64,000 bases of DNA from Geobacillus vulcani PSS1 (GTDB lineage: Bacteria; Bacillota; Bacilli; Bacillales; Anoxybacillaceae): contig NZ_JPOI01000001.1 in assembly GCF_000733845.1 (NCBI RefSeq), forward strand, positions 718,501 to 782,500, given 5' to 3'. Shown piece by piece: positions 1 through 64,000 of the stretch. Position 1 is the first letter of the stretch. Each line of letters starts with the position of its first letter. The notes under the pieces were generated by a model. That model had not been told where the DNA came from. It was given only the letters and a program-made list of their open reading frames with translations, and did no database searches. The position numbers and the translations under genes are program-made.

Positions 1-32
1 TGTTTTATACGTACATACAGGAGTAAGAAAAG

Positions 33-60
33 GTGCCCCGATCCTTTTGGGACACCTCCT
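33..60 (-). terminator. Terminator after the glycosyltransferase gene
   Basis: An inverted repeat (AGGTGTCCC pairing with GGGGCACCT) is followed on the minus strand by CCTTTTCTT, just after the stop of the minus-strand glycosyltransferase. A close relative of this hairpin lies near 40,798-40,825. Confidence 0.7.
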
Positions 61-64
61 CTCA

Positions 65-1207
65 CTACGGACGCAACACGCGCCAAGCCATGCGCTGCGG
101 CATGGCCGCCACCACTTCGGCAAGCGCTTCTTGCCCTGTTTTTTCGATGCCGGCAAAGTAATCGGACACACGGCGGAAAAACCGGTTTTTCTCCACATCA
201 TCCATCAACAAGCGAAGCATGTGCTGCTCACCGTTTTCTGGCCGGACCAAATGATAAATGAGGCCGTTTCGCTGCAAATATTGCAAATTGATGCGCTCCT
301 GCCCGGGCAGGCAATCGATGGTAAAAATCGGGATGCGTTTATGAAGCAGCTCGCTGACCGTCACCCCGCCTGGTTTCGTAATAACAGCATCCGCCTCTTC
401 ATACAGCCGATTCATCTCTTCCGGGTCATCAATGTATGGAAGAGGCCGAATATGGGGCAGCTGCCAGCTGGCGATTTCCTCGTACAGCTGGCGATTAGCG
501 CCGCACAGCACCGAATAGCGGAACAACGTTGACGTACGAGCCGCCCGCAAAAACGCCATCATATTGCCGAGCCCTTGGTTTCCGCCGGCGACAAGCACAT
601 GGATGGGCTGCGGCCTGCGCCGTGCTTCTTGGCGATTCATGAATGCGTCATGAACGGGAATGCCGGTGACGATGATGCGTCCTTTGTCAACCCCGTATTT
701 CGTAATCAGCTCCCATTTCGCCTCTTGATGGGGAACAAAATGATAGTCAATCAACCGTTTCCCCCAAATGCTGTTCATAAAAAAGTCGGTGTAGACATTG
801 ACAACTGGAACCGTCAGCACCCGCTTCCGCTTCAGCCGCTGCAAAATGCGCGACGGAAACGAATGAGTGCAGACGATTAAATCCGGCTGTTCTTCTTCCA
901 CCATCTTTTTCATTTTGCTTTCAAAATAAGGAAGCCATGGCTCAAACGAAATGAACTCAAAACGGGGCGGATCTTGATACATCAGCGTTTTGTACACGCG
1001 GTGATACGAAGCAGGATGCGAGCGAATCCAGCGCAAATAGGCCTCTGACACCATTTTTTCCATCCGTTCATTGCAGTAGCTCAAAAAATCAATCTTTTGG
1101 CTTTCGACCGCTGGAAACTGGCGGTGCAAGAAATCGATCAACGTATCAGCCACTTTATGGTGTCCCGTATTCATTTGAAACAGCGGCAAAAACAACACTT
1201 TCATCAT
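65..1207 (-). CDS. MGDG-synthase/UgtP-type glycosyltransferase
   Basis: A cytosolic or peripheral GT-B glycosyltransferase of about 380 residues. The N-terminal half (residues 14-175, beginning GHHKVADTL) matches the monogalactosyldiacylglycerol-synthase domain. The C-terminal half carries the GT28 nucleotide-sugar signature KPGGVTVSELL (about 278-288) and LPGQE (about 300-304). B. subtilis UgtP, which adds glucose to diacylglycerol to make the LTA anchor, has the same length and motifs, but sequence alone does not show that this copy makes glycolipid. The start is the ATG at 1207, eight bases after AAGGG; an upstream GTG overlaps that site. It is the last gene of a tight operon with a DedA protein and a polysaccharide deacetylase. 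Confidence 0.8.
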   Translation of the reverse strand: MMKVLFLPLFQMNTGHHKVADTLIDFLHRQFPAVESQKIDFLSYCNERMEKMVSEAYLRWIRSHPASYHRVYKTLMYQDPPRFEFISFEPWLPYFESKMKKMVEEEQPDLIVCTHSFPSRILQRLKRKRVLTVPVVNVYTDFFMNSIWGKRLIDYHFVPHQEAKWELITKYGVDKGRIIVTGIPVHDAFMNRQEARRRPQPIHVLVAGGNQGLGNMMAFLRAARTSTLFRYSVLCGANRQLYEEIASWQLPHIRPLPYIDDPEEMNRLYEEADAVITKPGGVTVSELLHKRIPIFTIDCLPGQERINLQYLQRNGLIYHLVRPENGEQHMLRLLMDDVEKNRFFRRVSDYFAGIEKTGQEALAEVVAAMPQRMAWRVLRP

Positions 1208-1219
1208 CGATCGCACCCT

Positions 1220-1816
1220 TTAGCTTTCGAAAGATTTTTTGCGCCTCCGCTGCCCGACCCATGCCGCCAACAAAAACAGCAAAAACAACGCCAAACCGGC
1301 AAGCGGAAAAGAAATCAGAGGGATATGGATACGCTGGCCGAGCCAAAGCCCCGCCGCGGTCAACGGAACTGCCCAACCTGCCGTTCCAAGCGCCGAAAGC
1401 AACAGAAACGGCCCGAACGGAAACCGGCTCACTCCCGCCATATACGGGCAAATTTGCCGTACCCCCGGAGCATAGCAACCGAACAAAATCCCCCATTTGC
1501 CATAGCGTCCAAACCAGCTCCGCGCCCGCTCCCACCGTTCGCCCGTAATCCCAACATATTTGCCGTACTTTTGCAAAAACGGCGCCCCCCACCACCGGCC
1601 AGCGCCGTATGCCGTCACCATGCCGGCCATCGCCCCTCCCCAACATGAAACGAGCGTCGGTCCAAGCAGCAGCTGCTCCTTCGCGACCATGACGCCGACA
1701 AAAAAGAGCAAGCTTTCCTCTGGCGCCGGAATGCCGACAATGCCGCAAAACAAAAATAAAAACAGCATCACATACCCGTATGACTGGACATACGGCAACC
1801 ATACGCTTGTATCCAT
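1220..1816 (-). CDS. DedA family membrane protein
   Basis: An integral membrane protein of 198 residues with the DedA/SNARE-associated signature: an early G(I)PAPEE segment (about residues 27-33), glycine-rich hydrophobic stretches, and APGVRQICPYMAG near residues 125-137. Members of this family have been shown to flip undecaprenyl phosphate back across the membrane (UptA-type) or to move phosphatidylethanolamine; which applies here cannot be told. The start at 1816 follows GTGGGGGAG. The gene sits 10 bp after the deacetylase stop and 12 bp before the glycosyltransferase start, so the three are probably co-transcribed. A second DedA paralogue is at 35,746-36,354. Confidence 0.85.
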   Translation of the reverse strand: MDTSVWLPYVQSYGYVMLFLFLFCGIVGIPAPEESLLFFVGVMVAKEQLLLGPTLVSCWGGAMAGMVTAYGAGRWWGAPFLQKYGKYVGITGERWERARSWFGRYGKWGILFGCYAPGVRQICPYMAGVSRFPFGPFLLLSALGTAGWAVPLTAAGLWLGQRIHIPLISFPLAGLALFLLFLLAAWVGQRRRKKSFES

Positions 1817-1826
1817 AGCTCCCCCA

Positions 1827-2555
1827 CTACATCGCCGAGATTTGTGTATTAGTTTGCACATTTCTTAGTTCCGTAATCGTCACCCAGCGCATCTTTTTCG
1901 CTGCTTCATCCTTAAACAGCAGCTCAAGCGCTGACAACATTTGCTCTGGCGCGCGTTTGTCAGCCCCTAACGCATCCCCGTTATCATGAAGCACAATCAC
2001 CGCCCCGCCGCGTATGGCTGAACGCAAGCGTCGGAACAACTCCATTGTACCAATTTTTTCGTTCCAATCGCCAAGAATATGCGACCATAACACCGTCGTA
2101 TACCGTTTTTGCACGATCGGCGTCCAAGCATTAAAATGGCCCCACGGTGGGCGGTAATACACCGGCCGTTTTCCTGTCGCCCGCTCAATGGCTGCGGCCG
2201 CACGGCGCACCCCCCAATCGAGCCAAAGCGGCGGAAGCAACCAGTTGCTGATATGACGGTAATTATGGATGCCGACTTCGTGCCCTTCTTCCACCATTCG
2301 CCGCACGATCTCCGGATGGCGCTCCACTTTTCGCCCCACAACAAAAAATGTGGCCTTCACGCCATATTTCTTTAATAAATCAAGCAACTTTGGCGTATAA
2401 TACGGGTCGGGGCCGTCATCAAACGTCAGCGCCAGACAATCGGATGCCGTTCCCTCCCGAAACAAACGCACCTGCTTTTTGCGAATGATAATCGTAGGCA
2501 CAATCCCATAAATGGAAATTCCCACAATGAAACAAATGAACAGCCAAGCCCACAT
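1827..2555 (-). CDS. Membrane-anchored polysaccharide deacetylase (NodB domain)
   Basis: A carbohydrate esterase family 4 enzyme of 242 residues. An N-terminal hydrophobic anchor (about residues 2-23) is followed by a NodB domain. The metal and catalytic motifs are present: TFDDGPD (44-50), HNYRH (97-101, the HxxxH metal site) and RPPWGHFN. Family members remove N-acetyl groups from peptidoglycan or other amino-sugar polymers outside the membrane. The ATG at 2555 lies eight bases after AAGAGG; the in-frame GTG at 2564 overlaps the ribosome site and is less likely. First gene of the deacetylase-DedA-glycosyltransferase operon. The exact substrate is unknown. Confidence 0.85.
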   Translation of the reverse strand: MWAWLFICFIVGISIYGIVPTIIIRKKQVRLFREGTASDCLALTFDDGPDPYYTPKLLDLLKKYGVKATFFVVGRKVERHPEIVRRMVEEGHEVGIHNYRHISNWLLPPLWLDWGVRRAAAAIERATGKRPVYYRPPWGHFNAWTPIVQKRYTTVLWSHILGDWNEKIGTMELFRRLRSAIRGGAVIVLHDNGDALGADKRAPEQMLSALELLFKDEAAKKMRWVTITELRNVQTNTQISAM

Positions 2556-2809
2556 GGCATTCACCTCTTGATTGTACTTTACCAGTATTTCTTCTCTCTG
2601 AAAATAGAAAAATGAACTTTTCTATTAGATATCATCATGATGTAGATGTTCGAATGAGAAATCGAAAAGAAAATCATAAAAATTTCGCATAGACCGTCCA
2701 GTCTTCTTATACGAATAGCGCCATCGCTTGGTTTCCTCCCAAAGCGAAGTGGAATCTGCTATAATACATAAACGATACACATGCGATTAAAAAAGACAGG
2801 TGATCCGCA

Positions 2810-3886
2810 TTGCGAAAAAAAATCATCTTAACCGGCGGCGGCACAGCCGGCCACGTGATGGTCAACGTCGCTCTCATCCCGAAATTGAAAGAGCTTGGAT
2901 GGGATATCGTCTATATCGGCTCCCATGAAGGGATTGAACGGGAGATTATCGGCCGCATCGACGGCGTGCCGTACTATTCGGTTTCGACCGGAAAACTGCG
3001 CCGCTATTTTGACTGGAAAAACTTTAAAGATCCATTCAACGTGCTGAAAGGCGTTTGGCAAGCGTACCGCCTGATCCAAAAAGAAAAACCGGACGTCGTC
3101 TTCTCAAAAGGTGGCTTCGTCTCCGTTCCCGTCATTCTCGGCGCTTGGCTGAACGGCGTACCGTCGGTGATCCATGAATCTGACTTCACCCCGGGGCTTG
3201 CAAATAAAATCGCCATGCCGTTTGCGACAAAAATCTGCCTTACCTTTCCCGAAACGAAGCAATACGTCAACGTCGATAAAGCCGTCTACGTCGGCGCCGT
3301 CGTCCGCGAAGAGCTGAAACACGGAAGCGCCGAACAAGGAAGAAGGATATGCCAGTTCGACGACAGAAACAAACCGGTCTTGCTGGCGATGGGCGGCAGC
3401 TTAGGCTCAAAAAAAATCAACGACGCCTTGCGCGCCAATTTATCGACGCTTCTTGCCGAATTTGACATCATCCACATTTGCGGCAAAGGGAACATCGACA
3501 CAAGCCTTGCAGGCCAAAAAGGATACAAACAGTTCGAATACGTCAACGAAGAGCTGCCCCACCTATTGGCCTTAGCCGACATCGTCGTCTCCCGCGCCGG
3601 GGCGAACGCCATTTTCGAACTGCTCGCCTTGCGCAAACCGATGTTGCTCATCCCGCTCTCGAAAGCGGCAAGCCGCGGCGACCAAATCCTAAACGCCCGC
3701 TCGTTTGAAAACGCGGGCTATGCGGAAGTGCTGATGGAAGAAGATCTGACAAACGAATCGCTCCAAGCCGCCATTCGCCGCCTATATGAAAACAAAGACC
3801 GCTACCGAAAAAACATGGAGAAAGCCGGTGCAAGCGATCCATTGCAAACGCTGCTTTCCATCATTCAAGACACCGCCCGCTTGTAA
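2810..3886 (+). CDS. MurG-like UDP-GlcNAc transferase (second-copy type)
   Basis: A GT28 glycosyltransferase of 358 residues with the MurG hallmark GGGTAGH (residues 9-15) and a C-terminal sugar-nucleotide region containing [20 protein letters not shown]. MurG adds GlcNAc to lipid I on the inner membrane face to form lipid II. The gene lies outside a dcw cluster and next to an undecaprenyl-diphosphatase, so it may be a paralogue of the housekeeping murG. Translation appears to start at TTG (2810) after ACAGGTGATCC, because no in-frame ATG lies nearby. A good hairpin terminator follows directly. Confidence 0.8.
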
Positions 3887-3890
3887 AAAC

Positions 3891-3948
3891 AGGCGATGCC
3901 CCATGCGGCCAACCGTGGCCGTTTTTCGGCATCGCCTCGTTTTATTTT
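3891..3948 (+). terminator. Terminator of the murG-like gene
   Basis: AGGCGATGCC (3891-3900) pairs with GGCATCGCCT (about 3929-3938) and is followed by CGTTTTATTTT. It lies five bases after the stop codon. Confidence 0.85.
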
Positions 3949-3989
3949 CATTCCCCCATAATGAGCCTTTTCTTCTTTGCACCGACCCA

Positions 3990-4086
3990 AGCCGGCAACG
4001 GTTGATATCCGAAACACATGGTCGCACAGGATGTCGATATGATCCCACTGATGGCTCGTCAGCACAATCGTTTGTCCACCCTCCAC
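3990..4086 (-). pseudogene. ABC transporter ATPase fragment (remnant)
   Basis: About 30 codons on the minus strand read GQTIVLTSHQWDHIDILCDH and then VFRI. This resembles the end of Walker B and the H-switch of ABC ATPases, where the pattern is T(I/V)LLTSH-x-(M/L)-(E/D)-(E/D)-x-x-x-LCD-R. No Walker A, signature or upstream part exists nearby, and the frame soon loses resemblance. It is best read as a small remnant of a lost transporter gene. The rest of the 320-bp interval between the murG-like gene and uppP holds only the terminator. Confidence 0.4.
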
Positions 4087-4209
4087 GTTTAAGCGTTCGC
4101 GTAGGTGGAAGAGCGTTCAATGCGGAAACCATCTATATTCTCATTTGCCCCCATCCTCCACCGGCCAAAGGAAAACCGTCCGACGGAACAAATCCGCCAG
4201 ACGGCGCGG

Positions 4210-5031
4210 CTAGAAGTATAAGACAGAAATGACAACGGCCAACACAATCCGATACACCGCAAACGGCACGAGGCGGATGCGGTTGATGAGCTGCAGGAAA
4301 AAGCGGATCGCAAGCAAGGCAAAGACGAAGGCGCTCAAAAAACCAGCGATGAAAAACGGAATATCGGCGGCCGTGACGTATTGCCAGTTTTTCAACAGCG
4401 ACAGCCCGCTCGCCCCAGCCATGATCGGAACGGCCATAATGAACGTGAAATCGGCGGCGGCGCGATGGCTCATGCCGACGAGTACCCCGCCGGCGATCGT
4501 CGAACCGGAACGGGAAAAGCCGGGCCATAAGGATAAACATTGCACTAAGCCGACGAGAAACGCCTGTTTGTATGTCATTTGGTCGACCGTCTGCGCCCGC
4601 GCGGCTTTTTTCGCAAATGTATCAGCGACAATCATTAACAGCGCACCGAGCACAAGACCGATGAGCACCGTTTTGGTTGAGAACAAATGTTCATCAATAT
4701 AATCTTCAAACAACACGCCGAGCACCCCGGCCGGGAGCAGGCCAATGATGACGTGAATGAGCGTCAGCCGCGGATGTCCGCCCGGATGGCGGCCGCGAAA
4801 ACCAAGCAAATCAAGAAATCGGTCTTTGAACACGACCACAGCGGCCAAAATCGAGCCGAGCTGAATGACGACTTTAAATGTATTCGCCGCGTACTTGCCT
4901 AAAAACTCGGTGGATTTCAGCCAAAGATCGTCAACAATAATCATATGACCAGTGGAGGAAACAGGGGCGAACTCGGTCAACCCTTCGACCATTCCCAAAA
5001 TGACGGCCTTCCACAATTCTATCCAGTGCAT
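4210..5031 (-). CDS. uppP: Undecaprenyl-diphosphatase (BacA/UppP)
   Basis: A polytopic membrane protein of 273 residues. Both family motifs are present: EGLTEFAPVSSTGH (residues 16-29) and PGFSRSGSTI, which hold the catalytic glutamate, serine and arginine. The enzyme dephosphorylates undecaprenyl pyrophosphate on the outer membrane face, regenerating the lipid carrier for peptidoglycan and teichoic acid synthesis and giving bacitracin tolerance. The start at 5031 is nine bases after AAGG; the upstream ATG at 5040 abuts the ribosome site. It is a single gene, with a ROK gene upstream on the same strand about 180 bp away. Confidence 0.93.
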   Translation of the reverse strand: MHWIELWKAVILGMVEGLTEFAPVSSTGHMIIVDDLWLKSTEFLGKYAANTFKVVIQLGSILAAVVVFKDRFLDLLGFRGRHPGGHPRLTLIHVIIGLLPAGVLGVLFEDYIDEHLFSTKTVLIGLVLGALLMIVADTFAKKAARAQTVDQMTYKQAFLVGLVQCLSLWPGFSRSGSTIAGGVLVGMSHRAAADFTFIMAVPIMAGASGLSLLKNWQYVTAADIPFFIAGFLSAFVFALLAIRFFLQLINRIRLVPFAVYRIVLAVVISVLYF

Positions 5032-5218
5032 TCGTTCCATCCTTTCTGCGCAGGATCGTCCTCTGTATACATATGGACCAAGCGGACGAAATAATACTCC
5101 GCTTTGGGCCGCACCTGCTCTATTGTACTACAAATCATTCGTTTCTACTACTCTCACGTTTTGGGTGTGGCGTTATGTTGAAGAGGATGCCCGTCATCAT
5201 TCAGCGGAACGAGATGGA

Positions 5219-6142
5219 TTACCTTTTCCCTTGCTCTCCACGCCGTTGTAGGTAATGATACAAAGCGCCGAGCAAGTTCGCGTCGTTTTTGAACTGGCAC
5301 GTCTCCACCACCGGCTGGACTTTGGCAATTGGAACGAGCGACAATATCACCGAAAGCCGCTTGTTGATTTCGTCGACGAAATCGGGGCGGCTGCTAATCC
5401 CCCCGCCGACAATGATCTTCTCCGGATCGTACGCATATTGCAAATTAAAAATGCCTTGTGCTAAGGAGAAGTAAAATCGATCGATCGCCTTTTGCGCGGC
5501 TTCATCGCCGCTCTCAGCCAACGCAAATACTTTTTCACCATCCAACTCCCTTTCCGCCTCCCCTCTTTCCTCAGCCGCCATCCGGATCAGAGCACTTGTC
5601 GCCGCCAGTTCGCTCCATGTTTTGCATTCGATCCTTCCGTTCTCATAGCGGACATCCATCAACATATAGCCAAATTCCCCGCCGTGCAAATGCGCCCCTT
5701 TATGGATGCGCCCGTCTTTCACGATCGCCCCTCCGATGCCGGTGCCGACAATGACAAAGGCGATGTCGCGACAGTGCCGCCCCGCTCCTTTCCATAATTC
5801 ACCAAGTGCTGCGCAGTTCGCGTCATTTTCCAGTTCTACCGGCAGGCCCGTCGCCCCGCCGAATACTTCTTTAAAGTTGGGACCGTGAATGCAAGGCAAG
5901 GCGCTGCTTCCACCGATGACGCCGCTTTCGCTGTCCACGCTTCCTGCGGAACTGATCGCGATGCCGGAAAGTGGATAGTTTACCTGCGCTTGGCGAATGA
6001 CGTTAAGCAAGTCATCGCGAAACTGATGAAAGTCATGCCGCTCCGAACGGTAACGCCCCTTTTCTAAAAAGTCGCCGTGCTCGTTCATGACAGCATGTTT
6101 CACATACGTACCACCAATATCAAAAACGATGTAGTAGGACAC
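5219..6142 (-). CDS. ROK family sugar kinase or regulator-type protein
   Basis: A ROK-family protein of 307 residues with the ATP phosphate motif DIGGT (8-12), a second phosphate loop GTGIGGAIV, and the HGGEFGY segment that normally holds the catalytic/zinc histidine. The usual zinc cluster CxCGxxGCxE is absent: the segment after HGGEFGYML goes straight to a CKTWSELAATSAL-like stretch. That resembles beta-glucoside or hexose kinases of the BglK type more than zinc-containing glucokinases or NagC/Mlc. There is no N-terminal HTH, so a kinase is likelier than a repressor. GTG start at 6142, eight bases after AGGAGG. Substrate unknown. Confidence 0.75.
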   Translation of the reverse strand: MSYYIVFDIGGTYVKHAVMNEHGDFLEKGRYRSERHDFHQFRDDLLNVIRQAQVNYPLSGIAISSAGSVDSESGVIGGSSALPCIHGPNFKEVFGGATGLPVELENDANCAALGELWKGAGRHCRDIAFVIVGTGIGGAIVKDGRIHKGAHLHGGEFGYMLMDVRYENGRIECKTWSELAATSALIRMAAEERGEAERELDGEKVFALAESGDEAAQKAIDRFYFSLAQGIFNLQYAYDPEKIIVGGGISSRPDFVDEINKRLSVILSLVPIAKVQPVVETCQFKNDANLLGALYHYLQRRGEQGKR

Positions 6143-6259
6143 CGATGACGCCTCCTCCTTTTATCCTTTCTCCCGTCCAGCTTCATTAGGCTTGGCTGTT
6201 TCTCCATTTTTTATGTATTCGCCGCTGGTCCATCCGCTCCTCCCTGCCGCAATAAAGAG

Positions 6260-6283
6260 GCCGCTCCACTTGGCGGGAGCGGC
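6260..6283 (-). terminator. Terminator-like hairpin after the cotF-like gene
   Basis: GCCGCTCC (6260-6267) pairs with GGAGCGGC (about 6276-6283). On the minus strand it is followed by CTCTTTATT, a modest T-run. Confidence 0.5.
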
Positions 6284-6292
6284 TCGTTTCTA

Positions 6293-6796
6293 TTATCGTT
6301 CATATCCCATCGACAACGCTTTTTGCGCGTTGCGGACGTCGTTGTGAAGAAGCTGGGCAAGGTCGTATGCCGAATAGTGGCCGCGTTCATACATGTAGTT
6401 GAACGCTTTTTCATGCGTTTCAATCGCCTTCAACAAGTGTCTAACAAATGTTTTGCGCAAAACGGGTGTCGCTGTTTCCGTAATGGCAGCAGCATAATTG
6501 CGCACGGCTGTTTTGGAAAAGCCAAGCAAGTCGCCGGCGTGCAAGGCGCGGTCGCCATCATCATGGTCGCGGTTTTCTCCCATTATAGGTGCCGCCGGAA
6601 TGAAGGCGAGAAGTTCGCGCAAATTCGTTTCCAATCCTTGAATCGTCTCAACGTACAATTTTTTCAACTCCGGACAATCGACTTTCCCAATCGTCTTTTT
6701 CATTTTCATCAATCCATTGGCTTGAAAAGCGATCAGTTCATGCAGCTCCAACGTTTCGTGCCAAGCCAAATGGCGATGGCCGTACGTATCATTCAT
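6293..6796 (-). CDS. Spore coat protein, CotF family
   Basis: A 167-residue, mostly helical protein. The C-terminal part, YERGHYSAYDL followed by NDVRNAQKALS, matches the CotF coat-protein domain. CotF-family proteins are components of the endospore coat or are expressed in sporulating cells. The N-terminal half (about residues 1-85) forms a helical bundle like that of other CotF/ferritin-like coat proteins. Strong ribosome site AGGAGG seven bases before ATG. Spo0M and YtaF follow upstream on the same strand, so this is a local group of sporulation genes, but each seems to have its own terminator. The particular coat layer cannot be told. Confidence 0.75.
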   Translation of the reverse strand: MNDTYGHRHLAWHETLELHELIAFQANGLMKMKKTIGKVDCPELKKLYVETIQGLETNLRELLAFIPAAPIMGENRDHDDGDRALHAGDLLGFSKTAVRNYAAAITETATPVLRKTFVRHLLKAIETHEKAFNYMYERGHYSAYDLAQLLHNDVRNAQKALSMGYER

Positions 6797-6884
6797 TTTG
6801 TTTCCTCCTCGTTTTATTTTTCCATTTACTGTATATTCCTGCTAGGAAGAAACGGTCACCGTTGTACAAGACATCCGCATCAGC

Positions 6885-6916
6885 AAAAAAAGCGCTTCGC
6901 GAAATGCGAAGCGCCT
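6885..6916 (-). terminator. Terminator of spo0M
   Basis: A strong hairpin, GCGCTTCGC and GCGAAGCGC with loop ATTTC, is followed on the minus strand by seven T, shortly after the spo0M stop. Confidence 0.9.
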
Positions 6917-6928
6917 TCCATATCATCA

Positions 6929-7912
6929 TTACAGCCAATCTCCCCCATCAAACCCATCGCCGCCATCAAACCAATCATCGACGTCCAACCCATCAGCGAC
7001 ATCGTCGACGACATCGTCAAGCAGCTCTTCTGCCACCATTCCCGCCAGCATCCCGGCGGCAAATCCGCCAATGGCACCAGCCCACCCGTGTCCACCATGG
7101 TGCGAATGATGGATGGGTGAATAATGGCCAACTGGATGGCTATAAACAGGCGAATGTGGCGTTGCCAACGGATGCCCGTTCAGCTGACCAAACGTCCCAG
7201 CCGCCTGCACCGCCTCTTCGATGGCTTCTCGAAGCAGATGGGCTGCCGTCACCGAATCGCGAAGCTGTTCGTAAGTGATCAACAGCTCCCGTTTCATTTC
7301 GCGTTCCCCGCCAAAGCCGTGGCGGACGTCCACCTCCATATACAAACGCACCCCTTCTTCCTCGACGAGGGCAAAAAACTCGACTTCTTGGACGATCCCT
7401 TGAAATTCGCTCGTCGGAAAGAACGAAAATTCCTGGCCATGCGGCGTAATGCTTCCGGATGTCGCTTTCTCCCGAAATCCCAGGGCCGCCAGAGCGGAAA
7501 ACACTTGCTCCAAGGCCGTCGGTGGCAAAATGTGAATAGCGTCTTGGTCATACGCATCCACCCCATCGGCAATATCGAGCCGAGTGACGAACGTATAACG
7601 GACCGTGGGACGGCTGATCGGCAAATGGAGCGGCAGTGTATACGAAAACGGGAGCACTTTCCGTTCACCGGGTTGAATCGTAAACGAGGAAGCGACCGGA
7701 ATCACCGCCGCGGTTCGGCGATATCCCTTGCCTTCCGCGTGTACGTCCAATTGCAACAGAACGTCCAATTTTCGGATTTGTTGAGCGACTGAACCACCTT
7801 CCAGCAAAAATTCCCCTTCCAATGTTTCGCCAAGGCGCACATGCGGGCGATGCAGCACGAGATCCACTTTTGCAGCGCCAATGCCGAGTTTCGATAAAAA
7901 CTTTTTCCACAT
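6929..7912 (-). CDS. spo0M: Sporulation-control protein Spo0M
   Basis: A 327-residue protein with the arrestin-like Spo0M fold. The start MWKKFLSKLGIGAAKVD and the strand-rich region that follows (about residues 15-250) fit the family. The C-terminus is unusual in composition: a His/Gly-rich stretch (HHSHHGGHGWAGAIGGFAAG) and then an Asp/Gly-rich tail ending DWFDGGDGFDGGDWL. In B. subtilis Spo0M influences the sporulation phosphorelay and cell morphology. The ATG at 7912 lies downstream of AAGGAG; an upstream in-frame ATG at 7933 lacks a site. Monocistronic, with its own strong terminator. Confidence 0.88.
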   Translation of the reverse strand: MWKKFLSKLGIGAAKVDLVLHRPHVRLGETLEGEFLLEGGSVAQQIRKLDVLLQLDVHAEGKGYRRTAAVIPVASSFTIQPGERKVLPFSYTLPLHLPISRPTVRYTFVTRLDIADGVDAYDQDAIHILPPTALEQVFSALAALGFREKATSGSITPHGQEFSFFPTSEFQGIVQEVEFFALVEEEGVRLYMEVDVRHGFGGEREMKRELLITYEQLRDSVTAAHLLREAIEEAVQAAGTFGQLNGHPLATPHSPVYSHPVGHYSPIHHSHHGGHGWAGAIGGFAAGMLAGMVAEELLDDVVDDVADGLDVDDWFDGGDGFDGGDWL

Positions 7913-7975
7913 CGGACCTCTCTCCTTTTTCATCCTATTTCACACTTGAATTACGAACAAGCTGCCAAAATGGTG

Positions 7976-8614
7976 TCACCGAAATAATTTGATCAACCCC
8001 AAGACGATCAACACAACCCCAGGCAGCATTGTCGCTTTTTTCATGATCCCCGTTTTCGACACCATATACCCCAACGATAAGCCGACTCGGATGAACATGA
8101 GAGTAAACACGCCAACCAACAGGGCAAACGAAAGCGGCGGAAAATGCAAGAGCGACGAACTGATCCCGGCGCCAAATGAATCCATCGACAAAGCGATCCC
8201 GATCAACAACGCTTCTTTTTGGCTAATCGTGCCTGAACGATCAAGATCGCCAAGTTCGGGGCGTTTCAATACTTGAACAGCGCCGCTGAATCGATTAGCC
8301 TCCCCTGCTTCATCAGACTCCATAGAAAACTCACTTCCGTCTCCCTTTGGTTTATAGACGTTATAAATCGCCCAACCGCCAAGCGCCATGAGAATGACCG
8401 AAGCAAGCCCTCGCTCGACTTGCAACGGCAAAACAAGCGCCAACAGACGGCCGATGTTCATGGACGCAAACACCATCATTCCAGACATGCATGCGATAAG
8501 CGCCAACGAAAAAAAGGAAAAACGGACACCACCCATTCCATACGTAATGCCTACGCTCAAGCTGTCCATGCTCACGCTGAAAGCGAGCAAAATCATGGAC
8601 ACCCATAACCACAT
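7976..8614 (-). CDS. ytaF: Sporulation membrane protein YtaF (MntP-like fold)
   Basis: A 212-residue membrane protein with two related halves, each having an acidic motif inside a helix: SVSMDSLSVGITYGMGG (near residue 13) and ALSMDSFGAGISSSLL (near residue 145). The central loop holds an EF-hand-like stretch, GDLDRSGTISQKEA. This is the YtaF/MntP family of putative manganese or cation exporters; YtaF itself is linked to sporulation in Bacillus. The start (about 8614) follows AGGGGGGATTCCT. It lies about 100 bp downstream of kimA on the same strand. Transport activity is inferred from the family. Confidence 0.82.
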   Translation of the reverse strand: MWLWVSMILLAFSVSMDSLSVGITYGMGGVRFSFFSLALIACMSGMMVFASMNIGRLLALVLPLQVERGLASVILMALGGWAIYNVYKPKGDGSEFSMESDEAGEANRFSGAVQVLKRPELGDLDRSGTISQKEALLIGIALSMDSFGAGISSSLLHFPPLSFALLVGVFTLMFIRVGLSLGYMVSKTGIMKKATMLPGVVLIVLGLIKLFR

Positions 8615-8720
8615 AGGAATCCCCCCTGCCGTACGATATGCAATTTCGTACGGAGAGGGGACTTTTTTGCCATTCGACACGCATCGATTTCCGGGGAAAT
8701 GTTTCCCCTTTTCTCGACAA

Positions 8721-10556
8721 TTATTCTCGCAAATGATACGGCAGCGTCGCAATGACCACATCTTTTTTCATGATCAAGAAAAAGCGCAAGATGATGGCGG
8801 TTTGGTTATGCAAAAATGTATGCCACCATTTTTTTACGATAAATTGAGGCAAGAGCACCGTCACCGGCGCGCGGTCTGCTTCTTTTTCCGCTTTCGTGAT
8901 GTATTCTAGCAAGGGCGACAAAATGGTTCGATATGGCGAATAGATGACTTCCAACGGAATGTCCGGATAAAACTTCTCCCACTTTTGCCGCAGCTTTTGT
9001 TCGTCTTTTTCGTCAAAAATAATCGACACCGCCGTAATGTCATCGGAAATGCTGCGAGCGTACTGGACGGATTGCGCAACTACTTTGCTGACGCCGGAAA
9101 TGGGAATAATGACTTTTGGCTTCCACATTTTTTCGCGCTGTTGCCACTCCCGTTCGTCCAACCGCAGCTGCTCGCCAAGCTTTTTGTAATGTTCATGAAT
9201 TCGCATGAACATCCAGACGAACAGCGGAATCGCCACAATGACGATCCACGCTCCTTGCGTAAATTTAGCGACCATCGTGACAAGGGTGACGATTCCGGTG
9301 ACAACCGCTCCCGTTCCAACGGTAAACAGCACGCCAATCTTCCGTCCTTCTTCCCGATTCCATAATTTTTTAATCAGCCCGCTCTGGCCGATGGTAAAGG
9401 AAAGAAAGACGCCGACCGCGTAAAGCGGGATGAGCGAATGAGTTTCTGCATGAAACACGATGATCAATACGATCGCCAGCACGCTCAATAAAATGATGCC
9501 ATTGGAAAATACGAGGCGATCGCCCCGGGCCGCCAAGCTTCTCGGCAAAAAACCGTCCTTCGCCATAATTGACGTCAGCTGCGGAAACCCGGCAAAACTC
9601 GTATTGGCCGCGAGCACCAAAATGACCATCGTCGCCAGCTGAAACAAGTAAAACAAAAGACCATTCCCAAATACATGGCGTCCGATTTGCGAAATGACGG
9701 TTTGATGTTCAGCCGGAGTAACGCCAAACCCAGCCGCCAACACGGTGATGCCTAAAAACATCGTGCCTAGCAGCAAGGACATCCATCCCATGGTAATGGC
9801 GGCGTTTTTTGAGCTGTCCGGCCGGAACGCCGGCACGCCGTTGCTAATGGCTTCGACACCTGTCATCGCCGAACATCCTGACGAAAAGGCACGCAACAAA
9901 ATAAACAAGCTGTACCCAGAGGCAAACATGTGAACGGTTGACGCATGCTCATGCATCGTAAACCCATGCCATCCTTCCTGCCATAACTGCCACCCGCCGA
10001 CAGCGATCATCACAAGAACGAAGCCAATGAACACATACGTCGGGTAGGCGAAAACCGTCGCGGACTCCGTAATGCCACGCAAATTGAGCACCATCAAAAG
10101 CAAGACAAGAGTGACAGCAAATTCTACTTTCCATGGCAGCAACCCTGGAAACGCGGATGTCAGCGCGGCGACGCCAGAACTGATGCTGACAGCGACAGTC
10201 AAGATATAATCGATCATCAGCGCCGCCCCGGCCACTAAACTGATTTTCGTCCCCAAATGGTCTCGGGCGACCACATACGCCCCGCCTCCAGACGGAAACG
10301 CGTAAATGATTTGCCGATACGACAAGGTCACTAATAAGAGCAAGACTAAAATCGCCACAGCGATCGGCAGCGAGTAGAAAAAGACGCTTGTCCCTAATAA
10401 TGCAAGCACAAGCAAAATCTCTTCTGTCGCGTAGGCCACCGATGACAGGGCATCGGAAGAAAACACCGCCAACGCCTTCCATTTGGGCAATTTTTCATGC
10501 TTTAGCCTTTTGGTCTCCATCGGTTTTCCGATCAACAATCGTTTCAGTGAAGCCAT
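8721..10556 (-). CDS. kimA: High-affinity potassium importer KimA
   Basis: An APC-superfamily transporter of 611 residues, about the length of B. subtilis KimA (YdaO). About twelve membrane segments (residues 35-450) begin with SSDALSSVAYATEEILL. A hydrophilic C-terminal domain (about 470-611) follows, including KPKVIIPISGVSKV, as in KUP-like cytosolic domains. KimA imports K+ with protons. The ATG at 10556 follows AGGGAGG. A c-di-AMP (ydaO-type) riboswitch with its own terminator lies directly upstream, which is the main support for KimA over a generic amino-acid permease. Expression should fall when c-di-AMP is high. Confidence 0.92.
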   Translation of the reverse strand: MASLKRLLIGKPMETKRLKHEKLPKWKALAVFSSDALSSVAYATEEILLVLALLGTSVFFYSLPIAVAILVLLLLVTLSYRQIIYAFPSGGGAYVVARDHLGTKISLVAGAALMIDYILTVAVSISSGVAALTSAFPGLLPWKVEFAVTLVLLLMVLNLRGITESATVFAYPTYVFIGFVLVMIAVGGWQLWQEGWHGFTMHEHASTVHMFASGYSLFILLRAFSSGCSAMTGVEAISNGVPAFRPDSSKNAAITMGWMSLLLGTMFLGITVLAAGFGVTPAEHQTVISQIGRHVFGNGLLFYLFQLATMVILVLAANTSFAGFPQLTSIMAKDGFLPRSLAARGDRLVFSNGIILLSVLAIVLIIVFHAETHSLIPLYAVGVFLSFTIGQSGLIKKLWNREEGRKIGVLFTVGTGAVVTGIVTLVTMVAKFTQGAWIVIVAIPLFVWMFMRIHEHYKKLGEQLRLDEREWQQREKMWKPKVIIPISGVSKVVAQSVQYARSISDDITAVSIIFDEKDEQKLRQKWEKFYPDIPLEVIYSPYRTILSPLLEYITKAEKEADRAPVTVLLPQFIVKKWWHTFLHNQTAIILRFFLIMKKDVVIATLPYHLRE

Positions 10557-10594
10557 GCTTCCGTTCCTCCCTAGATTGTGAACTGACACACAAG

Positions 10595-10626
10595 CAAAAA
10601 AGCCGTTGAGGGTGCGCCCAACGGCT
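10595..10626 (-). terminator. Riboswitch-controlled intrinsic terminator of kimA
   Basis: On the minus strand AGCCGTTG and CAACGGCT enclose a GGCGCACCCT loop and are followed by TTTTTTG. It lies between the c-di-AMP aptamer and the kimA start, the expected expression platform. Confidence 0.85.
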
Positions 10627-10639
10627 ACGTAGGCTCTAA

Positions 10640-10780
10640 GGCCATACCCATCCCTCCCCAAAGCGCTTGCGAGGTTAGCTGTCGGGTTCGGGCTTGGAGA
10701 GATGCCCGTCCTGTCGGATTCACCCCTAGCAACAGAACGTTGCAACATTTGGTTCCCCCGCTCCGTGACGGATTCAGCGC
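10640..10780 (-). promoter_or_regulatory. c-di-AMP riboswitch (ydaO-yuaA leader)
   Basis: Read on the minus strand, the leader contains the conserved blocks of the ydaO motif in order: GCTGAATCCGTC, GAGCGGGGGAACC, GGGGTGAATC, GGGCAT, CCCGACAGCTAACCTCGCAAG and GGGAGGGATGGG. In B. subtilis this aptamer binds two c-di-AMP molecules and promotes termination. The diadenylate cyclase gene cdaA is in the same window near 59 kb. Boundaries are good to about 10 bases. Confidence 0.93.
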
Positions 10781-10945
10781 ACACATCTTCAGGTTTCTGT
10801 TTCCATATATTACTCCTCGCTATATTGGTTGTAAACGAGGAAAAGATGAAAAAAATGACGATTTCCCCCGCTTTTTTGCTGTTTTTCACGATGGATAGCC
10901 TATATGCTCATCCTCTTTTCATTTTGCTTCTTTTCTCGCTTTGTT

Positions 10946-12283
10946 CTATCCGATCATGATCTTCCCTTTCGGATAACGGAACGGATCGGGCTGACGGCGC
11001 AGCGTGACCGCATAGGCGACCGTCAGTGGGCCGACGCGGCCGGCGAACATCGTTAGTGCGATGATCACCTTGCCGAACGGGGACAAGTCCGGGGTCAACC
11101 CCATCGATAGTCCAACCGTCCCAAACGCGGATGTCGCTTCAAATAAAATCATTAAAAAGTCTTTTCCCTTTTCAGTGATCGTCAACATCATCGTGACAAA
11201 CATAACCACAAACAATCCGCTCATCGTCACGGTCAGAGACTTGTATACCGTATCGTACACAATGCGTTTCCGAAACAAAATGACATCTTCTTTCCCGCGA
11301 ATTTGCGACCATACGGCGCCAAGCAAGGTTGTGAGCGTTGTCGTTTTAATCCCGCCGCCTGTCGAACCCGGTGAAGCGCCGACAAACATGAGAAAAATGA
11401 TGAGAAACAGCGTCGGCTGCGTCAAATCCGGGATGTTCAGCGTATTCGATCCTGCTGTTCTCGGGGTGACCGCTTGGTAAAACGCGGACAAAAACTTGCC
11501 TGAGAGCGACAGCGGCCCCATCGTCTTCGGATTGTTCCACTCCAACACTAAAATGAACGCCATGCTGACAAGCACCAGCCATACGGTCGTGACGACGGCC
11601 ACTTTTGTATGAAGAGACAGCCGCCGTGTTTGCCGGTACTCATACACTTCATTCATGACAATAAATCCGATGCCGCCCAGTATAATTAAAATCGGCACAA
11701 CCAGACTCACGACCGGATCTTCCACATAGCCGGTCAAACTGCGAAACTCGCCCATTAGATCGAAGCCGGCGTTGTTAAAGTTCGAAATCGCATGGAAAAA
11801 GCCGAAATACATCGCCCGGCCGAGCGGCATGTCAAAAGCAAAGCGGATCGAGAGCAACACCCCGCCGATCGCTTCAATGACAACGGTAAAAAGAAAAATA
11901 CGTTTCACGAGCCGAACGATGCCCTCGATCGTCAAATGGTTGAGCGCTTCTTGAAGGATGAGCCGCTCCTTCAACGAAATGCGTTTGCCAAGCAAAAAGG
12001 CAAACAACGTAGCAAATGTCATAAATCCAAGCCCGCCCACTTGGATCAGCGTTAAAATGACCAGCTGGCCGAACAACGTGAACGTCGTGCCCGTATCAAC
12101 CACAACAAGCCCGGTCACGCACGTAGCAGACGTCGCCGTAAACAAGGCATCTAAAAACGGAAGTCCTTTCCCGTCAACGGTCGCCGTCGGCAGCATCAAC
12201 AGAAAAGCTCCAACCAAAATAATCAAGGCAAAGCCGGACACTAACACTTTCGGCGGATCGAAAAATTTACGGTTCGTATTCAA
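10946..12283 (-). CDS. Ktr/Trk-type potassium channel subunit (KtrB/KtrD-like)
   Basis: A membrane protein of 445 residues built from four M1-P-M2 repeats. The selectivity-filter loops are visible: TSATCVTGL, FNNAGFD, TAGSNTLN and FGTVGLSMGL. These are typical of KtrB/KtrD, which partner with a cytosolic RCK protein (KtrA/KtrC). No ktrA/ktrC lies in the window, which fits the stand-alone ktrD arrangement of B. subtilis. TTG start at 12283 (LNTNRKFF) follows GGGGGAAGGGATGGGG; the family N-terminus also begins near here. It lies upstream of the kimA riboswitch on the same strand, giving a K+-uptake pair. Confidence 0.88.
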   Translation of the reverse strand: MNTNRKFFDPPKVLVSGFALIILVGAFLLMLPTATVDGKGLPFLDALFTATSATCVTGLVVVDTGTTFTLFGQLVILTLIQVGGLGFMTFATLFAFLLGKRISLKERLILQEALNHLTIEGIVRLVKRIFLFTVVIEAIGGVLLSIRFAFDMPLGRAMYFGFFHAISNFNNAGFDLMGEFRSLTGYVEDPVVSLVVPILIILGGIGFIVMNEVYEYRQTRRLSLHTKVAVVTTVWLVLVSMAFILVLEWNNPKTMGPLSLSGKFLSAFYQAVTPRTAGSNTLNIPDLTQPTLFLIIFLMFVGASPGSTGGGIKTTTLTTLLGAVWSQIRGKEDVILFRKRIVYDTVYKSLTVTMSGLFVVMFVTMMLTITEKGKDFLMILFEATSAFGTVGLSMGLTPDLSPFGKVIIALTMFAGRVGPLTVAYAVTLRRQPDPFRYPKGKIMIG

Positions 12284-12612
12284 AGCCCCATCCCTTCCCC
12301 CTCGCTCACATAATCGCCTCTTTATAGTTGTGGATGATGCATAGAAAAAATATACCAAAAACAAGCTTGTTCGGGTACTCTAAACAAATTTTCATCATAT
12401 CATTTTTCCTGCATAATAGAATGGATAAAGGGCATGGCCATCGGCTCCAAGAATATGGATGCATTGAAACCTTTTCCGTCTCCGTTCGTCTATATGAATA
12501 GCGAATGGCAGTCCGACTAGGGGGCACAAAGGCATTGAAGCGCAGAAGAGGGGCTTGCACCAGTCCCATAAAAACATTCCATTGACTTTTGGCAACAGAC
12601 GTATTATGCTAC

Positions 12613-12640
12613 TTGACATGGAGACGTTCCGATGTAAAAT
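12613..12640 (+). promoter_or_regulatory. SigA-type promoter for ltaS
   Basis: TTGACA (12613-12618) and TAAAAT (12635-12640) are separated by 16 bp, about 100 bp before the ltaS start. The 12,284-12,736 interval otherwise shows no gene. Confidence 0.6.
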
Positions 12641-12736
12641 CATGTAAGAATAAAACGTTTGTGGCTGTGGGCAACGGCTGTTGATATAAACATAGAACCA
12701 TCGTTAAGAATACGGGACAAAGGAGGAGAAGAGGAC

Positions 12737-14701
12737 GTGAGGGCAATTTGGGAAAAATGGTGGAAAACATGTCGTTCTCTCCCTAACCAATACATTGGCT
12801 TTTTTATTTTTGCCGTGCTCTTATTTTGGTTGAAGACGTACGCCGCCTATTTAGCGGAATTTAACCTTGGCATCAGCAACTCCATGCAGGAGTTTTTATT
12901 GTTCATCAACCCGATCAGCTCGGCGGTATTCTTCCTTGGGTTGGCGCTGTTGGCCAAGGAAACGCGGGTGTACAAATGGCTCATTATTATTAATTTCATT
13001 TTATCGTTCATCTTATACGCCAATATCGTTTATTATCGCTTTTTCAGCGATTTCATTACATTCCCGACGTTGACCCAAACGAAAAACTTCGGTGATTTAG
13101 GCGGAAGTATTTGGGAATTGATTCATTGGTATGATGTGTTCTATTTCTTGGACACCATTATTCTGGCCGTACTCGTTTTCTCGAAACGATTCCCGCTCCC
13201 GAAAGTGCGGGCCGGCCGGTTCAAAAAAGGCGCCATTTTCGCTTCGGCCATTCTGATGTTCAGCATCAACTTGGCGCTTGCTGAGGCTGACCGCCCGCAG
13301 CTCTTGACAAGAACATTTGACCGCAACTATATCGTCAAATATTTAGGTGTATACAACTATTTGATTTATGACGCGTTCCAAAGCATGAAATCATCAACAC
13401 AGCGGGCGTTTGCGAACAAAAGCGATATCACGACCGTGCTGAACTATGTGCAGGCGACGTATGCCAAACCGAATCCGAAATATTTCGGCGTGGCGAAAGG
13501 GAAAAACGTCATTTACATTCATTTAGAGTCGCTGCAAAACTTCGTGATTAACTATAAACTGAACGGGCAGGAAGTCACCCCATTCTTGAATTCGCTCACC
13601 CGCGATCCGAATACATTCTATTTTGATAACTTTTTCCATCAAACTGGACAGGGGAAAACGTCGGACGCGGAGTTTATGTTGGAAAATTCGTTGTACGGCC
13701 TGCCACAAGGTGCCGTCTTTACAACCAAAGGGCAAAATACGTACCATGCGGCTCCGGCCATTTTGCACCAATACGGCTATACAAGCGCCGTCTTCCACGG
13801 CAACTACAAAACGTTCTGGAACCGCGATGAAATTTATAAGTCGTTCGGCTTTGATCATTTCTTTGACGCGAGCTACTATGATATGAACGACGAAGACGTC
13901 TTGAACTACGGTCTGAAAGACAAACCGTTCTTCCGGGAGTCGATCCCGCTGTTAGAAACATTGAAAGAACCGTTCTATGTGAAATTTATTACGCTGTCGA
14001 ACCACTTCCCGTACCCGATCAGCGAGGAAGATGCAACGATCCCGCCGGCGACGACAGGCGACGGCTCGGTCGACCGTTATTTCCAAACGGCCCGTTATTT
14101 GGATGAAGCGGTGAAAGAGTTCTTTGATTATCTGAAAAAATCGGGCCTGTACGACCGCTCGGTCATCATTTTGTACGGCGATCATTACGGCATTTCCGAA
14201 AACCATAACAAAGCCATGGCGCAAATTTTAGGAAAAGAAATTACGCCGTATGAACATGCTCAATTGCAACGGGTGCCGCTGTTTATCCACGTCCCGGGCG
14301 TCAAAGGCGGCGTCATTCACGAGTTTGGCGGCCAAATCGACTTGCTGCCGACGTTGCTGCACTTGCTTGGCATCGATACGAAAAACTTCGTCCAATTCGG
14401 AACGGATTTGCTGTCTCCGGATCATCAAGAAATTGTTCCGTTCCGCAACGGCGACTTTGTCACCCCGAAAGTAACGGCTGTCAATGGCAAGTACTATGAC
14501 ACGAAAACGGGTGAACCACTTGAAGAAACACCGGAAATCAAGCGCCTGGAACAAATCGTTCGGACAAAACTTGATCTGTCGGATAAAGTCGTTTACGGCG
14601 ATTTGCTCCGGTTCTATACGCCGAAAGGCTTCAAACCGGTCGACCCGTCGAAATACGATTATAACAACCGCGAAGACAATGAAGAGGGAAGCGGTCAATG
14701 A
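12737..14701 (+). CDS. ltaS: Lipoteichoic acid synthase, LtaS type
   Basis: A 654-residue membrane phosphoglycerol transferase. Five N-terminal membrane helices (residues 15-185) end near an AxA-like signal-peptidase site (LALAEADRP, about 179-187). The extracellular sulfatase-fold domain carries the catalytic features: E near 264 (YIHLESLQNF), T in GQGKTSD (about 308), and YGDHYGISE. LtaS polymerises glycerol phosphate from phosphatidylglycerol onto the glycolipid anchor. GTG start at 12737, eight bases after AGGAGGAG. It has its own SigA promoter and terminator. B. subtilis has several paralogues (LtaS, YfnI, YqgS, YvgJ); which one this matches is not settled. Confidence 0.92.
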   Translation: MRAIWEKWWKTCRSLPNQYIGFFIFAVLLFWLKTYAAYLAEFNLGISNSMQEFLLFINPISSAVFFLGLALLAKETRVYKWLIIINFILSFILYANIVYYRFFSDFITFPTLTQTKNFGDLGGSIWELIHWYDVFYFLDTIILAVLVFSKRFPLPKVRAGRFKKGAIFASAILMFSINLALAEADRPQLLTRTFDRNYIVKYLGVYNYLIYDAFQSMKSSTQRAFANKSDITTVLNYVQATYAKPNPKYFGVAKGKNVIYIHLESLQNFVINYKLNGQEVTPFLNSLTRDPNTFYFDNFFHQTGQGKTSDAEFMLENSLYGLPQGAVFTTKGQNTYHAAPAILHQYGYTSAVFHGNYKTFWNRDEIYKSFGFDHFFDASYYDMNDEDVLNYGLKDKPFFRESIPLLETLKEPFYVKFITLSNHFPYPISEEDATIPPATTGDGSVDRYFQTARYLDEAVKEFFDYLKKSGLYDRSVIILYGDHYGISENHNKAMAQILGKEITPYEHAQLQRVPLFIHVPGVKGGVIHEFGGQIDLLPTLLHLLGIDTKNFVQFGTDLLSPDHQEIVPFRNGDFVTPKVTAVNGKYYDTKTGEPLEETPEIKRLEQIVRTKLDLSDKVVYGDLLRFYTPKGFKPVDPSKYDYNNREDNEEGSGQ

Positions 14702-14718
14702 TCGCCTCCCTCTTTTTT
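14683..14718 (+). terminator. Terminator between convergent ltaS and aprX
   Basis: AGAGGGAAGCG pairs with CGCCTCCCTCT and is followed by TTTTTT. The stem includes the ltaS stop codon region and ends at the aprX stop. Confidence 0.85.
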
Positions 14719-16047
14719 CTAGCGCTGCAGCAGCCGCTCGACAGCCCGCTTCGCATTCACGTAACCCGCCCCATATACGTTCGGGTCGCGCCCTTTCCAC
14801 AAATCGGCGCCGTCTTTTAACGCCTGCTTGATTTCATCCGGCGTCGCAGTTGGTTTCGCCTGAAGCATCAACGCGACAATACCGGCGCAAATCGGCGTCG
14901 CCATTGATGTACCAGACATCGATATATAATGGTCACCGACCCGGCTTTGCTTATTCATCTTGTCAAGAAATGAACGCGGGGCGCGAAGCGATATAATGTT
15001 GACCCCGGGAACGGCGAGATCCGGTTTGGTCACCCCGTACTCGGTCGGCCCTCGGCTCGAAAACGACGCCACGTCATCGTCGGCGCGCGTTTCCCCCGTA
15101 TTACGGTCATCAAGAGCTCCAACGGTAATGATGCGGTCGCTAATACCCGGGCTTGAAATCGTCCCGTAATTTGGCCCCTCATTTCCGGCTGCCGCACAGA
15201 CGACAATCCCCTGCTCCCACGCCCGCTCCGCGACTTGCACGAGCGGATCATCATTTTCGGCCGGGAACGGCTGCGGCTCCCCGCCAAGCGACAAAGAAAT
15301 GATATGAATGCGCTTGTCCGGGTTGTCCTTGTTGTAATCAATGCACCATTCGATGCCGCGCATAATGGTTTCTAACGTTCCGCTTCCCGAGCGGTCGAGC
15401 ACTTTGACGCCCACGACATTCGCCTCATACGCCGGTCCGGCATACAGCCCGTCCGACATGCGCCCGTTTCCGGCCGCATCGCCGGCGCAATGCGTTCCGT
15501 GACCATTGTCATCATACGGTGCCGTGCGGCCATTCACCAAATCAGCAAACGCCACAATCCGTCCTTCTAAATCCGGGTGCGGGTAAAGGCCGGTGTCGAC
15601 AATCGCAATCGTCACCCCTTTGCCGCTCAGCTCGGTTCCATTGACGGTGACGTGTTTCGCATTCGCCGATGGCACGGCGTTGTTTAATAACGCTTTGACG
15701 GTGCGGTTAAGATACACTTTTTTCACTTTTGGATGCTCAAGCAGCTGCTCGAGCGCCGCAGGTGTCACCCTTGCGCTGTAGAAGGGAACATGGCGAAAAT
15801 GGTGGCGTACTGTCATACGGAAATGATCGCGTTCCGCCTTGGCCACTGCCTCCATCCCTTCAGCATTTTCGACTTCAATCAAGACGGAAAGCCTCCGCCA
15901 TTTCCGCAGCCACCGCTCCATCCAACGGTGAAAAATGCACGGCATGCGCGTCATCGGTTTGTACATACTGACCAGCGCGTGACGGAGAGGACGGTCAAGA
16001 CGCCCCGCATGGCGGCGGGCCAACTGGACGATGGAATAGCCAAACAT
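14719..16047 (-). CDS. aprX: Intracellular subtilisin-like serine protease AprX
   Basis: A peptidase S8 protein of 442 residues, the same length as B. subtilis AprX and similar from end to end. The catalytic triad is Asp151 (IVDTGLYP), His183 (DDNGHGTHCAGD) and Ser381 (SGTSMATPICAG), with oxyanion Asn289 (AAGNEG). No signal peptide is visible; it begins MFGYSIVQLARRH, followed by a short pro-like segment (about residues 50-120). In B. subtilis AprX is a cytoplasmic, stationary-phase protease. A good ribosome site (GAAGGAGGAAGAAC) precedes the ATG. Convergent with ltaS. Confidence 0.95.
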   Translation of the reverse strand: MFGYSIVQLARRHAGRLDRPLRHALVSMYKPMTRMPCIFHRWMERWLRKWRRLSVLIEVENAEGMEAVAKAERDHFRMTVRHHFRHVPFYSARVTPAALEQLLEHPKVKKVYLNRTVKALLNNAVPSANAKHVTVNGTELSGKGVTIAIVDTGLYPHPDLEGRIVAFADLVNGRTAPYDDNGHGTHCAGDAAGNGRMSDGLYAGPAYEANVVGVKVLDRSGSGTLETIMRGIEWCIDYNKDNPDKRIHIISLSLGGEPQPFPAENDDPLVQVAERAWEQGIVVCAAAGNEGPNYGTISSPGISDRIITVGALDDRNTGETRADDDVASFSSRGPTEYGVTKPDLAVPGVNIISLRAPRSFLDKMNKQSRVGDHYISMSGTSMATPICAGIVALMLQAKPTATPDEIKQALKDGADLWKGRDPNVYGAGYVNAKRAVERLLQR

Positions 16048-16133
16048 GTTCTTCCTCCTTCCTTCATTACGTTGCTATACTCATATGACGTGTGGACAAA
16101 GAAGGAAGCGGCGGTTCCACTAAGACAAATGGA

Positions 16134-16168
16134 CAAAAAAAGCCTGCCCCGCCGAGACGAAGCAAGCT
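16134..16168 (-). terminator. Terminator of the amidase gene
   Basis: AGCTTGC and GCAGGCT (one G-U pair) are followed on the minus strand by TTTTTTTG, just after the amidase stop. Confidence 0.6.
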
Positions 16169-16174
16169 TCCCTA

Positions 16175-16858
16175 TCATTCTCTCACCTGTTCAAGCACAA
16201 TCTGTCTGGCTCTCCCTAAATGCCGCTCGACTTGACGAAGCACGTTTTCCCGTTCGGCAAATGCGCCGACTTGCGTCCCATCGACAATGACGCGGGTCAA
16301 TGCTGTTTTTTGTTTTTTCCGCAGCCCAAGCGCCCGTTCCAACCCATTCACATGCCCGCGGGCGACCATGCGCAAAAAACGGGTATCATTCAGTTTTCTC
16401 GCATCCTCTTCTCGATCAATAAATCCGTTCTCCGTGAGCACAGCTGGCATCGCGGTCTCCCGCAACACATGAAAATTTGCTCTCTTTTTCCCGCGGTCGC
16501 GAAATCCTGTGGCTTTGACGACTTCTTCGTGAATGGCATCGCGAATGCGAGCCGCTAGAGAATCCTCATCGAGCCGATGATAAATATAATCTTCATATCC
16601 AGTGCCCCCACCCGCATTTACGTGAATGGAAATGTACACATCGGCTCCCCAGCGGTTGGCCCGCTCCGTCCGCTCGTTGAGCGAGACCGTCTCATCGTTG
16701 GTCCGGCTCAGCTGCACCGAAACTCCTTCGTACTCACTTTGCAAAAGGCGGCGCAGCTCCAAGGCGATGAACAGCGTGATGTCCTTCTCTCGCAATCCAT
16801 TGCCGACCGCGCCGGTGTCGTTCCCGCCGTGCCCAGGATCAAGAAAAATGTTGATCAT
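16175..16858 (-). CDS. N-acetylmuramoyl-L-alanine amidase (Amidase_3)
   Basis: A zinc amidase of 227 residues that cleaves the bond between MurNAc and the stem peptide. Zinc ligands and catalytic residues are visible: His10 (DPGHGGND), Glu24 (REKD), His79 (SIHVNAGG) and Glu143 (LTENGFID). After the catalytic domain (1-170) a short C-terminal segment starts with VIVDGTQVGAFA, which looks like half of a SPOR/Amidase02_C-type wall-binding repeat as in CwlC-like sporulation amidases. No signal peptide is seen, as in mother-cell lysis amidases. The ATG at 16858 follows AAAGGAG. A role in mother-cell lysis or germination is an inference. Confidence 0.85.
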   Translation of the reverse strand: MINIFLDPGHGGNDTGAVGNGLREKDITLFIALELRRLLQSEYEGVSVQLSRTNDETVSLNERTERANRWGADVYISIHVNAGGGTGYEDYIYHRLDEDSLAARIRDAIHEEVVKATGFRDRGKKRANFHVLRETAMPAVLTENGFIDREEDARKLNDTRFLRMVARGHVNGLERALGLRKKQKTALTRVIVDGTQVGAFAERENVLRQVERHLGRARQIVLEQVRE

Positions 16859-16954
16859 CTGTCTTCTCCTTTCACAGCTTTTTCCGTTTAGGAATATGGC
16901 ACTATTAGCATAAGCATCATCCTCCAAAATGCCATAGATACTTCCCCATGGCCA

Positions 16955-16991
16955 AGAAATAAGGCGCAACCGTTCTCTTCGGTTGTGCCTT
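16955..16991 (-). terminator. Terminator of the ABC exporter operon
   Basis: GGCACAACCG pairs with CGGTTGCGCC, followed on the minus strand by TTATTTCTT. It lies about 130 bp after the last permease gene. Confidence 0.6.
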
Positions 16992-17116
16992 ACGCTCCCG
17001 TTCGATATGAATGAACACCACAGCCATACAGCCCCATGATGGGCAAAAGAAAACTTGCCGCGCAAACTTGGGAAATGGCAGATTCAAACATACCGGCCTG
17101 CAATCACCGAAAACCA

Positions 17117-18262
17117 TTATACAAACTGTCCACTCTGTTGGCTTCGGTTGAACTTATAAACGGCAATAAGGAAAAAGGTCAGTGCAAAAGCGAGAAGAAT
17201 CAACACATGCAAATACAAACTGCCAAAAGAACGCCCCTCCTGCAGCTTCACCAAGAGATCAAGCGCCCACCGTTGCGGTAGAAAGTACGCCGCCTTTTGC
17301 AAAAACTTCGGCATCAACTCGACGGGCCAAAAACAGCCGGCCAGCATGCAGGTCGGAACGGTGATCAATGGCTGCAGCGCTCCGGCGGAGGTGGAGCTGT
17401 TCGCCAGCATCACCGTAATCAAAGCCAACCCGATTGCCGATAAAGAGAAAACGAAAAGTACGAGGGCCATTTGCCACATCGGAACGTTAGGATAAATATG
17501 AAAGATGTTTTTCATCGCCACAAAGGTCACGATAATCTGTACCGTTATGACCAACACATTCACCACAACATTCGATAACACATACGTTCTGGCTTGAATC
17601 GGTGTCGTCAATAATCGAGAATACGTGCGCTCTTCTCTTTCTTTGATGATGATCTCCGTCAAATTTCCCGCTGACATTAACATGATCATGAGCAAGTAGC
17701 CGATCGTTTGATACGTGATCGCTTTTTGTTTGGATGTATCGGATAATGAATGAATAGCCAACCGGAACGGTGCGTGTTGATACCGTTCATACATTTTCCA
17801 AAAGAGATCGTTGTTTCCATTGGCCAATCGCCCCAATGTGGCCAGATGATCAATGTATTCATGCAAGTATGATTTGATAAACGTAGTGATTTCCGCTCCC
17901 TTGAGCGAGACGAGTTCAATCGGCCGAGGTTGGCCGTGCTGGACACTTTCGGAAAACCCTTGGCGAAAAATCAACACGCCATCCACCTTTTGCGAGGTGA
18001 TTTGGTCGTCCACTGCTGACAACTTGACGCTTTTCACTGATAGATGGTCAATGTTTTTCAGAAAATGGATCGTATCATCGGTAATCCGTCCATGATCCTC
18101 ATTGACGATCCCGATGCGCACCTCCTTGACAGGGTTGCCCCCGGCCGCAAACAAAGACAAAAGGATTGCCGCCAACGGCGTGCCAAAATATAACAAAAAA
18201 TTGATTTTTCGACGGAACGTTCGCTTTAACGTATACTTCACCAACCAAATCACATCGTTCAC
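17117..18262 (-). CDS. ABC-2 type exporter permease (LnrN-like)
   Basis: A 381-residue ABC-2 membrane subunit: one N-terminal helix (about 22-40), a large extracellular domain (45-165), and five C-terminal helices including a stretch around ITVPTCMLAGCFWP. It follows a second permease by one base and is the last gene of the five-gene operon. Order and lengths match B. subtilis lnrJK-lnrLMN (yfiJKLMN), where LnrN partners with LnrM and the ATPase LnrL to export linearmycin-type polyenes. The ligand for this copy is unknown. Confidence 0.8.
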   Translation of the reverse strand: MNDVIWLVKYTLKRTFRRKINFLLYFGTPLAAILLSLFAAGGNPVKEVRIGIVNEDHGRITDDTIHFLKNIDHLSVKSVKLSAVDDQITSQKVDGVLIFRQGFSESVQHGQPRPIELVSLKGAEITTFIKSYLHEYIDHLATLGRLANGNNDLFWKMYERYQHAPFRLAIHSLSDTSKQKAITYQTIGYLLMIMLMSAGNLTEIIIKEREERTYSRLLTTPIQARTYVLSNVVVNVLVITVQIIVTFVAMKNIFHIYPNVPMWQMALVLFVFSLSAIGLALITVMLANSSTSAGALQPLITVPTCMLAGCFWPVELMPKFLQKAAYFLPQRWALDLLVKLQEGRSFGSLYLHVLILLAFALTFFLIAVYKFNRSQQSGQFV

Positions 18263-18263
18263 C

Positions 18264-19376
18264 CTATAATCCCTCCCGTCTCGCTACAGACGCCACCGCG
18301 ATCAATAAAAACAACGCCGCTAGACCGACATTGAGAAGCATGGTTGGAACCACGCTGGACACATCGTTGGCATATACCATTTTAAAAATCGTTTCATTCA
18401 TCCAAGAAAGCGGCGACAAATGAGCAAACCACTTCGTTTCATCGATCGGAAAATAAGCACCCCCGAAAAAAGAAGCGAGCTGAATGAGGACCATCGCCAT
18501 CGTTCGCGCTGCTCCTTCTGTCCTTGCCAGATAGCTCATCCCTAGCCCAAAGCTTATGGCCAATACCACCTCAGTCAACAGAAGCAAATACACGAGACTG
18601 AAGTGACGCCCCCAATACGCGTGAAAAACAAGTTTACTAAACAAGATCACTACGGCCACACAAAGAAAATTCGCCACGATGTTTCCGGCCAGTTTTCCAA
18701 TAAAAATCTCGCTTTTGCGAACAGGAGCCGCCAAAAGGCGGTCAGCCGTCTTCCGCGTCCGCTCTCCCCGCAACAAAGAGCTGCCAGGCAATGCGCTATA
18801 CAAAGCGATCATGGTCGTCATCGCCACCGCATAATAATCCATCGCCCCCGGTTTTCGTTTGGAACGCAGCGATCGTTCTTGAATGTACTCCTCATGCGGA
18901 TTTCGATTGGGCTGAAACGAACCCGGCTGCCCTTGCGAAACGGCCATGGCCAGCTGATATTGGCCCACAAACGCGGCCATCGCCCCCTCAACAAGGCCCC
19001 CTTTGATCTGGTTGCGTTCATTGGTGTACAATTCAACTCCGTGTAGGCCGATCTCGACGTATCCATCGGCTTTTCCTTCCTGAACCGCTTGCTTTCCATT
19101 CATATCGTCCGGCACCTTTTGAAAATCGATATGGGCTTTCTTCGCCTCTTGAGCCATGGCGTGAATAGATGCCGACAACTGCCCGGCTGTTTGGTCTTTG
19201 TAGAAGACGCGTACCTCACCGATGGAAATCGTCCATTGGAACGCGTGAGAAAGGGCTGTTCCTAAGATGAACATGAGTACGATCGGAAACAGCAGCATGA
19301 AAAACAGCGTCCGGGCATCACGAAAATCGCTTTTGATCTCCTTTACCGCGATCCGAACAATATTCAAAAGAAGCAC
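18264..19376 (-). CDS. ABC-2 type exporter permease (LnrM-like)
   Basis: A 370-residue ABC-2 permease with one N-terminal helix (about residues 24-44), an extracellular domain (50-180), and five C-terminal helices containing LLRGERTRKTADRLLAAPVR, a typical coupling-helix region of the family. Its stop is one base from the start of the second permease, so the pair is translationally linked. It is preceded by the ATPase gene by 24 bp. It is presumed to form a heterodimeric membrane channel with the downstream permease. Confidence 0.8.
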   Translation of the reverse strand: MLLLNIVRIAVKEIKSDFRDARTLFFMLLFPIVLMFILGTALSHAFQWTISIGEVRVFYKDQTAGQLSASIHAMAQEAKKAHIDFQKVPDDMNGKQAVQEGKADGYVEIGLHGVELYTNERNQIKGGLVEGAMAAFVGQYQLAMAVSQGQPGSFQPNRNPHEEYIQERSLRSKRKPGAMDYYAVAMTTMIALYSALPGSSLLRGERTRKTADRLLAAPVRKSEIFIGKLAGNIVANFLCVAVVILFSKLVFHAYWGRHFSLVYLLLLTEVVLAISFGLGMSYLARTEGAARTMAMVLIQLASFFGGAYFPIDETKWFAHLSPLSWMNETIFKMVYANDVSSVVPTMLLNVGLAALFLLIAVASVARREGL

Positions 19377-19400
19377 CTCCTTTGCACAATGAAAGATCGG

Positions 19401-20339
19401 TCATGAATCCCGCAAATTTCTCCCCGTCAGCGTAAGAAAAACGGTTTCTAAATTCGGTGATTGGTCTTCGAGCGACCGGATCTCCACCCCGTCATTGATC
19501 AGACATTGCACAATTTGATTTAAATTATTGACATTGATGTCCGAACTGATTTTAATCATATTTTCTTCACATTGCACCGCCTTGACCCCGGGAATGTCTT
19601 GCAGATGCTGCTTGTTGAGCTGATCCATGCCCCTGATTTCTATCCAAATATCTTTTGTATCGGTAATCATCGCTTCCAATTGCTCCTTTGTCCCCTCTGC
19701 GATGATCTTTCCATGATCAATGATCGCGATTCGTGTACAAATTTCTTCAACTTCCTCCATGTAATGGCTTGTATAAATAATCGTACATCCCATGTCATTG
19801 AGCTTTTTGACCGAAGCTAAAATATCATTTCGCGACTGCGGATCGATGCCGACTGTTGGTTCGTCCATAATGATGAGCTTCGGCCGATGGGCGATCGCAC
19901 AGGCGATATTGAGCCTCCGTTTCATCCCGCCTGAGAAATGCTTCGGATAACGTTTGCGTTTATCACTCAAGCCAACAAACTCAAGCGCCTCTTCCACCCG
20001 CTGGCGCAGCTCCGCGCCGCGCAGTCCATACAATCCGGCAAAGAACTCTACATTCTCATACGCCGTCAAATTTTCATAGATGGCGATTTCTTGAGGCACG
20101 ATGCCGATCTGTCGTTTGGCAAACTGGCGGTGCCTAGTGATGTCCTTGCCGAGAATCCTGATTTCACCTGCGTTCGGGCGCAGCAACCCGGCAATCATAT
20201 TGATCGTGGTGCTTTTTCCCGCTCCGTTGGCTCCGAGAAAGCCAAAGATTTCTCCTTCGGCGACAGAGAGGGACATATGATCCACCGCAATGAAGTCGCC
20301 AAATTTTTTCGTGACCTGCTTGATTTCCAACATGTTCAC
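19401..20339 (-). CDS. ABC exporter ATP-binding protein (LnrL-like)
   Basis: An ATPase of 312 residues. Walker A is GANGAGKST (36-44), then the Q-loop IVPQE, the signature FSGGMKRRLNIA, Walker B LIIMDEPTVGID and the H-switch YTSHYMEE. The C-terminal extension (about 225-312) is the DrrA/CcmA-type regulatory tail. It energises the two adjacent ABC-2 permeases. The start is probably GTG at 20339, seven bases after AAGG; an ATG two codons later is possible. About 100 bp separate it from the upstream kinase gene, so it may also have its own promoter. Confidence 0.88.
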   Translation of the reverse strand: MNMLEIKQVTKKFGDFIAVDHMSLSVAEGEIFGFLGANGAGKSTTINMIAGLLRPNAGEIRILGKDITRHRQFAKRQIGIVPQEIAIYENLTAYENVEFFAGLYGLRGAELRQRVEEALEFVGLSDKRKRYPKHFSGGMKRRLNIACAIAHRPKLIIMDEPTVGIDPQSRNDILASVKKLNDMGCTIIYTSHYMEEVEEICTRIAIIDHGKIIAEGTKEQLEAMITDTKDIWIEIRGMDQLNKQHLQDIPGVKAVQCEENMIKISSDINVNNLNQIVQCLINDGVEIRSLEDQSPNLETVFLTLTGRNLRDS

Positions 20340-20441
20340 CGTTCCACCTTCTTTCCATACTTGGTGTTATTGATTATAGAAAAAAAGATGAACTCCTGTA
20401 AGTGCAGGAATTCATCTCGTTGACATGAGAAAATTCACGAA

Positions 20442-21548
20442 TTACTCATGAATCGGAAGCAACGTTGTGACAGAGAACCCGTTTGTCCCATCGACAATGA
20501 CCGTGCCATGAACAGAGGCCGCCCGTTCCTCCATGCCGATGATCCCAAGCCCTTTCTTGATCTTGGTCGCACCTTTCCCGTTATCTTTCACTTCCACCTT
20601 GATGACTCGATTCAAGACGTGAATCTCAACGGCAATGGCGGTGGCCTCGGCGTATTTGATCGCATTCGTCAACGCCTCGGCAATGTTCTCATAAATGACT
20701 TTCCATTGGATTGGCGTAATCACATCCAGATCCCCTTTGCATACGAGTGGAATCGGGAGATGATGTTGGGCGGAAAACTCATCAATAAATAATTTCACCC
20801 GATTGATCCCCATTTGCTCAGGCGGCGGTTTCATCTGTTTTAAGGTCATCCGAATTTGTTCAATGCCTTCTTTGGAAATGTGGATGGCGTTTTCCAACAA
20901 TTGTTTTGCCTTGTTGCGGTCTCCATCCATCAACCGTTTGGCCGCCTCCATCTGAATGAGCGCCCCCGTCAGCGAATGGCCGATTTGGTCATGAATGCGC
21001 TGTGACAGACGGTTTCGCTCTTCTAATTGCAACATATATTCCGATTGCTTGATATATTGATGATATTCGTTGACACTCCTTGTCAGCCGATGCAAATCGT
21101 TGCGCAGTTGATCCAAACGATCTTCTTGTTGTTTCATCCGCTCAAGATGGCGCTTGGCTGTCGTCACGCTGACAAGACTGAACAACGCCACAAGACCATA
21201 CAATTTCGCTGCCGAAGGGCCAAGCCAAACAATGGGAACAAGCAGCACCACCCATATCCCCCATAGTCGGGGAATATAGAACGAAGCCAACTCATATCCA
21301 TTGAGAGACAGCAATAAACCAAATGACGGCTCCACATAGGCGCTTGAAAGGATCACAAGGAAAACGGAACACAGCGCCGCTCCCTTTTTCCACCTTACAT
21401 TTCGAACGATAGAAGCAAACAAACTGAGACAAAAATAAATCAGAGAGGACAAGACAAACCAAGATTCATTCCTCTGTTCCGATGAGATATAATCAAGCGC
21501 TGCATATCCCCATACAATGAGTTTGTAAAACAGAAGCAAACGTTCCAT
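20442..21548 (-). CDS. Membrane sensor histidine kinase, HisKA_3 (LnrJ-like)
   Basis: A kinase of 368 residues. Four to five membrane helices fill residues 5-130, then a coiled-coil linker (about 134-178), a HisKA_3 dimerisation helix with phospho-acceptor His186 (QRIHDQIGH), and a HATPase domain with N-box NAIKYAE and G-boxes DNGKGA and GLGIIGMEER. No extracellular sensing domain is present, so the ligand is probably sensed in or at the membrane, as for LnrJ. It lies 9 bp after the response-regulator stop and forms a two-component pair with it. Confidence 0.88.
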   Translation of the reverse strand: MERLLLFYKLIVWGYAALDYISSEQRNESWFVLSSLIYFCLSLFASIVRNVRWKKGAALCSVFLVILSSAYVEPSFGLLLSLNGYELASFYIPRLWGIWVVLLVPIVWLGPSAAKLYGLVALFSLVSVTTAKRHLERMKQQEDRLDQLRNDLHRLTRSVNEYHQYIKQSEYMLQLEERNRLSQRIHDQIGHSLTGALIQMEAAKRLMDGDRNKAKQLLENAIHISKEGIEQIRMTLKQMKPPPEQMGINRVKLFIDEFSAQHHLPIPLVCKGDLDVITPIQWKVIYENIAEALTNAIKYAEATAIAVEIHVLNRVIKVEVKDNGKGATKIKKGLGIIGMEERAASVHGTVIVDGTNGFSVTTLLPIHE

Positions 21549-21557
21549 ACCGCTCCC

Positions 21558-22223
21558 TCAACCGATTTTCCCCGTCAGGTAATAAACAGCGATTTGCGTT
21601 CGATGCTGCAATCCCGTTTTATTGAAAATGGACGTAATGTAATTAGCCACCGTTCCCTCGGAGATAAATAGCTGGCTGGCAATTTCTTTATTCGAAAGCC
21701 CTTTCGCAATGAGCGCCATAATGTCCAACTCTCGCTCAGTAAACAGACGTTTGTCGATTTTCGGCGTCGGTCCTTTTTCTTCTTTGAGATTGGACTTGAT
21801 TTTTTCCATGACCACCTCTTGCATGACCACTTGACCGTGATAAACGGCTTTGATCGCTTCCCGGATTCGCTCTGGATCGGTATTTTTTAAAAAATATCCC
21901 TTTGCGCCGTATTGGATGGCATCCATAATGTACTCATCATCATCAAACGTCGTCAAAATCAGCGGCTTTGCCTTCGTCTGCTCACAGATGAGCTTCGTCG
22001 CTTCGACGCCGTTCATGTTCGGCATGCGCACATCCAATAACGCAATATCGACCTCATGATGCCGGCAATATTCCACCGCCTCTTTCCCATCACTTACGGT
22101 CGCGACGACATCAAACTCGTCATACGTGCTTAAGATGATCCGCAGCCCTTCGCGGACAAAGGAATTGTCATCGGCAATGAGCACTTTGATCCGCAGCGGA
22201 TCGGGCGCAGAGGTCTGTTTCAT
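21558..22223 (-). CDS. NarL/LuxR-family response regulator (LnrK-like)
   Basis: A 221-residue regulator: receiver domain (residues 12-130) with phosphoacceptor Asp64 (LLDVRMPNM) and acidic pair in LIADDNS, then a LuxR-type HTH (about 155-215) with LTERELDIMALIAKGLSNKEI-like sequence (begins F in this protein). It probably switches on the downstream exporter genes when the kinase senses its ligand. The start chosen is ATG 22223 after a GGAAAGGATGGGGAAAG stretch; ATG 22244 is possible. The gene's 5' side adjoins a truncated kinase on the other strand. Confidence 0.85.
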   Translation of the reverse strand: MKQTSAPDPLRIKVLIADDNSFVREGLRIILSTYDEFDVVATVSDGKEAVEYCRHHEVDIALLDVRMPNMNGVEATKLICEQTKAKPLILTTFDDDEYIMDAIQYGAKGYFLKNTDPERIREAIKAVYHGQVVMQEVVMEKIKSNLKEEKGPTPKIDKRLFTERELDIMALIAKGLSNKEIASQLFISEGTVANYITSIFNKTGLQHRTQIAVYYLTGKIG

Positions 22224-22369
22224 CTTTCCCCATCCTTTCCTCATCCACTTTGCGTTTTCCCATTCATCGTCATGTGTGGACAAAGCGCTGAACGATTTAC
22301 TTTCATTGTAATGAATAAGAGGAGTTTCTTCCATTGCCATGAAGGAAAGGGAGCTCAAGCAGGAGTGAT

Positions 22370-22651
22370 ATGATTCCCCCTGAGGGTGGAGCGGTAAACG
22401 TGATGATCGATGAAGAGCCCGCCATGTTGCAAATTGATGTTTCCGATACAGGCATCGGCATCGCGCCGGAGCATTTGCCCTTTTTGTTCGATCGCTTTTA
22501 CCGCACAGATGAAGCGAGGACGCGAAATCGCGGGGGAACCGGATTGGGCCTTGCTATTGCCAAAGAATTCGTATCGGCTCACGGCGGAACCATCGATGTC
22601 CACAGCACTCTTGGCCAAGGGACGACCTTTCGGGTCAAGCTTCCCCGCTGA
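22370..22651 (+). pseudogene. 3' fragment of a sensor histidine kinase (HATPase domain only)
   Basis: About 90 codons encode only the end of a HATPase domain: the G1 box DVSDTGIGIAPEHLP, the F-box FDRFYR, and the G2 box GGTGLGLAIAKEFV, ending GQGTTFRVKLPR. The HisKA helix, N-box and all sensor and membrane parts are missing. The fragment starts abruptly at about 22,370, ten bases from the 5' flank of the response regulator on the other strand. This is the 3' end of a VicK/PhoR-type kinase cut by deletion or by insertion of the exporter operon. It is unlikely to be active. Confidence 0.8.
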
Positions 22652-22714
22652 CGATAACGAAGACGTTTATGGTAAAATGAAAACAGGAATCCTTAACCAA
22701 AAGGAGGTATCGCC

Positions 22715-23179
22715 ATGCCCCGCGCACAAAAATGGGTGCAATATTTCCTTTCACATCGCCATGTCACGCTGGAACTAATCAACAAAATCGACGAAGCGCA
22801 TTATGAGTACAAACCGACGCCGACGTCGATGACGGCGAAGCAGCTGGCGACGCATATGCTGTTTAGCTTTTACAATTTCGCCAACACGGCGAAACACGGC
22901 GATCCATCGCTGTTCCGGCAAAAAATCGAAGAACCGGAGACAAATTTGGCTAAGCTGGCGGAAACGTATACGGAAAAAACGAGGCAGCTCATCGAATCAA
23001 TGAGTGATGACGACTTTAACCGGACGCTCGATTTCACTTCCATCTTTGGCATTCACATCCCAGCCACGCAGCTGTTGCAAATGGCGATGGATCACGAAAT
23101 CCACCATAAAGGGCAGCTGTTCGTCTACGTCCGCGCGATGGGGCATACGGACTTGCCGCTGTTTGTGAAGCGCGGCTGA
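22715..23179 (+). CDS. DinB family protein
   Basis: A 154-residue four-helix-bundle protein of the DinB/YfiT metalloenzyme superfamily. The metal-site histidines are present: H47 in QLATHMLFSF, and two in MDHEIHHKGQ near residue 130. DinB proteins bind a divalent metal; some are bacillithiol S-transferases, but many have no known function. Ribosome site AAAGGAGG. A second DinB gene is at 46,431. No operon partner. Confidence 0.85.
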   Translation: MPRAQKWVQYFLSHRHVTLELINKIDEAHYEYKPTPTSMTAKQLATHMLFSFYNFANTAKHGDPSLFRQKIEEPETNLAKLAETYTEKTRQLIESMSDDDFNRTLDFTSIFGIHIPATQLLQMAMDHEIHHKGQLFVYVRAMGHTDLPLFVKRG

Positions 23180-23222
23180 TTTGCCTTCATCCTACCGGCC
23201 TCACCTCAATGGAATGGCAAAA

Positions 23223-23258
23223 AACAACCGGCTCGGAGGACTCGAGCCGGTTGTTCAT
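23223..23258. terminator. Bidirectional terminator between dinB and frnE-like genes
   Basis: ACAACCGGCTCG pairs with CGAGCCGGTTGT, with A-rich sequence on the left and TTCATTT on the right, between convergent genes. Confidence 0.8.
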
Positions 23259-23262
23259 TTGC

Positions 23263-23985
23263 TTAACGAGCGAGTTTTTCGTCGATCGAGCAGTTGCCGT
23301 CCGTGCATGCCCCGCCTTCGTCAGCGAGCGGCCGCAACGGCGAAGCTTGTTGTTCCTCCTCCCACACTGTTTCTAGCGCCCGCCGGAACACATCAACCGG
23401 CTGAGCCCCAGAAATGGCATACTTTCCATTCAGCACGAAAAACGGCACACCGCGGACGCCAAGTCGGGCCGCTTCCGCTTCATCGTTTCGCACTTGCTCC
23501 GTGTAGCGGCCGCCATGAAGCACCGCTTCCGTCTCGCTTCGGTCAAGCCCGGCCGCTTCCGCGATGTCAAGGAGCACAGCGCGGTCGCTGATTCGCTTTG
23601 ATTCGGTGAAATACGCGAAAAACAGCCGTTCGACGACATCATCAAGCTTCCCTTTTTCCTTTGCGTATTGCGCCAAGCGATGAGCGTCAAACGTATTCGT
23701 CGGCTTCATCGTCTCGAAGCGGAACGTCAAGCCGACCGCTTCCGCCTGCCTGCCGATATCCGCGTTTGCCCGCTTCGCTTCCTCCACGGTAATTCCGTAT
23801 TTTTTGGCAATGATTTCATGGATCGTCAGCGGCGTCTCATTTGGGGCGTTCGGGTCGAGCTCAAAGCTGCGGAAGACGACCATCACGTCGTTTCGGTGCG
23901 GAAACTGTTCCAGCGCTTGTTCCAAACGGCGCTTGCCGATATAGCAAAACGGACAGACAAAATCGGACCATACTTCAATTTTCAT
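23263..23985 (-). CDS. DsbA family oxidoreductase, FrnE type
   Basis: A 240-residue thioredoxin-fold protein with the redox motif CPFC at residues 11-14 (SDFVCPFCYIGKRRL), an inserted helical domain (about 50-170), and the cis-proline region VRGVPFFVLNGKYAISGAQ. FrnE-like DsbA proteins are cytosolic and may act as disulfide isomerases or on bacillithiol adducts. A cysteine-containing tail (GGACTDGNCSID) near the C-terminus might also be redox active. The start at 23985 follows AGGAGG with six-base spacing. Specific substrate unknown. Confidence 0.85.
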   Translation of the reverse strand: MKIEVWSDFVCPFCYIGKRRLEQALEQFPHRNDVMVVFRSFELDPNAPNETPLTIHEIIAKKYGITVEEAKRANADIGRQAEAVGLTFRFETMKPTNTFDAHRLAQYAKEKGKLDDVVERLFFAYFTESKRISDRAVLLDIAEAAGLDRSETEAVLHGGRYTEQVRNDEAEAARLGVRGVPFFVLNGKYAISGAQPVDVFRRALETVWEEEQQASPLRPLADEGGACTDGNCSIDEKLAR

Positions 23986-24180
23986 GGCCATCCTCCTCTA
24001 CTTTTGACACGCTTCCCCTCCATTGTAGCCCATTGCCGGTCGAATGGCTAACGAAAGGCATGGAGCGGACCTGCCCGCATAACATTGTACTATCCATGTC
24101 GATGTATTTATGGCTGAACGGAAGCCAACTTTGGTCGTTGGACACGGTTATCGGGCGGCCGCGGGGCTGAACCGCTGGCA

Positions 24181-24224
24181 CAAAAAACCGGTGTCCCGCT
24201 TCATGTGCGGGATACCGGTTTCTT
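24181..24224 (-). terminator. Terminator of the R2lox-ALDH-ADH operon
   Basis: AAACCGGTATCCCGC pairs with GCGGGACACCGGTTT and is followed by T on the minus strand, directly after the alcohol dehydrogenase stop. Confidence 0.85.
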
Positions 24225-24230
24225 CCTGCT

Positions 24231-25442
24231 TCATCCTTTTTCCACTGTCAACTTCACAACGCGCTCGCCGACCGCCCGAATCAGTTCAGGAGGCAGTGGA
24301 AAGCTGACCGCTGCCGGGTCGGCAGCGACCGCCGGAATGGTTGCGGCAAATTGTTCGTCCGTGATCGGATAATCGGCAAAATCAGCCGGCAGCCCGATGT
24401 CATCGCGCAAGCGGCGAATGCGCTCGATCGCTTTAGCGAGCAGCACCTCTTCCGCTTGGCCGTGATCGTGAATGCCGAGCGCTTCAGCCAACCGCTTCGC
24501 TTTTGGCAAATACAACTCCGGAATCGCTTCCATCACGACCGGCAAAAAGACCGCATTCGCCAGCCCATGCGGAATGCGGAACATCGCCCCGTACGCATGG
24601 GCGAAATTGTGCACCGGGATGGCGTTTAACGCAAAGCTGAAAGCGGTGATGCCAAGCAAACTCGCCTGCAGCATCTCCGAGCGGGCGCGGATGTTCCCGC
24701 CGTCGTGAACCGCCTGCGGCAAATAATCGTGAATCAAACGAATCGCTTGCAAAGCGCATGCATCCGTAAGCGCGGTCGCCGTCGGCGAGGCGAGCGCCTC
24801 AATGGCATGGGTGAGCGCATCCATGCCGGTGAACGCCGTCACCTTCGGCGGCAGCCCGACTGTCAAATCCGGGTCGAGCACCGCCACATCGGCATTAATA
24901 AACGGATGGATGATGTTCGTTTTCAACCGCAACTCTTCATTATAAATGACTGCAATTGGTGACACTTCCGACCCCGTGCCGGCGGTCGTCGGGATGGCGA
25001 TGTGCGGAATCGGCATGAATTGCGCTTTTGGAAACGACTCGTACAACAACCCGCCGGGAATGGCCTCTTTAATGTCGCGCAACCCTTTGAACAGGGCGTA
25101 TTTCACCCCTTTAGCCGTATCCAACACGCTGCCGCCGCCGACGGCCAACAAGGCATCGGCGCCGACTTCGCGCGCATAGCGCGCGGCCTCATTGACGCAT
25201 TCGCTTTCCGCATCTTGGCGGATATCTAGGAAGATGCCAGCCAGTTCCGGTCCAGTCCCGTGCGGCGTCAGCCAAAACAGATCGGCCACCTTCCCGACGA
25301 CGCCGGCCTGCTCCAGACCGCGGTCGGAAAGCAACAGCACCCGCTTGGCGCCGAGCCCGCGAAACAAATCCGGCACGAGCGCGCGGGCGTTTGATCCGGT
25401 GTAAATGGCGGTGCGCAGCCAAAAATTCGCTAACGTCGTCAT
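24231..25442 (-). CDS. Iron-containing alcohol dehydrogenase
   Basis: A group III (iron-dependent) alcohol dehydrogenase of 403 residues. The NAD-binding GGGSVLD motif (about 98-104), TTAGTGSEVSP, and the metal-binding stretch with MDALTHAIEA and HGLANAVFLP, which hold the D-H-H-H ligands, are all present. These enzymes interconvert alcohols and aldehydes with NAD(P). The gene is 15 bp after an aldehyde dehydrogenase gene and is the third gene of an operon starting with an R2-like oxidase. This suggests it oxidises an alcohol made by, or fed to, that pathway. Substrate range cannot be read from sequence. Confidence 0.9.
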   Translation of the reverse strand: MTTLANFWLRTAIYTGSNARALVPDLFRGLGAKRVLLLSDRGLEQAGVVGKVADLFWLTPHGTGPELAGIFLDIRQDAESECVNEAARYAREVGADALLAVGGGSVLDTAKGVKYALFKGLRDIKEAIPGGLLYESFPKAQFMPIPHIAIPTTAGTGSEVSPIAVIYNEELRLKTNIIHPFINADVAVLDPDLTVGLPPKVTAFTGMDALTHAIEALASPTATALTDACALQAIRLIHDYLPQAVHDGGNIRARSEMLQASLLGITAFSFALNAIPVHNFAHAYGAMFRIPHGLANAVFLPVVMEAIPELYLPKAKRLAEALGIHDHGQAEEVLLAKAIERIRRLRDDIGLPADFADYPITDEQFAATIPAVAADPAAVSFPLPPELIRAVGERVVKLTVEKG

Positions 25443-25457
25443 TCCCCGTCCCCCTTT

Positions 25458-26999
25458 TTATGCTTTTCTCATTGCGCCCAGCTTCGAAAACAGCACTTGA
25501 TACCATTTGCGCTTCTCGAGCTCCGGCACCATCGACGTATGCACATGTTTCAGCTGCGTGTAGGCATCAAGCGAATATTTGCCCATCTCGCGCCCGATGC
25601 CGCTTTGCTTGTAGCCGCCAAACGGCGCGTCATTGCGCAGCATATGCCAATCATTGATCCAAACGACGCCCGCCCGCAAGCGCCCGGCGATGGCGTACGC
25701 CTTGTTGACATCGCGCGTCCAAACGCCGGCCGCCAGCCCGTAAATCGTATCGTTCGCCATCGCCACCGCCTCCTCCACGTCGTGGTAGCGAATGACAGAC
25801 AACACCGGGCCGAAAATTTCTTCTTGGGCGATTTTCATGTCGTTTTTCACATTCGTAAAAATCGTTGGCGCGACAAAATGGCCGCCTTCACAGCCCGGGA
25901 CATCCACCGCATGACCGCCGCAGACAAGCGTCGCCCCTTCTCGTTTGCCGGCTTCAATATAGGATAGCACCGTTTCTTGTTGCCGCTTGGAAATGACCGG
26001 GCCGATATCGGTCGCCGGGTCAAGCGGGTGGCCGATTTGCAGCGTTTTTGTCAGCGCGACGAGCCGTTCGACGACTTCATCATGCATCCGATCCGGCACA
26101 AACAACCGCGTTCCCGATTCGCACAGCTGGCCGGAGTGCAAAAAGACGCCAAACAAGCTGCCCGGAATGGCGATCTCCAAATCCGCGTCATCAAGCAAAA
26201 TGTTCGGCGACTTGCCACCAAGTTCAAGCGTGACGTTTTTCACCGTTTCCGACGCCAACGCCATAATGCGGCGGCCGACTTCGGTTGAACCGGTAAACGC
26301 CACCTTGTCCACTTGCGGATGACGGACAAGCGCCTCCCCGACTTCCGCGCCCGGTCCAGCCACTACGTTAATGACCCCAGGAGGCACGAACCACGAAATG
26401 ATTTCCGCCAACTTGAGCGTCGATAGCGGCGTATAGCTTGCCGGCTTGACAACTATCGTATTGCCCGTCGCCAGCGCCGGGGCGATTTTCCAAGATGCGA
26501 TCATGAGCGGCAAATTCCACGGCGTAATCGCTGCGCACACCCCGATCGGCTCGCGCCAAACAAAATTGTGCGCCGGTCCGGGAAATGGCGGAATCGGTAA
26601 CGTTTCCGAAAAGGGGTACTCTTGAACGATATTCGCCATCGTTTGGAACAAATCGACCGTCTGCAAAATATCAATCGAGCTGATGCGCCGGATCGTCCCT
26701 CCGCTTGAGATCGCTTCCAAATAGGCGAGCTCCTGGGCATTGGCGACGACGGCTTGGGCGATGGCATTGAGCAGACGCGCCCGTTCTTTCGGTTTCATCG
26801 TCTTCCAATCCGTCTCGTCAAACGCCTTGCGCGCCGCCTTCACCGCCCGATCCACATCTTCGGCTGTCGCCTTCGCGACGGTCGCCACCGCCTCTCCGGT
26901 CGCCGGATTGTATACGTTAAACGTTTCCCCGCTGCTTGCCGGCTGCCATTGGCCGTCAATGAAGAGCGGAAAATGATGCACTTGCACATGGGTGGTCAT
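25458..26999 (-). CDS. NAD(P)-dependent aldehyde dehydrogenase
   Basis: A 513-residue ALDH-superfamily enzyme. The catalytic pair is visible: Glu in [10 protein letters not shown] and Cys in [11 protein letters not shown]. It also has the nucleotide-binding FTGSTEVGR and the C-terminal [13 protein letters not shown]. It oxidises aldehydes to acids. It starts 37 bp after the R2-like oxidase stop and ends 15 bp before the iron alcohol dehydrogenase. Members with similar context act on medium- or long-chain aldehydes, but this is not proven here. A clear ribosome site (AAGGAAGGGAGAAATC) precedes the ATG. Confidence 0.92.
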
Positions 27000-27036
27000 G
27001 ACGATTTCTCCCTTCCTTGTTTTCGACTCTCAACTT

Positions 27037-27927
27037 CTAGCCAACGTTTTCGCTTTCCTCAAGACCGAACAGCTCGTCAAACGGCTTCTCCTGCGCTTTT
27101 TTCAACACTTCCATCCTCGTTGCCAGTTGGCGGGCGGTGAAATTCATGATATCGGCATGGTGGTCGGGGCCGAAAATCGAATCGCGAGCCGCTGCTTCCT
27201 CATTGAGTTTCACGGCAAGCGGGGCGAGCTGCTCCATCTTTTTCATCACGACTTCAAGAAGATACGGATGCTCCCGGATCAGCCGCTGAAGCAGAAACGT
27301 ACCATACGCAATATGGCGGGATTCGTCCTTTTTCAAATAGCCGATCCCTTTCAATAAGCCGGGCATGACTTTCATTTGCTCGAGGGATTTATAGAAGCCA
27401 TAATATCCGGTTTCCGCCAATACGCCTTCCACAAACATGTTGTATACGACCGATGCCTCAGCGACCGCCTCTGGGGATGAGTCATGCTCGAGCCGCCCCA
27501 TCGCCGACGGCAAAATGTCGTTAAAAATCGTGTGATACGTCTCTGAATGGTAATGGGACAAATCTTCTTTGACGCCGAGCGCATTGAGCACGAGACGGAA
27601 AAACTCGGTATGTTTCGCCTCCTCAAACAAAAAGGTGGTTAAGTACATCTCCTCCTCGATCCGCCCCTCTTTGGCGACGACCATCAAAAGCGGCAACAAA
27701 TCGCGCGTCACCGCCTCTTCGCCCGCCTGAAACTGGGCAATGAGCCGCAAAATTCCGTCCTTCATCTGAACAGGGAGCGTCTCCCAATCTTTCACATCTT
27801 GCGTCAAATCAATGTCCGCCGGATTCCAAACCCCCAACCGCTTTGCCTTTTGGTAAAGCCGAAACGGGAACGAATCTTCCTGCAGCCCGCGGCTGCCCGT
27901 CGTCACCAACGGTTGAGTCCGCCGCAC
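27037..27927 (-). CDS. R2-like ligand-binding oxidase (R2lox), Mn/Fe type
   Basis: A ferritin-like protein of 296 residues related to ribonucleotide-reductase R2 but of the R2lox group, which bind a long-chain fatty acid and an Mn/Fe cofactor. All six metal ligands are present at expected spacing: Glu70 (GEEAVT), Glu103 and His106 (FEEAKH), Glu167 (NMFVEG), Glu202 and His205 (DESRH). The two residues that form the Tyr-Val ether crosslink in characterised R2lox proteins are also here (Val73, Tyr162). It heads an operon with an aldehyde and an alcohol dehydrogenase. GTG start at 27927, eight bases after AGGAG. No R1 subunit is nearby, so it is not a reductase. Confidence 0.9.
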   Translation of the reverse strand: MRRTQPLVTTGSRGLQEDSFPFRLYQKAKRLGVWNPADIDLTQDVKDWETLPVQMKDGILRLIAQFQAGEEAVTRDLLPLLMVVAKEGRIEEEMYLTTFLFEEAKHTEFFRLVLNALGVKEDLSHYHSETYHTIFNDILPSAMGRLEHDSSPEAVAEASVVYNMFVEGVLAETGYYGFYKSLEQMKVMPGLLKGIGYLKKDESRHIAYGTFLLQRLIREHPYLLEVVMKKMEQLAPLAVKLNEEAAARDSIFGPDHHADIMNFTARQLATRMEVLKKAQEKPFDELFGLEESENVG

Positions 27928-28183
27928 GCTCACCACTCCTTTTCCATTTTTTCTTGAACTCACTGGATATGATGCTTCTCGATCAGTGATCATGGGGCAA
28001 GTTCATTTATGTAAGGGCTTACAAAAAAGAGCCTTGTTACAAAAGGTAGGTCGTCATCTAAGAGGAAGATTGCACAAATGACCGGAGCGTTATGAATAGT
28101 CATTCATTTTCTCTCATTCTAGCAACCTTTTCCTCCTTCCGTCAACAAAAAACGGATGACATTTTCCGACAATCGCTGCGCAA

Positions 28184-28214
28184 AAACGCCGCCTGCTGTC
28201 AGCAGACGGCGTTT
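28184..28214 (-). terminator. Strong hairpin terminator left of the IS110 element
   Basis: AAACGCCGTCTGCTG pairs with CAGCAGGCGGCGTTT (one mismatch) and is followed by TTTTG on the minus strand. It may be the original terminator of the acyl-CoA dehydrogenase gene, now separated from it by the insertion. Confidence 0.75.
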
Positions 28215-28377
28215 CAGTTACACCTGCACTTTTCCGTGAAAATCCCCACCACTGGGTGAGTGCTGTATACGCTCCTGATCCGTGTGGGTATACTGAAAAT
28301 GGCCAAAGAAGGCAATAGGAAAGCAGAGGTGCCCCATTTTCGGGCATCTCGTATCATCCGGCTGCCTGTTGGCTATA

Positions 28378-29514
28378 CTAAATGAGTTGTGGTTGGCGGA
28401 ACGACTCTTTGCGGGAGATCATGCAAAAGATGATCACCAACATTCGTCGAGCCGTGGCGATGAGGGCTTTTTTCTTCCCGCATCGGGCCGCCAACGACCA
28501 AAATTTTCGGGACAAGGGATGTGTCTTGGATCGAGCTGCTGACCATGCCGCCTCGCATAACGCTGATCGAAGATGGGGATTGCCTTTGGTGGTGCGCGTG
28601 CTCTTTCGCTTTCCGGCGCTTTCATGGTTGCCGGGGGACAACCCCGTCCATGAAGCCGCCCGTTCCGGCGTTTCAAAGACGCTCATGTCGGTTCCCATCT
28701 CGGCGATGATGACGGCGGCGGTTTGTTTTTTGATTCCAGGCATGGTCATCAGTAAGTCCACTTCCTCCCGATACGGCTCGAGCAGGCGGTCGATGTGCTG
28801 GTCGACTTCTTCGATGAGCCGCTCGCATTCCTCCACGTGTTTCCACAAGAGGCGAAGGAGACAGAGCTCATGTTCGGTCAAGGTGCCCAGCAGCGAATCG
28901 TACACCGCCTGCTTTTTCGTTTTGAGCCTGCCGCGCAGGCATTGATCCAGCTCGTCCTTGTCCACGTATCCCTTCTCGAGCAGCCGGGCAAGGATGTTTC
29001 GTCCGGAAACGCCGAAGAGATCCGAGAGGACGGAGCCCAGCTTGACATTGGAAGACTCCAGCACTTTTTGAATCCGGTTTTTCTCTGAACTCAACTGTCC
29101 GACCCACTTTTTGCGCAGGCGGGTAAAATCCCGCAGTTCACGAATCGGCGCTGGGGGGACGAAACTTTTTTCAATGAGTCCATGGCGGAGCAGCTTGGCG
29201 ATCCACTCGGCGTCAGAGACATCGGTTTTTCTTCCCGGGACATTTTTGATCCGCTGCGGATTGGCCAAAGTCAAGTCGACATAGCCCTCGAGGAAGGCAA
29301 AGACCGGTTTCCAATACACGCCGGTGGATTCCATGGCGACATGGGTGACCCCATGGTCTTCGAGCCACTCGAGCAGGTCGCCAAGCCCTTTCGAGAACGT
29401 TGAGAACGTTTGGATCTCCTTTTGAATCTCCCCCTCTTCTTCCCATAGGGCACAAGCGACAATAGTTTCGGTATGAACATCCAATCCTGCGCAGCGAGGA
29501 TAGATGACATCCAT
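28378..29514 (-). CDS. IS110-family DEDD transposase
   Basis: An intact 378-residue recombinase. The N-terminal RuvC-like DEDD domain has CAGLDVH, VAMESTGVYWKP and KTDVSDAEWIAKLL. The C-terminal Transposase_20 domain has MPGIKKQTAAVIIAEMG and the serine-containing stretch AASWTGLSPGNHESAGK. IS110 enzymes use a non-coding bridge RNA from the element to choose target and donor sites. The ATG at 29514 follows AAAAGGAGG. There is no frameshift or stop, so the element could be active. Confidence 0.93.
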   Translation of the reverse strand: MDVIYPRCAGLDVHTETIVACALWEEEGEIQKEIQTFSTFSKGLGDLLEWLEDHGVTHVAMESTGVYWKPVFAFLEGYVDLTLANPQRIKNVPGRKTDVSDAEWIAKLLRHGLIEKSFVPPAPIRELRDFTRLRKKWVGQLSSEKNRIQKVLESSNVKLGSVLSDLFGVSGRNILARLLEKGYVDKDELDQCLRGRLKTKKQAVYDSLLGTLTEHELCLLRLLWKHVEECERLIEEVDQHIDRLLEPYREEVDLLMTMPGIKKQTAAVIIAEMGTDMSVFETPERAASWTGLSPGNHESAGKRKSTRTTKGNPHLRSALCEAAWSAARSKTHPLSRKFWSLAARCGKKKALIATARRMLVIIFCMISRKESFRQPQLI

Positions 29515-29650
29515 GATGAAACGCCTCCTTTTCGATGATGGAGTGCGCAAACAGCGAATCCACGGGAGACATGCGGCAGTTTTCCGTTCGTCGTCACCTT
29601 TCCTCTATCACAGGAAAGGGCGGACAATGGGTGGTGCACCCAGTGGATTC
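29515..29650 (-). ncRNA. Candidate IS110 bridge RNA region
   Basis: The non-coding end upstream of the transposase is about 136 nt, has no ORF, and folds locally. CCTTTCCT and AGGAAAGG enclose a 7-nt loop (about 29,592-29,616), and TGGGTG and CACCCA form a second small hairpin near 29,628. In IS110-group elements the bridge RNA is made from this end. Loop assignment to target and donor was not possible by eye. Confidence 0.3.
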
Positions 29651-29742
29651 AAACACTTTTCCGTACAGGGTCTAAGCCACCATTAAGCATAACGTCCTGT
29701 TGAACTGTTTGCGCCTATTCTTCATTATGGGAAGAAAAGGGG

Positions 29743-29867
29743 GATTTTCATCCCCGGGTGGAGGGCAGATCGTGCTGCCCATGGATCTTTTCCGTGAAAA
29801 TGCCGAACTGACGCGAGATTTTCATCCCCGGGTGGAGGGCAAAACGTTGCTCATGGACCTTTTCCGT
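29743..29867. repeat. Two direct copies of a 51-53 bp repeat
   Basis: Unit A (29,743-29,795) and unit B (29,817-29,867) both begin GATTTTCATCCCCGGGTGGA and end CTTTTCCGT, 74 bp apart. Unit B overlaps the last codons of the acyl-CoA dehydrogenase. The 15-mer CTTTTCCGTGAAAAT also occurs at the left end of the nearby IS110 element. Confidence 0.8.
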
Positions 29868-31008
29868 ATTCTTTCCGCAGTTCGTTCGCAATGATGTTGC
29901 GCTGGATTTCCGAAGTGCCTTCGTAAATTTTCGTGATGCGGGCATCGCGGAAGTAGCGCTCGATCGGGTAGTCTTTCATGTAGCCAAGGCCGCCATGAAT
30001 CTGCACCGCCATATCGGCGATTTTGTTGTACACTTCCGAACCGAACAGCTTCGCGATAGCCGCTTCTTTGACAACGCGCATCTTTTGGTCGACCATCCAG
30101 GCGACGCGGTAGACGGTCGAACGCAGCACTTCGATTAACATGCTCATTTCCGCCAACATATGTTGGATCGCTTGCTGCTCGATGATCGGCTTGCCGAACT
30201 GTTCACGCTGTTCGGCGTATTCCATGCAATATTCGAGCAGGCGGATGCACGAGCCGAGGTTGCGCGCGGCGAGACCGACGCGGCCGTTCGCTAAAATTTT
30301 CAAGGCGTTGACATATCCTTCACCCTCTTTCCCGAGCACGTTTTCGGCCGGCACTTCCAAGTTGTCAAAAAACAGCTCAGCCGAATGCGACCCGCGCAAC
30401 CCCATTTTCCGCTCGACTTTTCCGATGATAAAGCCGGGAAAATCTTTTTCTACGATAAACGACGTGATGCCTTTCGGACCTTTGGACGGATCGGTGACCG
30501 CCATCACCGTAAACACGTGGGCGTCAATGGCGTTTGTAATATAATGTTTCGAGCCGTTGATAATGTAGCGGTCGCCTTTGCGGACGGCGGTCGTTTTGAT
30601 CGCAGCGGCGTTTGATCCGGCGCTGGGCTCCGTGAGAGCAAAAGCGCCGATCCATTCGCCCGTCGCCATCTTTGGCAAATAGCGCTGCTTTTGTTCTTCC
30701 GTGCCGAGCTCGACGATGCCGACGGTGCCGATGCCGGTATGGGCGCCGATTAACGTCGTATAGCCGTTATGCGTTTTGCCGAGCTCTTCGTAAATGGCGC
30801 ATTTGCCGACCATCGACAAGCCGAGGCCGCCGTACTCTTCCGGAATGCTTAATCCAAACAGCCCCATTTCTTTCGATTTTTCAATGATATCTTGCGGAAT
30901 CTGATCATTTTCCTCAATATCCATCGCCACCGGTTCGACGACTTCGCTCACAAATTTGCGGACGTTTTCTTTTAACCATTCAATCTCGGCTGGCAGCGTG
31001 AAATTCAT
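29851..31008 (-). CDS. Acyl-CoA dehydrogenase
   Basis: A flavoenzyme of 385 residues that introduces a trans-2 double bond into acyl-CoA (beta-oxidation or branched-chain amino-acid catabolism). Typical motifs: [14 protein letters not shown] (FAD/substrate), [13 protein letters not shown], and the C-terminal [17 protein letters not shown], which contains the catalytic glutamate. The last residues KEYGKGP run into a repeat shared with the downstream flank, so the natural C-terminus may have been altered by a few residues. Ribosome site GGGAGGGG before ATG. Transcribed alone; the IS110 element lies downstream. Confidence 0.92.
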
Positions 31009-31599
31009 CTTCTTCCCCTCCCAAAATACAAATAATTTCTATAATTCAAAAAATACCCCTCCCTATTTATGTTACCTGCTTTCTTGTGACAGAACAACTA
31101 TTTGCACCGAGCAGACACACAAAATCGGTTGCCGTTCTGCATCATCGCTTGGTAGGTTTGCAGTCAAAAAAGCAGCGGGCGCTGGAATCGGCAGCAACAC
31201 GTTGAAACCGAAGCTCTAGAAAGCCGGTGATGGAAGGGAAAATGCTGCTTCACAGGATGATTTCGCCAATACAAACACGTTGCAGCACCAATTCTGCGTT
31301 TTACACGTTCGCTCATCGATTGAGACTTCTATATAAGTTTCAATAAAGAATTTCTCATTTTTCGCTTCGGTTTTCCTCTAAAGGGGCGTTGATTTCGTAC
31401 AAAATTGTGCTGTTCCATCTGTTTCTCAGTTAGAGAAGCCTGGCGAAATCAGCCTTCTTTTTTGGTGAAATGCCGCTGATTTGCTCGTGGCAGCCGTTTT
31501 TCACCAGCCTTCTAAGTACAAGCACATATGATGTAAAACAAAATTTCAACTTGTATAGACGTTCGCCGCGAAAATTCATCGTTGATTCACAAAAATGTA
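31009..31599. other. Intergenic region without a recognised gene
   Basis: About 590 bp separate acyl-CoA dehydrogenase from the siderophore operon. I see no convincing CDS. An inverted repeat (GCGAAATCAG and CTGATTTGC, about 31,443-31,483) is present. A short minus-strand reading (RRLVKNGCHEQISG) might be decayed mobile DNA, but I cannot assign it. Confidence 0.4.
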
Positions 31600-31656
31600 T
31601 TGTCTTCTTGCGCATGAATTCGCTATAATAAAGCTTGTTAATGATATTGATTCTCA
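31600..31656 (+). promoter_or_regulatory. SigA promoter with Fur box for the siderophore importer
   Basis: TTGTCT (31,600) and TATAAT (31,624-31,629) with an 18-bp spacer are followed by TGATATTGATTCTCA (31,642-31,656). That matches the Fur 7-1-7 consensus TGATAATnATTATCA at 12 of 14 arm positions. The box overlaps the expected transcription start, so iron-loaded Fur should block initiation. Confidence 0.75.
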
Positions 31657-31684
31657 TTTTCTTAGTTCAAAAGGAGGTGGCCGC

Positions 31685-32485
31685 ATGGTCCGCCTATACG
31701 CCGAAGGACTGACCGTCCGCTACGATGACCGGACGATTTTCGAACGCTTGTCCGTCCGCATTCCCGACCGGCAAATCACCGCCATTATCGGTCCGAACGG
31801 GTGCGGCAAGTCGACGCTGCTCAAGACGCTGACGCGCATCATTTCTCCGCAATTCGGCGCGGTGATGTTGGATGGCCGAGCGATTTCACAACAGCCAACG
31901 AAAGAGCTGGCGAAAAAAATGGCCATTTTGCCGCAGACGCCGGAAGCGACAAGCGGATTGACCGTCGCTGAGCTCGTCTCGTACGGCCGCTTTCCTTATC
32001 AAAGAGGATGGGGCCGCCTAACGAAACAAGATTACGAAGCGATCGACTGGGCGCTTGCCGTGACAAAAACAGCCGATTTGAAACATCGGCCGGTTGACGC
32101 CCTCTCCGGCGGACAGCGGCAGCGCGTCTGGATCGCCATGGCGCTCGCTCAAGAGACGGACATCATCTTTTTGGACGAACCGACGACGTATTTGGACATC
32201 GCCCATCAGCTCGAGGTGCTCGAGCTGCTTGAACGGCTAAATAAAGAAGAAGGGCGGACGATCGTCATGGTGCTCCATGACATTAACCAGGCGGCGCGGT
32301 TTGCCGACTATGTGATCGCTATGAAAGCAGGCCAAATCGTCAAAGCAGGGCCGAGCGAAGACGTCATCTGCCGTGATGTGCTTCGCGACGTGTTTGGCAT
32401 TGACGCTGACATCGGCCGCGACCCGCGGACGAACAAACCGGTTTGTTTCACCTATCATTTACTTAAGGAGGCTTATTCATCATGA
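31685..32485 (+). CDS. Iron-siderophore ABC importer ATPase (FecE/YusV-like)
   Basis: A 266-residue ATPase: Walker A GPNGCGKST (36-44), Q-loop LPQTPE, signature LSGGQRQRVWIA, Walker B IIFLDEPTTYLD, H-switch VLHDINQA. This is the FecE/FhuC family that powers import of Fe(III)-siderophore or cobalamin across FecCD-type permeases. First gene of a four-gene operon under a Fur box. The ATG at 31685 follows AAGGAGGTGG. Having the ATPase first is unusual compared with the more common binding-protein-first order. The cognate siderophore is unknown. Confidence 0.92.
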   Translation: MVRLYAEGLTVRYDDRTIFERLSVRIPDRQITAIIGPNGCGKSTLLKTLTRIISPQFGAVMLDGRAISQQPTKELAKKMAILPQTPEATSGLTVAELVSYGRFPYQRGWGRLTKQDYEAIDWALAVTKTADLKHRPVDALSGGQRQRVWIAMALAQETDIIFLDEPTTYLDIAHQLEVLELLERLNKEEGRTIVMVLHDINQAARFADYVIAMKAGQIVKAGPSEDVICRDVLRDVFGIDADIGRDPRTNKPVCFTYHLLKEAYSS

Positions 32486-33405
32486 GGAAAACATGGCTTT
32501 CCTTGTTGCTTCTTTTTATCCTTGTGTTAAGCGCGTGCGGCAACGCCGCCAATCATCAGAAGGAAACCAACGCTCCTTCCGCTAAAAAAGAAAAGGAAAC
32601 GATGACCTATCAATCAGAAAACGGGCCAATCGAAGTGCCTGCTCATCCGAAACGCGTTGTGGCGTTATGGGGTGCTGGATATGTCGCCGCCTTCGATGTG
32701 CCAATCGTCGGAGCCGATTCATGGTCGAAAATGAATCCGCTTCTTCAGGACAAGCTCAAAAATACCCAGACCGTAACCGATGAAGACATCGAAAAAATTA
32801 TGGCATTAAAACCGGACTTAATTGTTGGCTTATCCAATACAAAAAACGTCGAAAAACTGAAAAAGATCGCTCCAACCGTCACGTTTACATACGGAAAGCT
32901 CAATTACTTAGACTTGATTTTAGAATACGGAAAATTGCTCAATAAAGAGAAAGAGGCGAAAGCATGGATTGCCGATTTCCAAAAACGGGCACAAGAAGCC
33001 GGAAAACAAATCCGGGCGAAAATCGGCGACAACGCCACGGTGACCGTGATGGAAAACTTCGATAAGCAGCTTTACGTCTTCGGAAACAACTGGGGACGCG
33101 GAACAGAAATTTTATACCAAGAAATGAAGCTGAAAATGCCAGAGAAAGTCAAAGAGCACGCGCTCAAATCCGGTTATTACGCTGTCTCTCTCGAAGCGCT
33201 GCCGCAATTTGTCGGCGATTACCTCATCGTAAGCAAATATAGCGACAGCGACACGTCATTCATGGAAACCAACACGTTCAAAAACATTCCGGCAGTGAAA
33301 AACGGGCATATGTTTGTTGCCGATGCCAAATCCTTTTATTTCAATGATCCGATTACATTAGAACACCAGCTTGATTTCTTTAAGAAACACTTTTTAGGCC
33401 AATAA
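32482..33405 (+). CDS. Iron-siderophore binding lipoprotein
   Basis: A 307-residue lipoprotein: signal peptide with lipobox LSAC (Cys19), then a PBP fold with the two lobes joined by a long helix. Features include HPKRVVALWGAGYVAAFDVP, LKPDLIVGLSNTKNV and a final FKKHFLG. Resembles FeuA/YfiY/FhuD-type receptors held on the outer membrane face by lipidation. The start overlaps the ATPase stop (ATGA), so they are translationally coupled. A hairpin follows, which may raise the amount of this subunit over the permeases. Confidence 0.9.
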   Translation: MRKTWLSLLLLFILVLSACGNAANHQKETNAPSAKKEKETMTYQSENGPIEVPAHPKRVVALWGAGYVAAFDVPIVGADSWSKMNPLLQDKLKNTQTVTDEDIEKIMALKPDLIVGLSNTKNVEKLKKIAPTVTFTYGKLNYLDLILEYGKLLNKEKEAKAWIADFQKRAQEAGKQIRAKIGDNATVTVMENFDKQLYVFGNNWGRGTEILYQEMKLKMPEKVKEHALKSGYYAVSLEALPQFVGDYLIVSKYSDSDTSFMETNTFKNIPAVKNGHMFVADAKSFYFNDPITLEHQLDFFKKHFLGQ

Positions 33406-33410
33406 CCAAC

Positions 33411-33452
33411 AGGACGGGAGATTCACCGTGCGTGAATGTCCCGTCCTTTCTT
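33411..33452 (+). terminator. Partial terminator or mRNA-stabilising hairpin inside the fec-like operon
   Basis: AGGACGGGA-TTCAC pairs with GTGAA-TCCCGTCCT and is followed by TTCTT only. It sits between the binding protein and the permeases. Confidence 0.65.
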
Positions 33453-33473
33453 GTGAAAAGGAGGAATCCGCCG

Positions 33474-34481
33474 ATGGAAGCCAACCGCCGACGCTGGCCG
33501 TTTCGTTATACGTTTCCCTTCTCACTTGTCCTGCTGCTGGCCGTGTGGTTCAGCTCGATGGCGATCGGTGTCGCTGATACCGCGTGGAGCGACGTATGGC
33601 GGGCGCTCTTCTCCAACGAACAAGGCAAACAGCTTGACGTGATTCGCGAGCTCCGTCTGCCGCGGGAAACGGCGGCGGCCTTTGTCGGCGCCGGACTCGC
33701 CGTCGCTGGAGCGATCATGCAAGGAATGACACGCAACCCGCTTGCTGACCCGGGACTGCTTGGCTTAACCGCTGGAGCGAACGCAGCGTTGGCCATAACG
33801 ATGGCCTGTTTTCCTTCCGCCCATTATCTCTCAATCACCATCGCCTGTTTGCTTGGGGCGGCTGTGGGAGCAGGGATGGTCTTTGGCATCGGCGCCGCCC
33901 GCAAAGGCGGCTTTTCGCCATTGCGCATCGTCCTAGCCGGCTCGGCGGTCTCAGCGCTTTTGTTTGCCGTCGCTGAAGGGGTCGGCCTTTATTTTCATAT
34001 TTCCAAAGACGTTTCGATGTGGACATCGGGCGGGGTAGCCGGAACGTCGTGGAAACAGCTGTCAGTCATCATTCCGCTCATCGTGATCGGGCTCGCCATT
34101 GCCGTACGGTATTCGCGGCAGCTGACGATTCTTAGCTTGAGCGAAGACGTCGCCGTCGGCGTCGGACAAAACACAGCGATTGTCAAAGCATGGCTGTTTT
34201 TGGCTGTCTTTTTATTGACAGGAGCGTCGGTCGCCATCACCGGCAACATCACCTTCATCGGCTTGATGATCCCTCATCTTGTGCGCGCGATCGCCGGCGC
34301 CGATTACCGATTCATCATCCCGCTGTCGGCTACGGTCGGCGCGGCCGGCATGGTCGGCGCCGATACGGCGGCCCGTACGATCAACGCCCCGTTCGAAACG
34401 CCGGTGGCAGCCATCGTTGCGGTGATCGGCTTGCCGTTTTTCTTGTTTGTCGTGCGGAAAAAAGGGAGGGGCTTTGAATGA
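33474..34481 (+). CDS. FecCD-family siderophore permease subunit 1
   Basis: A 335-residue BtuC/FecCD permease with about ten helices. Family motifs are present: REL-RLPRE-A near residues 58-66, GAIMQGMTRNPLADPGLLG (about 80-98), and the coupling region GNITFIGLMIPHLVR. ATG at 33474, after AAAAGGAGG. It pairs with the next permease, whose start overlaps its stop, to form the transmembrane channel of the iron importer. Confidence 0.92.
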   Translation: MEANRRRWPFRYTFPFSLVLLLAVWFSSMAIGVADTAWSDVWRALFSNEQGKQLDVIRELRLPRETAAAFVGAGLAVAGAIMQGMTRNPLADPGLLGLTAGANAALAITMACFPSAHYLSITIACLLGAAVGAGMVFGIGAARKGGFSPLRIVLAGSAVSALLFAVAEGVGLYFHISKDVSMWTSGGVAGTSWKQLSVIIPLIVIGLAIAVRYSRQLTILSLSEDVAVGVGQNTAIVKAWLFLAVFLLTGASVAITGNITFIGLMIPHLVRAIAGADYRFIIPLSATVGAAGMVGADTAARTINAPFETPVAAIVAVIGLPFFLFVVRKKGRGFE

Positions 34482-35467
34482 GAATACGCATCACGATCGT
34501 GTTGGGACTGCTTTTGTTGCTTATTGCGGCAACGGCCGCCATCGCGTTGGGCACCGGCGAAGCGCCGCTCTCGTACGGACGCATCGTGCCGACGCTGTTT
34601 GGCTACGGCTCGATGCAAGAAGCGTTTATTTTGTTTTCTCTCCGCCTGCCGCGTATCGTGATTACGTTGCTCGCCGGGATGGCGCTCGCCCTATCGGGAG
34701 CGATGCTGCAAGGCATCACCCGAAATGAGCTCGCCGATCCGGGCATATTGGGCATCAACGCCGGAGCCGGCGCGGGCGTCGCTATATTCTTTTTATTTTT
34801 CCCGATTGAAGCCGGGACGTTTCTTTACGCGCTGCCGCTCGTCGCCTTCGTCGGAGCGCTGTTGACGGCAGCGGCCATTTATGCCGTTTCTTACAATCAA
34901 ACAACCGGGCTGCAGCCGGTATCGTTCATCTTGACCGGGGTCGGATTTTCGATGGCGCTCTCCGGGCTCATGATCGTCCTCATTTCCGCCGCGGACCGAA
35001 CGAAAGTCGACTTTATCGCCAGATGGCTTTACGGCAACATTTGGGGCGATGATTGGCCGTTTATTTGGGCGATGCTGCCGTGGCTTGTCATCGGTGCGTT
35101 GATCGGCCTGTATCGGGCGAAACGGCTAAACCTTTTGCATTTAGGCGATCCGGTCGCCATCGGGGTCGGCGTTCATGTTCGCCGCGAGCGGCTCGTGCTG
35201 ATGGCGACCGCCGTTGCCGTCGCTGCAGCGGCCGTCGCTGTAACCGGGGGCATCCCCTTTATCGGCTTAATGGCGCCGCACATCGCCAAAATGATCGTCG
35301 GACCGCGCCATGAGCGAGCCATTCCGGCAGCGATGCTCATCGGCGGTTGGCTGCTGCTTGCCGCTGACACGATCGGGCGCAACGTTCTCGCCGAACCGCT
35401 TCCGGCAGGAGTGGTCGTCTCGTTGATCGGCGCGCCGTATTTCATTTATTTATTGTTGAGGCGCTGA
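34478..35467 (+). CDS. FecCD-family siderophore permease subunit 2
   Basis: A 329-residue FecCD permease: RLPRIVITLLAGMALALSGA, then GITRNELADPGILGINAGAG, and the coupling stretch GGIPFIGLMAPHIAK. Its ATGA start overlaps the stop of subunit 1. Last gene of the Fur-box operon, which ends at a bidirectional terminator about 200 bp later. The 280 bp between this gene and the convergent dedA gene contains no other CDS I can support. Confidence 0.92.
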   Translation: MRIRITIVLGLLLLLIAATAAIALGTGEAPLSYGRIVPTLFGYGSMQEAFILFSLRLPRIVITLLAGMALALSGAMLQGITRNELADPGILGINAGAGAGVAIFFLFFPIEAGTFLYALPLVAFVGALLTAAAIYAVSYNQTTGLQPVSFILTGVGFSMALSGLMIVLISAADRTKVDFIARWLYGNIWGDDWPFIWAMLPWLVIGALIGLYRAKRLNLLHLGDPVAIGVGVHVRRERLVLMATAVAVAAAAVAVTGGIPFIGLMAPHIAKMIVGPRHERAIPAAMLIGGWLLLAADTIGRNVLAEPLPAGVVVSLIGAPYFIYLLLRR

Positions 35468-35671
35468 TGTGTTTGCAGCCATGAGGGACCAAGGACAACG
35501 GCGAAACCTGTTTTCTGCCGCCTTCCTGCCCCCCTGTTTCGCCTTTGCCCGTGTTGAGGCTTCCCTTTGCTTCTTTCGTGTTGAACGTGCGCGAATGTTG
35601 AGTTCGCTGTTCATATCAAGCAGAAGGCAAGACGCTTGCTGATCGAGAGTGTTTGGAACAAATGAAAACAA

Positions 35672-35715
35672 GCTGCCCCCAAGGCTGAACATCAACCTCG
35701 GGCGGCAGCCCTTTT
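35672..35715. terminator. Bidirectional terminator between siderophore operon and dedA
   Basis: GCTGCCCCCAAGG pairs with CCTCGGGCGGCAGC (small mismatches) and is followed by CCTTTTT on the plus strand and TTGTTTTC on the minus strand. Confidence 0.75.
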
Positions 35716-35745
35716 TGGCAAGACCATCCCCTAAAAAGGCCGGAA

Positions 35746-36354
35746 CTAAGAAGCCCGGCGCCGCTTCCAAACGCGGACAGCTCCAATCAAAATGATCGCA
35801 GCAATAATGATATACACCACTTCGGCGTACATCCCAATCACTTCGGATACTTTCCCCCACGACTCACCGAGCGCTGCCCCGACCGAGATTAAAATCGTAT
35901 TCCAAATGAGCGTTCCGAGCACCGACAGCCAGACAAACAGCCACACGTTCATCTTCGCCATGCCGGCGGGAATCGAAATCAAGCTGCGCACCAGCGGAAT
36001 CATGCGGCCAAAGAATACCGCCCACACCCCGTAGCGCTGAAACGTCCGGTTCGCCTTATCGATGTCTTCCGGCTTCACCCGCAGCCATCCGCCCCAACGG
36101 TCAATGATCCGCCCAAGCCGCTCAACCGACAACAGCCGGCCGATGCCGTACAGCACGATCGCCCCAACAACCGAACCCGCTGTCGCTGCCGCAATGACGC
36201 CGGGAACCGTCAAGGTGGTGTATGTCGTCATAAATCCGCCAAACGGCAAAATGACTTCCGATGGAATGGGAGGAAATAAATTTTCAAGCGCGATGATCAA
36301 AAAAATTCCTATGTAACCGAATTGCTCCATAAAATCAGTGATCCATGCCTGCAT
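35746..36354 (-). CDS. DedA family membrane protein (second copy)
   Basis: A 202-residue DedA/SNARE-associated membrane protein: ENLFPPIPSEVILPFGGFM (about residues 25-43), then FFGRMIPLVRSLISIPAGMA (about 114-133) with the conserved arginine and glycine, and a basic tail RVWKRRRAS. The family moves lipid carriers such as undecaprenyl phosphate or supports membrane homeostasis. Single gene, clear ribosome site (AAGGAGGAAT). It is a distant paralogue of the protein at 1,220-1,816. Confidence 0.87.
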   Translation of the reverse strand: MQAWITDFMEQFGYIGIFLIIALENLFPPIPSEVILPFGGFMTTYTTLTVPGVIAAATAGSVVGAIVLYGIGRLLSVERLGRIIDRWGGWLRVKPEDIDKANRTFQRYGVWAVFFGRMIPLVRSLISIPAGMAKMNVWLFVWLSVLGTLIWNTILISVGAALGESWGKVSEVIGMYAEVVYIIIAAIILIGAVRVWKRRRAS

Positions 36355-36504
36355 GACACCATTCCTCCTTCCGCATGACCTGCATGTTGTGTATGTATGC
36401 GTTTTTCTTTTTGCTTATGTATGTGACTATGCTTTTTATGGTAATATACAAGACCATCTTATGCAAAAAAAAGGCTCACCGTTGCTTTGTTTGAATTCAA
36501 GCAC

Positions 36505-36531
36505 AAAAAAAGGGGGTTTTTCAGCACCCCC
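36505..36531 (-). terminator. Terminator of the rocD-rocG-rocB transcript
   Basis: GGGGGT and ACCCCC (loop GCTGAAAA) are followed by seven T on the minus strand, about 50 bp after the rocB stop. Confidence 0.85.
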
Positions 36532-36582
36532 TTGCTGCTTGAGCTGGCCCCTAAGAACGTCACATTGAAGAGACCATCTTTC

Positions 36583-38208
36583 TTATTGGTATTTGGCAAA
36601 TACTTGATCGATCGTATACACAAGCCAATCCTTTACGATGTCAAACGCAAAGGGCACATTCAGGCGTTCTGTCCATTGATGGGCATCACGGCCAACCGGC
36701 CCCACATTCAAAACGGGAACGTTCCATTCGGCAAGCGCTTCAATCGGCAGCGTATAGCCCTGATTCCACATCGGCATGTTTGCGGCTAATACCTGCAATG
36801 ATGCCGGCGGCTGTTGCAGCCCGACATAGCTTAAATCGGAAATACCGCCGAAATAGTGCTGCTGTACGAGCGTAATGCCATAGGTTTCACGGACGTATTG
36901 TTGCAGCTTGGATACCAACCATTGAATGAATGGATCACTGCTTGAATTGACAGCTGGATAATACGGCGGTGCATAAAACAGCACAATCATCGGGGCAAAA
37001 TCTTTGCATAACATGCCAAGTTGATCAACGAATTCGATGGTTTGCTCCCGCTCGTCTTGATCTGCCCCGTCCCTGAACACCTGTTTTTCGAGTTGCTTCA
37101 CCTGTTCTTCACCAACGATTTCCACCGCTTTTTGCCGCAACTCGGCAAACGTCCATACTTTCACAGAAATCGATGTTGGTACTGATCTCTCCAATTGGGC
37201 AAAGCGAGCCGCCTGTTCCTGATACTTTTTCTCGATTCGCTCCGCCGCCCGTCTCGCCAATTCGACGAGCGCTTGGGTGACGTCATCGAGCGATTTTTGT
37301 TGTAAAAACAAATTATATAGCGTCACTGCCCGGTGCGGGATTTGCACAGAATAGTCTTCCTTCAAATCCATTTGAAGCAAATTGGTTGGAGGCGGGCTTA
37401 CTTCTTCACCTGACACTTCGCAAAAATCGGTATTCAACTCGAGCTCATTGATAATTTGCGCCACCATCCAATTGGCATTCAATCCCGCTAACGGTTCGCC
37501 GACATGCGTTTCTTTCCCATAGCAATAAAACCCCGGCAGCACTTTGCCAATCGAGCCGGTGTAAATGTACTTCGTCTGATCGCCTGGATAGCGGGCAAAC
37601 ATCGGCTCGGAATTAAGCACCAACCGATAGTCCAAACCATATCGTTTTGCCATCTGAACCAATACAGGCACAGCAGCACGCATTCCTGCAGAATTGACTT
37701 CTTCATCCGGCACTGTCAACAATAACAAATTTCCATCGAATCGACCCGAACATGCCTGTTCAATGAGCGACATATGCAGGGCAAGCCCACATTTCATATC
37801 CATCACGCCGCGGCCGAAAAGCCATTCGCCGCATTCCAAATCGGCTCGCACGTCCGCCGGGAGCTGCTCTTTTTGTTCATAAAACCGTGCTGTGATCGTT
37901 TCCGGTGAAAACGCGATTTCTTTCCATGCTCCATAATCTTGCACATCGACCACATCAAAATGGCTGACCAACACAATTGTATCGCGCACATGCTGCGCTT
38001 TTTGGACCAAGGCTGTAACAAAATAGCGGCCATCCCCAGTTGAATGCAACTGAACCAAATCCGGATGCGCTTGAAAATAGTCGAGCGACTGCAACTCGCC
38101 CGCTATATACTCCGCCATGCGCACTTCGGCTTCCGATCCGCTAATGCTGGCATGCTCGACAAGTCGGCAAAGCAATGTCCGCAATTGCTCCTTCGTCTGC
38201 CACTTCAT
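36583..38208 (-). CDS. rocB: Arginine-utilisation protein RocB, M20-family peptidase
   Basis: A 541-residue protein of the M20 metallo-hydrolase family. The first zinc motif is VSHFDVVDV with SHxD; the second region is FGRGVMDMKCGLALHM (D-metal bridge) followed by VPDEEVNSAGMR (EE). The long insertion and C-terminal half are typical of RocB. In B. subtilis rocB lies in an operon for arginine and ornithine use but its reaction is undefined. Start ATG 38208 after GAAGGAAAGG. Third gene after rocD and rocG here. Confidence 0.88.
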   Translation of the reverse strand: MKWQTKEQLRTLLCRLVEHASISGSEAEVRMAEYIAGELQSLDYFQAHPDLVQLHSTGDGRYFVTALVQKAQHVRDTIVLVSHFDVVDVQDYGAWKEIAFSPETITARFYEQKEQLPADVRADLECGEWLFGRGVMDMKCGLALHMSLIEQACSGRFDGNLLLLTVPDEEVNSAGMRAAVPVLVQMAKRYGLDYRLVLNSEPMFARYPGDQTKYIYTGSIGKVLPGFYCYGKETHVGEPLAGLNANWMVAQIINELELNTDFCEVSGEEVSPPPTNLLQMDLKEDYSVQIPHRAVTLYNLFLQQKSLDDVTQALVELARRAAERIEKKYQEQAARFAQLERSVPTSISVKVWTFAELRQKAVEIVGEEQVKQLEKQVFRDGADQDEREQTIEFVDQLGMLCKDFAPMIVLFYAPPYYPAVNSSSDPFIQWLVSKLQQYVRETYGITLVQQHYFGGISDLSYVGLQQPPASLQVLAANMPMWNQGYTLPIEALAEWNVPVLNVGPVGRDAHQWTERLNVPFAFDIVKDWLVYTIDQVFAKYQ

Positions 38209-38290
38209 GTTTTTTCCCTTTCCTTCTACGAAAATAGACAAGCCCAACCGGGGAGCATGGCTCCTGCCGCTGCGCTTCGTCTCTCAGCGG

Positions 38291-39529
38291 TTATACCCAA
38301 CCGCGGTAGCGAGCTGCTTCTGCTGTTTGGCGCAGCCCGATCATGTACGCCGCCATGCGCATATCCACACGGCGCGATTCGGCCAATTCATAGACGCGAT
38401 GAAATGCGCTCACCAATTTCTCTTTCAACTTCTCGACCACTTCCTCTTCCGTCCAATAATAGCCTTGGTTGTTTTGCACCCATTCAAAATAGGAAACGGT
38501 CACCCCACCGGCGCTGGCCAGCACGTCAGGCACCAATAGCAAGCCCCGTTCCGTCAAGATTTTGGTCGCTTCGAGCGTCGTTGGGCCGTTGGCCGCCTCA
38601 ACCACAATTTTAGCGCGAATATTCGCGGCATTGTCACGCGTAATTTGATTCGCTACCGCGGCCGGAACTAAAATATCACACTCTTTTTCTAGCAACTCCT
38701 GATTGGTGATGACATTCTCAAACAGCGTTGTCACCGTGCCAAAACTGTCGCGGCGGTCCAACAAATACGGAATATCTAGTCCGTTTGGGTCATACAACGC
38801 GCCATAGGCATCGGAAATGCCAATGACGCGTGCTCCAGCTTCATGCAAAAATTTGGCCAAAAAGCTGCCCGCATTGCCGAATCCTTGAATAATGACCCGC
38901 GCCCCCTGCAACTCAATTCCCGCTTTTTTCGCTGCTTCTTCGATGCAAATCGTGACACCGAGCGCTGTTGCCTTTTCCCGGCCTTGGGAACCACCGAGCA
39001 CAAGCGGCTTGCCGGTGATAAAGCCAGGGGAATCAAACTCGCGGATGCGGCTGTATTCGTCCATCATCCACGCCATAATTTGCGAGTTGGTAAACACGTC
39101 TGGCGCTGGGATATCTTTGGACGGCCCCACGATCTGACTGATTGCCCGCACATAGCCGCGGCTGAGCCGTTCCAATTCTCCCATGGACATTTTCCGTGGA
39201 TCACAGACGATCCCTCCTTTGCCGCCGCCATACGGCAACCCGACAATGCCGGCTTTGATTGTCATCCACATTGAAAGCGCCTTGACTTCTTCCTCGGTGA
39301 CGTCCGGATGAAAACGAATGCCTCCCTTGGTCGGCCCCACGGCATCGCTATGCTGGGCGCGGTAACCCGTAAATACTTTCACCGTTCCATCATCCATACG
39401 GACGGGAATACGTACGGTAAGGACGCGCAATGGTTCTTTCAACAGATCATACATCTCCTCACCGTAGCCAAGTTTGGCCAGCGCCTCTTTGATCACACGT
39501 TGGGTGGAGAGAAACATATTTTCTTCCAT
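38291..39529 (-). CDS. rocG: Catabolic glutamate dehydrogenase (RocG/GudB)
   Basis: A 412-residue Glu/Leu/Phe/Val dehydrogenase, closely similar to B. subtilis RocG. It has YGGGKGGI with the catalytic Lys, DIPAPDV (catalytic Asp), the GFITGKP segment, and the Rossmann motif IQGFGNAGSF. It converts glutamate to 2-oxoglutarate and ammonia with NAD, the last step of the arginine/ornithine/proline route. It lies between rocD and rocB with spacings of 26 and 82 bp, which argues for RocG rather than the unlinked GudB. The N-terminus is about a dozen residues shorter than that of B. subtilis RocG. Confidence 0.93.
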   Translation of the reverse strand: MEENMFLSTQRVIKEALAKLGYGEEMYDLLKEPLRVLTVRIPVRMDDGTVKVFTGYRAQHSDAVGPTKGGIRFHPDVTEEEVKALSMWMTIKAGIVGLPYGGGKGGIVCDPRKMSMGELERLSRGYVRAISQIVGPSKDIPAPDVFTNSQIMAWMMDEYSRIREFDSPGFITGKPLVLGGSQGREKATALGVTICIEEAAKKAGIELQGARVIIQGFGNAGSFLAKFLHEAGARVIGISDAYGALYDPNGLDIPYLLDRRDSFGTVTTLFENVITNQELLEKECDILVPAAVANQITRDNAANIRAKIVVEAANGPTTLEATKILTERGLLLVPDVLASAGGVTVSYFEWVQNNQGYYWTEEEVVEKLKEKLVSAFHRVYELAESRRVDMRMAAYMIGLRQTAEAARYRGWV

Positions 39530-39555
39530 CGTCTCACTCGCCTCTTCGACTCGAT

Positions 39556-40755
39556 TTATGGACGGGACAAGACATTCACAATCCGTTCAAACGCCCAATC
39601 CAATTCTTCTTTTGTAATGATGAGCGGCGGTGCAAAGCGAATGACCGTCTCGTGTGTTTCCTTGCAAAGCAAGCCTTGCTCTTTCAGCGCCTCACAGTAC
39701 GGGCGCGCTGGGCCATGCAGCTCAACGCCGATAAACAAGCCGCGGCCGCGAATTTCTTTAATATCCTCGTTTTGAATTTGTTTTAGTTTCGAAAGGAAGT
39801 ATTCGCCAAGTTCAAGCGAACGCTCCGCTAGACGCTCTTCTTCAATCACCTCGAGCGCTGCAATCGACACCGCGCAAGCGAGCGGGTTGCCGCCGAACGT
39901 CGAGCCGTGCGAGCCGGGTTCAAATACCGACAAAATATCGCGGTTGGCGACGACGCACGAAATCGGGAACACCCCTCCGCCCAACGCTTTTCCTAAAATA
40001 TACATATCCGGCACAACCTCTTCCCAGTCGCAGGCAAACAACTTCCCTGTCCGACCGAGCCCGGTTTGAATTTCGTCCGCGATGAACAAGACGTTATGTT
40101 GCTTGCATACGTCATACGCCGCTTTTAAAAATCCTTGCGGCGGGATGCGGATGCCCGCTTCGCCTTGGATCGGCTCGACAAGAAACGCCGCTGTATTCGG
40201 TGTGATCGCGGCTTTCAGGGCTTCGATATCGCCGTACGGGATGATTTTCACGCCCGGCAACAGCGGCCCAAACCCGCGTTTATAAGCCGGTTCGGACGAC
40301 AGCGACACGGCGGCAAGCGTCCGGCCGTGGAAGTTTCCTTCACAAACGATGATTTCGGCTTGGTTGTCCGGGACGCCTTTGACGTCATACGCCCAGCGGC
40401 GCGCCGCTTTGAGCGCCGTTTCCACCGCTTCGGCGCCCGTGTTCATCGGCAGCACCATTTCTTTTTTTGTCAATCGGCATACTTTCTCGTACCACGGACC
40501 GAGCTGGTCGTTATGGAACGCGCGCGACGTGAGCGTGACACGATCCGCCTGCTTTTTCAGCGCCGCAATAATTTTCGGATGGCGATGGCCTTGGTTCACC
40601 GCCGAATAAGCGCTTAACATATCCATATAGCGGTTGCCTTCCGGGTCTTTCACCCATACTCCTTCCGCTTCCGAGATGACGATCGGCAGGGGATGGTAGT
40701 TGCGCGCCCCGTATTGTTCCGTCTTCGCAATGAGCTGTTCCGATTTGGTTGCCAT
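39556..40755 (-). CDS. rocD: Ornithine aminotransferase
   Basis: A class III aminotransferase of 399 residues. PLP features are visible: [17 protein letters not shown], the active-site [14 protein letters not shown] (Asp pairing with PLP nitrogen), and the Schiff-base Lys in [11 protein letters not shown]. It moves the delta-amino group of ornithine to 2-oxoglutarate, giving glutamate semialdehyde for RocA. ATG at 40755 after AAAGGAG. A hairpin terminator upstream separates it from rocA, so rocD-rocG-rocB probably has its own promoter in the 160-bp interval. Confidence 0.94.
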
Positions 40756-40790
40756 CTTCACCGCTCCTTTCCGTTTTCTTCGTTGCGTTG

Positions 40791-40826
40791 CAAAAGGGGG
40801 TGTCCCAAAAGGACTGGGACACCCTC
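40791..40826 (-). terminator. Terminator after rocA
   Basis: GGGTGTCCCA pairs with TGGGACACCC, followed on the minus strand by CCTTTTGC. Similar in sequence to the hairpin at 33-60. Confidence 0.75.
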
Positions 40827-40920
40827 TCTCATCGCTATATAAGCACCAGCCGCTTCCCTGCCACACGATATGTTGTGTCTTTCTTGAGGGGAGATCGCCT
40901 GTTGGGTCAGCCCCTTTGCC

Positions 40921-42468
40921 TTAAAACATTTCCGATACCGTTTTCGCTTGCATATGGAGGATTAAGTAATCCGGACCGCCGGCTTTCGAGTCCGTCCCTG
41001 ACATATTGAAGCCGCCAAACGGTTGATAGCCGACGATCGCACCCGTGCAGCCGCGATTGAAATACAAGTTGCCGACATGGAACTCCTGCCGCGCTTTTTC
41101 GAGATTCGCTCGGTTGCGCGAAATGACAGCGCCTGTCAGGCCGTATTCTGTGTTGTTCGCGATCTCGAGCGCATGGTCAAAGTCGCGCGCTTTGGCGAAC
41201 GCGACGACCGGACCGAAAATTTCTTCCTGCATAATGCGCGCATTCGGATCGACATCGGCAAACACTGTCGGCTGGATGAAGAAGCCTTTTGCATCGTCTC
41301 CTTCTCCGCCAGTCATCAGACGGCCTTCCTGTTTTCCGATTTCGATATATTCCATAATTTTGTTGTACGCGTTTTGGTCGATCACCGGCCCCATAAACGT
41401 CGCTTGCTCCGCCGGGTCGCCGACGTTGAGCTGCTTTGTCAGCTCGACGACGCGGTTCAACACTTGATCATACACATCTTCGACGATGATCGCGCGCGAG
41501 CACGCCGAACATTTTTGCCCCGAAAAGCCAAACGCCGAGGCGACAATCGATTGAGCCGCCAGTTCCAGGTCGGCTTCCTTGTCCACAACGATGGCGTCTT
41601 TGCCGCCCATTTCCGCGATGACACGCTTCAGCCAAATTTGTCCCGGGTGCACTTTCGCTGCCCGCTCGTAAATGCGGATGCCAACATCGCGCGAGCCGGT
41701 GAAGCTGATAAACCGCGTGCGCGGATGGTCGACCAAATAGTCGCCCACTTCGGCTCCGCTGCCCGGGATGTAGTTGAGGACACCAGCCGGCAGTCCCGCT
41801 TCTTCCAACACTTCCACAAATTTATACGCCACCACCGGCGTGGCGCTCGCCGGTTTCAACAGCACCGTATTGCCCGTCACAAGCGAAGCGACCGTTGTCC
41901 CCGCCATAATGGCAAACGGGAAGTTCCACGGTGAAATGACGACGCCGACGCCAAGCGGGATATAGAAAAAGCGGTTCGTTTCCCCCGGACGGCTTTCCAC
42001 CGGAATGCCGTCTTTCAACTTCAACATTTGCCGGCCGTAATATTCCATAAAGTCGATCGCTTCTGCTGTATCGGCATCTGCCTCGCGCCACGGTTTTCCG
42101 GCTTCTTTCACCAACCAGGCGGAAAATTCGTGCTTGCGCCGGCGCACGATCGCCGCCGCCCGGAACAAAATATCGGCCCGCGCTTCCGGACTCGTCCGGC
42201 TCCACGTGCGGAACGCTTCATCGGCGGCTTTCATCGCCCGTTCGGCGAGCTCTTGATTCGCTTTCGCCACCCGGCCGACCACCTCCGCCTTATTGGCCGG
42301 ATTGATCGACGTGATCTTGTCCTCGGTCATGATGCGCTCGCCGCCGATCACGAGCGGATAATCGCGCCCGAGTTCGCCTTCCACTTTCTTGAGCGCTGCC
42401 AAAAACGCGTCCCGGTTCGCTTCCACAGTAAAGTCGGTGAGCGGTTCATGTCTGTATGGCTGCACCAT
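40921..42468 (-). CDS. rocA: L-glutamate gamma-semialdehyde (P5C) dehydrogenase
   Basis: An ALDH-superfamily enzyme of 515 residues that matches RocA/PutC end to end. The catalytic Glu is in [11 protein letters not shown] and Cys in [12 protein letters not shown]; substrate-specific segments include [11 protein letters not shown] and the C-terminal [19 protein letters not shown]. It oxidises glutamate semialdehyde, from ornithine or proline, to glutamate with NAD. It is preceded by the amino-acid permease by 97 bp and followed by a terminator. Strong ribosome site AAAAGGAGG before ATG. Confidence 0.95.
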
Positions 42469-42564
42469 TTCGTCGTCCTCCTTTTAACAAGCAAAAAATT
42501 TTTTCGTTATAAAACGGTTTCATAGTTATATTATGCAAATGATTATGGCTTTTTTCAATGATTT

Positions 42565-43977
42565 TTACTTGGCAACCGTCAGCTCCTCTTTTTCCACGTT
42601 CAGAGGCCGAAGTCGTTTTTTCGCCACCAGATGGTAGTAACCATAACAAGCGAGCAAAAACGGAATCCCGCAGTAAAGCGCGATCCGCTGATCCGGAATG
42701 AATGCCAATCCGATGATCGTCGCCATATTTAACGCAAACGCCGCCAGCGGCACGAATGGATACAGCGGCGTCCGATACTTCAAATCGCGCACATCGCCGC
42801 CCTCACGCAAAAACGCCTTCCGTCCCAAATAGCTCGACAGCGCAATCGACGCCCAGACGGTCACCGCGCCAAACCCGGCGATCGCCGTTAACCAAACATA
42901 CACCGTATCTTCCGCGTAAATGCTGCATAAAAGCGACAAGCATCCGATGGCAATGCTGGCGATCAGCGCGTTAATCGGCACGCCGCGCTTCGACAGTTTG
43001 CTGAAAAACGGCGTCACCATTCCTTGGCGCGACATCGACCAAAGCACGCGCGACGTTGCGTACAATCCTGAATTGGCCACCGACAGCACCGCGGTAATGA
43101 TGACAAAGTTCATGATATCGGCCGCATACGGAATGCCAATGTTGTCAAACACGACCACAAATGGGCTTTCCACCACACCCGCTTTCTCCCACGGAAACAA
43201 ACCGGCCAGCACAAAAATCGCCAGAATGAAGAAGATCAAAATGCGCCATACCGTATTGCGCAACGCCACCGGCACCGTCTTCTCCGGCTCTCGGCTTTCC
43301 CCTGCAGCCACACCGACCAGTTCCGTCCCTTGGAAGGAAAAGTTCACAAGAATCATGGTCGTAAAAATCGCCCAAAACCCATTGGGGAACAAGCCGCCAT
43401 GGTCAGTGAAGTTGGAGAGAAACGGAGCAGGCTGCCCGTTTTTCATCTGGATGACGCCAAACATCGCCGCCAATCCAAGCACAATAAAGGCGATCACCGT
43501 CAGCACTTTCACGCTGGAAAACCAAAACTCGACCTCGGCAAACCCTTTGACAGACAAGGCGTTGATCAAAAACAACAACAAGGCAAAGACCGCACAAAAC
43601 ACCCATGTCGGCACATCAGGAAACCATCGCTTCATCAAAATGCTGACCGTGAGCAGCTCGATGCCAACCGTCACCGACCAATTGAGCCAAGACAGCCAGC
43701 CGATGCAGTAGCCGGCAGCCGGCGAGATGAATTTCGTCGCATACGTCTGATACGACCCGGCATCGGGGATTCTCACGGCCAATTCTCCTAGCGAAAGCAT
43801 CGTCAAATACATGACGAGACCGCCGAATAAGTAAGCGGCCACCGCTCCCCCTGGCCCTGCCTCATGAATCGTATATCCTGATCCTAAAAACAAACCCGTG
43901 CCGATCACCCCGCCGAGGGCAATCATAAACAAGTGCCTGCTTTTTAATTCCCGTTTTAATTCTTGCACTGGTTGCAT
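42565..43977 (-). CDS. APC-family amino acid permease (RocC/RocE-like)
   Basis: A permease of 470 residues with twelve predicted helices. It begins with LKRELKSRHLFMIALGGVIGTGLFLGSGY-type sequence (about residues 7-35), typical of the amino-acid transporter family that includes RocC, RocE and GabP. Located immediately before rocA on the same strand and divergent from the RocR-like gene, so import of arginine or ornithine is likely, but specificity for gamma-aminobutyrate or proline is not excluded. ATG at 43977 after GAGAGGGGAGAG. The 235 bp to the regulator hold both promoters. Confidence 0.87.
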   Translation of the reverse strand: MQPVQELKRELKSRHLFMIALGGVIGTGLFLGSGYTIHEAGPGGAVAAYLFGGLVMYLTMLSLGELAVRIPDAGSYQTYATKFISPAAGYCIGWLSWLNWSVTVGIELLTVSILMKRWFPDVPTWVFCAVFALLLFLINALSVKGFAEVEFWFSSVKVLTVIAFIVLGLAAMFGVIQMKNGQPAPFLSNFTDHGGLFPNGFWAIFTTMILVNFSFQGTELVGVAAGESREPEKTVPVALRNTVWRILIFFILAIFVLAGLFPWEKAGVVESPFVVVFDNIGIPYAADIMNFVIITAVLSVANSGLYATSRVLWSMSRQGMVTPFFSKLSKRGVPINALIASIAIGCLSLLCSIYAEDTVYVWLTAIAGFGAVTVWASIALSSYLGRKAFLREGGDVRDLKYRTPLYPFVPLAAFALNMATIIGLAFIPDQRIALYCGIPFLLACYGYYHLVAKKRLRPLNVEKEELTVAK

Positions 43978-44179
43978 CTGAAAACTCTCCCCTCTCTTAT
44001 GATAGATTCCGCAACCGCTTACATTTTTATCAACGAATAGCAACCTCCTTTTATGCAAAATTATTTTTCAATTTCTACTGTATCACAACTTTATTATGAA
44101 TTTATTTTTTTCTATTTTCAATATATTTAGCAAAAAATTTTTTCACATCTTTCTTTTCCTTCCTGTCTCCCGTCCGCCT

Positions 44180-44190
44180 TATGCTATAAT
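44180..44190 (+). promoter_or_regulatory. Extended -10 promoter of the rocR-like gene
   Basis: TGCTATAAT (ends 44190) is an extended -10 element about 25 bp before the GTG start. No good -35 element is seen. Confidence 0.5.
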
Positions 44191-44212
44191 ACAAAAAAGA
44201 GAGGTGCTGATC

Positions 44213-45580
44213 GTGAACCGGGATATGGAAACGCTTTTATCGATGTACGAGCAAATTCTCGAAATGATCGACCTTGGCATCCATGCCGTCGATCAACATG
44301 GAAAAACCGTCATTTACAACCGAAAAATGCGGGAAATTGAGAGCATGGATGTTGAGGACGTGCTCGATAAAAACATTTTAGACGTCTTCCACTTTCATCC
44401 GGAGCAGCCGAGCACCTTGCTTGAAGTGCTGCGCACCGGTGAAAGCATTCTGAACAAGCAGCAAACCTATTTCAATAACAAAGGACAAGCCGTGACAACG
44501 GTCAATCAGACACACCCTTTGCGGAAAGACGGGCGCATCATCGGTGCAGTGGAAATCGCCAAAGATGTCACAAAGTTTCGCAAACTGATTGCCGAGCAGT
44601 ACCAACGCAGCGAACCAGGACGGACGCTGGCTGACATCATCGGCCAAAGCAAGGCGATGCAAACGGCGATCCGCCTAGCCCGCCATGCCGCCCGCTCTGA
44701 AGCGCCTGTGCTGCTCATCGGCGAAAAAGGAACGGGAAAAGATTTGCTCGCCTCTTGCATTCACTATGAAAGCGAGCGGCGCGCCAAACCGTTTTTGGCG
44801 CAAACGTGTTTGTCGCTCCCCGACGACTGGTTGGAAACGATGCTGTTTGGCAGCGAAGCAAACGGCGAGATTCAGCCCGGCTTGTTCGAACAGGCGAACG
44901 GCGGCACCGTCCTGCTTGACGATATTGACTCGTTAAGTCTGCCGCTCCAACAAAAACTCGTCCGTTTCCTGCAAGAAAAACAGTTTGTCCGCGCCCAAGG
45001 CCATGAACCTGTTCGGGCCGATGTCCGCCTCATCACTTCGACAAGCGGCGACCCCATTGACGCCGTGCAAACGGGGGAACTGCTGAAGCCGCTTTACTAC
45101 CAGCTCGCCGTCCACTGCATCGTGTTGCCCCCGCTGCGCGAGAGAAGGGAGGACATTTTGCCTTTGGCGGCTCATTTCATCCGCCAAGGCAACGAACGCT
45201 ATGGGTTGACGGTGGAAGGGCTCGATGAGGATGTGCAAGAGGCGTTTCTCGCTTACCGCTGGCCCGGCAATGTGCGCGAACTAGAGGCCGTCATCTTGGA
45301 AACGATGGAAACGATGGAACAAGACACGGTGATCACGCTCGCCCATCTGCCGGCGTATTTCCGGGCCAAGCTCGCCCCTGACGAGGCCAAGACCGATTTT
45401 CTATTCGATACGGATGATATTTTGCCGCTTGACCGATACATGGAAGAGGTCGAAATTTACTACATCCGCAAGGCGCTGCAGCATCACGGCTTCAACATCA
45501 CCAAAACCGCCAAAGCGCTTGGCCTAAGCCGGCAAAACTTGCAATACCGCATCCGCAAATATCAAATCGACAAAGAATGA
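44213..45580 (+). CDS. RocR-like enhancer-binding regulator with degenerate AAA+ domain
   Basis: A 455-residue protein with the RocR layout: PAS sensor (about 8-118, YNRKMREIESMD and FNNKGQAVTTVNQTHPL), AAA+ domain (about 140-365), Fis-type HTH (about 425-452, NITKTAKALGLSRQNLQYR). Walker A is GEKGTGKD (170-177) and sensor II WPGNVRELE (350-358) is kept. The GAFTGA loop that contacts sigma-54 is missing: residues 211-224 read LFGSEANGEIQPGL, about four residues shorter than in B. subtilis RocR. Both arginine fingers are replaced (LLKPLYYQL at 290-298 where RocR has MRKDLYYRL), and Walker B is LLDDID, not LLDEI. It is divergent from the permease-rocA genes. It is unlikely to activate sigma-54 polymerase. 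GTG start after GAGAGGTG. Confidence 0.87.
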   Translation: MNRDMETLLSMYEQILEMIDLGIHAVDQHGKTVIYNRKMREIESMDVEDVLDKNILDVFHFHPEQPSTLLEVLRTGESILNKQQTYFNNKGQAVTTVNQTHPLRKDGRIIGAVEIAKDVTKFRKLIAEQYQRSEPGRTLADIIGQSKAMQTAIRLARHAARSEAPVLLIGEKGTGKDLLASCIHYESERRAKPFLAQTCLSLPDDWLETMLFGSEANGEIQPGLFEQANGGTVLLDDIDSLSLPLQQKLVRFLQEKQFVRAQGHEPVRADVRLITSTSGDPIDAVQTGELLKPLYYQLAVHCIVLPPLRERREDILPLAAHFIRQGNERYGLTVEGLDEDVQEAFLAYRWPGNVRELEAVILETMETMEQDTVITLAHLPAYFRAKLAPDEAKTDFLFDTDDILPLDRYMEEVEIYYIRKALQHHGFNITKTAKALGLSRQNLQYRIRKYQIDKE

Positions 45581-45626
45581 AGAGGAAGCCGCTAGGACGC
45601 TGCGGCGACAGGGGGAGGTCGCGCCG

Positions 45627-46391
45627 ATGATCGATGCCCATCTTCATCTCGACCAATACGCCCGGGTAGACGAACAAATCAAGCGTTGGCAAGAGGCAGG
45701 CATAACCGGCGTCGTCGCCGTCTCCACCGACTTGAGCTCCAGCTACCGAACGCTGGAGCTCAAGCAACGGTTTCCGTCTTTCGTCTACGCCGCCATCGGC
45801 TTTCATCCGGAACGTCCAATGCCCAGCCCGGCCGATTGGAATGAATGGACGTCACTCATCAAGCAAGCGCGGCCGCAGCTCGCTGCCATTGGCGAAGTCG
45901 GGCTGCCGTACTACTCAGCCGAGGCGTCGGCCCAATTGCCTCGCTATTGCGACTTGTTGGCGCAAATCGCCGCCATCGCCGTCGATGCCTCTTTGCCGCT
46001 CGTGCTTCATGCCGTCCACGACCGAGCCGAAACCGCCTTGGCCATCGTGCAGCAAGCTGGCGTCCGGAACGCCCATTTCCATTGGCTGAAGGCAAGCGCA
46101 AAGACGGTGCAACGCATCGTCCGGTGCGGCTACTACATTTCCGTCACTCCCGAGGTATGCTATCGCGAGCGCGACCAAGCGCTATTGCCCCTCATCCCGC
46201 TCGAGCAGCTGCTTCTCGAAACGGACGGTCCATGGCCATTTGCCGGTCCGTTTCACGGAAAACCGACAACGCCGCTGTTTTTATTTGACTCTGTCCGCGT
46301 CGTGGCAACGCATTACGGCGAAGAGATTGAGCGCGTGAAAACGGTCATCACGGCGAACACAAAACGGCTTTACGGCCCGCTTTCTTTATAG
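45627..46391 (+). CDS. TatD family metal-dependent hydrolase
   Basis: A 254-residue TIM-barrel hydrolase. Metal ligands: H4/H6-type pair in DAHLHLD, Glu in GEVGLPYY, histidines in VLHAVHDRAE and AHFHWLK, and Asp in LETDGPWPF. TatD proteins are divalent-metal nucleases or phosphoesterases. It starts 46 bp after the RocR-like gene on the same strand and may be read from the same promoter, though a functional link is not expected. A DinB gene follows 40 bp later. Ribosome site GGGGGAGG. Confidence 0.87.
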   Translation: MIDAHLHLDQYARVDEQIKRWQEAGITGVVAVSTDLSSSYRTLELKQRFPSFVYAAIGFHPERPMPSPADWNEWTSLIKQARPQLAAIGEVGLPYYSAEASAQLPRYCDLLAQIAAIAVDASLPLVLHAVHDRAETALAIVQQAGVRNAHFHWLKASAKTVQRIVRCGYYISVTPEVCYRERDQALLPLIPLEQLLLETDGPWPFAGPFHGKPTTPLFLFDSVRVVATHYGEEIERVKTVITANTKRLYGPLSL

Positions 46392-46430
46392 TACGATGAA
46401 GTCAAATCCAGACCGAAGTGAGGGAAAATC

Positions 46431-46916
46431 ATGGATCATCAGGAACAAGTGCGCCGACAGCTGCTTGAAAGCGTGGCCGCTCTGTCGGATGAACAACTCA
46501 ACACCCGGGTGGCTGAAGGGAGTTGGACGATCGCCCAAGTGCTCGAACACTTGCACCTTATCGAAACATCGATCGCCGCCATGATCGCCCAGACATTGAC
46601 GCACGGCGCGAGCCAACCCGTCAGCGAAAAGCCGATCCACCTCACCCTTGACCGTTCCAAAAAAGTGGAGGCGCCCGATTTCGCCCGTCCGAGCGACCGG
46701 CGTTTCACGTGGGGGGAATTGGAGGAAAAATTGCGTCAATCGCGGCAGCGGCTGCGTCAAATCGTCGAGCAAGCCGACCCGGCTGATCTGGAAGCCAAAT
46801 CGTTCCCCCATCCGGTTTTCGGCCCCCTAAGCTTAAAGCAATGGGTGGAATTTGTCAGCTACCATGAACAACGCCACCTTGCCCAAATTGAAGAAATCAA
46901 GGCGCATCTCGGATAA
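46431..46916 (+). CDS. DinB family protein (second copy)
   Basis: A 161-residue DinB-superfamily (DinB_2) protein with histidine-containing helices: VLEHLHLIE near residue 46 and FVSYHEQRHLAQIEEIK near residues 142-158, which together hold the predicted metal. Function unknown; some relatives are thiol S-transferases. Downstream of tatD on the same strand. A GC-rich hairpin (GGCCGCC and GGGCGGCC, about 46,926-46,948) ends the transcript and overlaps the end of the convergent gene. Confidence 0.83.
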   Translation: MDHQEQVRRQLLESVAALSDEQLNTRVAEGSWTIAQVLEHLHLIETSIAAMIAQTLTHGASQPVSEKPIHLTLDRSKKVEAPDFARPSDRRFTWGELEEKLRQSRQRLRQIVEQADPADLEAKSFPHPVFGPLSLKQWVEFVSYHEQRHLAQIEEIKAHLG

Positions 46917-46932
46917 CCAGAGCCGGGCCGCC

Positions 46933-47862
46933 TCAACAGCGGGCGGCCTCTGCTCGGCCCGCCCCGGCTTGGGCTACGTCCGCGGACGTCCCGCCTGTTT
47001 TTTCCTTTCCACCGCCCTTCACTTGCTTTAACGTCGCGACGATGAGAAAACTGACAATGACCAACAACACCCACGAGCTGACTTTCCCGACATGAACGAG
47101 GCTCCACGCCCTCGCTTGATTTGGATATTGCCAAGCCCCGAAAAAGGTGGCGATATTTTCCGCGACCCAAATGAAAAAACCGATCAACAAAAAGGACAGA
47201 ACAAGCGGCATCCGATACCGAATTCCCCCGACCTCATACGCGACCCACGAGCGCCAAAAAACGAGAATCACAAGGCCTGCTAACCACCAGCGAACGTCCA
47301 TCCAATAATGGTGGGTAAAAAAGTTCACGTAAATCGCCCCCGCCAACGGAACGACCAGCCAAAACGGCGGCCAGCGCACGAGCTCCACCTTCAGCCGTCT
47401 CCACGCCTGGCAAAGATAGCTCGCGACGCTCGCGTACATGAAGCCGCTGTACAGCGGCACGCCAAACAGTTTCGTATATCCTTCCTCCGGATACGACCAT
47501 GAACCCATACGCACCTTAAACAGCTCTAATGCAAGCCCAATCAAGTGAAAGACAGTGATGACTTTGAGCTCATCCCGCGTTTCCAGCCTGGAGCGCACCA
47601 TCCACCATTGCATGAGAAGGCAAATGACAAGCAGCCAGTCATACCGCGGCAACAAAGGAAGCGGCGCGAGCTTCGTCAGCGCCAATGAAGCAAAAATAAC
47701 AACCGGAAACACGCAGGACAACGCCTGCGCCCAACCGAAGCGAACAAGCTGCACAAACGCTTTGATGAGCCGCGCTTTTCCAGAACAGAGACACCTCCGA
47801 ACCGCAACCAGCCAGCAAGGCGGGCATTCCCCCGCCGCTGCCGCGTGTTTCTCCCCTTTCAA
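46933..47862 (-). CDS. DUF817 membrane protein (YoaT-like)
   Basis: A 309-residue integral membrane protein with about eight helices from residue 40 to 275, rich in Trp and Tyr (DYWMDVRWW-like segment; HHYWMDVRWWLAG). It matches the DUF817 family. In B. subtilis the members yoaS, yozG and yoaT lie together; the same trio is here, and this is the third gene. Probable TTG start at 47862 after GGGGGAGGGGGC. The C-terminal tail (about 285-309) is alanine/glycine rich, poorly conserved. Function unknown. Confidence 0.7.
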   Translation of the reverse strand: MKGEKHAAAAGECPPCWLVAVRRCLCSGKARLIKAFVQLVRFGWAQALSCVFPVVIFASLALTKLAPLPLLPRYDWLLVICLLMQWWMVRSRLETRDELKVITVFHLIGLALELFKVRMGSWSYPEEGYTKLFGVPLYSGFMYASVASYLCQAWRRLKVELVRWPPFWLVVPLAGAIYVNFFTHHYWMDVRWWLAGLVILVFWRSWVAYEVGGIRYRMPLVLSFLLIGFFIWVAENIATFFGAWQYPNQARAWSLVHVGKVSSWVLLVIVSFLIVATLKQVKGGGKEKTGGTSADVAQAGAGRAEAARC

Positions 47863-47879
47863 GCCGCCCCCTCCCCCGC

Positions 47880-48104
47880 TTACGAATGCGATTCCCCTTC
47901 ATCGCTTCGGTACTCCAAAATGTCCCCGGGCTGGCAGTCGAGCGCCTTGCAAATGGCTTCCAACGTCGAAAAGCGGATCGCCTTCGCCTTTCCGTTTTTC
48001 AAGATCGACAAATTCGCCATCGTAATCCCTACTTTCTCCGACAGCTCCGTGACGCTCATCTTCCGCTTCGCCAACATGACATCAAGATTCACGATGATCG
48101 GCAT
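47880..48104 (-). CDS. Small Cro/CI-type HTH regulator (YozG-like)
   Basis: A 74-residue protein consisting of one HTH_26-type helix-turn-helix: MLAKRKMSVTELSEKVGITM followed by NLSILKNGK, then ALDCQPGDILEY. It occurs between a DUF2975 membrane protein and the DUF817 protein, all one transcript. This regulator/DUF2975 pair is a recurrent small module in Firmicutes, sometimes thought to control a membrane response, but the role is not known. ATG at 48104, eight bases after TGAGG. Confidence 0.85.
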   Translation of the reverse strand: MPIIVNLDVMLAKRKMSVTELSEKVGITMANLSILKNGKAKAIRFSTLEAICKALDCQPGDILEYRSDEGESHS

Positions 48105-48114
48105 GTCATCCACC

Positions 48115-48594
48115 TCAAATCGTCAACTCGTTTTCTTGTTTGATGTCAACGGCTTGTTGCAGCAGCTTTTGCAGCACAGCGGCAAAGACAGCGATCACGA
48201 GCGACGCAAACGGCACCAGCAGCCCGACGAAAATGACCCCCGGAGCGTCGTCCTTTTCGGCAAAAAGATAAAACAGCGGCAAAGCGAGCAGATGCAGCCC
48301 GCAGATGACCACAGCGCAAGATTTGATCTTCTTTAACGCCTCGACCGACCGCTCAGAGAACGCGCTGTTTTGATCAATATACGTCAACAGCCGAAACGCC
48401 TGATAGAGCGCAAAATAAAACGGCAGCGCGGACGCCTCAAACACAAGATAAACGAAATACTTGATCCAAGGGAGCGCCGGCACCAGCTTGACCGCCACCT
48501 TCGCAAGCGCCGGCACCAAAAACAAGCACAACGCCAGAACCGGAAGGCCGATCAACACCAAGGCCACCTTCAAAAAAAGCGTTTCTCGTTTCAC
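48115..48594 (-). CDS. DUF2975 membrane protein (YoaS-like)
   Basis: A 159-residue protein with four membrane helices (about 10-32, 45-70, 95-118, 124-148). The polar loop after the second pair, TYIDQNSAFSERSVEALKKIK, is the hallmark of DUF2975. First gene of the yoaS-yozG-yoaT-like operon, ending 10 bp before the HTH gene. Likely start GTG at 48594 after GAGG. The upstream 200 bp are A/T rich and hold the promoter region and the terminator of the SDR gene. Confidence 0.8.
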   Translation of the reverse strand: MKRETLFLKVALVLIGLPVLALCLFLVPALAKVAVKLVPALPWIKYFVYLVFEASALPFYFALYQAFRLLTYIDQNSAFSERSVEALKKIKSCAVVICGLHLLALPLFYLFAEKDDAPGVIFVGLLVPFASLVIAVFAAVLQKLLQQAVDIKQENELTI

Positions 48595-48700
48595 CGCAAG
48601 CACCTCACTGATTCGTTTTTGTTTTTATTGTAATCGTTGGTTTATCGTTTTTCAATAAATAATTATTGAATTTAATTATATTTTTGTTGTTAAACATAAC

Positions 48701-48734
48701 AAAAAAAGAGCGTTCCTCTCGCATAGGAACACTC
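48701..48734 (-). terminator. Terminator of the SDR gene
   Basis: GAGTGTTCCT and AGGAACGCTC enclose ATGCGAG and are followed by TTTTTTT on the minus strand. Confidence 0.85.
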
Positions 48735-48804
48735 GTTCACAACCGTTGATGCAACATACCCCTTGATCTTTTGGCAAAGGTATTCACTACACTGTTCTTG
48801 CTGG

Positions 48805-49512
48805 CTACCAATCTATTCGTTTTCCATCTCGGAAAAATCCGCCGTTCGGTCCGTCAGGCCCGATCTCTGCCAACCAAAGGATTGACTGGGCGGCTTGCTT
48901 TGGCGATCGGGGAGCCGATGGCCCGCCCATATCCGTACGGACCCACCCCGGATCGACGGCATTGACCTTGATATCACCGCTCACTTCTGCTGCGATCAGC
49001 TGTGTTAAGCCATTGAGGGCAAGTTTCGATAATTTATAAGCTCCTACTCCCGGATATGACATTTCCCTCATCGCCCCATATTCAGAAGAAATATTAATAA
49101 TCCGTCCATATCCTTTCTTTTCCATAAGAGGGAGAAAGGAGCGAATCACATAGTAGGAGCCAAAGAAATTCGTGGCCATCGTCCGCTCAAGAACGGAAGG
49201 TTCCATATCGACCAGTTTTTGATTTCCATCTAAGTACACACCGGCATTATTGATCAATACGTCTAATGCCCCATACTGCTCATTGACCGTCATCGCAGCC
49301 TGGCGGATGCTTTCTTGGTTCGCCACATCCATTGCCACAAACGAAACATCAAGGTTGAGTTCCCGAAGTTGTTGCGCAGCTTGCCACCCCTTTTCCGGAT
49401 CCCGGCTTGTCAAAATGGCTGTATATCCCCTCCATGCCAGCTGTTTGACGAGCTCATAGCCAATTCCCCGATTCCCGCCGGTGACAAGCGCCACCTTTTT
49501 ATCCGTCACCAT
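48805..49512 (-). CDS. Short-chain dehydrogenase/reductase
   Basis: A classical SDR of 235 residues: cofactor motif TGGNRGIG (11-18), NNAGV near residue 90, and the catalytic Tyr and Lys in GAYKLSKLAL. The residues after the nucleotide motif (LTSRDPEKG) suggest NADP preference like carbonyl reductases. ATG at 49512 after GGAGGGTGGGC. Located alone, 80 bp downstream of the lipoprotein gene. Substrate unknown. Confidence 0.88.
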   Translation of the reverse strand: MVTDKKVALVTGGNRGIGYELVKQLAWRGYTAILTSRDPEKGWQAAQQLRELNLDVSFVAMDVANQESIRQAAMTVNEQYGALDVLINNAGVYLDGNQKLVDMEPSVLERTMATNFFGSYYVIRSFLPLMEKKGYGRIINISSEYGAMREMSYPGVGAYKLSKLALNGLTQLIAAEVSGDIKVNAVDPGWVRTDMGGPSAPRSPKQAAQSILWLAEIGPDGPNGGFFRDGKRIDW

Positions 49513-49591
49513 GCCCACCCTCCATTTCTTGACTGCTTCTTTATTTTGTAACGTTCCTGTCAATGTCCAAATGTACACTCCCGAACATCTC

Positions 49592-50185
49592 TTATTCCAC
49601 TTTTTCAATGGTCACGGTGAAATCATCCTTCATGCTTGCCAACTTACTTGAAAGCTCCTCTACGTCCGATTCAACCTTGCCTAATCGAATCAACCCCGGC
49701 GAATAACGCCAATCATCATAAAAAATGGTGATGTCTTTCCAAGGGGCATAATACGCGAAATCTCCGGCCTTCGGCGTAACGCCTTCTGGCGCGCCTTCTG
49801 TACTGAGCCCTTCTTCTAATATACTCATTTTTTCGAATCCACTGAAGTCTTCGAACGTGAGTGTCAACGGCAACCTGCTTAGCAAATCCCTACTTGTCGG
49901 ATTGTCATACATGTTGACGATGACTTCTCCATGATCGAAAATCAATCTGATTTTGGTATTTTCAATACTGTTGTCTTCATCCGGAGCATCTTGTCCTCTC
50001 TTTGCGACGGAATGTCCTCGATTCTCTTCTTGTCCTGCAATCGAAACGTCCCGTTTGTCGTTCGTTGATGGGTTTTCAACCGTCTCAGCCTCGTCAAAAG
50101 CCGAATTTCCACTTTGATTTCCACCACAAGCTGCAACAGCGAAAATCAACGTCAAGGAGAAAGTCGCTGATAACAATTTGGACAT
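49592..50185 (-). CDS. Lipoprotein with cyclophilin-like domain
   Basis: A 197-residue lipoprotein: signal peptide with lipobox VAAC (Cys20), an acidic linker (about 22-70), then a cyclophilin-like domain: LIFDHGEVIVNMYDNPTSRD, LPLTLTFEDF, and PKAGDFAYYAPWKDITIFY. The family (cyclophil_like2) is found alone in many bacteria and has no proven isomerase activity. ATG at 50185, nine bases after GGAGGG. A truncated MFS gene lies directly upstream. Function unknown. Confidence 0.8.
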   Translation of the reverse strand: MSKLLSATFSLTLIFAVAACGGNQSGNSAFDEAETVENPSTNDKRDVSIAGQEENRGHSVAKRGQDAPDEDNSIENTKIRLIFDHGEVIVNMYDNPTSRDLLSRLPLTLTFEDFSGFEKMSILEEGLSTEGAPEGVTPKAGDFAYYAPWKDITIFYDDWRYSPGLIRLGKVESDVEELSSKLASMKDDFTVTIEKVE

Positions 50186-50210
50186 ATCGCGCATCCCTCC
50201 ATTCATCTCT

Positions 50211-50493
50211 CAAGTCCCGATGGACGCGGCAAACAGAAACAACGCAGCAATGAGAACAACAATGGTTTACGTCTCCCATGAGCATCACTTAAAGGGCCCA
50301 TGACAATTTGGCCCAAAGCAATTCCTAACCAACTAGCGGTTGAACTGGCTTGACTCATCGACGTACTCGTTTCGAAAAAATCCGCGATTCTAGGGAGTGA
50401 TGAAAGATACATATCCACAGTAAAAGGGCCCAGTGCTGAAAATGCACCTAACACCACAGCAAAGAAATTGCCGCTCTGTTGTTTATCTTGCAT
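50211..50493 (-). pseudogene. Truncated, frameshifted Bcr/CflA-type MFS transporter
   Basis: The start has a ribosome site (GAGGTTAAA) and encodes the first two helices plus the motif GPLSDAHGRRKPL of a drug-efflux MFS protein. After KPL the frame breaks; the native continuation (VVLIAALFLFAASIGT) is found in a neighbouring frame and ends at a stop at 50,211-50,213. The remaining ten helices are missing. So there is one frameshift near 50,262 and a 3' deletion. The lipoprotein start follows about 25 bp downstream, so the deletion joined the two. Confidence 0.8.
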
Positions 50494-50569
50494 TTTAACC
50501 TCTATGATACGTTCCGTTTCTTAACACAGCCTAACAGTCCAAGAGCAGAGGGAGAAAGCGGGGATAACT

Positions 50570-50599
50570 CCAAAAGTCCGCTAAAAAGCGGACTTTTGG
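50570..50599. terminator. Perfect hairpin between adh and MFS remnant
   Basis: CCAAAAGTCCGC and GCGGACTTTTGG form a perfect 12-bp stem with a six-base loop; its T-rich arm would act as a weak T-run. A terminator of adh is the likeliest role. Confidence 0.55.
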
Positions 50600-50737
50600 G
50601 TCAGACTCTCCTTCATTACCTCCTATATCTCGTATTTCACTCGAATATAACCTTCCTTTTGAGTCAGTCGGCTTCCCCTGTCTATACGTGTCAAACACGC
50701 TTCAAAAACGTTTGTTGAAACAAACGCATTTCCTCAA

Positions 50738-51787
50738 TTACTCAGTTTTCATCGTGCGAATATCAATGACAAACCGATACCGGACGTCAGAAGCAAGCAC
50801 CCGCTCCCATGCCTCATCGATCTGGTCGGCGGAAATCACCTCAATCTCGGGGACAATGCCATGTTCAGCAGAGAAATCCAGCATTTCCTGTGTTTCGCGA
50901 ATACCGCCGATCATCGATCCGGCAAACGACCGGCGCTGCGGAATGAGCGAGAAGACATTCACAGTCAACGGCTCTGCTGGTGCGCCGACGTTCACCAGTG
51001 TGCCGTCCAAGGCGAGCAGCGAAAGGTAGGCGTTGATATCGATTGGTGCGCTCACCGTATTGATGATGAGATCGAAATGACCAGCGAGTTTCGCAAACGT
51101 CTCGGGATCACTTGTCGCATAGTAATGATCGGCCCCAAGACGCAACCCGTCTTCTTTCTTCTTCAATGTTTGCGACAAAACCGTCACCTCTGCTCCCATA
51201 GCATGGGCAAACTTCACCGCCATATGACCAAGGCCGCCTAACCCTACCACCGCTACTTTTTTGCCCGGACCGGCTTGCCAATGGCGGAGCGGCGAGTACG
51301 TGGTGATGCCGGCGCACAAAAGCGGTGCGGCCACATCAAGCGCGATGCTGTCAGGAATGCGGAGAACGAAGTCTTCATGGACGACGATGTGAGTGGAATA
51401 CCCACCTTGTGTATACTGACCATATCGGTCGATGGCGGCATACGTGCCCACCATTTCCGAGCAGTACTGCTCCTCTCCTTTGCGGCAAGGCTCGCATTCT
51501 CTACAAGAGTCCACCATACAGCCAACCCCGACGCGGTCACCAACGGCAAACTTCGTCACTGCCGAGCCCACTTGAGTGACAATGCCGGCAATCTCGTGCC
51601 CCGGAACGAGGGGATATCGCACCGGGCCCCACTCGCCGCGAGCAGTATGAATGTCGGAATGACAAATGCCCGCATACTGTATCTCGATGAGGACATCATG
51701 AGGCTGAAGGTCGCGCCGCTCAATCACCGTTGGTTGAAACGGACCTTCCGGGCTGAATACCGCACGTGCTTTGGCAACAATCGCCAT
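50738..51787 (-). CDS. Zinc-type alcohol dehydrogenase (YahK/AdhA-like)
   Basis: A 349-residue medium-chain dehydrogenase of the cinnamyl-alcohol-dehydrogenase type. Catalytic zinc residues are in AGICHSDIH and PGHEIAG; the structural zinc uses the four cysteines of [15 protein letters not shown]. The cofactor motif is [13 protein letters not shown]. It reduces aldehydes with NADPH in the typical family member. ATG at 51787 after AAGGAGG. The promoter and operator (51,832-51,899) match those of the aldo/keto reductase at 52,519. Confidence 0.92.
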
Positions 51788-51831
51788 CACGTTTCCTCCT
51801 TCATCTATAAATTTAATCAACACCTGTCTAT

Positions 51832-51899
51832 CATTATAAAAAGAAAGGTGATGTTTTAATATGGTTAGATTCAGATAATTTGTTGATTATTCAACAAAT
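51832..51899 (-). promoter_or_regulatory. adh promoter with 24-bp palindromic operator
   Basis: On the minus strand: palindrome AATTTGTTGA-TTAT-TCAACAAATT (51,876-51,899, plus-strand reading, perfect arms), weak -35 ATTAAA (51,854-51,859), -10 TATAAT (51,832-51,837). The near edges of operator and -10 are 39 bp apart. Confidence 0.75.
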
Positions 51900-52257
51900 T
51901 CTACGAAATTATCGATAATCAATTCGATGTTTTCGTTTCACCATCGTCATCCTTACAAAGGGACAAACCCTGCTCGAAAACAACATCCGCCTGCTTGATC
52001 GGCTCTTCCGTTTGCAAATAAGTTTCTCTCGATCTAGAAGGCTGGTAAAAAACAATCGTTCCCCCGTTTACATTGGTTTTCGTGAGAACAAAGGTCAGGA
52101 TGTACAAGGTTTATCTATTTGAGAAAATCAGTAACTCTCAAAGGGGAAGAAGGACGCTTTGAGGCAGATAGCTCCAAGGCTTCACTTGATCACTATAGAA
52201 CCTAATCCTTGTCCCGACTCACCGTTTCGCCAATTCATAAATCAACCATTTCACTTC
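51900..52257. other. Intergenic DNA between two co-regulated promoters
   Basis: About 360 bp. A minus-strand reading of 62 codons (51,919-52,107) has no recognisable motif and no ribosome site I trust. Nothing else is supported here. Confidence 0.4.
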
Positions 52258-52323
52258 ATTTGTTGAATAGTCAACAAATCGCGTTCATTTAATCATTGAA
52301 AGCGCCCTGTTTCTTTTTATAAT
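52258..52323 (+). promoter_or_regulatory. Aldo/keto reductase promoter with 22-bp palindromic operator
   Basis: Palindrome ATTTGTTGA-ATAG-TCAACAAAT (52,258-52,279, perfect arms), then -35 TTGAAA (52,296-52,301), 16-bp spacer, -10 TATAAT (52,318-52,323). The operator-to--10 distance equals that at adh. The following bases ATAAACAGACGTTGATAAAT also resemble the adh leader. Confidence 0.78.
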
Positions 52324-52518
52324 TATAAACAGACGTTGATAAATGAACCAACATTCATTACTGGAGGTGAATGTACAAAATATGATGGTGAAACTTTTAA
52401 CCGGCAGGACTGAGGAAACTGATCGGATTGTGCAAGCCGTTAATCATTTTTAAAGGTAATTACTTCTCAAGAAGACAAGGGACTATCAAAAATATGACAA
52501 TGTAAAGGAGACAAAAGT

Positions 52519-53382
52519 ATGTTTAACGAAACGTTTACATTATCAAATGGCGTAGAGATTCCAAAATTGGGACTTGGTACCTGGCTGTTGGACGATACGC
52601 AGGCGGCACAGGCCGTGCGTGACGCGGTATCGATCGGATATCGCCATATTGATACTGCGCAAGCCTATGCGAACGAAGCAGGGGTAGGCGAAGGAATCCG
52701 TTCGAGCGGCGTGGCGAGGGAAAAACTTTTCATTACCACAAAGGTTGCGGCAGAATTAAAGAACTATGACGCCGCCGCAAAGTCTATTGATGAGTCTCTA
52801 GCCAAGCTGGGGGTTGATTACATCGACCTTATCATCATCCACAGCCCGCAACCTTGGAAGGAATTCCGTGGGGAAAACCGCTACTTCAAAGAAAACAAAG
52901 AAGTATGGAGGGCCATGGAAGATGCTTACAAATCCGGCAAAGTAAAATCGATTGGGGTTTCCAACTTCCTGCAAGACGATATCGAAAATCTTCTGGAAAG
53001 TTGCGAGATCAAGCCGATGGTCAATCAAATATTGGCACACATCGGCAACACTCCTTTTGATCTCATTGAATTCTGCCAGCAAAACGGCATCGTTGTAGAA
53101 GCTTATTCTCCCATTGCACATGGCGTCATTCTTGACCACCCAGAGATTAAAGCCAGGGCGGATCAGTACGGCGTATCGGTTGCCCAGCTTTGCCTGCGTT
53201 ATTGCATCCAACTTGACCTTGTCGTCCTTCCGAAGACGTCCAACCCAGACCACATGAGAAACAATGCAGAGCTTGATTTTGTGATCAACGATGAAGATAT
53301 GGAGGCTTTGAAGAGTATCGAGCGAATCCGAGATTACGGTGAACACAGCTTCTTCCCGGTGTTTGGCGGGAAATTAAAATAA
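52519..53382 (+). CDS. Aldo/keto reductase
   Basis: An AKR-family NADPH reductase of 287 residues. The catalytic tetrad is visible: Asp and Tyr in YRHIDTAQAYANE (about 42-54), Lys in FITTKV (about 75-80), His in IIIHSPQPW (about 107-115). Cofactor-binding segments include VVLPKTSNPDHMRNN. It would reduce small aldehydes or ketones, complementing the zinc dehydrogenase that shares its promoter pattern. ATG at 52519 after AAAGGAGAC. About 195 bases lie between the -10 box and the start; this leader contains a 23-codon open frame (52,383-52,454) with a GGAGG site, possibly a remnant. Confidence 0.92.
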   Translation: MFNETFTLSNGVEIPKLGLGTWLLDDTQAAQAVRDAVSIGYRHIDTAQAYANEAGVGEGIRSSGVAREKLFITTKVAAELKNYDAAAKSIDESLAKLGVDYIDLIIIHSPQPWKEFRGENRYFKENKEVWRAMEDAYKSGKVKSIGVSNFLQDDIENLLESCEIKPMVNQILAHIGNTPFDLIEFCQQNGIVVEAYSPIAHGVILDHPEIKARADQYGVSVAQLCLRYCIQLDLVVLPKTSNPDHMRNNAELDFVINDEDMEALKSIERIRDYGEHSFFPVFGGKLK

Positions 53383-53584
53383 ACAAGCTTATCGAGGGAT
53401 AAAAATGACAAAACGTGAGAAAGCCAAACATGGCGTTATTTTCCCAGCAAGCCAAAGATCTATTTTTATGGGCACAGTTATCGGAAACCTCACATTGCGC
53501 ACCTTAACAAGATGAAAACAAAAGATTTTATTTAATTTTTTAACTACAGATGAGCAAATCCACTAACATAAATTTGCAATCAAA
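53383..53584. other. Intergenic DNA with a short decayed reading frame
   Basis: A plus-strand reading at 53,405-53,515 (begins MTKREKAKHGVIFP) has a weak ribosome site. HGVIFP followed by FMGTV distantly recalls a cupin start, but the frame ends after 36 codons. No gene is supported. Confidence 0.3.
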
Positions 53585-53664
53585 CAAAAAAAGAGACATG
53601 AACCGGACTCCTTGGGTGAAATAGCTGTGCTCAAAACCCATTCACCCAAATAGGTTCATGTCTC
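53585..53664 (-). terminator. Long nested hairpin with T-run
   Basis: GAGACATGAACC and GGTTCATGTCTC form the outer stem, TTGGGTGAA and TTCACCCAA an inner stem. On the minus strand it ends in TTTTTTTG. Its size and nested arms suggest the end of a former insertion sequence or a robust terminator. The following 120 bp hold no gene. Confidence 0.5.
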
Positions 53665-53783
53665 CCCAAAAGTTCTTCGCTACAACATATGCTTGGCCAT
53701 CATGTTTCTTTCTAGCCAAGGAAACAAAATCTGCGAAGCTTTTTGTATGGTAAAGGCGACCAAATGGTCAACCGTAGCCTATT

Positions 53784-53824
53784 TACAAAAAAGGCCTGTT
53801 AGACTCACCCAACAGGCCTTTTCG
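53784..53824 (-). terminator. Terminator of glmS
   Basis: AAAAGGCCTGTT pairs with AACAGGCCTTTT around a 10-base loop, with T-runs on both sides, about 65 bp past the glmS stop. Confidence 0.9.
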
Positions 53825-53886
53825 TTTTCAGCTTTTTGGTTCGGCATCTAACCTTTTGTTACAACAGCCTTTTCCCAACGAACCGC

Positions 53887-55689
53887 TCACTCCACCGTCA
53901 CGCTTTTCGCTAGGTTGCGCGGTTTGTCGACGTCGCAGCCGCGATGCAGGGCTGCATAGTACGCGATCAGCTGCAGCGGCACGACGGACACAAGCGGCGT
54001 AAGGTCCGGATGGACGGCCGGGATGACGAAGCGGTCGCCGTCGCCTTCAAGGCCGCGCATCGAGATGACGCATGGGTTCGCGCCGCGGGCGACGACTTCT
54101 TTTACGTTGCCGCGAATGCTTAAGTTGACGTGCTCTTGGGTGGCGAGGGCAATCACCGGCGTACCGTCCTCAATCAAGGCGATCGTGCCGTGTTTCAGCT
54201 CGCCGCCGGCGAACCCTTCCGCTTGGATGTAAGAGATCTCCTTCAGTTTCAGCGCGCCTTCTAGGCAGACATAGTAGTCAACGGCGCGGCCGATAAAGAA
54301 GCAGTTGCGCGTCAACGTCAAGTAGTCGCTTGCGATTTTCTCCATTTCTTCTTTCGCATCGCACAGCATTTCCATCACATTGGCGATGATGGCGAGCTCT
54401 TTCGTCAGGTCAAAATCCAATTCGAGGCCTTTCGCTTTCGCCGCCGCGGCGGCCAAAATCGCAAGCACGGCAATTTGCGCCGTATATGCCTTTGTCGAGG
54501 CAACGGCGATTTCCGGGCCGGCGTGCAACAGGAGAGTATAATCGGCTTCCCGCGACAGCGTCGAACCTGGGACGTTCGTGATCGTGATCGCTTTATAGCC
54601 GAGTTTGTTCGTTTGCACGAGCACGGCGCGGCTGTCGGCCGTTTCGCCGCTTTGCGAGATAAAGATGAAGAGCGGCTTTTCCGACAACAGCGGCATGTTG
54701 TACGAAAATTCGCTGGCAATATGCACTTCGACTGGAATTTTCGCCCACGACTCGATCAATTGCTTGCCGACAAGACCTGCGTGGTAGCTCGTTCCGCACG
54801 CGACAATGTACAGGCGGTCGGCGTTCAGCACTTCGTTGATGATCGCTTGGTCAATCGTCAATCCGCCGTTTTCGTCTTGGTATTTTTGAATGATGCGGCG
54901 GATGACGAACGGCTGCTCATCAATTTCTTTCAGCATGTAATGCGGATACGTCCCTTTTTCAATGTCGCTCGCATCGAGCTCAGCCGTAAATGGCTTCCGT
55001 TCGACTGTTTCACCGTTTAGCGTTTGAATCGTGACGTTCTCGCTCGTGACGATGACTAGTTCCCCATCCATCAGTTCGACGAATTGATTCGTCACTTGGA
55101 GCATCGCCATCGCATCGCTCGCCACGACGTTAAACCCATCACCGAGACCGGCAAGAAGTGGGCTTTTGTTTTTCGCCGCATACAACGTTTCCTCGTTTTC
55201 CGCGTCAATCATGGCGATGGCGTACGACCCTTTTAACAGCGAGAGCGTTTTGCGGAACGCTTCTTCCGTTGTCAACCCGTCACGGACGAATTGTTCCACG
55301 AGCTGGACGATCACTTCCGTATCCGTGTCGCTTCGGAACTCGACATCAGCCAAGTAGTCGCGCTTCAGCATCTCGTAGTTTTCGATGACGCCGTTATGCA
55401 CGAGCGTAAAACGGCCGGAGGCGCTTTGGTGCGGATGGGCGTTCACCCGGCTTGGCGCCCCGTGCGTCGCCCAACGGGTATGGCCGATGCCGATCGTCGC
55501 GTTGACGTTCGGGTCGACGATGCGGCGCAAATCGGCGATCCGTCCTTTTTCTTTAAACACATGAACCCCGTTCTCATTTAATACGGCGATCCCTGCTGAA
55601 TCGTAGCCGCGGTACTCGAGTTTTTCCAATCCGCGCAACAAAATCTCTTTCACATCTTGGTAACCGATATAACCAACAATGCCGCACAT
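53887..55689 (-). CDS. glmS: Glutamine-fructose-6-phosphate aminotransferase
   Basis: A 600-residue enzyme that makes glucosamine-6-phosphate, the first step to UDP-GlcNAc. The N-terminal glutaminase begins MCGIVGYIG, with Cys2 as nucleophile after Met removal, plus GHTRWATHG. Two SIS domains (about 280-420 and 450-590) carry CGTSYHAG and SQSGETADS; the C-terminus ends [11 protein letters not shown] at 55689 follows AAAGGAGG. A glmS ribozyme precedes the gene, so its own product should trigger mRNA self-cleavage. It is downstream of glmM on the same strand. Confidence 0.97.
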
Positions 55690-55759
55690 GGCCACATTTC
55701 CTCCTTTAACATCGGAGGCTGCCGCTAACGAGATCCTTCCATGTTCAGTTGTCAAAGGA

Positions 55760-55967
55760 CAACGGGGCCTCGCCGTCACTGCGGCAGACTCCCCTTTCTA
55801 GTTGCGCGATGACATCCTCCCCTTTGTGCAAAGGGTCACCCCTTTGTTTTAAGAGAGGACTTGCGGCTGTCATCGCTCCAGCCGGGAGGCATCCGCCGAA
55901 AACCTCGATAAACCTCCTCCTCGTCAACTAAGCGCGCGCTTCCGTTCCCGCGCTTAGTCCAGGCGCT
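55760..55967 (-). promoter_or_regulatory. glmS ribozyme (GlcN6P-sensing)
   Basis: On the minus strand the leader begins AGCGCCTGGACT, with self-cleavage expected between A (55967) and G (55966). It continues with the conserved core TTGACGAGGAGGAGGTTTAT, CGAGGTTTTCGGCGGATGCC, TCCCGGCTG and CCGCAAGTCC, followed by two stem-loops (AAAGGGGTGACCCTTT-like). The ribozyme uses GlcN6P as cofactor to cut its own mRNA. The 3' limit is approximate. Confidence 0.93.
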
Positions 55968-56093
55968 TTGTCGTCGTCAAAACCGCTGCAACGATTCCAC
56001 TTTGTCGAGCATGGCAACAGCTGCGCCACCCTACTCATTCATCCCTTCTCGTTCTTCGCATCGCCTCCTTTCAGGCAAAAGGCAACAACGTTA

Positions 56094-56122
56094 ATATTAC
56101 AGGACATTCCCAACGGCGTCAA
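56094..56122 (-). promoter_or_regulatory. SigA promoter of glmS
   Basis: TTGACG (56,122-56,117) and TAATAT (56,099-56,094) with a 17-bp spacer on the minus strand, about 125 bp before the ribozyme cleavage site. Confidence 0.65.
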
Positions 56123-56152
56123 CTATCATATGCATCCGTTTCTATAAAATAA

Positions 56153-56193
56153 CCTATGCATAAACGGAAGCGAACGTTCCGTTTATGCATAGG
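56153..56193 (-). terminator. Terminator of the cdaA-cdaR-glmM transcript
   Basis: A perfect 17-bp stem (CCTATGCATAAACGGAA and its complement, 7-base loop) followed on the minus strand by TTATTTTAT, 21 bp after the glmM stop. Confidence 0.8.
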
Positions 56194-56213
56194 ATGGTTG
56201 TCCAAGCGGTCGG

Positions 56214-57563
56214 TTATTCCACTCCCATTTCACGCCGGACGACATCCGCGATCCGCTCCACATAGGCGCGGCACGCCTCTTCGGTTGGAGCCTCAGCCAT
56301 AATGCGCACGAGGGGTTCCGTCCCTGACGGACGAACGAGGACGCGGCCATTACCGTTCATCTCTGCCTCCACTTCCTGGATCACTTTTTTCACTTGTTCG
56401 TTTTCCATTGCTTTTTCCTTATCGGCCACCCGGACGTTCACAAGCAGCTGCGGGTATTTTTTCATTTCCCCGGCCAACTCAGAAAGCGGCTTGCCCTTGA
56501 TTTTCATGATGTTGACAAGCTGGAGCGCCGTCAACATTCCGTCCCCCGTCGTGTTGTAGTCGAGGAAGATGATATGTCCGGACTGCTCGCCACCGAGATT
56601 ATAGCCGTTCTTCTTCATTTCCTCGACGACATAGCGGTCGCCAACGGCCGTTTGTACACTTTTGATTCCCTGCGCCTCAAGCGCCTTGTAAAACCCAAGG
56701 TTGCTCATAACCGTCGAGACGACGGTTTGTTGCTTGAGGCGGCCTATTTCTTTCAAATATTTTGCGCAAATGTACATGATTTGATCGCCGTCCACAATAT
56801 TGCCGCGTTCATCCACGGCGATCAGGCGGTCGCCGTCGCCGTCAAACGCAAGGCCGACATCAGCCCCTTTTTCTTTCACAAACGCCGCCAATGCTTCCGG
56901 ATGGGTGGAACCGACTCCTTCGTTAATGTTGAGCCCATTTGGCGACGCCCCCATCGTCACGACATCCGCATCCAAATCGGCAAATAAGTACGTCGCCAGT
57001 GATGACGTCGCTCCATGTGCGCAGTCGAGAGCAATTTTCATCCCGGAAAAGTCTTCTTCATCAATCGTTTGCTTTAAGTATTGCAAATACTTTTGTCCAC
57101 CTTCAAAGTAATCATTCACTTGGCCCAATGCCGCTCCAATCGGCCGCGGCAGCATATCTTCCCGGCTGTCGATCAATGCTTCAATTTCTGCTTCCTGCTC
57201 ATCCGACAGCTTAAACCCGTCCGGGCCGAAAAATTTGATGCCATTGTCTTGCACCGGGTTGTGGGAGGCGGAGATCATAATACCCGCCTGCGCTCCAAGC
57301 GCCTTCGTCAAATAAGCGACACCTGGTGTGGAAATGACACCAAGGCGCATCACTTCCGCCCCGATCGACAGCAGCCCGGCGACAAGGGCGCCTTCCAACA
57401 TATGGCCGGAAATGCGGGTGTCGCGCCCGATCAATACTTTCGGGCGCTCAGCACTTTTGGTCAGCACATATCCACCGCAACGGCCGATTTGAAACGCCAA
57501 CTCTGGCGTCAATTCACGATTTGCAACTCCTCGTACACCATCAGTGCCAAAATATTTGCCCAT
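56214..57563 (-). CDS. glmM: Phosphoglucosamine mutase
   Basis: A 449-residue alpha-D-phosphohexomutase. It starts [12 protein letters not shown], has the phosphoserine motif [12 protein letters not shown] (Ser near 101), the metal loop [11 protein letters not shown], and the C-terminal phosphate-binding [11 protein letters not shown]. It converts GlcN6P to GlcN1P for UDP-GlcNAc. The gene follows cdaA and cdaR by 27 bp, a conserved order in Firmicutes; in other species GlmM binds and inhibits CdaA. Confidence 0.97.
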
Positions 57564-57590
57564 TCGCTCACTCTCTCCTTACTATGCAGT

Positions 57591-58829
57591 TTATTGTGCA
57601 GTTGCTTTATCGATAATATGGACCATTGCCGTTTCTGATGACGGCTGCCATTGGACTTGTTCCGGGTTGTCCCATTGAATGGGAACTTGATGTTCGCCAA
57701 TGTCAAGCCCATGAACATCGACATACAAGCGAACATCGTCTTTTGTCAACCCGCGGACGACATCGGGCGGACCGACAAGGCGGACCGTAATTTTGCCTTC
57801 AAGCGGTCTGACAAATTCGGCTTTGTATGAATCGGGCAAACCAACGACAGCGATCGGCACGTCTTTCCACGTTTGCGTGACGTCTTTTTCCACATCAATA
57901 TGCACCTTGATTTTGTCTGGATCGACGTTTTTTGCTCCATCAGGGACCGGAACGTCAAGTTCTACCGTCGCATCATCGGTAATGTCGTCTAAATCAACTG
58001 TCAATCCTTCCAACTTATCAATGTGGTTCAACACTTCCTTCGGTCCATAAATCGTCACTCGATCCGGCTCCGGAGTGATGCTGACAAGATGCACACCATC
58101 CGGCAACTCTCCCGTTGCTTGCACTTGAACCGGCACCGTCTTGCTCGGGCTTTTCACCGGCACGGTTACTTCCACCGACGATGGATCTGGCTCAATATCC
58201 AACTCATTTCCCCGTCGATCATACACCCGAACGCGCGCTTCTCTCGTCAGCGTTTCCGTCGCCCCATCTAAGTCGACGATGGCTTTGACAAACGCAATCT
58301 CGTCGATTAGTTCCTTCGCCCCAGTAATCGTCACGGCATCTGGTTTCACCGTCGGTTCTCCAACGGAATAGCCATTCGGCATTTTGTTTCGATTGAAAAA
58401 TTCAACACCGACCGGAAACCGTTTCGACACTTTTTCGCGAATCGTCACTTTGGCAGAGGAAGGCTGAATCGTCACTTTCAACTTGTCGGAGATGTCCCTG
58501 TATTTGATCGGCACCGTGTATGTCCCTAACGGCAATTCCGTTAAATCGACATACACCTCGAAATTTCGCTGCAGAGCCGTCGGCTTGACAATGCTGGCCG
58601 GCCCTTGGAGCGTAACGTTCACGTATTTCGGGACACCAGACACAACCAAGTTGTCTTCATCATAGTAAGCGACCACCGGAATATCGATCAACGTTTCCGT
58701 ATCTTCCTGGCCAAACGTGTTGCGCGTCTCGCCGGTTTTCGCCCCGACATTGGCCGACATATACAACATAATCGCCAGCAATAAGGAAACAACGCGAATA
58801 AACCAAGGATGGTCCATCAACTTATCCAT
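57591..58829 (-). CDS. cdaR: CdaR, YbbR-domain regulator of c-di-AMP synthase
   Basis: A 412-residue protein: one N-terminal membrane helix (about residues 9-25), then four extracytoplasmic YbbR repeats, each containing a V-x-V-x-G-P-like strand (for example YVNVTLQGP, KPDAVTITGAKELI, PDRVTIYGPKEVL and KITVRLVGPPDVV). CdaR interacts with the membrane part of CdaA and modulates its activity. Overlaps the cdaA stop by 8 bp, so both are translationally coupled. Length is less than that of B. subtilis CdaR (about 480), chiefly from the shorter C-terminal tail. Confidence 0.92.
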   Translation of the reverse strand: MDKLMDHPWFIRVVSLLLAIMLYMSANVGAKTGETRNTFGQEDTETLIDIPVVAYYDEDNLVVSGVPKYVNVTLQGPASIVKPTALQRNFEVYVDLTELPLGTYTVPIKYRDISDKLKVTIQPSSAKVTIREKVSKRFPVGVEFFNRNKMPNGYSVGEPTVKPDAVTITGAKELIDEIAFVKAIVDLDGATETLTREARVRVYDRRGNELDIEPDPSSVEVTVPVKSPSKTVPVQVQATGELPDGVHLVSITPEPDRVTIYGPKEVLNHIDKLEGLTVDLDDITDDATVELDVPVPDGAKNVDPDKIKVHIDVEKDVTQTWKDVPIAVVGLPDSYKAEFVRPLEGKITVRLVGPPDVVRGLTKDDVRLYVDVHGLDIGEHQVPIQWDNPEQVQWQPSSETAMVHIIDKATAQ

Positions 58830-59643
58830 GTTTCTTCCCCCTCCATTGCCAACGGGAAGAAGCAGGCGCCTTCGTCGCTGGAGCCAGTTCGCCGGTCAAC
58901 AGCTCGCGAAACTCTTCGATCGTTAAATCGCGGTACAGCTCGCCGTTTTTCGTTAACGATACCGCTCCCGTCTCCTCTGACACGACGACGGTGACGCTGT
59001 CAGTCACTTCGCTGATGCCGAGCGCCGCCCGATGGCGTGTTCCGAGCTCTTTCGAAATAAACGGACTTTCCGACAATGGTAAATAACAGGCCGCCGCAGC
59101 AATTTGATTTTTTTGGATAATGACCGCCCCATCATGAAGCGGCGTGTTCGGAATGAAAATATTAATGAGCAGTTCCGGCGATACATGAGCGTTTAACATA
59201 ATGCCAGTTTCGACATAATCGTTCATTCCGGTTTCCCGCTCAATGGAAATGAGCGCGCCGATGCGTCGCTTCGCCATATACTCGGTCGCTTTTACAATGG
59301 CTTCCACCATTCGCATCCGTTCTTCATCTTCATTGACCGTGTTGCGGGTGAACAGCCGTCCGCGGCCGAGCTGCTCAAGAGCACGCCGCAATTCTGGTTG
59401 AAAAATAATGATGATCGCGAGAAATCCCCAAATGATGGCCTGATCCATCAGCCATTGCAGTGTCGTCAATCCGAGGTAATTGCTCACGAAACGAACCAAA
59501 ATAATTAAAAAAATGCCTTTTAGCAGCTGAATGGCCTTCGTCCCGCGAATCATCATGATCAACTTGTAAATCACATACCAAACGACAAGGATATCAACTA
59601 CTTTTAACAAATATGACACGATGGGGAGCTCTCCGAAGGACAT
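58822..59643 (-). CDS. cdaA: Diadenylate cyclase CdaA (DacA)
   Basis: A 273-residue membrane cyclase that makes c-di-AMP from two ATP. Three N-terminal helices (about 10-80) are followed by a DAC domain (100-260) with both catalytic motifs at the positions known from B. subtilis: DGA (171-173) and RHR (203-205). First gene of cdaA-cdaR-glmM. ATG at 59643, eight bases after AAGGAA; an earlier GTG is too close to the site. Its product is the ligand of the kimA riboswitch at 10.7 kb and, in related species, of potassium channel subunits. Confidence 0.96.
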   Translation of the reverse strand: MSFGELPIVSYLLKVVDILVVWYVIYKLIMMIRGTKAIQLLKGIFLIILVRFVSNYLGLTTLQWLMDQAIIWGFLAIIIIFQPELRRALEQLGRGRLFTRNTVNEDEERMRMVEAIVKATEYMAKRRIGALISIERETGMNDYVETGIMLNAHVSPELLINIFIPNTPLHDGAVIIQKNQIAAAACYLPLSESPFISKELGTRHRAALGISEVTDSVTVVVSEETGAVSLTKNGELYRDLTIEEFRELLTGELAPATKAPASSRWQWRGKKHG

Positions 59644-59715
59644 CTTCACACTTCCTTTATCTCTAATTCCAATCTGTTGATGGCCACGGAAAAAGCCATC
59701 GGGTGATGGCTGCCA

Positions 59716-60327
59716 TCATTGAATCGATTGGAGCGCATGATTGAACCTTTCTTTAATATTATACCAAATCCATTCAAATACTTGATTAATTTCCTCCACT
59801 TCCCCTGTCACTTGCCCGGCGGACGCCATATATTTCTTTCCATGGATCACAGTCACGTCCCCATCCACCGTTCCTTCAATCCGAATCGAGCCATTGCGGA
59901 CGACAATATCCCCTTTGACCGTTTCTCCTTTCGGCACGATGACAGTATGATCGCGGATGATGACATGTTCATCAGCTGAGACGGAAAATGCGCCTCCTTC
60001 CCTCCATGAAGAAGCTAAGCTGCCTAAAGTAAGAGCTAAAAACAACGAAGCAGCCGTGAGCAACGGATGACGATGCATAAAACGGCGCAACCGTGCGGTC
60101 TTTCTTTCTTTCGGCATCGCCTCCATGACCTTGGCCGCAAACGACGGCGGCGCCGCAACGTGAGCGGCATATTGGAGGAAAGCAACCGTCTTTTTCAGCT
60201 CATGAAAATGGGCAGCGCACGCAGCGCACGAACGCAAATGTTCTTTCAGCCGTTTCTCTCCTTCTGGCTGAAGATCCCCATCAAAATAGCTGTGCATGAG
60301 TAACACAATTTCTTTCGGACATTCCAT
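59716..60327 (-). CDS. rsiW: Anti-sigma-W factor RsiW
   Basis: A 203-residue membrane anti-sigma factor. The N-terminal zinc-binding ZAS motif is visible as H-x3-C-x2-C (HLRSCAACAAH, about 30-40); one membrane helix (about 86-104) is followed by an extracytoplasmic domain (108-203). RsiW holds SigW until regulated proteolysis cuts it under envelope stress. It directly follows sigW (14 bp), as in B. subtilis (208 residues there). Confidence 0.93.
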   Translation of the reverse strand: MECPKEIVLLMHSYFDGDLQPEGEKRLKEHLRSCAACAAHFHELKKTVAFLQYAAHVAAPPSFAAKVMEAMPKERKTARLRRFMHRHPLLTAASLFLALTLGSLASSWREGGAFSVSADEHVIIRDHTVIVPKGETVKGDIVVRNGSIRIEGTVDGDVTVIHGKKYMASAGQVTGEVEEINQVFEWIWYNIKERFNHALQSIQ

Positions 60328-60341
60328 AGTCTCCCACCCTC

Positions 60342-60905
60342 TTATAAATGACCCAATTGCCTGCGCAACGCTTCGCGGCCGCGATGCAGCCGCGTTTTTA
60401 CCGTGCCGACCGGCAATCCTAAAATCTCGCTGATTTCTTGCAACGACAAATCTTCCATATATTTCAACACGATCACGCTTCGATACTTTTCTGGCAACCG
60501 CTCAATCGCCCGCTGCACTGTCTCTTGCAGCTCCAGGCTTTCCACTGCCTCCTCCGGGGATGCTTCGCGGGAAGGAAGCTGAGCCTGCATCGTTAGCCCG
60601 TCCGTGCCCCCGACCTCTTCATCTAAATACACATCCGGTTTCCGTTTCCGCAATTTATCGATCGTCAAGTTCGTCGCAATTCGATACAGCCAAGTAGAAA
60701 ATTTCATGTCTGGATTGTACGTATCAATATGGATGTAGGCGCGGATAAACGCCTCCTGCGCCGCATCTTCCGCCTCATGCCGATTGCCGAGCATTCGATA
60801 ACAAAGGCGGTAAATCTTGTCCTTATACAAATCGACAAGATCCGCGTATGCATTTTGATCCCCTTTTTGGATCGCCTTAATTCTCTTTTTAATAAATAAA
60901 TCCAT
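60342..60905 (-). CDS. sigW: ECF sigma factor SigW
   Basis: A 187-residue ECF sigma factor. Region 2 (about 15-90) holds YRMLGNRHEAEDAAQEAFIR and KFSTWLYRIATN; region 4 (about 125-185) holds LPEKYRSVIVLKY and the HTH LPVGTVKTRLHRGREALR. It is nearly collinear with B. subtilis SigW. It directs transcription of envelope-stress genes. ATG at 60905. A SigW-type promoter stands upstream, fitting autoregulation. Paired with the anti-sigma factor gene. Confidence 0.96.
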   Translation of the reverse strand: MDLFIKKRIKAIQKGDQNAYADLVDLYKDKIYRLCYRMLGNRHEAEDAAQEAFIRAYIHIDTYNPDMKFSTWLYRIATNLTIDKLRKRKPDVYLDEEVGGTDGLTMQAQLPSREASPEEAVESLELQETVQRAIERLPEKYRSVIVLKYMEDLSLQEISEILGLPVGTVKTRLHRGREALRRQLGHL

Positions 60906-60942
60906 AAAATACAATACCCCCGCCTCACGGCTTACCGTATAT

Positions 60943-60969
60943 TACGGCGCTCGATCAAGAAAAGTTTCA
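60943..60969 (-). promoter_or_regulatory. Autoregulatory SigW promoter
   Basis: TGAAAC (60,969-60,964) and CGTA (60,946-60,943) with a 17-bp spacer on the minus strand match the ECF SigW consensus, about 40 bp before the start codon. Confidence 0.75.
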
Positions 60970-61000
60970 TGTAACATATTTTATTGTATCATACAACGGA

Positions 61001-61037
61001 AAAAGAGGGGACGCCAAACAAACAGCAGCCCCTCTTT
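61001..61037 (-). terminator. Terminator after arginase
   Basis: AAAGAGGGGCTGC pairs with GCGTCCCCTCTTT and is followed by TTCC on the minus strand, about 70 bp after the rocF stop. Confidence 0.75.
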
Positions 61038-61106
61038 CACAAACCGCGGGAACAAATCATCATTACACCCGTGAATTCCCGCAACCAGCCTTCTTTGGCC
61101 AATGCA

Positions 61107-62006
61107 TTAAATGAGTTTTTCACCAAACAACGACCCCATCAGCGCTACGGCAACTGACGCTGTTTTGTTCCGCTCATCCAAGATCGGGTTCACTTCGACA
61201 AATTCCGCTGAAGTAATGATTTGCGCTTCGGCCAGCATCTCCATCGCCAAATGGCTCTCGCGGTATGTCAATCCGCCAATGACAGGCGTTCCGACTCCCG
61301 GTGCATCGCTTGGGTCAAGACCATCTAAGTCAAGCGACAAATGAACGCCATCCGTCCGTTCTTTTAAATAGGCGATCGTTTCTTCCATCACCCTTGTCAT
61401 TCCGAGCCGATCAACTTCATGCATCGTGTAAATTTTGATCCCTTTTTCGCGAATAAACTTCTTCTCCCCGTCATCAAGGGAACGGACGCCGATCAACACG
61501 ACATGTTCCGGCTTGATTTTGGGGCTGTATCCACCGATTTGCGTCAGCGCCGGATGGCCAAACCCGAGGCTCGCCGCCAACGGCATGCCATGAATGTTTC
61601 CAGACGGCGACGTTTCCTCAGTGTTGACGTCACCGTGCGCGTCATACCAGATCACTCCAAGCCGCTCATAATGTTTCGCCACCCCGGCGAGCGTGCCGAT
61701 GGCGATGCTATGGTCGCCGCCCAGCACAAGCGGGAAGCGCCCCCGCCGCACGACTTGGTCAACCGCCACCGCGAGTTTCTCATTCGCCTCCGCAACCGCT
61801 TTCAAATTGCGCAACCGTGAATCTCCTTGCTCGTGCAACCGCTCTGCTTTCCCAATCGGAATATCTCCCAAATCTTCGATATCGTAATGAAGACGTTCCA
61901 GACGTTCGATGACGCCTGCATAACGCATCGCGCTCGGCCCCATATCAACACCGCGGCGCGTTTGCCCTAAATCCATCGGAACACCGATAATTGAAATTGG
62001 TTTCAT
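61107..62006 (-). CDS. rocF: Arginase
   Basis: A 299-residue ureohydrolase that splits arginine into ornithine and urea. The two-manganese site motifs are all present: [27 protein letters not shown] and [19 protein letters not shown]. Geobacillus-type arginases are this length. ATG at 62006 follows AAAGGAG. It is unlinked to the roc cluster at 36-45 kb; its product, ornithine, is the substrate of rocD. Located between the rRNA/tRNA operon and sigW. Confidence 0.95.
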
Positions 62007-62109
62007 GCTGTCTCCCACTCCTTTCCGGTTCCTGTTACGCCTTTATTGTAGAGGAAAGAAAGGAGATGACTCAACTTGACAAAATTTTGAATATTTATAC
62101 CGATATAAC

Positions 62110-62149
62110 AAAAAAAGCAGGCTGCTTTTGGTTGCTAAGCAGTCTGCTC
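62110..62149 (-). terminator. Terminator of the rRNA-tRNA operon
   Basis: AGCAGACTGC pairs with GCAGCCTGCT and is followed by TTTTTTTG on the minus strand, just after tRNA-Ala. Confidence 0.85.
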
Positions 62150-62153
62150 TTGA

Positions 62154-62226
62154 TGGAGCCTATCGGGATCGAACCGATGACCTCCTGCGTGCAAAGCAGG
62201 CGCTCTCCCAGCTGAGCTAAGGCCCC
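62154..62226 (-). tRNA. tRNA-Ala (anticodon TGC)
   Basis: Minus strand. Starts GGGGCCTTAGCTCAGC, anticodon loop TTTGCAC, T-arm GGTTCGATCC, ends GGCTCCA. CCA is not encoded after the discriminator. Confidence 0.95.
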
Positions 62227-62231
62227 GCCCA

Positions 62232-62303
62232 AGCGGAAGACGGGACTCGAACCCGCGACCCCCACCTTGGCAAGGTGGTGTTCTACCACTGAACTACTTC
62301 CGC
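62232..62303 (-). tRNA. tRNA-Gly (anticodon GCC)
   Basis: Minus strand. Starts GCGGAAGTAGTTCAGTGG, anticodon loop TTGCCAA, T-arm GGTTCGAGTCC, ends CTTCCGCT. Confidence 0.95.
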
Positions 62304-62307
62304 AATA

Positions 62308-62383
62308 TGGTGAGCCATGGAGGACTCGAACCTCCGACCCTCTGATTAAAAGTCAGATGCTCTACCTACTGAGCTAATGGCTC
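62308..62383 (-). tRNA. tRNA-Lys (anticodon TTT)
   Basis: Minus strand. Starts GAGCCATTAGCTCAGTAGG, anticodon loop CTTTTAA, ends TGGCTCACCA with an encoded CCA. Repeats with its 5' end are found upstream. Confidence 0.95.
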
Positions 62384-62798
62384 ATAGTGATCATAACACT
62401 CTAAGTACTGACGAGTTCTATCTGCCTCTTCCTCTACGAGCTGTTTCAAGGAAGCTTGGTGCGTCGAGGCAACTCGCAGCGAACTCAAAGAGGCATCGCT
62501 CGTTACTGAGCTAATGGCTCATGGTTAGGTATACACTCAGATATTTGACGATGTCCCTTCCTCTGCTAGCTGATTCGAAGATGTCCAGTGCGTCGGGACA
62601 ACTCGAAGCGATTTCGAAGATGTATCGCTCGTTGCTCTACCTACCTGAGCTAATGGCTTATGGTGATCCTAACACTCTAAGTACTGATAAGCTCTACCTG
62701 CCTCTTCCTCTACCAGCTGTTTCGAGGAAGCTCGGTGCGTCGAGGCAACTCAAAGTGAACTCGAAGATGCATCGCTCGTTACTGAGCTAATGACTCAT
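62384..62798 (-). repeat. Three tandem ~139-bp repeats carrying the tRNA-Lys 5' end
   Basis: Three units (62,384-62,522; 62,523-62,661; 62,662-62,798). Each ends, on the plus strand, with a copy of the first 18-30 nt of tRNA-Lys (at 62,505-62,522, 62,632-62,661 and 62,781-62,798). The bodies share CCTCTTCCTCT, GTGCGTCGAGGCAACTC and GCATCGCTCG with some drift; unit 2 is the most divergent. There is no complete tRNA in the units and no ORF of note. Confidence 0.85.
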
Positions 62799-62823
62799 AA
62801 CCGTTTTATGCAAAAAAAAATAA

Positions 62824-62898
62824 TGGCTGGGCTAGCTGGATTCGAACCAGCGCATCACGGAGTCAAAGTCCGTTGCCTTACCGCTTGGCTATAGCCCA
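62824..62898 (-). tRNA. tRNA-Gln (anticodon TTG)
   Basis: Minus strand. Starts TGGGCTATAGCCAAGCGG, anticodon loop CTTTGAC, ends TAGCCCAGCCA with an encoded CCA. Confidence 0.95.
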
Positions 62899-63012
62899 AC
62901 GCGATGAAAAAGAAACGCTGTATTCAATTGCTATTATACCTCTAGAATGAGCGAAATATACACATTTCATTTCGGCCAATCATCCTTGGAAGGACGAATG
63001 GCCGAAATGGAG

Positions 63013-63084
63013 TGACCCGTACGGGATTCGAACCCGTGTTACCGCCGTGAAAGGGCGGTGTCTTAACCACTTGACCAACGGGCC
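63013..63084 (-). tRNA. tRNA-Glu (anticodon TTC)
   Basis: Minus strand. Starts GGCCCGTTGGTCAAGTGG, anticodon loop CTTTCAC, T-arm GGTTCGAATCC, ends ACGGGTCA. The next bases are CTCCA, so CCA is not encoded in register. Confidence 0.95.
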
Positions 63085-63094
63085 GGAAAAGAAA

Positions 63095-63170
63095 TGGAGC
63101 TTCCAACCGGGCTCGAACCGGTGACCTCTTCCTTACCATGGAAGTGCTCTACCTACTGAGCTATGGAAGC
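63095..63170 (-). tRNA. tRNA-Thr (anticodon GGT)
   Basis: Minus strand. Starts GCTTCCATAGCTCAGTAGG, anticodon stem CTTCC/GGAAG with loop ATGGTAA, ends TGGAAGCTCCA with an encoded CCA. Confidence 0.93.
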
Positions 63171-63177
63171 ATAAAAA

Positions 63178-63252
63178 TGGCTCCGCAAGTAGGATTCGAA
63201 CCTACGACCTACCGGTTAACAGCCGGTTGCTCTACCGCTGAGCTATTGCGGA
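63178..63252 (-). tRNA. tRNA-Asn (anticodon GTT)
   Basis: Minus strand. Starts TCCGCAATAGCTCAGCGG, anticodon loop CTGTTAA, ends TTGCGGAGCCA with an encoded CCA. First tRNA after 5S rRNA. Confidence 0.95.
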
Positions 63253-63405
63253 ATGATGAAGAAACTATATGTCATGCACATCTTCCCAATGTGCTCGTTG
63301 CCTCTTCCTCTGTCAGTTAATTCAAAGAAGAAAGAGGCGTCAAAGCAACTCATAGTGAATTCGATGATGCTAATGCACGTCGCTGAGCTATTGTGGTATC
63401 ATGAA
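63253..63405 (-). repeat. Repeat related to the tRNA-Lys units, carrying a tRNA-Asn 5' end
   Basis: One unit between 5S rRNA and tRNA-Asn. It ends with CGCTGAGCTATTGTGGTATC (63,381-63,400), a degraded copy of the tRNA-Asn 5' end (CGCTGAGCTATTGCGGAATG). Its body contains GCCTCTTCCTCT and GCAACTCATAGTGAATTCGA, which align to the units beside tRNA-Lys. Confidence 0.75.
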
Positions 63406-63416
63406 ACTGAAACATC

Positions 63417-63534
<118 letters not shown>

Positions 63535-63646
63535 AACGATGATCATCTTGGACAGTTATTATTATATCCATCCTGTTGGATTTGTCAATCGAAATAGTTC
63601 ATTCCCTCAAAACTAGATAACCGTCGGAAGAAGCCGGGCTTCGTAC

Positions 63647-63760
63647 TGTCTAGCTCCGGCCGCCATCGGCTCGCGACGCTTCGGTCCTGCTGTGGCGGCG
63701 ACAGCCTCCTCGCAGGCCCTCCAGCGCGTTTCGCCGATAAGCGGGCGGCCTCCGCTTTTC
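63647..63760. repeat. GC-rich structured repeat in the 23S-5S spacer
   Basis: Begins GTCTAGCTCCGGCCGCC and ends GGCGGCCTCCGCTTTTC, with the two ends complementary over GGCCGCC. Internally CGCTTCGGTCCTGCTG and CAGGCCCTCCAGCGCGTTTC. It resembles a dispersed element I remember from Bacillaceae genomes (a GTCTAGCTCCAG...CTTCCGCTTTTC type). That resemblance is memory, not a search. Confidence 0.5.
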
Positions 63761-63768
63761 CCTTTAGG

Positions 63769-64000
63769 TTAAGCCCTCGATCGATTAGTATCCGTCAGCT
63801 CCACGTGTCGCCACGCTTCCACCTCGGACCTATCGACCTCGTCATCTTCGAGGGATCTTACCCGCTTTTGGCGGTGGGAAATCTCATCTTGAGGGGGGCT
63901 TCACGCTTAGATGCTTTCAGCGCTTATCCCGTCCGCACATAGCTACCCAGCGGTGCCCCTGGCGGGACAACTGGTACACCAGCGGTGCGTCCATCCCGGT
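63769..64000 (-). rRNA. rrl: 23S ribosomal RNA, 3' end (partial)
   Basis: Minus strand. The end ATACTAATCGATCGAGGGCT and the upstream blocks (GGTAGCTATGTGCGGACGGG, GGTGTACCAGTTGTCCCGCC on the transcript) are standard 23S sequence. It continues beyond the window. Confidence 0.97.

Follow-up and report, generated by a model that had tools for sequence, protein, structure and literature searches.

The window, a 64-kb stretch of the Geobacillus vulcani PSS1 genome, carries on its forward strand a rocR orthologue and, divergent from it on the reverse strand, an operon of roc genes. The genes and the features within rocR are as follows.

44213..45580, forward strand: rocR orthologue (PAS, degenerate AAA+, Fis HTH), 455 aa, GTG start (ORF, Pfam, alignment to RocR)
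44243..44569, forward strand: PAS domain, residues 11-119 (Pfam PF00989)
44720..44743, forward strand: Walker A GEKGTGKD, Lys kept (alignment)
44804..44806, forward strand: switch Asn position, N to T, residue 198 (T in 14/14 Geobacillus, N in 118/118 GAFTGA-containing sequences)
44840..44890, forward strand: L1 region, residues 210-226, without GAFTGA, shorter by four residues and predicted to form a short hairpin (alignment, AlphaFold)
44912..44929, forward strand: Walker B LLDDID, E to D (alignment)
45044..45046, forward strand: sensor I, N to S, residue 278 (alignment)
45080..45106, forward strand: arginine-finger region LLKPLYYQL, R to L and R to Q (alignment)
45275..45277, forward strand: sensor II Arg kept, residue 355 (alignment)
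45440..45562, forward strand: Fis-type HTH (HTH_8), kept (Pfam)
42565..43977, reverse strand: amino acid permease, opening the operon that diverges from rocR (Pfam AA_permease, 447.6 bits)
40921..42468, reverse strand: rocA, L-glutamate gamma-semialdehyde dehydrogenase (NCBIfam, above cut-off)
39556..40755, reverse strand: rocD, ornithine aminotransferase, its start taken as the Met before the family match (NCBIfam, above cut-off)
38291..39529, reverse strand: glutamate dehydrogenase, which we take to be of the RocG/GudB type (NCBIfam, below cut-off)
36583..38247, reverse strand: M20-type hydrolase, assumed here to be, probably, RocB (Pfam Peptidase_M20, 44.2 bits)

The interval 44849-45106, which encodes residues 213-298, had drawn attention in the initial annotation for an L1 region four residues short and devoid of GAFTGA, for arginine fingers lost in LLKPLYYQL and for a Walker B reading LLDDID, the PAS domain and Fis-type HTH being thought retained. 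Alignment to Bacillus RocR bore out the first three observations and Pfam the last. From LFG to LFE, L1 reads LFGSEANGEIQPGLFE (16 residues) versus LFGTKKGAFTGAVDQPGLFE (20 residues) in Bacillus RocR, and the alignment revealed no GAFTGA shifted elsewhere, the motif being absent from the whole 455-aa protein and not only from L1. The finger region differs from the LRKDLYYRL of RocR by R291 to L, D293 to P and R297 to Q. Two losses go beyond the initial annotation, those of the switch Asn (Thr at residue 198) and the sensor-I Asn (Ser at residue 278), each in 14/14 Geobacillus. The roles of the compared AAA+ residues are those given in the available part of PMC7175178 and are in part general knowledge.

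Sigma54_activat (PF00158) matches the protein at 142.8 bits (cut-off 20.2), and Pfam also places a lid. In an AlphaFold model (mean pLDDT 87, pTM 0.58) the AAA+ fold is kept and L1 forms a short hairpin; the best Foldseek matches to this model were NtrX, NtrC1, DmpR, PspF, LuxO and FleQ. No NCBIfam model was above its cut-off among the matches listed (25 of 32), the best being PrdR at 270 of 795 bits. Considered as a bEBP, the protein has the AAA+ domain and lacks GAFTGA, the Walker B Glu, the switch Asn, the arginine fingers and a target -24/-12 element. As a RocR orthologue it groups with RocR proteins, adjoins the roc genes and has a RocR-type site pair at the roc promoter. With TyrR-like bEBP descendants of the sigma-70 type it shares the absence of GAFTGA and a housekeeping-type target promoter, the latter judged by sequence only. 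The order of PAS, AAA+ and Fis HTH, the position beside the roc genes and the GCAA-N7-TTGC sites are common to RocR of B. subtilis and B. thuringiensis, whereas the SigL promoters, GAFTGA, Walker B DE and both fingers of those proteins have no counterpart in the Geobacillus form, the promoter of which is SigA-type. RocR of B. thuringiensis activates a SigL roc promoter (PMC4428206, in part).

Residues were compared across 178 rows, near-copies included, made up of 14 Geobacillus, 46 other GAFTGA-less and 118 GAFTGA-containing sequences, the last class admitting GGFTGA and GAFSGA in one row each. All 14 Geobacillus proteins lack GAFTGA and show the same replacements at the switch (N to T), Walker B (E to D), sensor I (N to S), finger 1 (R to L, I or F) and finger 2 (R to Q); all keep the Walker A Lys and sensor-II Arg. 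The GAFTGA-containing rows have the Walker A Lys, switch Asn, Walker B Asp-Glu, both fingers and sensor-II Arg in 118/118 cases and the sensor-I Asn in 117/118. Since the residues lost throughout Geobacillus are kept in these rows, the losses are due neither to chance nor to sequencing error.

A search of 41 family genomes recovered a rocR orthologue with an intact open reading frame in all 14 Geobacillus genomes (78-100% identity); the best matches listed for the other 27 were at most 40% identical, and one of these genomes had none. Nei-Gojobori dN/dS between the rocR of the window and seven Geobacillus copies was 0.07-0.12 for the whole gene. For the AAA+ region six comparisons gave 0.05-0.10, and the seventh, with the closest copy (dS only 0.02), gave 0.64. 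Because dN/dS is about 0.1, rocR in Geobacillus is under purifying selection and is not a pseudogene. A decaying, functionless rocR would be in keeping with the many conserved residues lost and with the broken extra copies in one genome, but the overall dN/dS and a frame open in 14/14 Geobacillus leave it a negligible prospect. The genome concerned, G028, holds rocR fragments at C1:2470459-2471250 and C2:3115-4325 (76-89% identity) besides its intact copy.

Promoter and operator elements of the roc operon were sought using, for RocR, a GCAA-N7-TTGC consensus that was derived in this analysis rather than from the published RocR UAS.

42530..42558, reverse strand: predicted rocA promoter TTGAAA-17-CATAAT (SigA-type), between permease and rocA (conserved in Geobacillus; scan)
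42535..42549, reverse strand: RocR-type site 1, GCCATAATCATTTGC, one base off GCAA-N7-TTGC, located in the spacer of the promoter and extending onto the first base of its -10
42491..42505, reverse strand: RocR-type site 2, GAAAAAATTTTTTGC, one mismatch, 44 bp further downstream than site 1, near +25
44130..44144, reverse strand: site A, one mismatch, between rocR and the permease gene
44055..44069, reverse strand: site B, one mismatch, 75 bp from site A and inside the permease leader
44093..44121, reverse strand: candidate permease promoter TTGAAA-17-CATAAT (conserved in most Geobacillus rows aligned)
44010..44023, reverse strand: cre-like element TGTAAGCGGTTGCG within the leader of the permease gene (conserved in most of the aligned Geobacillus rows), called with a cre consensus that we take from general knowledge

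The main promoter evidence lies between the permease gene and rocA, not upstream of the permease. The predicted SigA-type rocA promoter, overlying its pair of RocR-type sites and with CATAAT at 17 bp and no good hexamer at 20 bp, was present in 13/13 Geobacillus genomes with enough flank, the contig of the 14th being too short, and a promoter scan before rocA found one candidate where 0.3 were expected (sd 0.6). In the permease leader two candidates were found with 1.0 expected, a result weak alone, plus two RocR-type sites. The cre-like site there suggests possible CcpA control of the roc operon. In two deep-branching Geobacillus loci (L025 and L026) rocA is directly divergent from rocR, with no permease between them, and a perfect GCAA-N7-TTGC stands about 65 bp before rocR.

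It had been stated earlier that no clear -24/-12 promoter precedes the permease-rocA genes, and this held: the -24/-12 pattern TGGCAYNNNNNTTGCW occurs nowhere in the window. The genome as a whole has 11 exact matches, compared with seven for a reversed control; six of the 11 are no more than about 4 kb from one of the four other strong bEBP matches, and roc has none nearby. A SigL domain was detected in 26/26 genomes tested, 21 of them GAFTGA-less, and also in the genome from which the window comes. At G000:C1:3041131-3041298, within a 119-aa frame, lies a fragment of a sigma-54 activator domain that may mark a broken bEBP gene.

Two samples of RocR loci were assembled. The first comprised 80 named loci, the best 80 of 488 relatives (L043-L122), and the second took in part of the loci obtained when 397 genomes were drawn evenly across the order; a match at 1e-110 was present in 198 of these genomes, the weakest matches including paralogues of 43-46% identity. 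From 192 rows, removal of six named Geobacillus and of repeats left 141 distinct RocRs, 105 with and 36 without GAFTGA. When roc upstream regions were scanned, as the initial annotation had proposed, the exact pattern lay within 600 bp upstream of rocR in 91/105 GAFTGA-containing loci versus 0/36 GAFTGA-less loci, all outside Geobacillus, and within 2.9 kb, where the flank reached that far, in 95/105 and 0/36. A sigma-54 scoring matrix, with a consensus from general knowledge and a cut-off of 14 set after the scores were seen, gave 92/105 and 0/36 within 600 bp and 97/105 and 5/36 within 2.9 kb; the five GAFTGA-less matches sit 821-2691 bp off and none fits TGGCAYNNNNNTTGCW. Since the score passes these five and its cut-off was post hoc, the exact pattern was preferred for the counts. 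The eight GAFTGA-containing loci without a scored -24/-12 were L055, L099, L189, L197, L198, L201, L206 (13.8, cut-off 14) and L207.

A SigA-type promoter placed on a RocR-type site pair was found in 36/36 GAFTGA-less loci versus 3/105 GAFTGA-containing ones, namely L055 and, both also with a -24/-12, L064 and L141. This pattern was written after the first sample, and the later loci, L123-L234, served as its check: among the 67 proteins that the second sample added it was present in 15/15 without and 1/52 with GAFTGA, the corresponding figures for the exact -24/-12 being 0/15 and 45/52. Regulator and promoter have, by all these counts, changed together. The promoter swap was probably one event inherited by shared descent, so the 141 RocRs are not independent observations. 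In the 36 GAFTGA-less roc promoters the first hexamer is TTGAAA (35) or TTGAAT (1), followed by a GCAA..TTTGC palindrome; at 17 bp after it stands CATTAT (33), CATCAT (2) or TATTAT (1), and at 20 bp TATTAT (30) or TATAAT (2). Either spacing, 17 or 20 bp, may be the one used outside Geobacillus, to go by the hexamers.

It had been suggested that the protein lost sigma-54 activation and may now work at SigA promoters. At the sequence level this is supported, in that the residues for sigma-54 contact and most of those for hydrolysis are gone, no -24/-12 is present and a SigA-type promoter lies on RocR-type sites. A further reading, modelled on a proposal made for NtrC mutants of Caulobacter, is that the protein still activates sigma-54 through another surface or together with a partner bEBP; SigL and other bEBPs do remain, and the Caulobacter mutants, which have no GAFTGA, affect sigma-54 genes (PMC12421884, in part). 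With a -24/-12 within 600 bp of rocR in 0/36 GAFTGA-less loci, no GAFTGA elsewhere in the protein and both fingers and Walker B changed, however, this is very improbable.

The reading we prefer, with a probability of about 0.65, is that Geobacillus RocR, once a sigma-54 activator, now regulates roc independently of sigma-54, most likely as a repressor of SigA promoters that arginine or ornithine relieves. The PAS domain and Fis HTH are kept, with the GCAA-N7-TTGC palindromes as likely RocR sites, and the AAA+ domain keeps its fold and ATP-binding loop, its sequence showing the sigma-54 contact loop and hydrolysis residues to be gone. Site 1 lies between the -35 and -10, and site 2 near +25, of the predicted roc promoter; RocR on both would most simply block RNA polymerase, and arginine or ornithine would release it. 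Repression is favoured because sites so placed would block the polymerase. Only the target promoter would have had to change, since the ancestral RocR, as seen in B. subtilis, already represses its own gene: rocR is negatively autoregulated there, and the N-terminal part of RocR is an intramolecular repressor domain (PMC4813224, in part).

Several observations sit less easily with this reading. The Geobacillus rocA sites each have one mismatch, and the loose site matches the genome 126 times versus 127 in the reversed control, so that no excess is seen elsewhere and no further targets can be read from the genome search. The site pair is also farther from rocR in 19/36 GAFTGA-less loci than in most GAFTGA-containing ones. 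The one basis for repression is site position, and the better -10 match outside Geobacillus, 20 bp from the -35 (TATTAT in 30 and TATAAT in 2 of 36), would suit an activator and makes the preferred reading slightly less probable. RocR might accordingly be a TyrR-like or MerR-like activator of a SigA promoter, bound in an over-long spacer and bending the DNA with arginine. Site 1 does lie in the spacer, near the middle of which the palindrome would fall if the 20-bp hexamer, nearer consensus than CATTAT at 17 bp, were used; site A stands upstream of the possible promoter in the Geobacillus permease leader; and Caulobacter NtrC, itself GAFTGA-less, both activates and represses (PMC12421884). We nevertheless consider activation the less likely mode and, on balance, rather unlikely, as the normal 17-bp spacing holds CATTAT or CATCAT in 35/36 loci and TATTAT in the other one, while in Geobacillus CATAAT at 17 bp has no good rival at 20 bp and site 2 near +25 fits a block.

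That RocR no longer controls roc, having ceded it to AhrC, CodY or CcpA and acting elsewhere or on its own gene only, is improbable. Cre-like sites in the leaders, and the action of AhrC on B. subtilis roc promoters (PMC4813224), would agree with such a transfer, but the 43-44 bp site pair stands at the roc promoter, beside rocR, in 36/36 GAFTGA-less loci, and the loose genome-wide search gave no excess of other sites.

As judged by alignment and tree, GAFTGA loss is not specific to Geobacillus and belongs to a larger clade that includes Pseudobacillus, Rossellomorea, Falsibacillus and others. The mapping of the loss across RocR homologues that the initial annotation had called for was carried out on a tree of 82 rows, built by a quick method with motif columns masked and rooted on six other bEBPs, in which many deeper forks are weak. 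There 31 GAFTGA-less rows and one GAFTGA-containing row, L055, formed one clade (SH-aLRT 98) inside the GAFTGA-containing RocRs. L055 was nested within that clade, but the AU test did not reject a grouping of the 31 rows without it (p-AU 0.36). One locus in the collection, L062, from a record titled Pseudomonas sp. ISL-84, has a Cytobacillus-type roc locus and is probably from a mislabelled or mixed assembly.

Among the GAFTGA-less relatives outside Geobacillus, the L1 replacements and lengths vary, and apparent GAFTGA remnants occur in P0021 (ENAYPGA) and P0034 (KSTFTES). These 46 sequences keep the Walker A Lys in 45 cases, the switch Asn in 44, the Walker B Glu in 39 and the sensor-I Asn in 31, with the Arg of finger 1 kept in 22 and that of finger 2 in 35. 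Finger loss is, by these tallies, a separate step and less widespread than GAFTGA loss.

L055, which is Rossellomorea sp. BNER, combines an intact GAFTGA and a switched roc promoter with a -24/-12 before a transporter gene beside rocR; besides a single full RocR, its genome encodes two further bEBPs (39-43% identity). NCBIfam identifies the transporter as NhaC (487.5 bits against a cut-off of 370), the next model, the ArcD arginine/ornithine antiporter, being below its cut-off. In the flank examined, a transporter gene adjoins rocR in 19/80 named loci, and a -24/-12 precedes it in 13/13 GAFTGA-containing loci, many of them close Cytobacillus kin, versus 0/6 GAFTGA-less ones, among which the best remnant is TTGCATTTCATTTGCA in L053. 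Relatives of the transporter occur elsewhere in 6/30 genomes, in a context that differs from that of the rocR-linked copies, and were left uncounted; no -24/-12 was found upstream of the unlinked relatives L271-L275 (five genomes).

L055 is thus probably a transitional form. Its transporter -24/-12 would explain the persistence of GAFTGA, though another bEBP could drive the transporter promoter, and from L055 we infer that the roc promoter changed before GAFTGA was lost. More tentatively, and with slightly more doubt than confidence, the regulon may have left sigma-54 promoter by promoter: roc would have gone first, RocR still serving as sigma-54 activator for the transporter, and once the last -24/-12 target had gone, GAFTGA and then the fingers and Walker B would have decayed, several times in parallel. 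L055 would then be a living intermediate whose RocR works in two modes, activation at a sigma-54 promoter and repression at a SigA promoter.

The sites themselves bear on where the new promoter came from. GCAA-N7-TTGC palindromes (at most one mismatch) occur as pairs. Among 92 distinct GAFTGA-containing loci whose -24/-12 is near, a 41-45 bp pair is present in 53, a 31-33 bp pair in 16 (three have both) and neither in 26; the 41-45 bp pair most often ends 41-43 bp before the -24. In GAFTGA-less loci the pair spacing is 44 bp (29/36) or 43 bp (7/36), and shuffled sequences gave, for each spacing, about 0.01 rows. In 17/36 GAFTGA-less loci the rocR start is 28-58 bp from site 1 and in 19/36 it is 121-229 bp away, the distance from pair to rocR start in GAFTGA-containing loci being 38-127 bp, mostly 38-80. 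The simplest reading would be that the promoter region arose from the former enhancer pair, which is favoured because the spacing within the pair equals that of the GAFTGA-containing enhancers. An origin of site 1 as an old -24/-12 mutated in place was, on the ground of this spacing, provisionally set aside for the old enhancer pair, although the distance from rocR fits that pair in 17/36 only.

GAFTGA-less bEBPs are already known, and the RocR case is new and unusually well documented. TyrR, DhaR, HupR, VpsR and YplP are GAFTGA-defective, as are about 110 homologues with such deviations, and TyrR and DhaR of E. coli and HupR of Rhodobacter capsulatus have been shown to be sigma-70 dependent (PMC3162934, in part). 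Like Geobacillus RocR, these three together with VpsR (Vibrio) and YplP (B. subtilis) are bEBP descendants with GAFTGA defective or deleted; unlike it, they serve other pathways and none is a RocR, and the available part of PMC3162934 reports no matched promoter series with an intermediate. The word RocR occurs 0 times in the main text of that paper. Caulobacter NtrC similarly lacks GAFTGA, acts at sigma-70 promoters and is both activator and repressor (PMC12421884), but it is a two-component regulator with many sites, whereas Geobacillus RocR is PAS-type and stands next to a single catabolic operon. B. thuringiensis SoxR, likewise a bEBP, acts as a repressor at its own promoter, which is not of the sigma-54 type, but it still activates its targets through sigma-54 (PMC4941409, in part). 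Among titles and abstract openings, mostly outside subscription journals, no GAFTGA-less RocR or roc promoter switch was found. In the text available, TyrR-type cases are described as end points, whereas RocR and its promoter can be viewed on either side of the switch and, it appears, in the course of it, with SigL retained, which makes the order of events testable.

Several GAFTGA-less RocRs are named sigma-54-dependent regulators in databases, a name that their sequences do not support. A further element, TGTAAGGGTTTTC, is conserved after the -10 region of most GAFTGA-less roc promoters, 32/36 of which hold TGTAA.GGTTT, and it recurs at the transporter promoter in L052, L053 and L107; it is one base off what we take to be the cre consensus.
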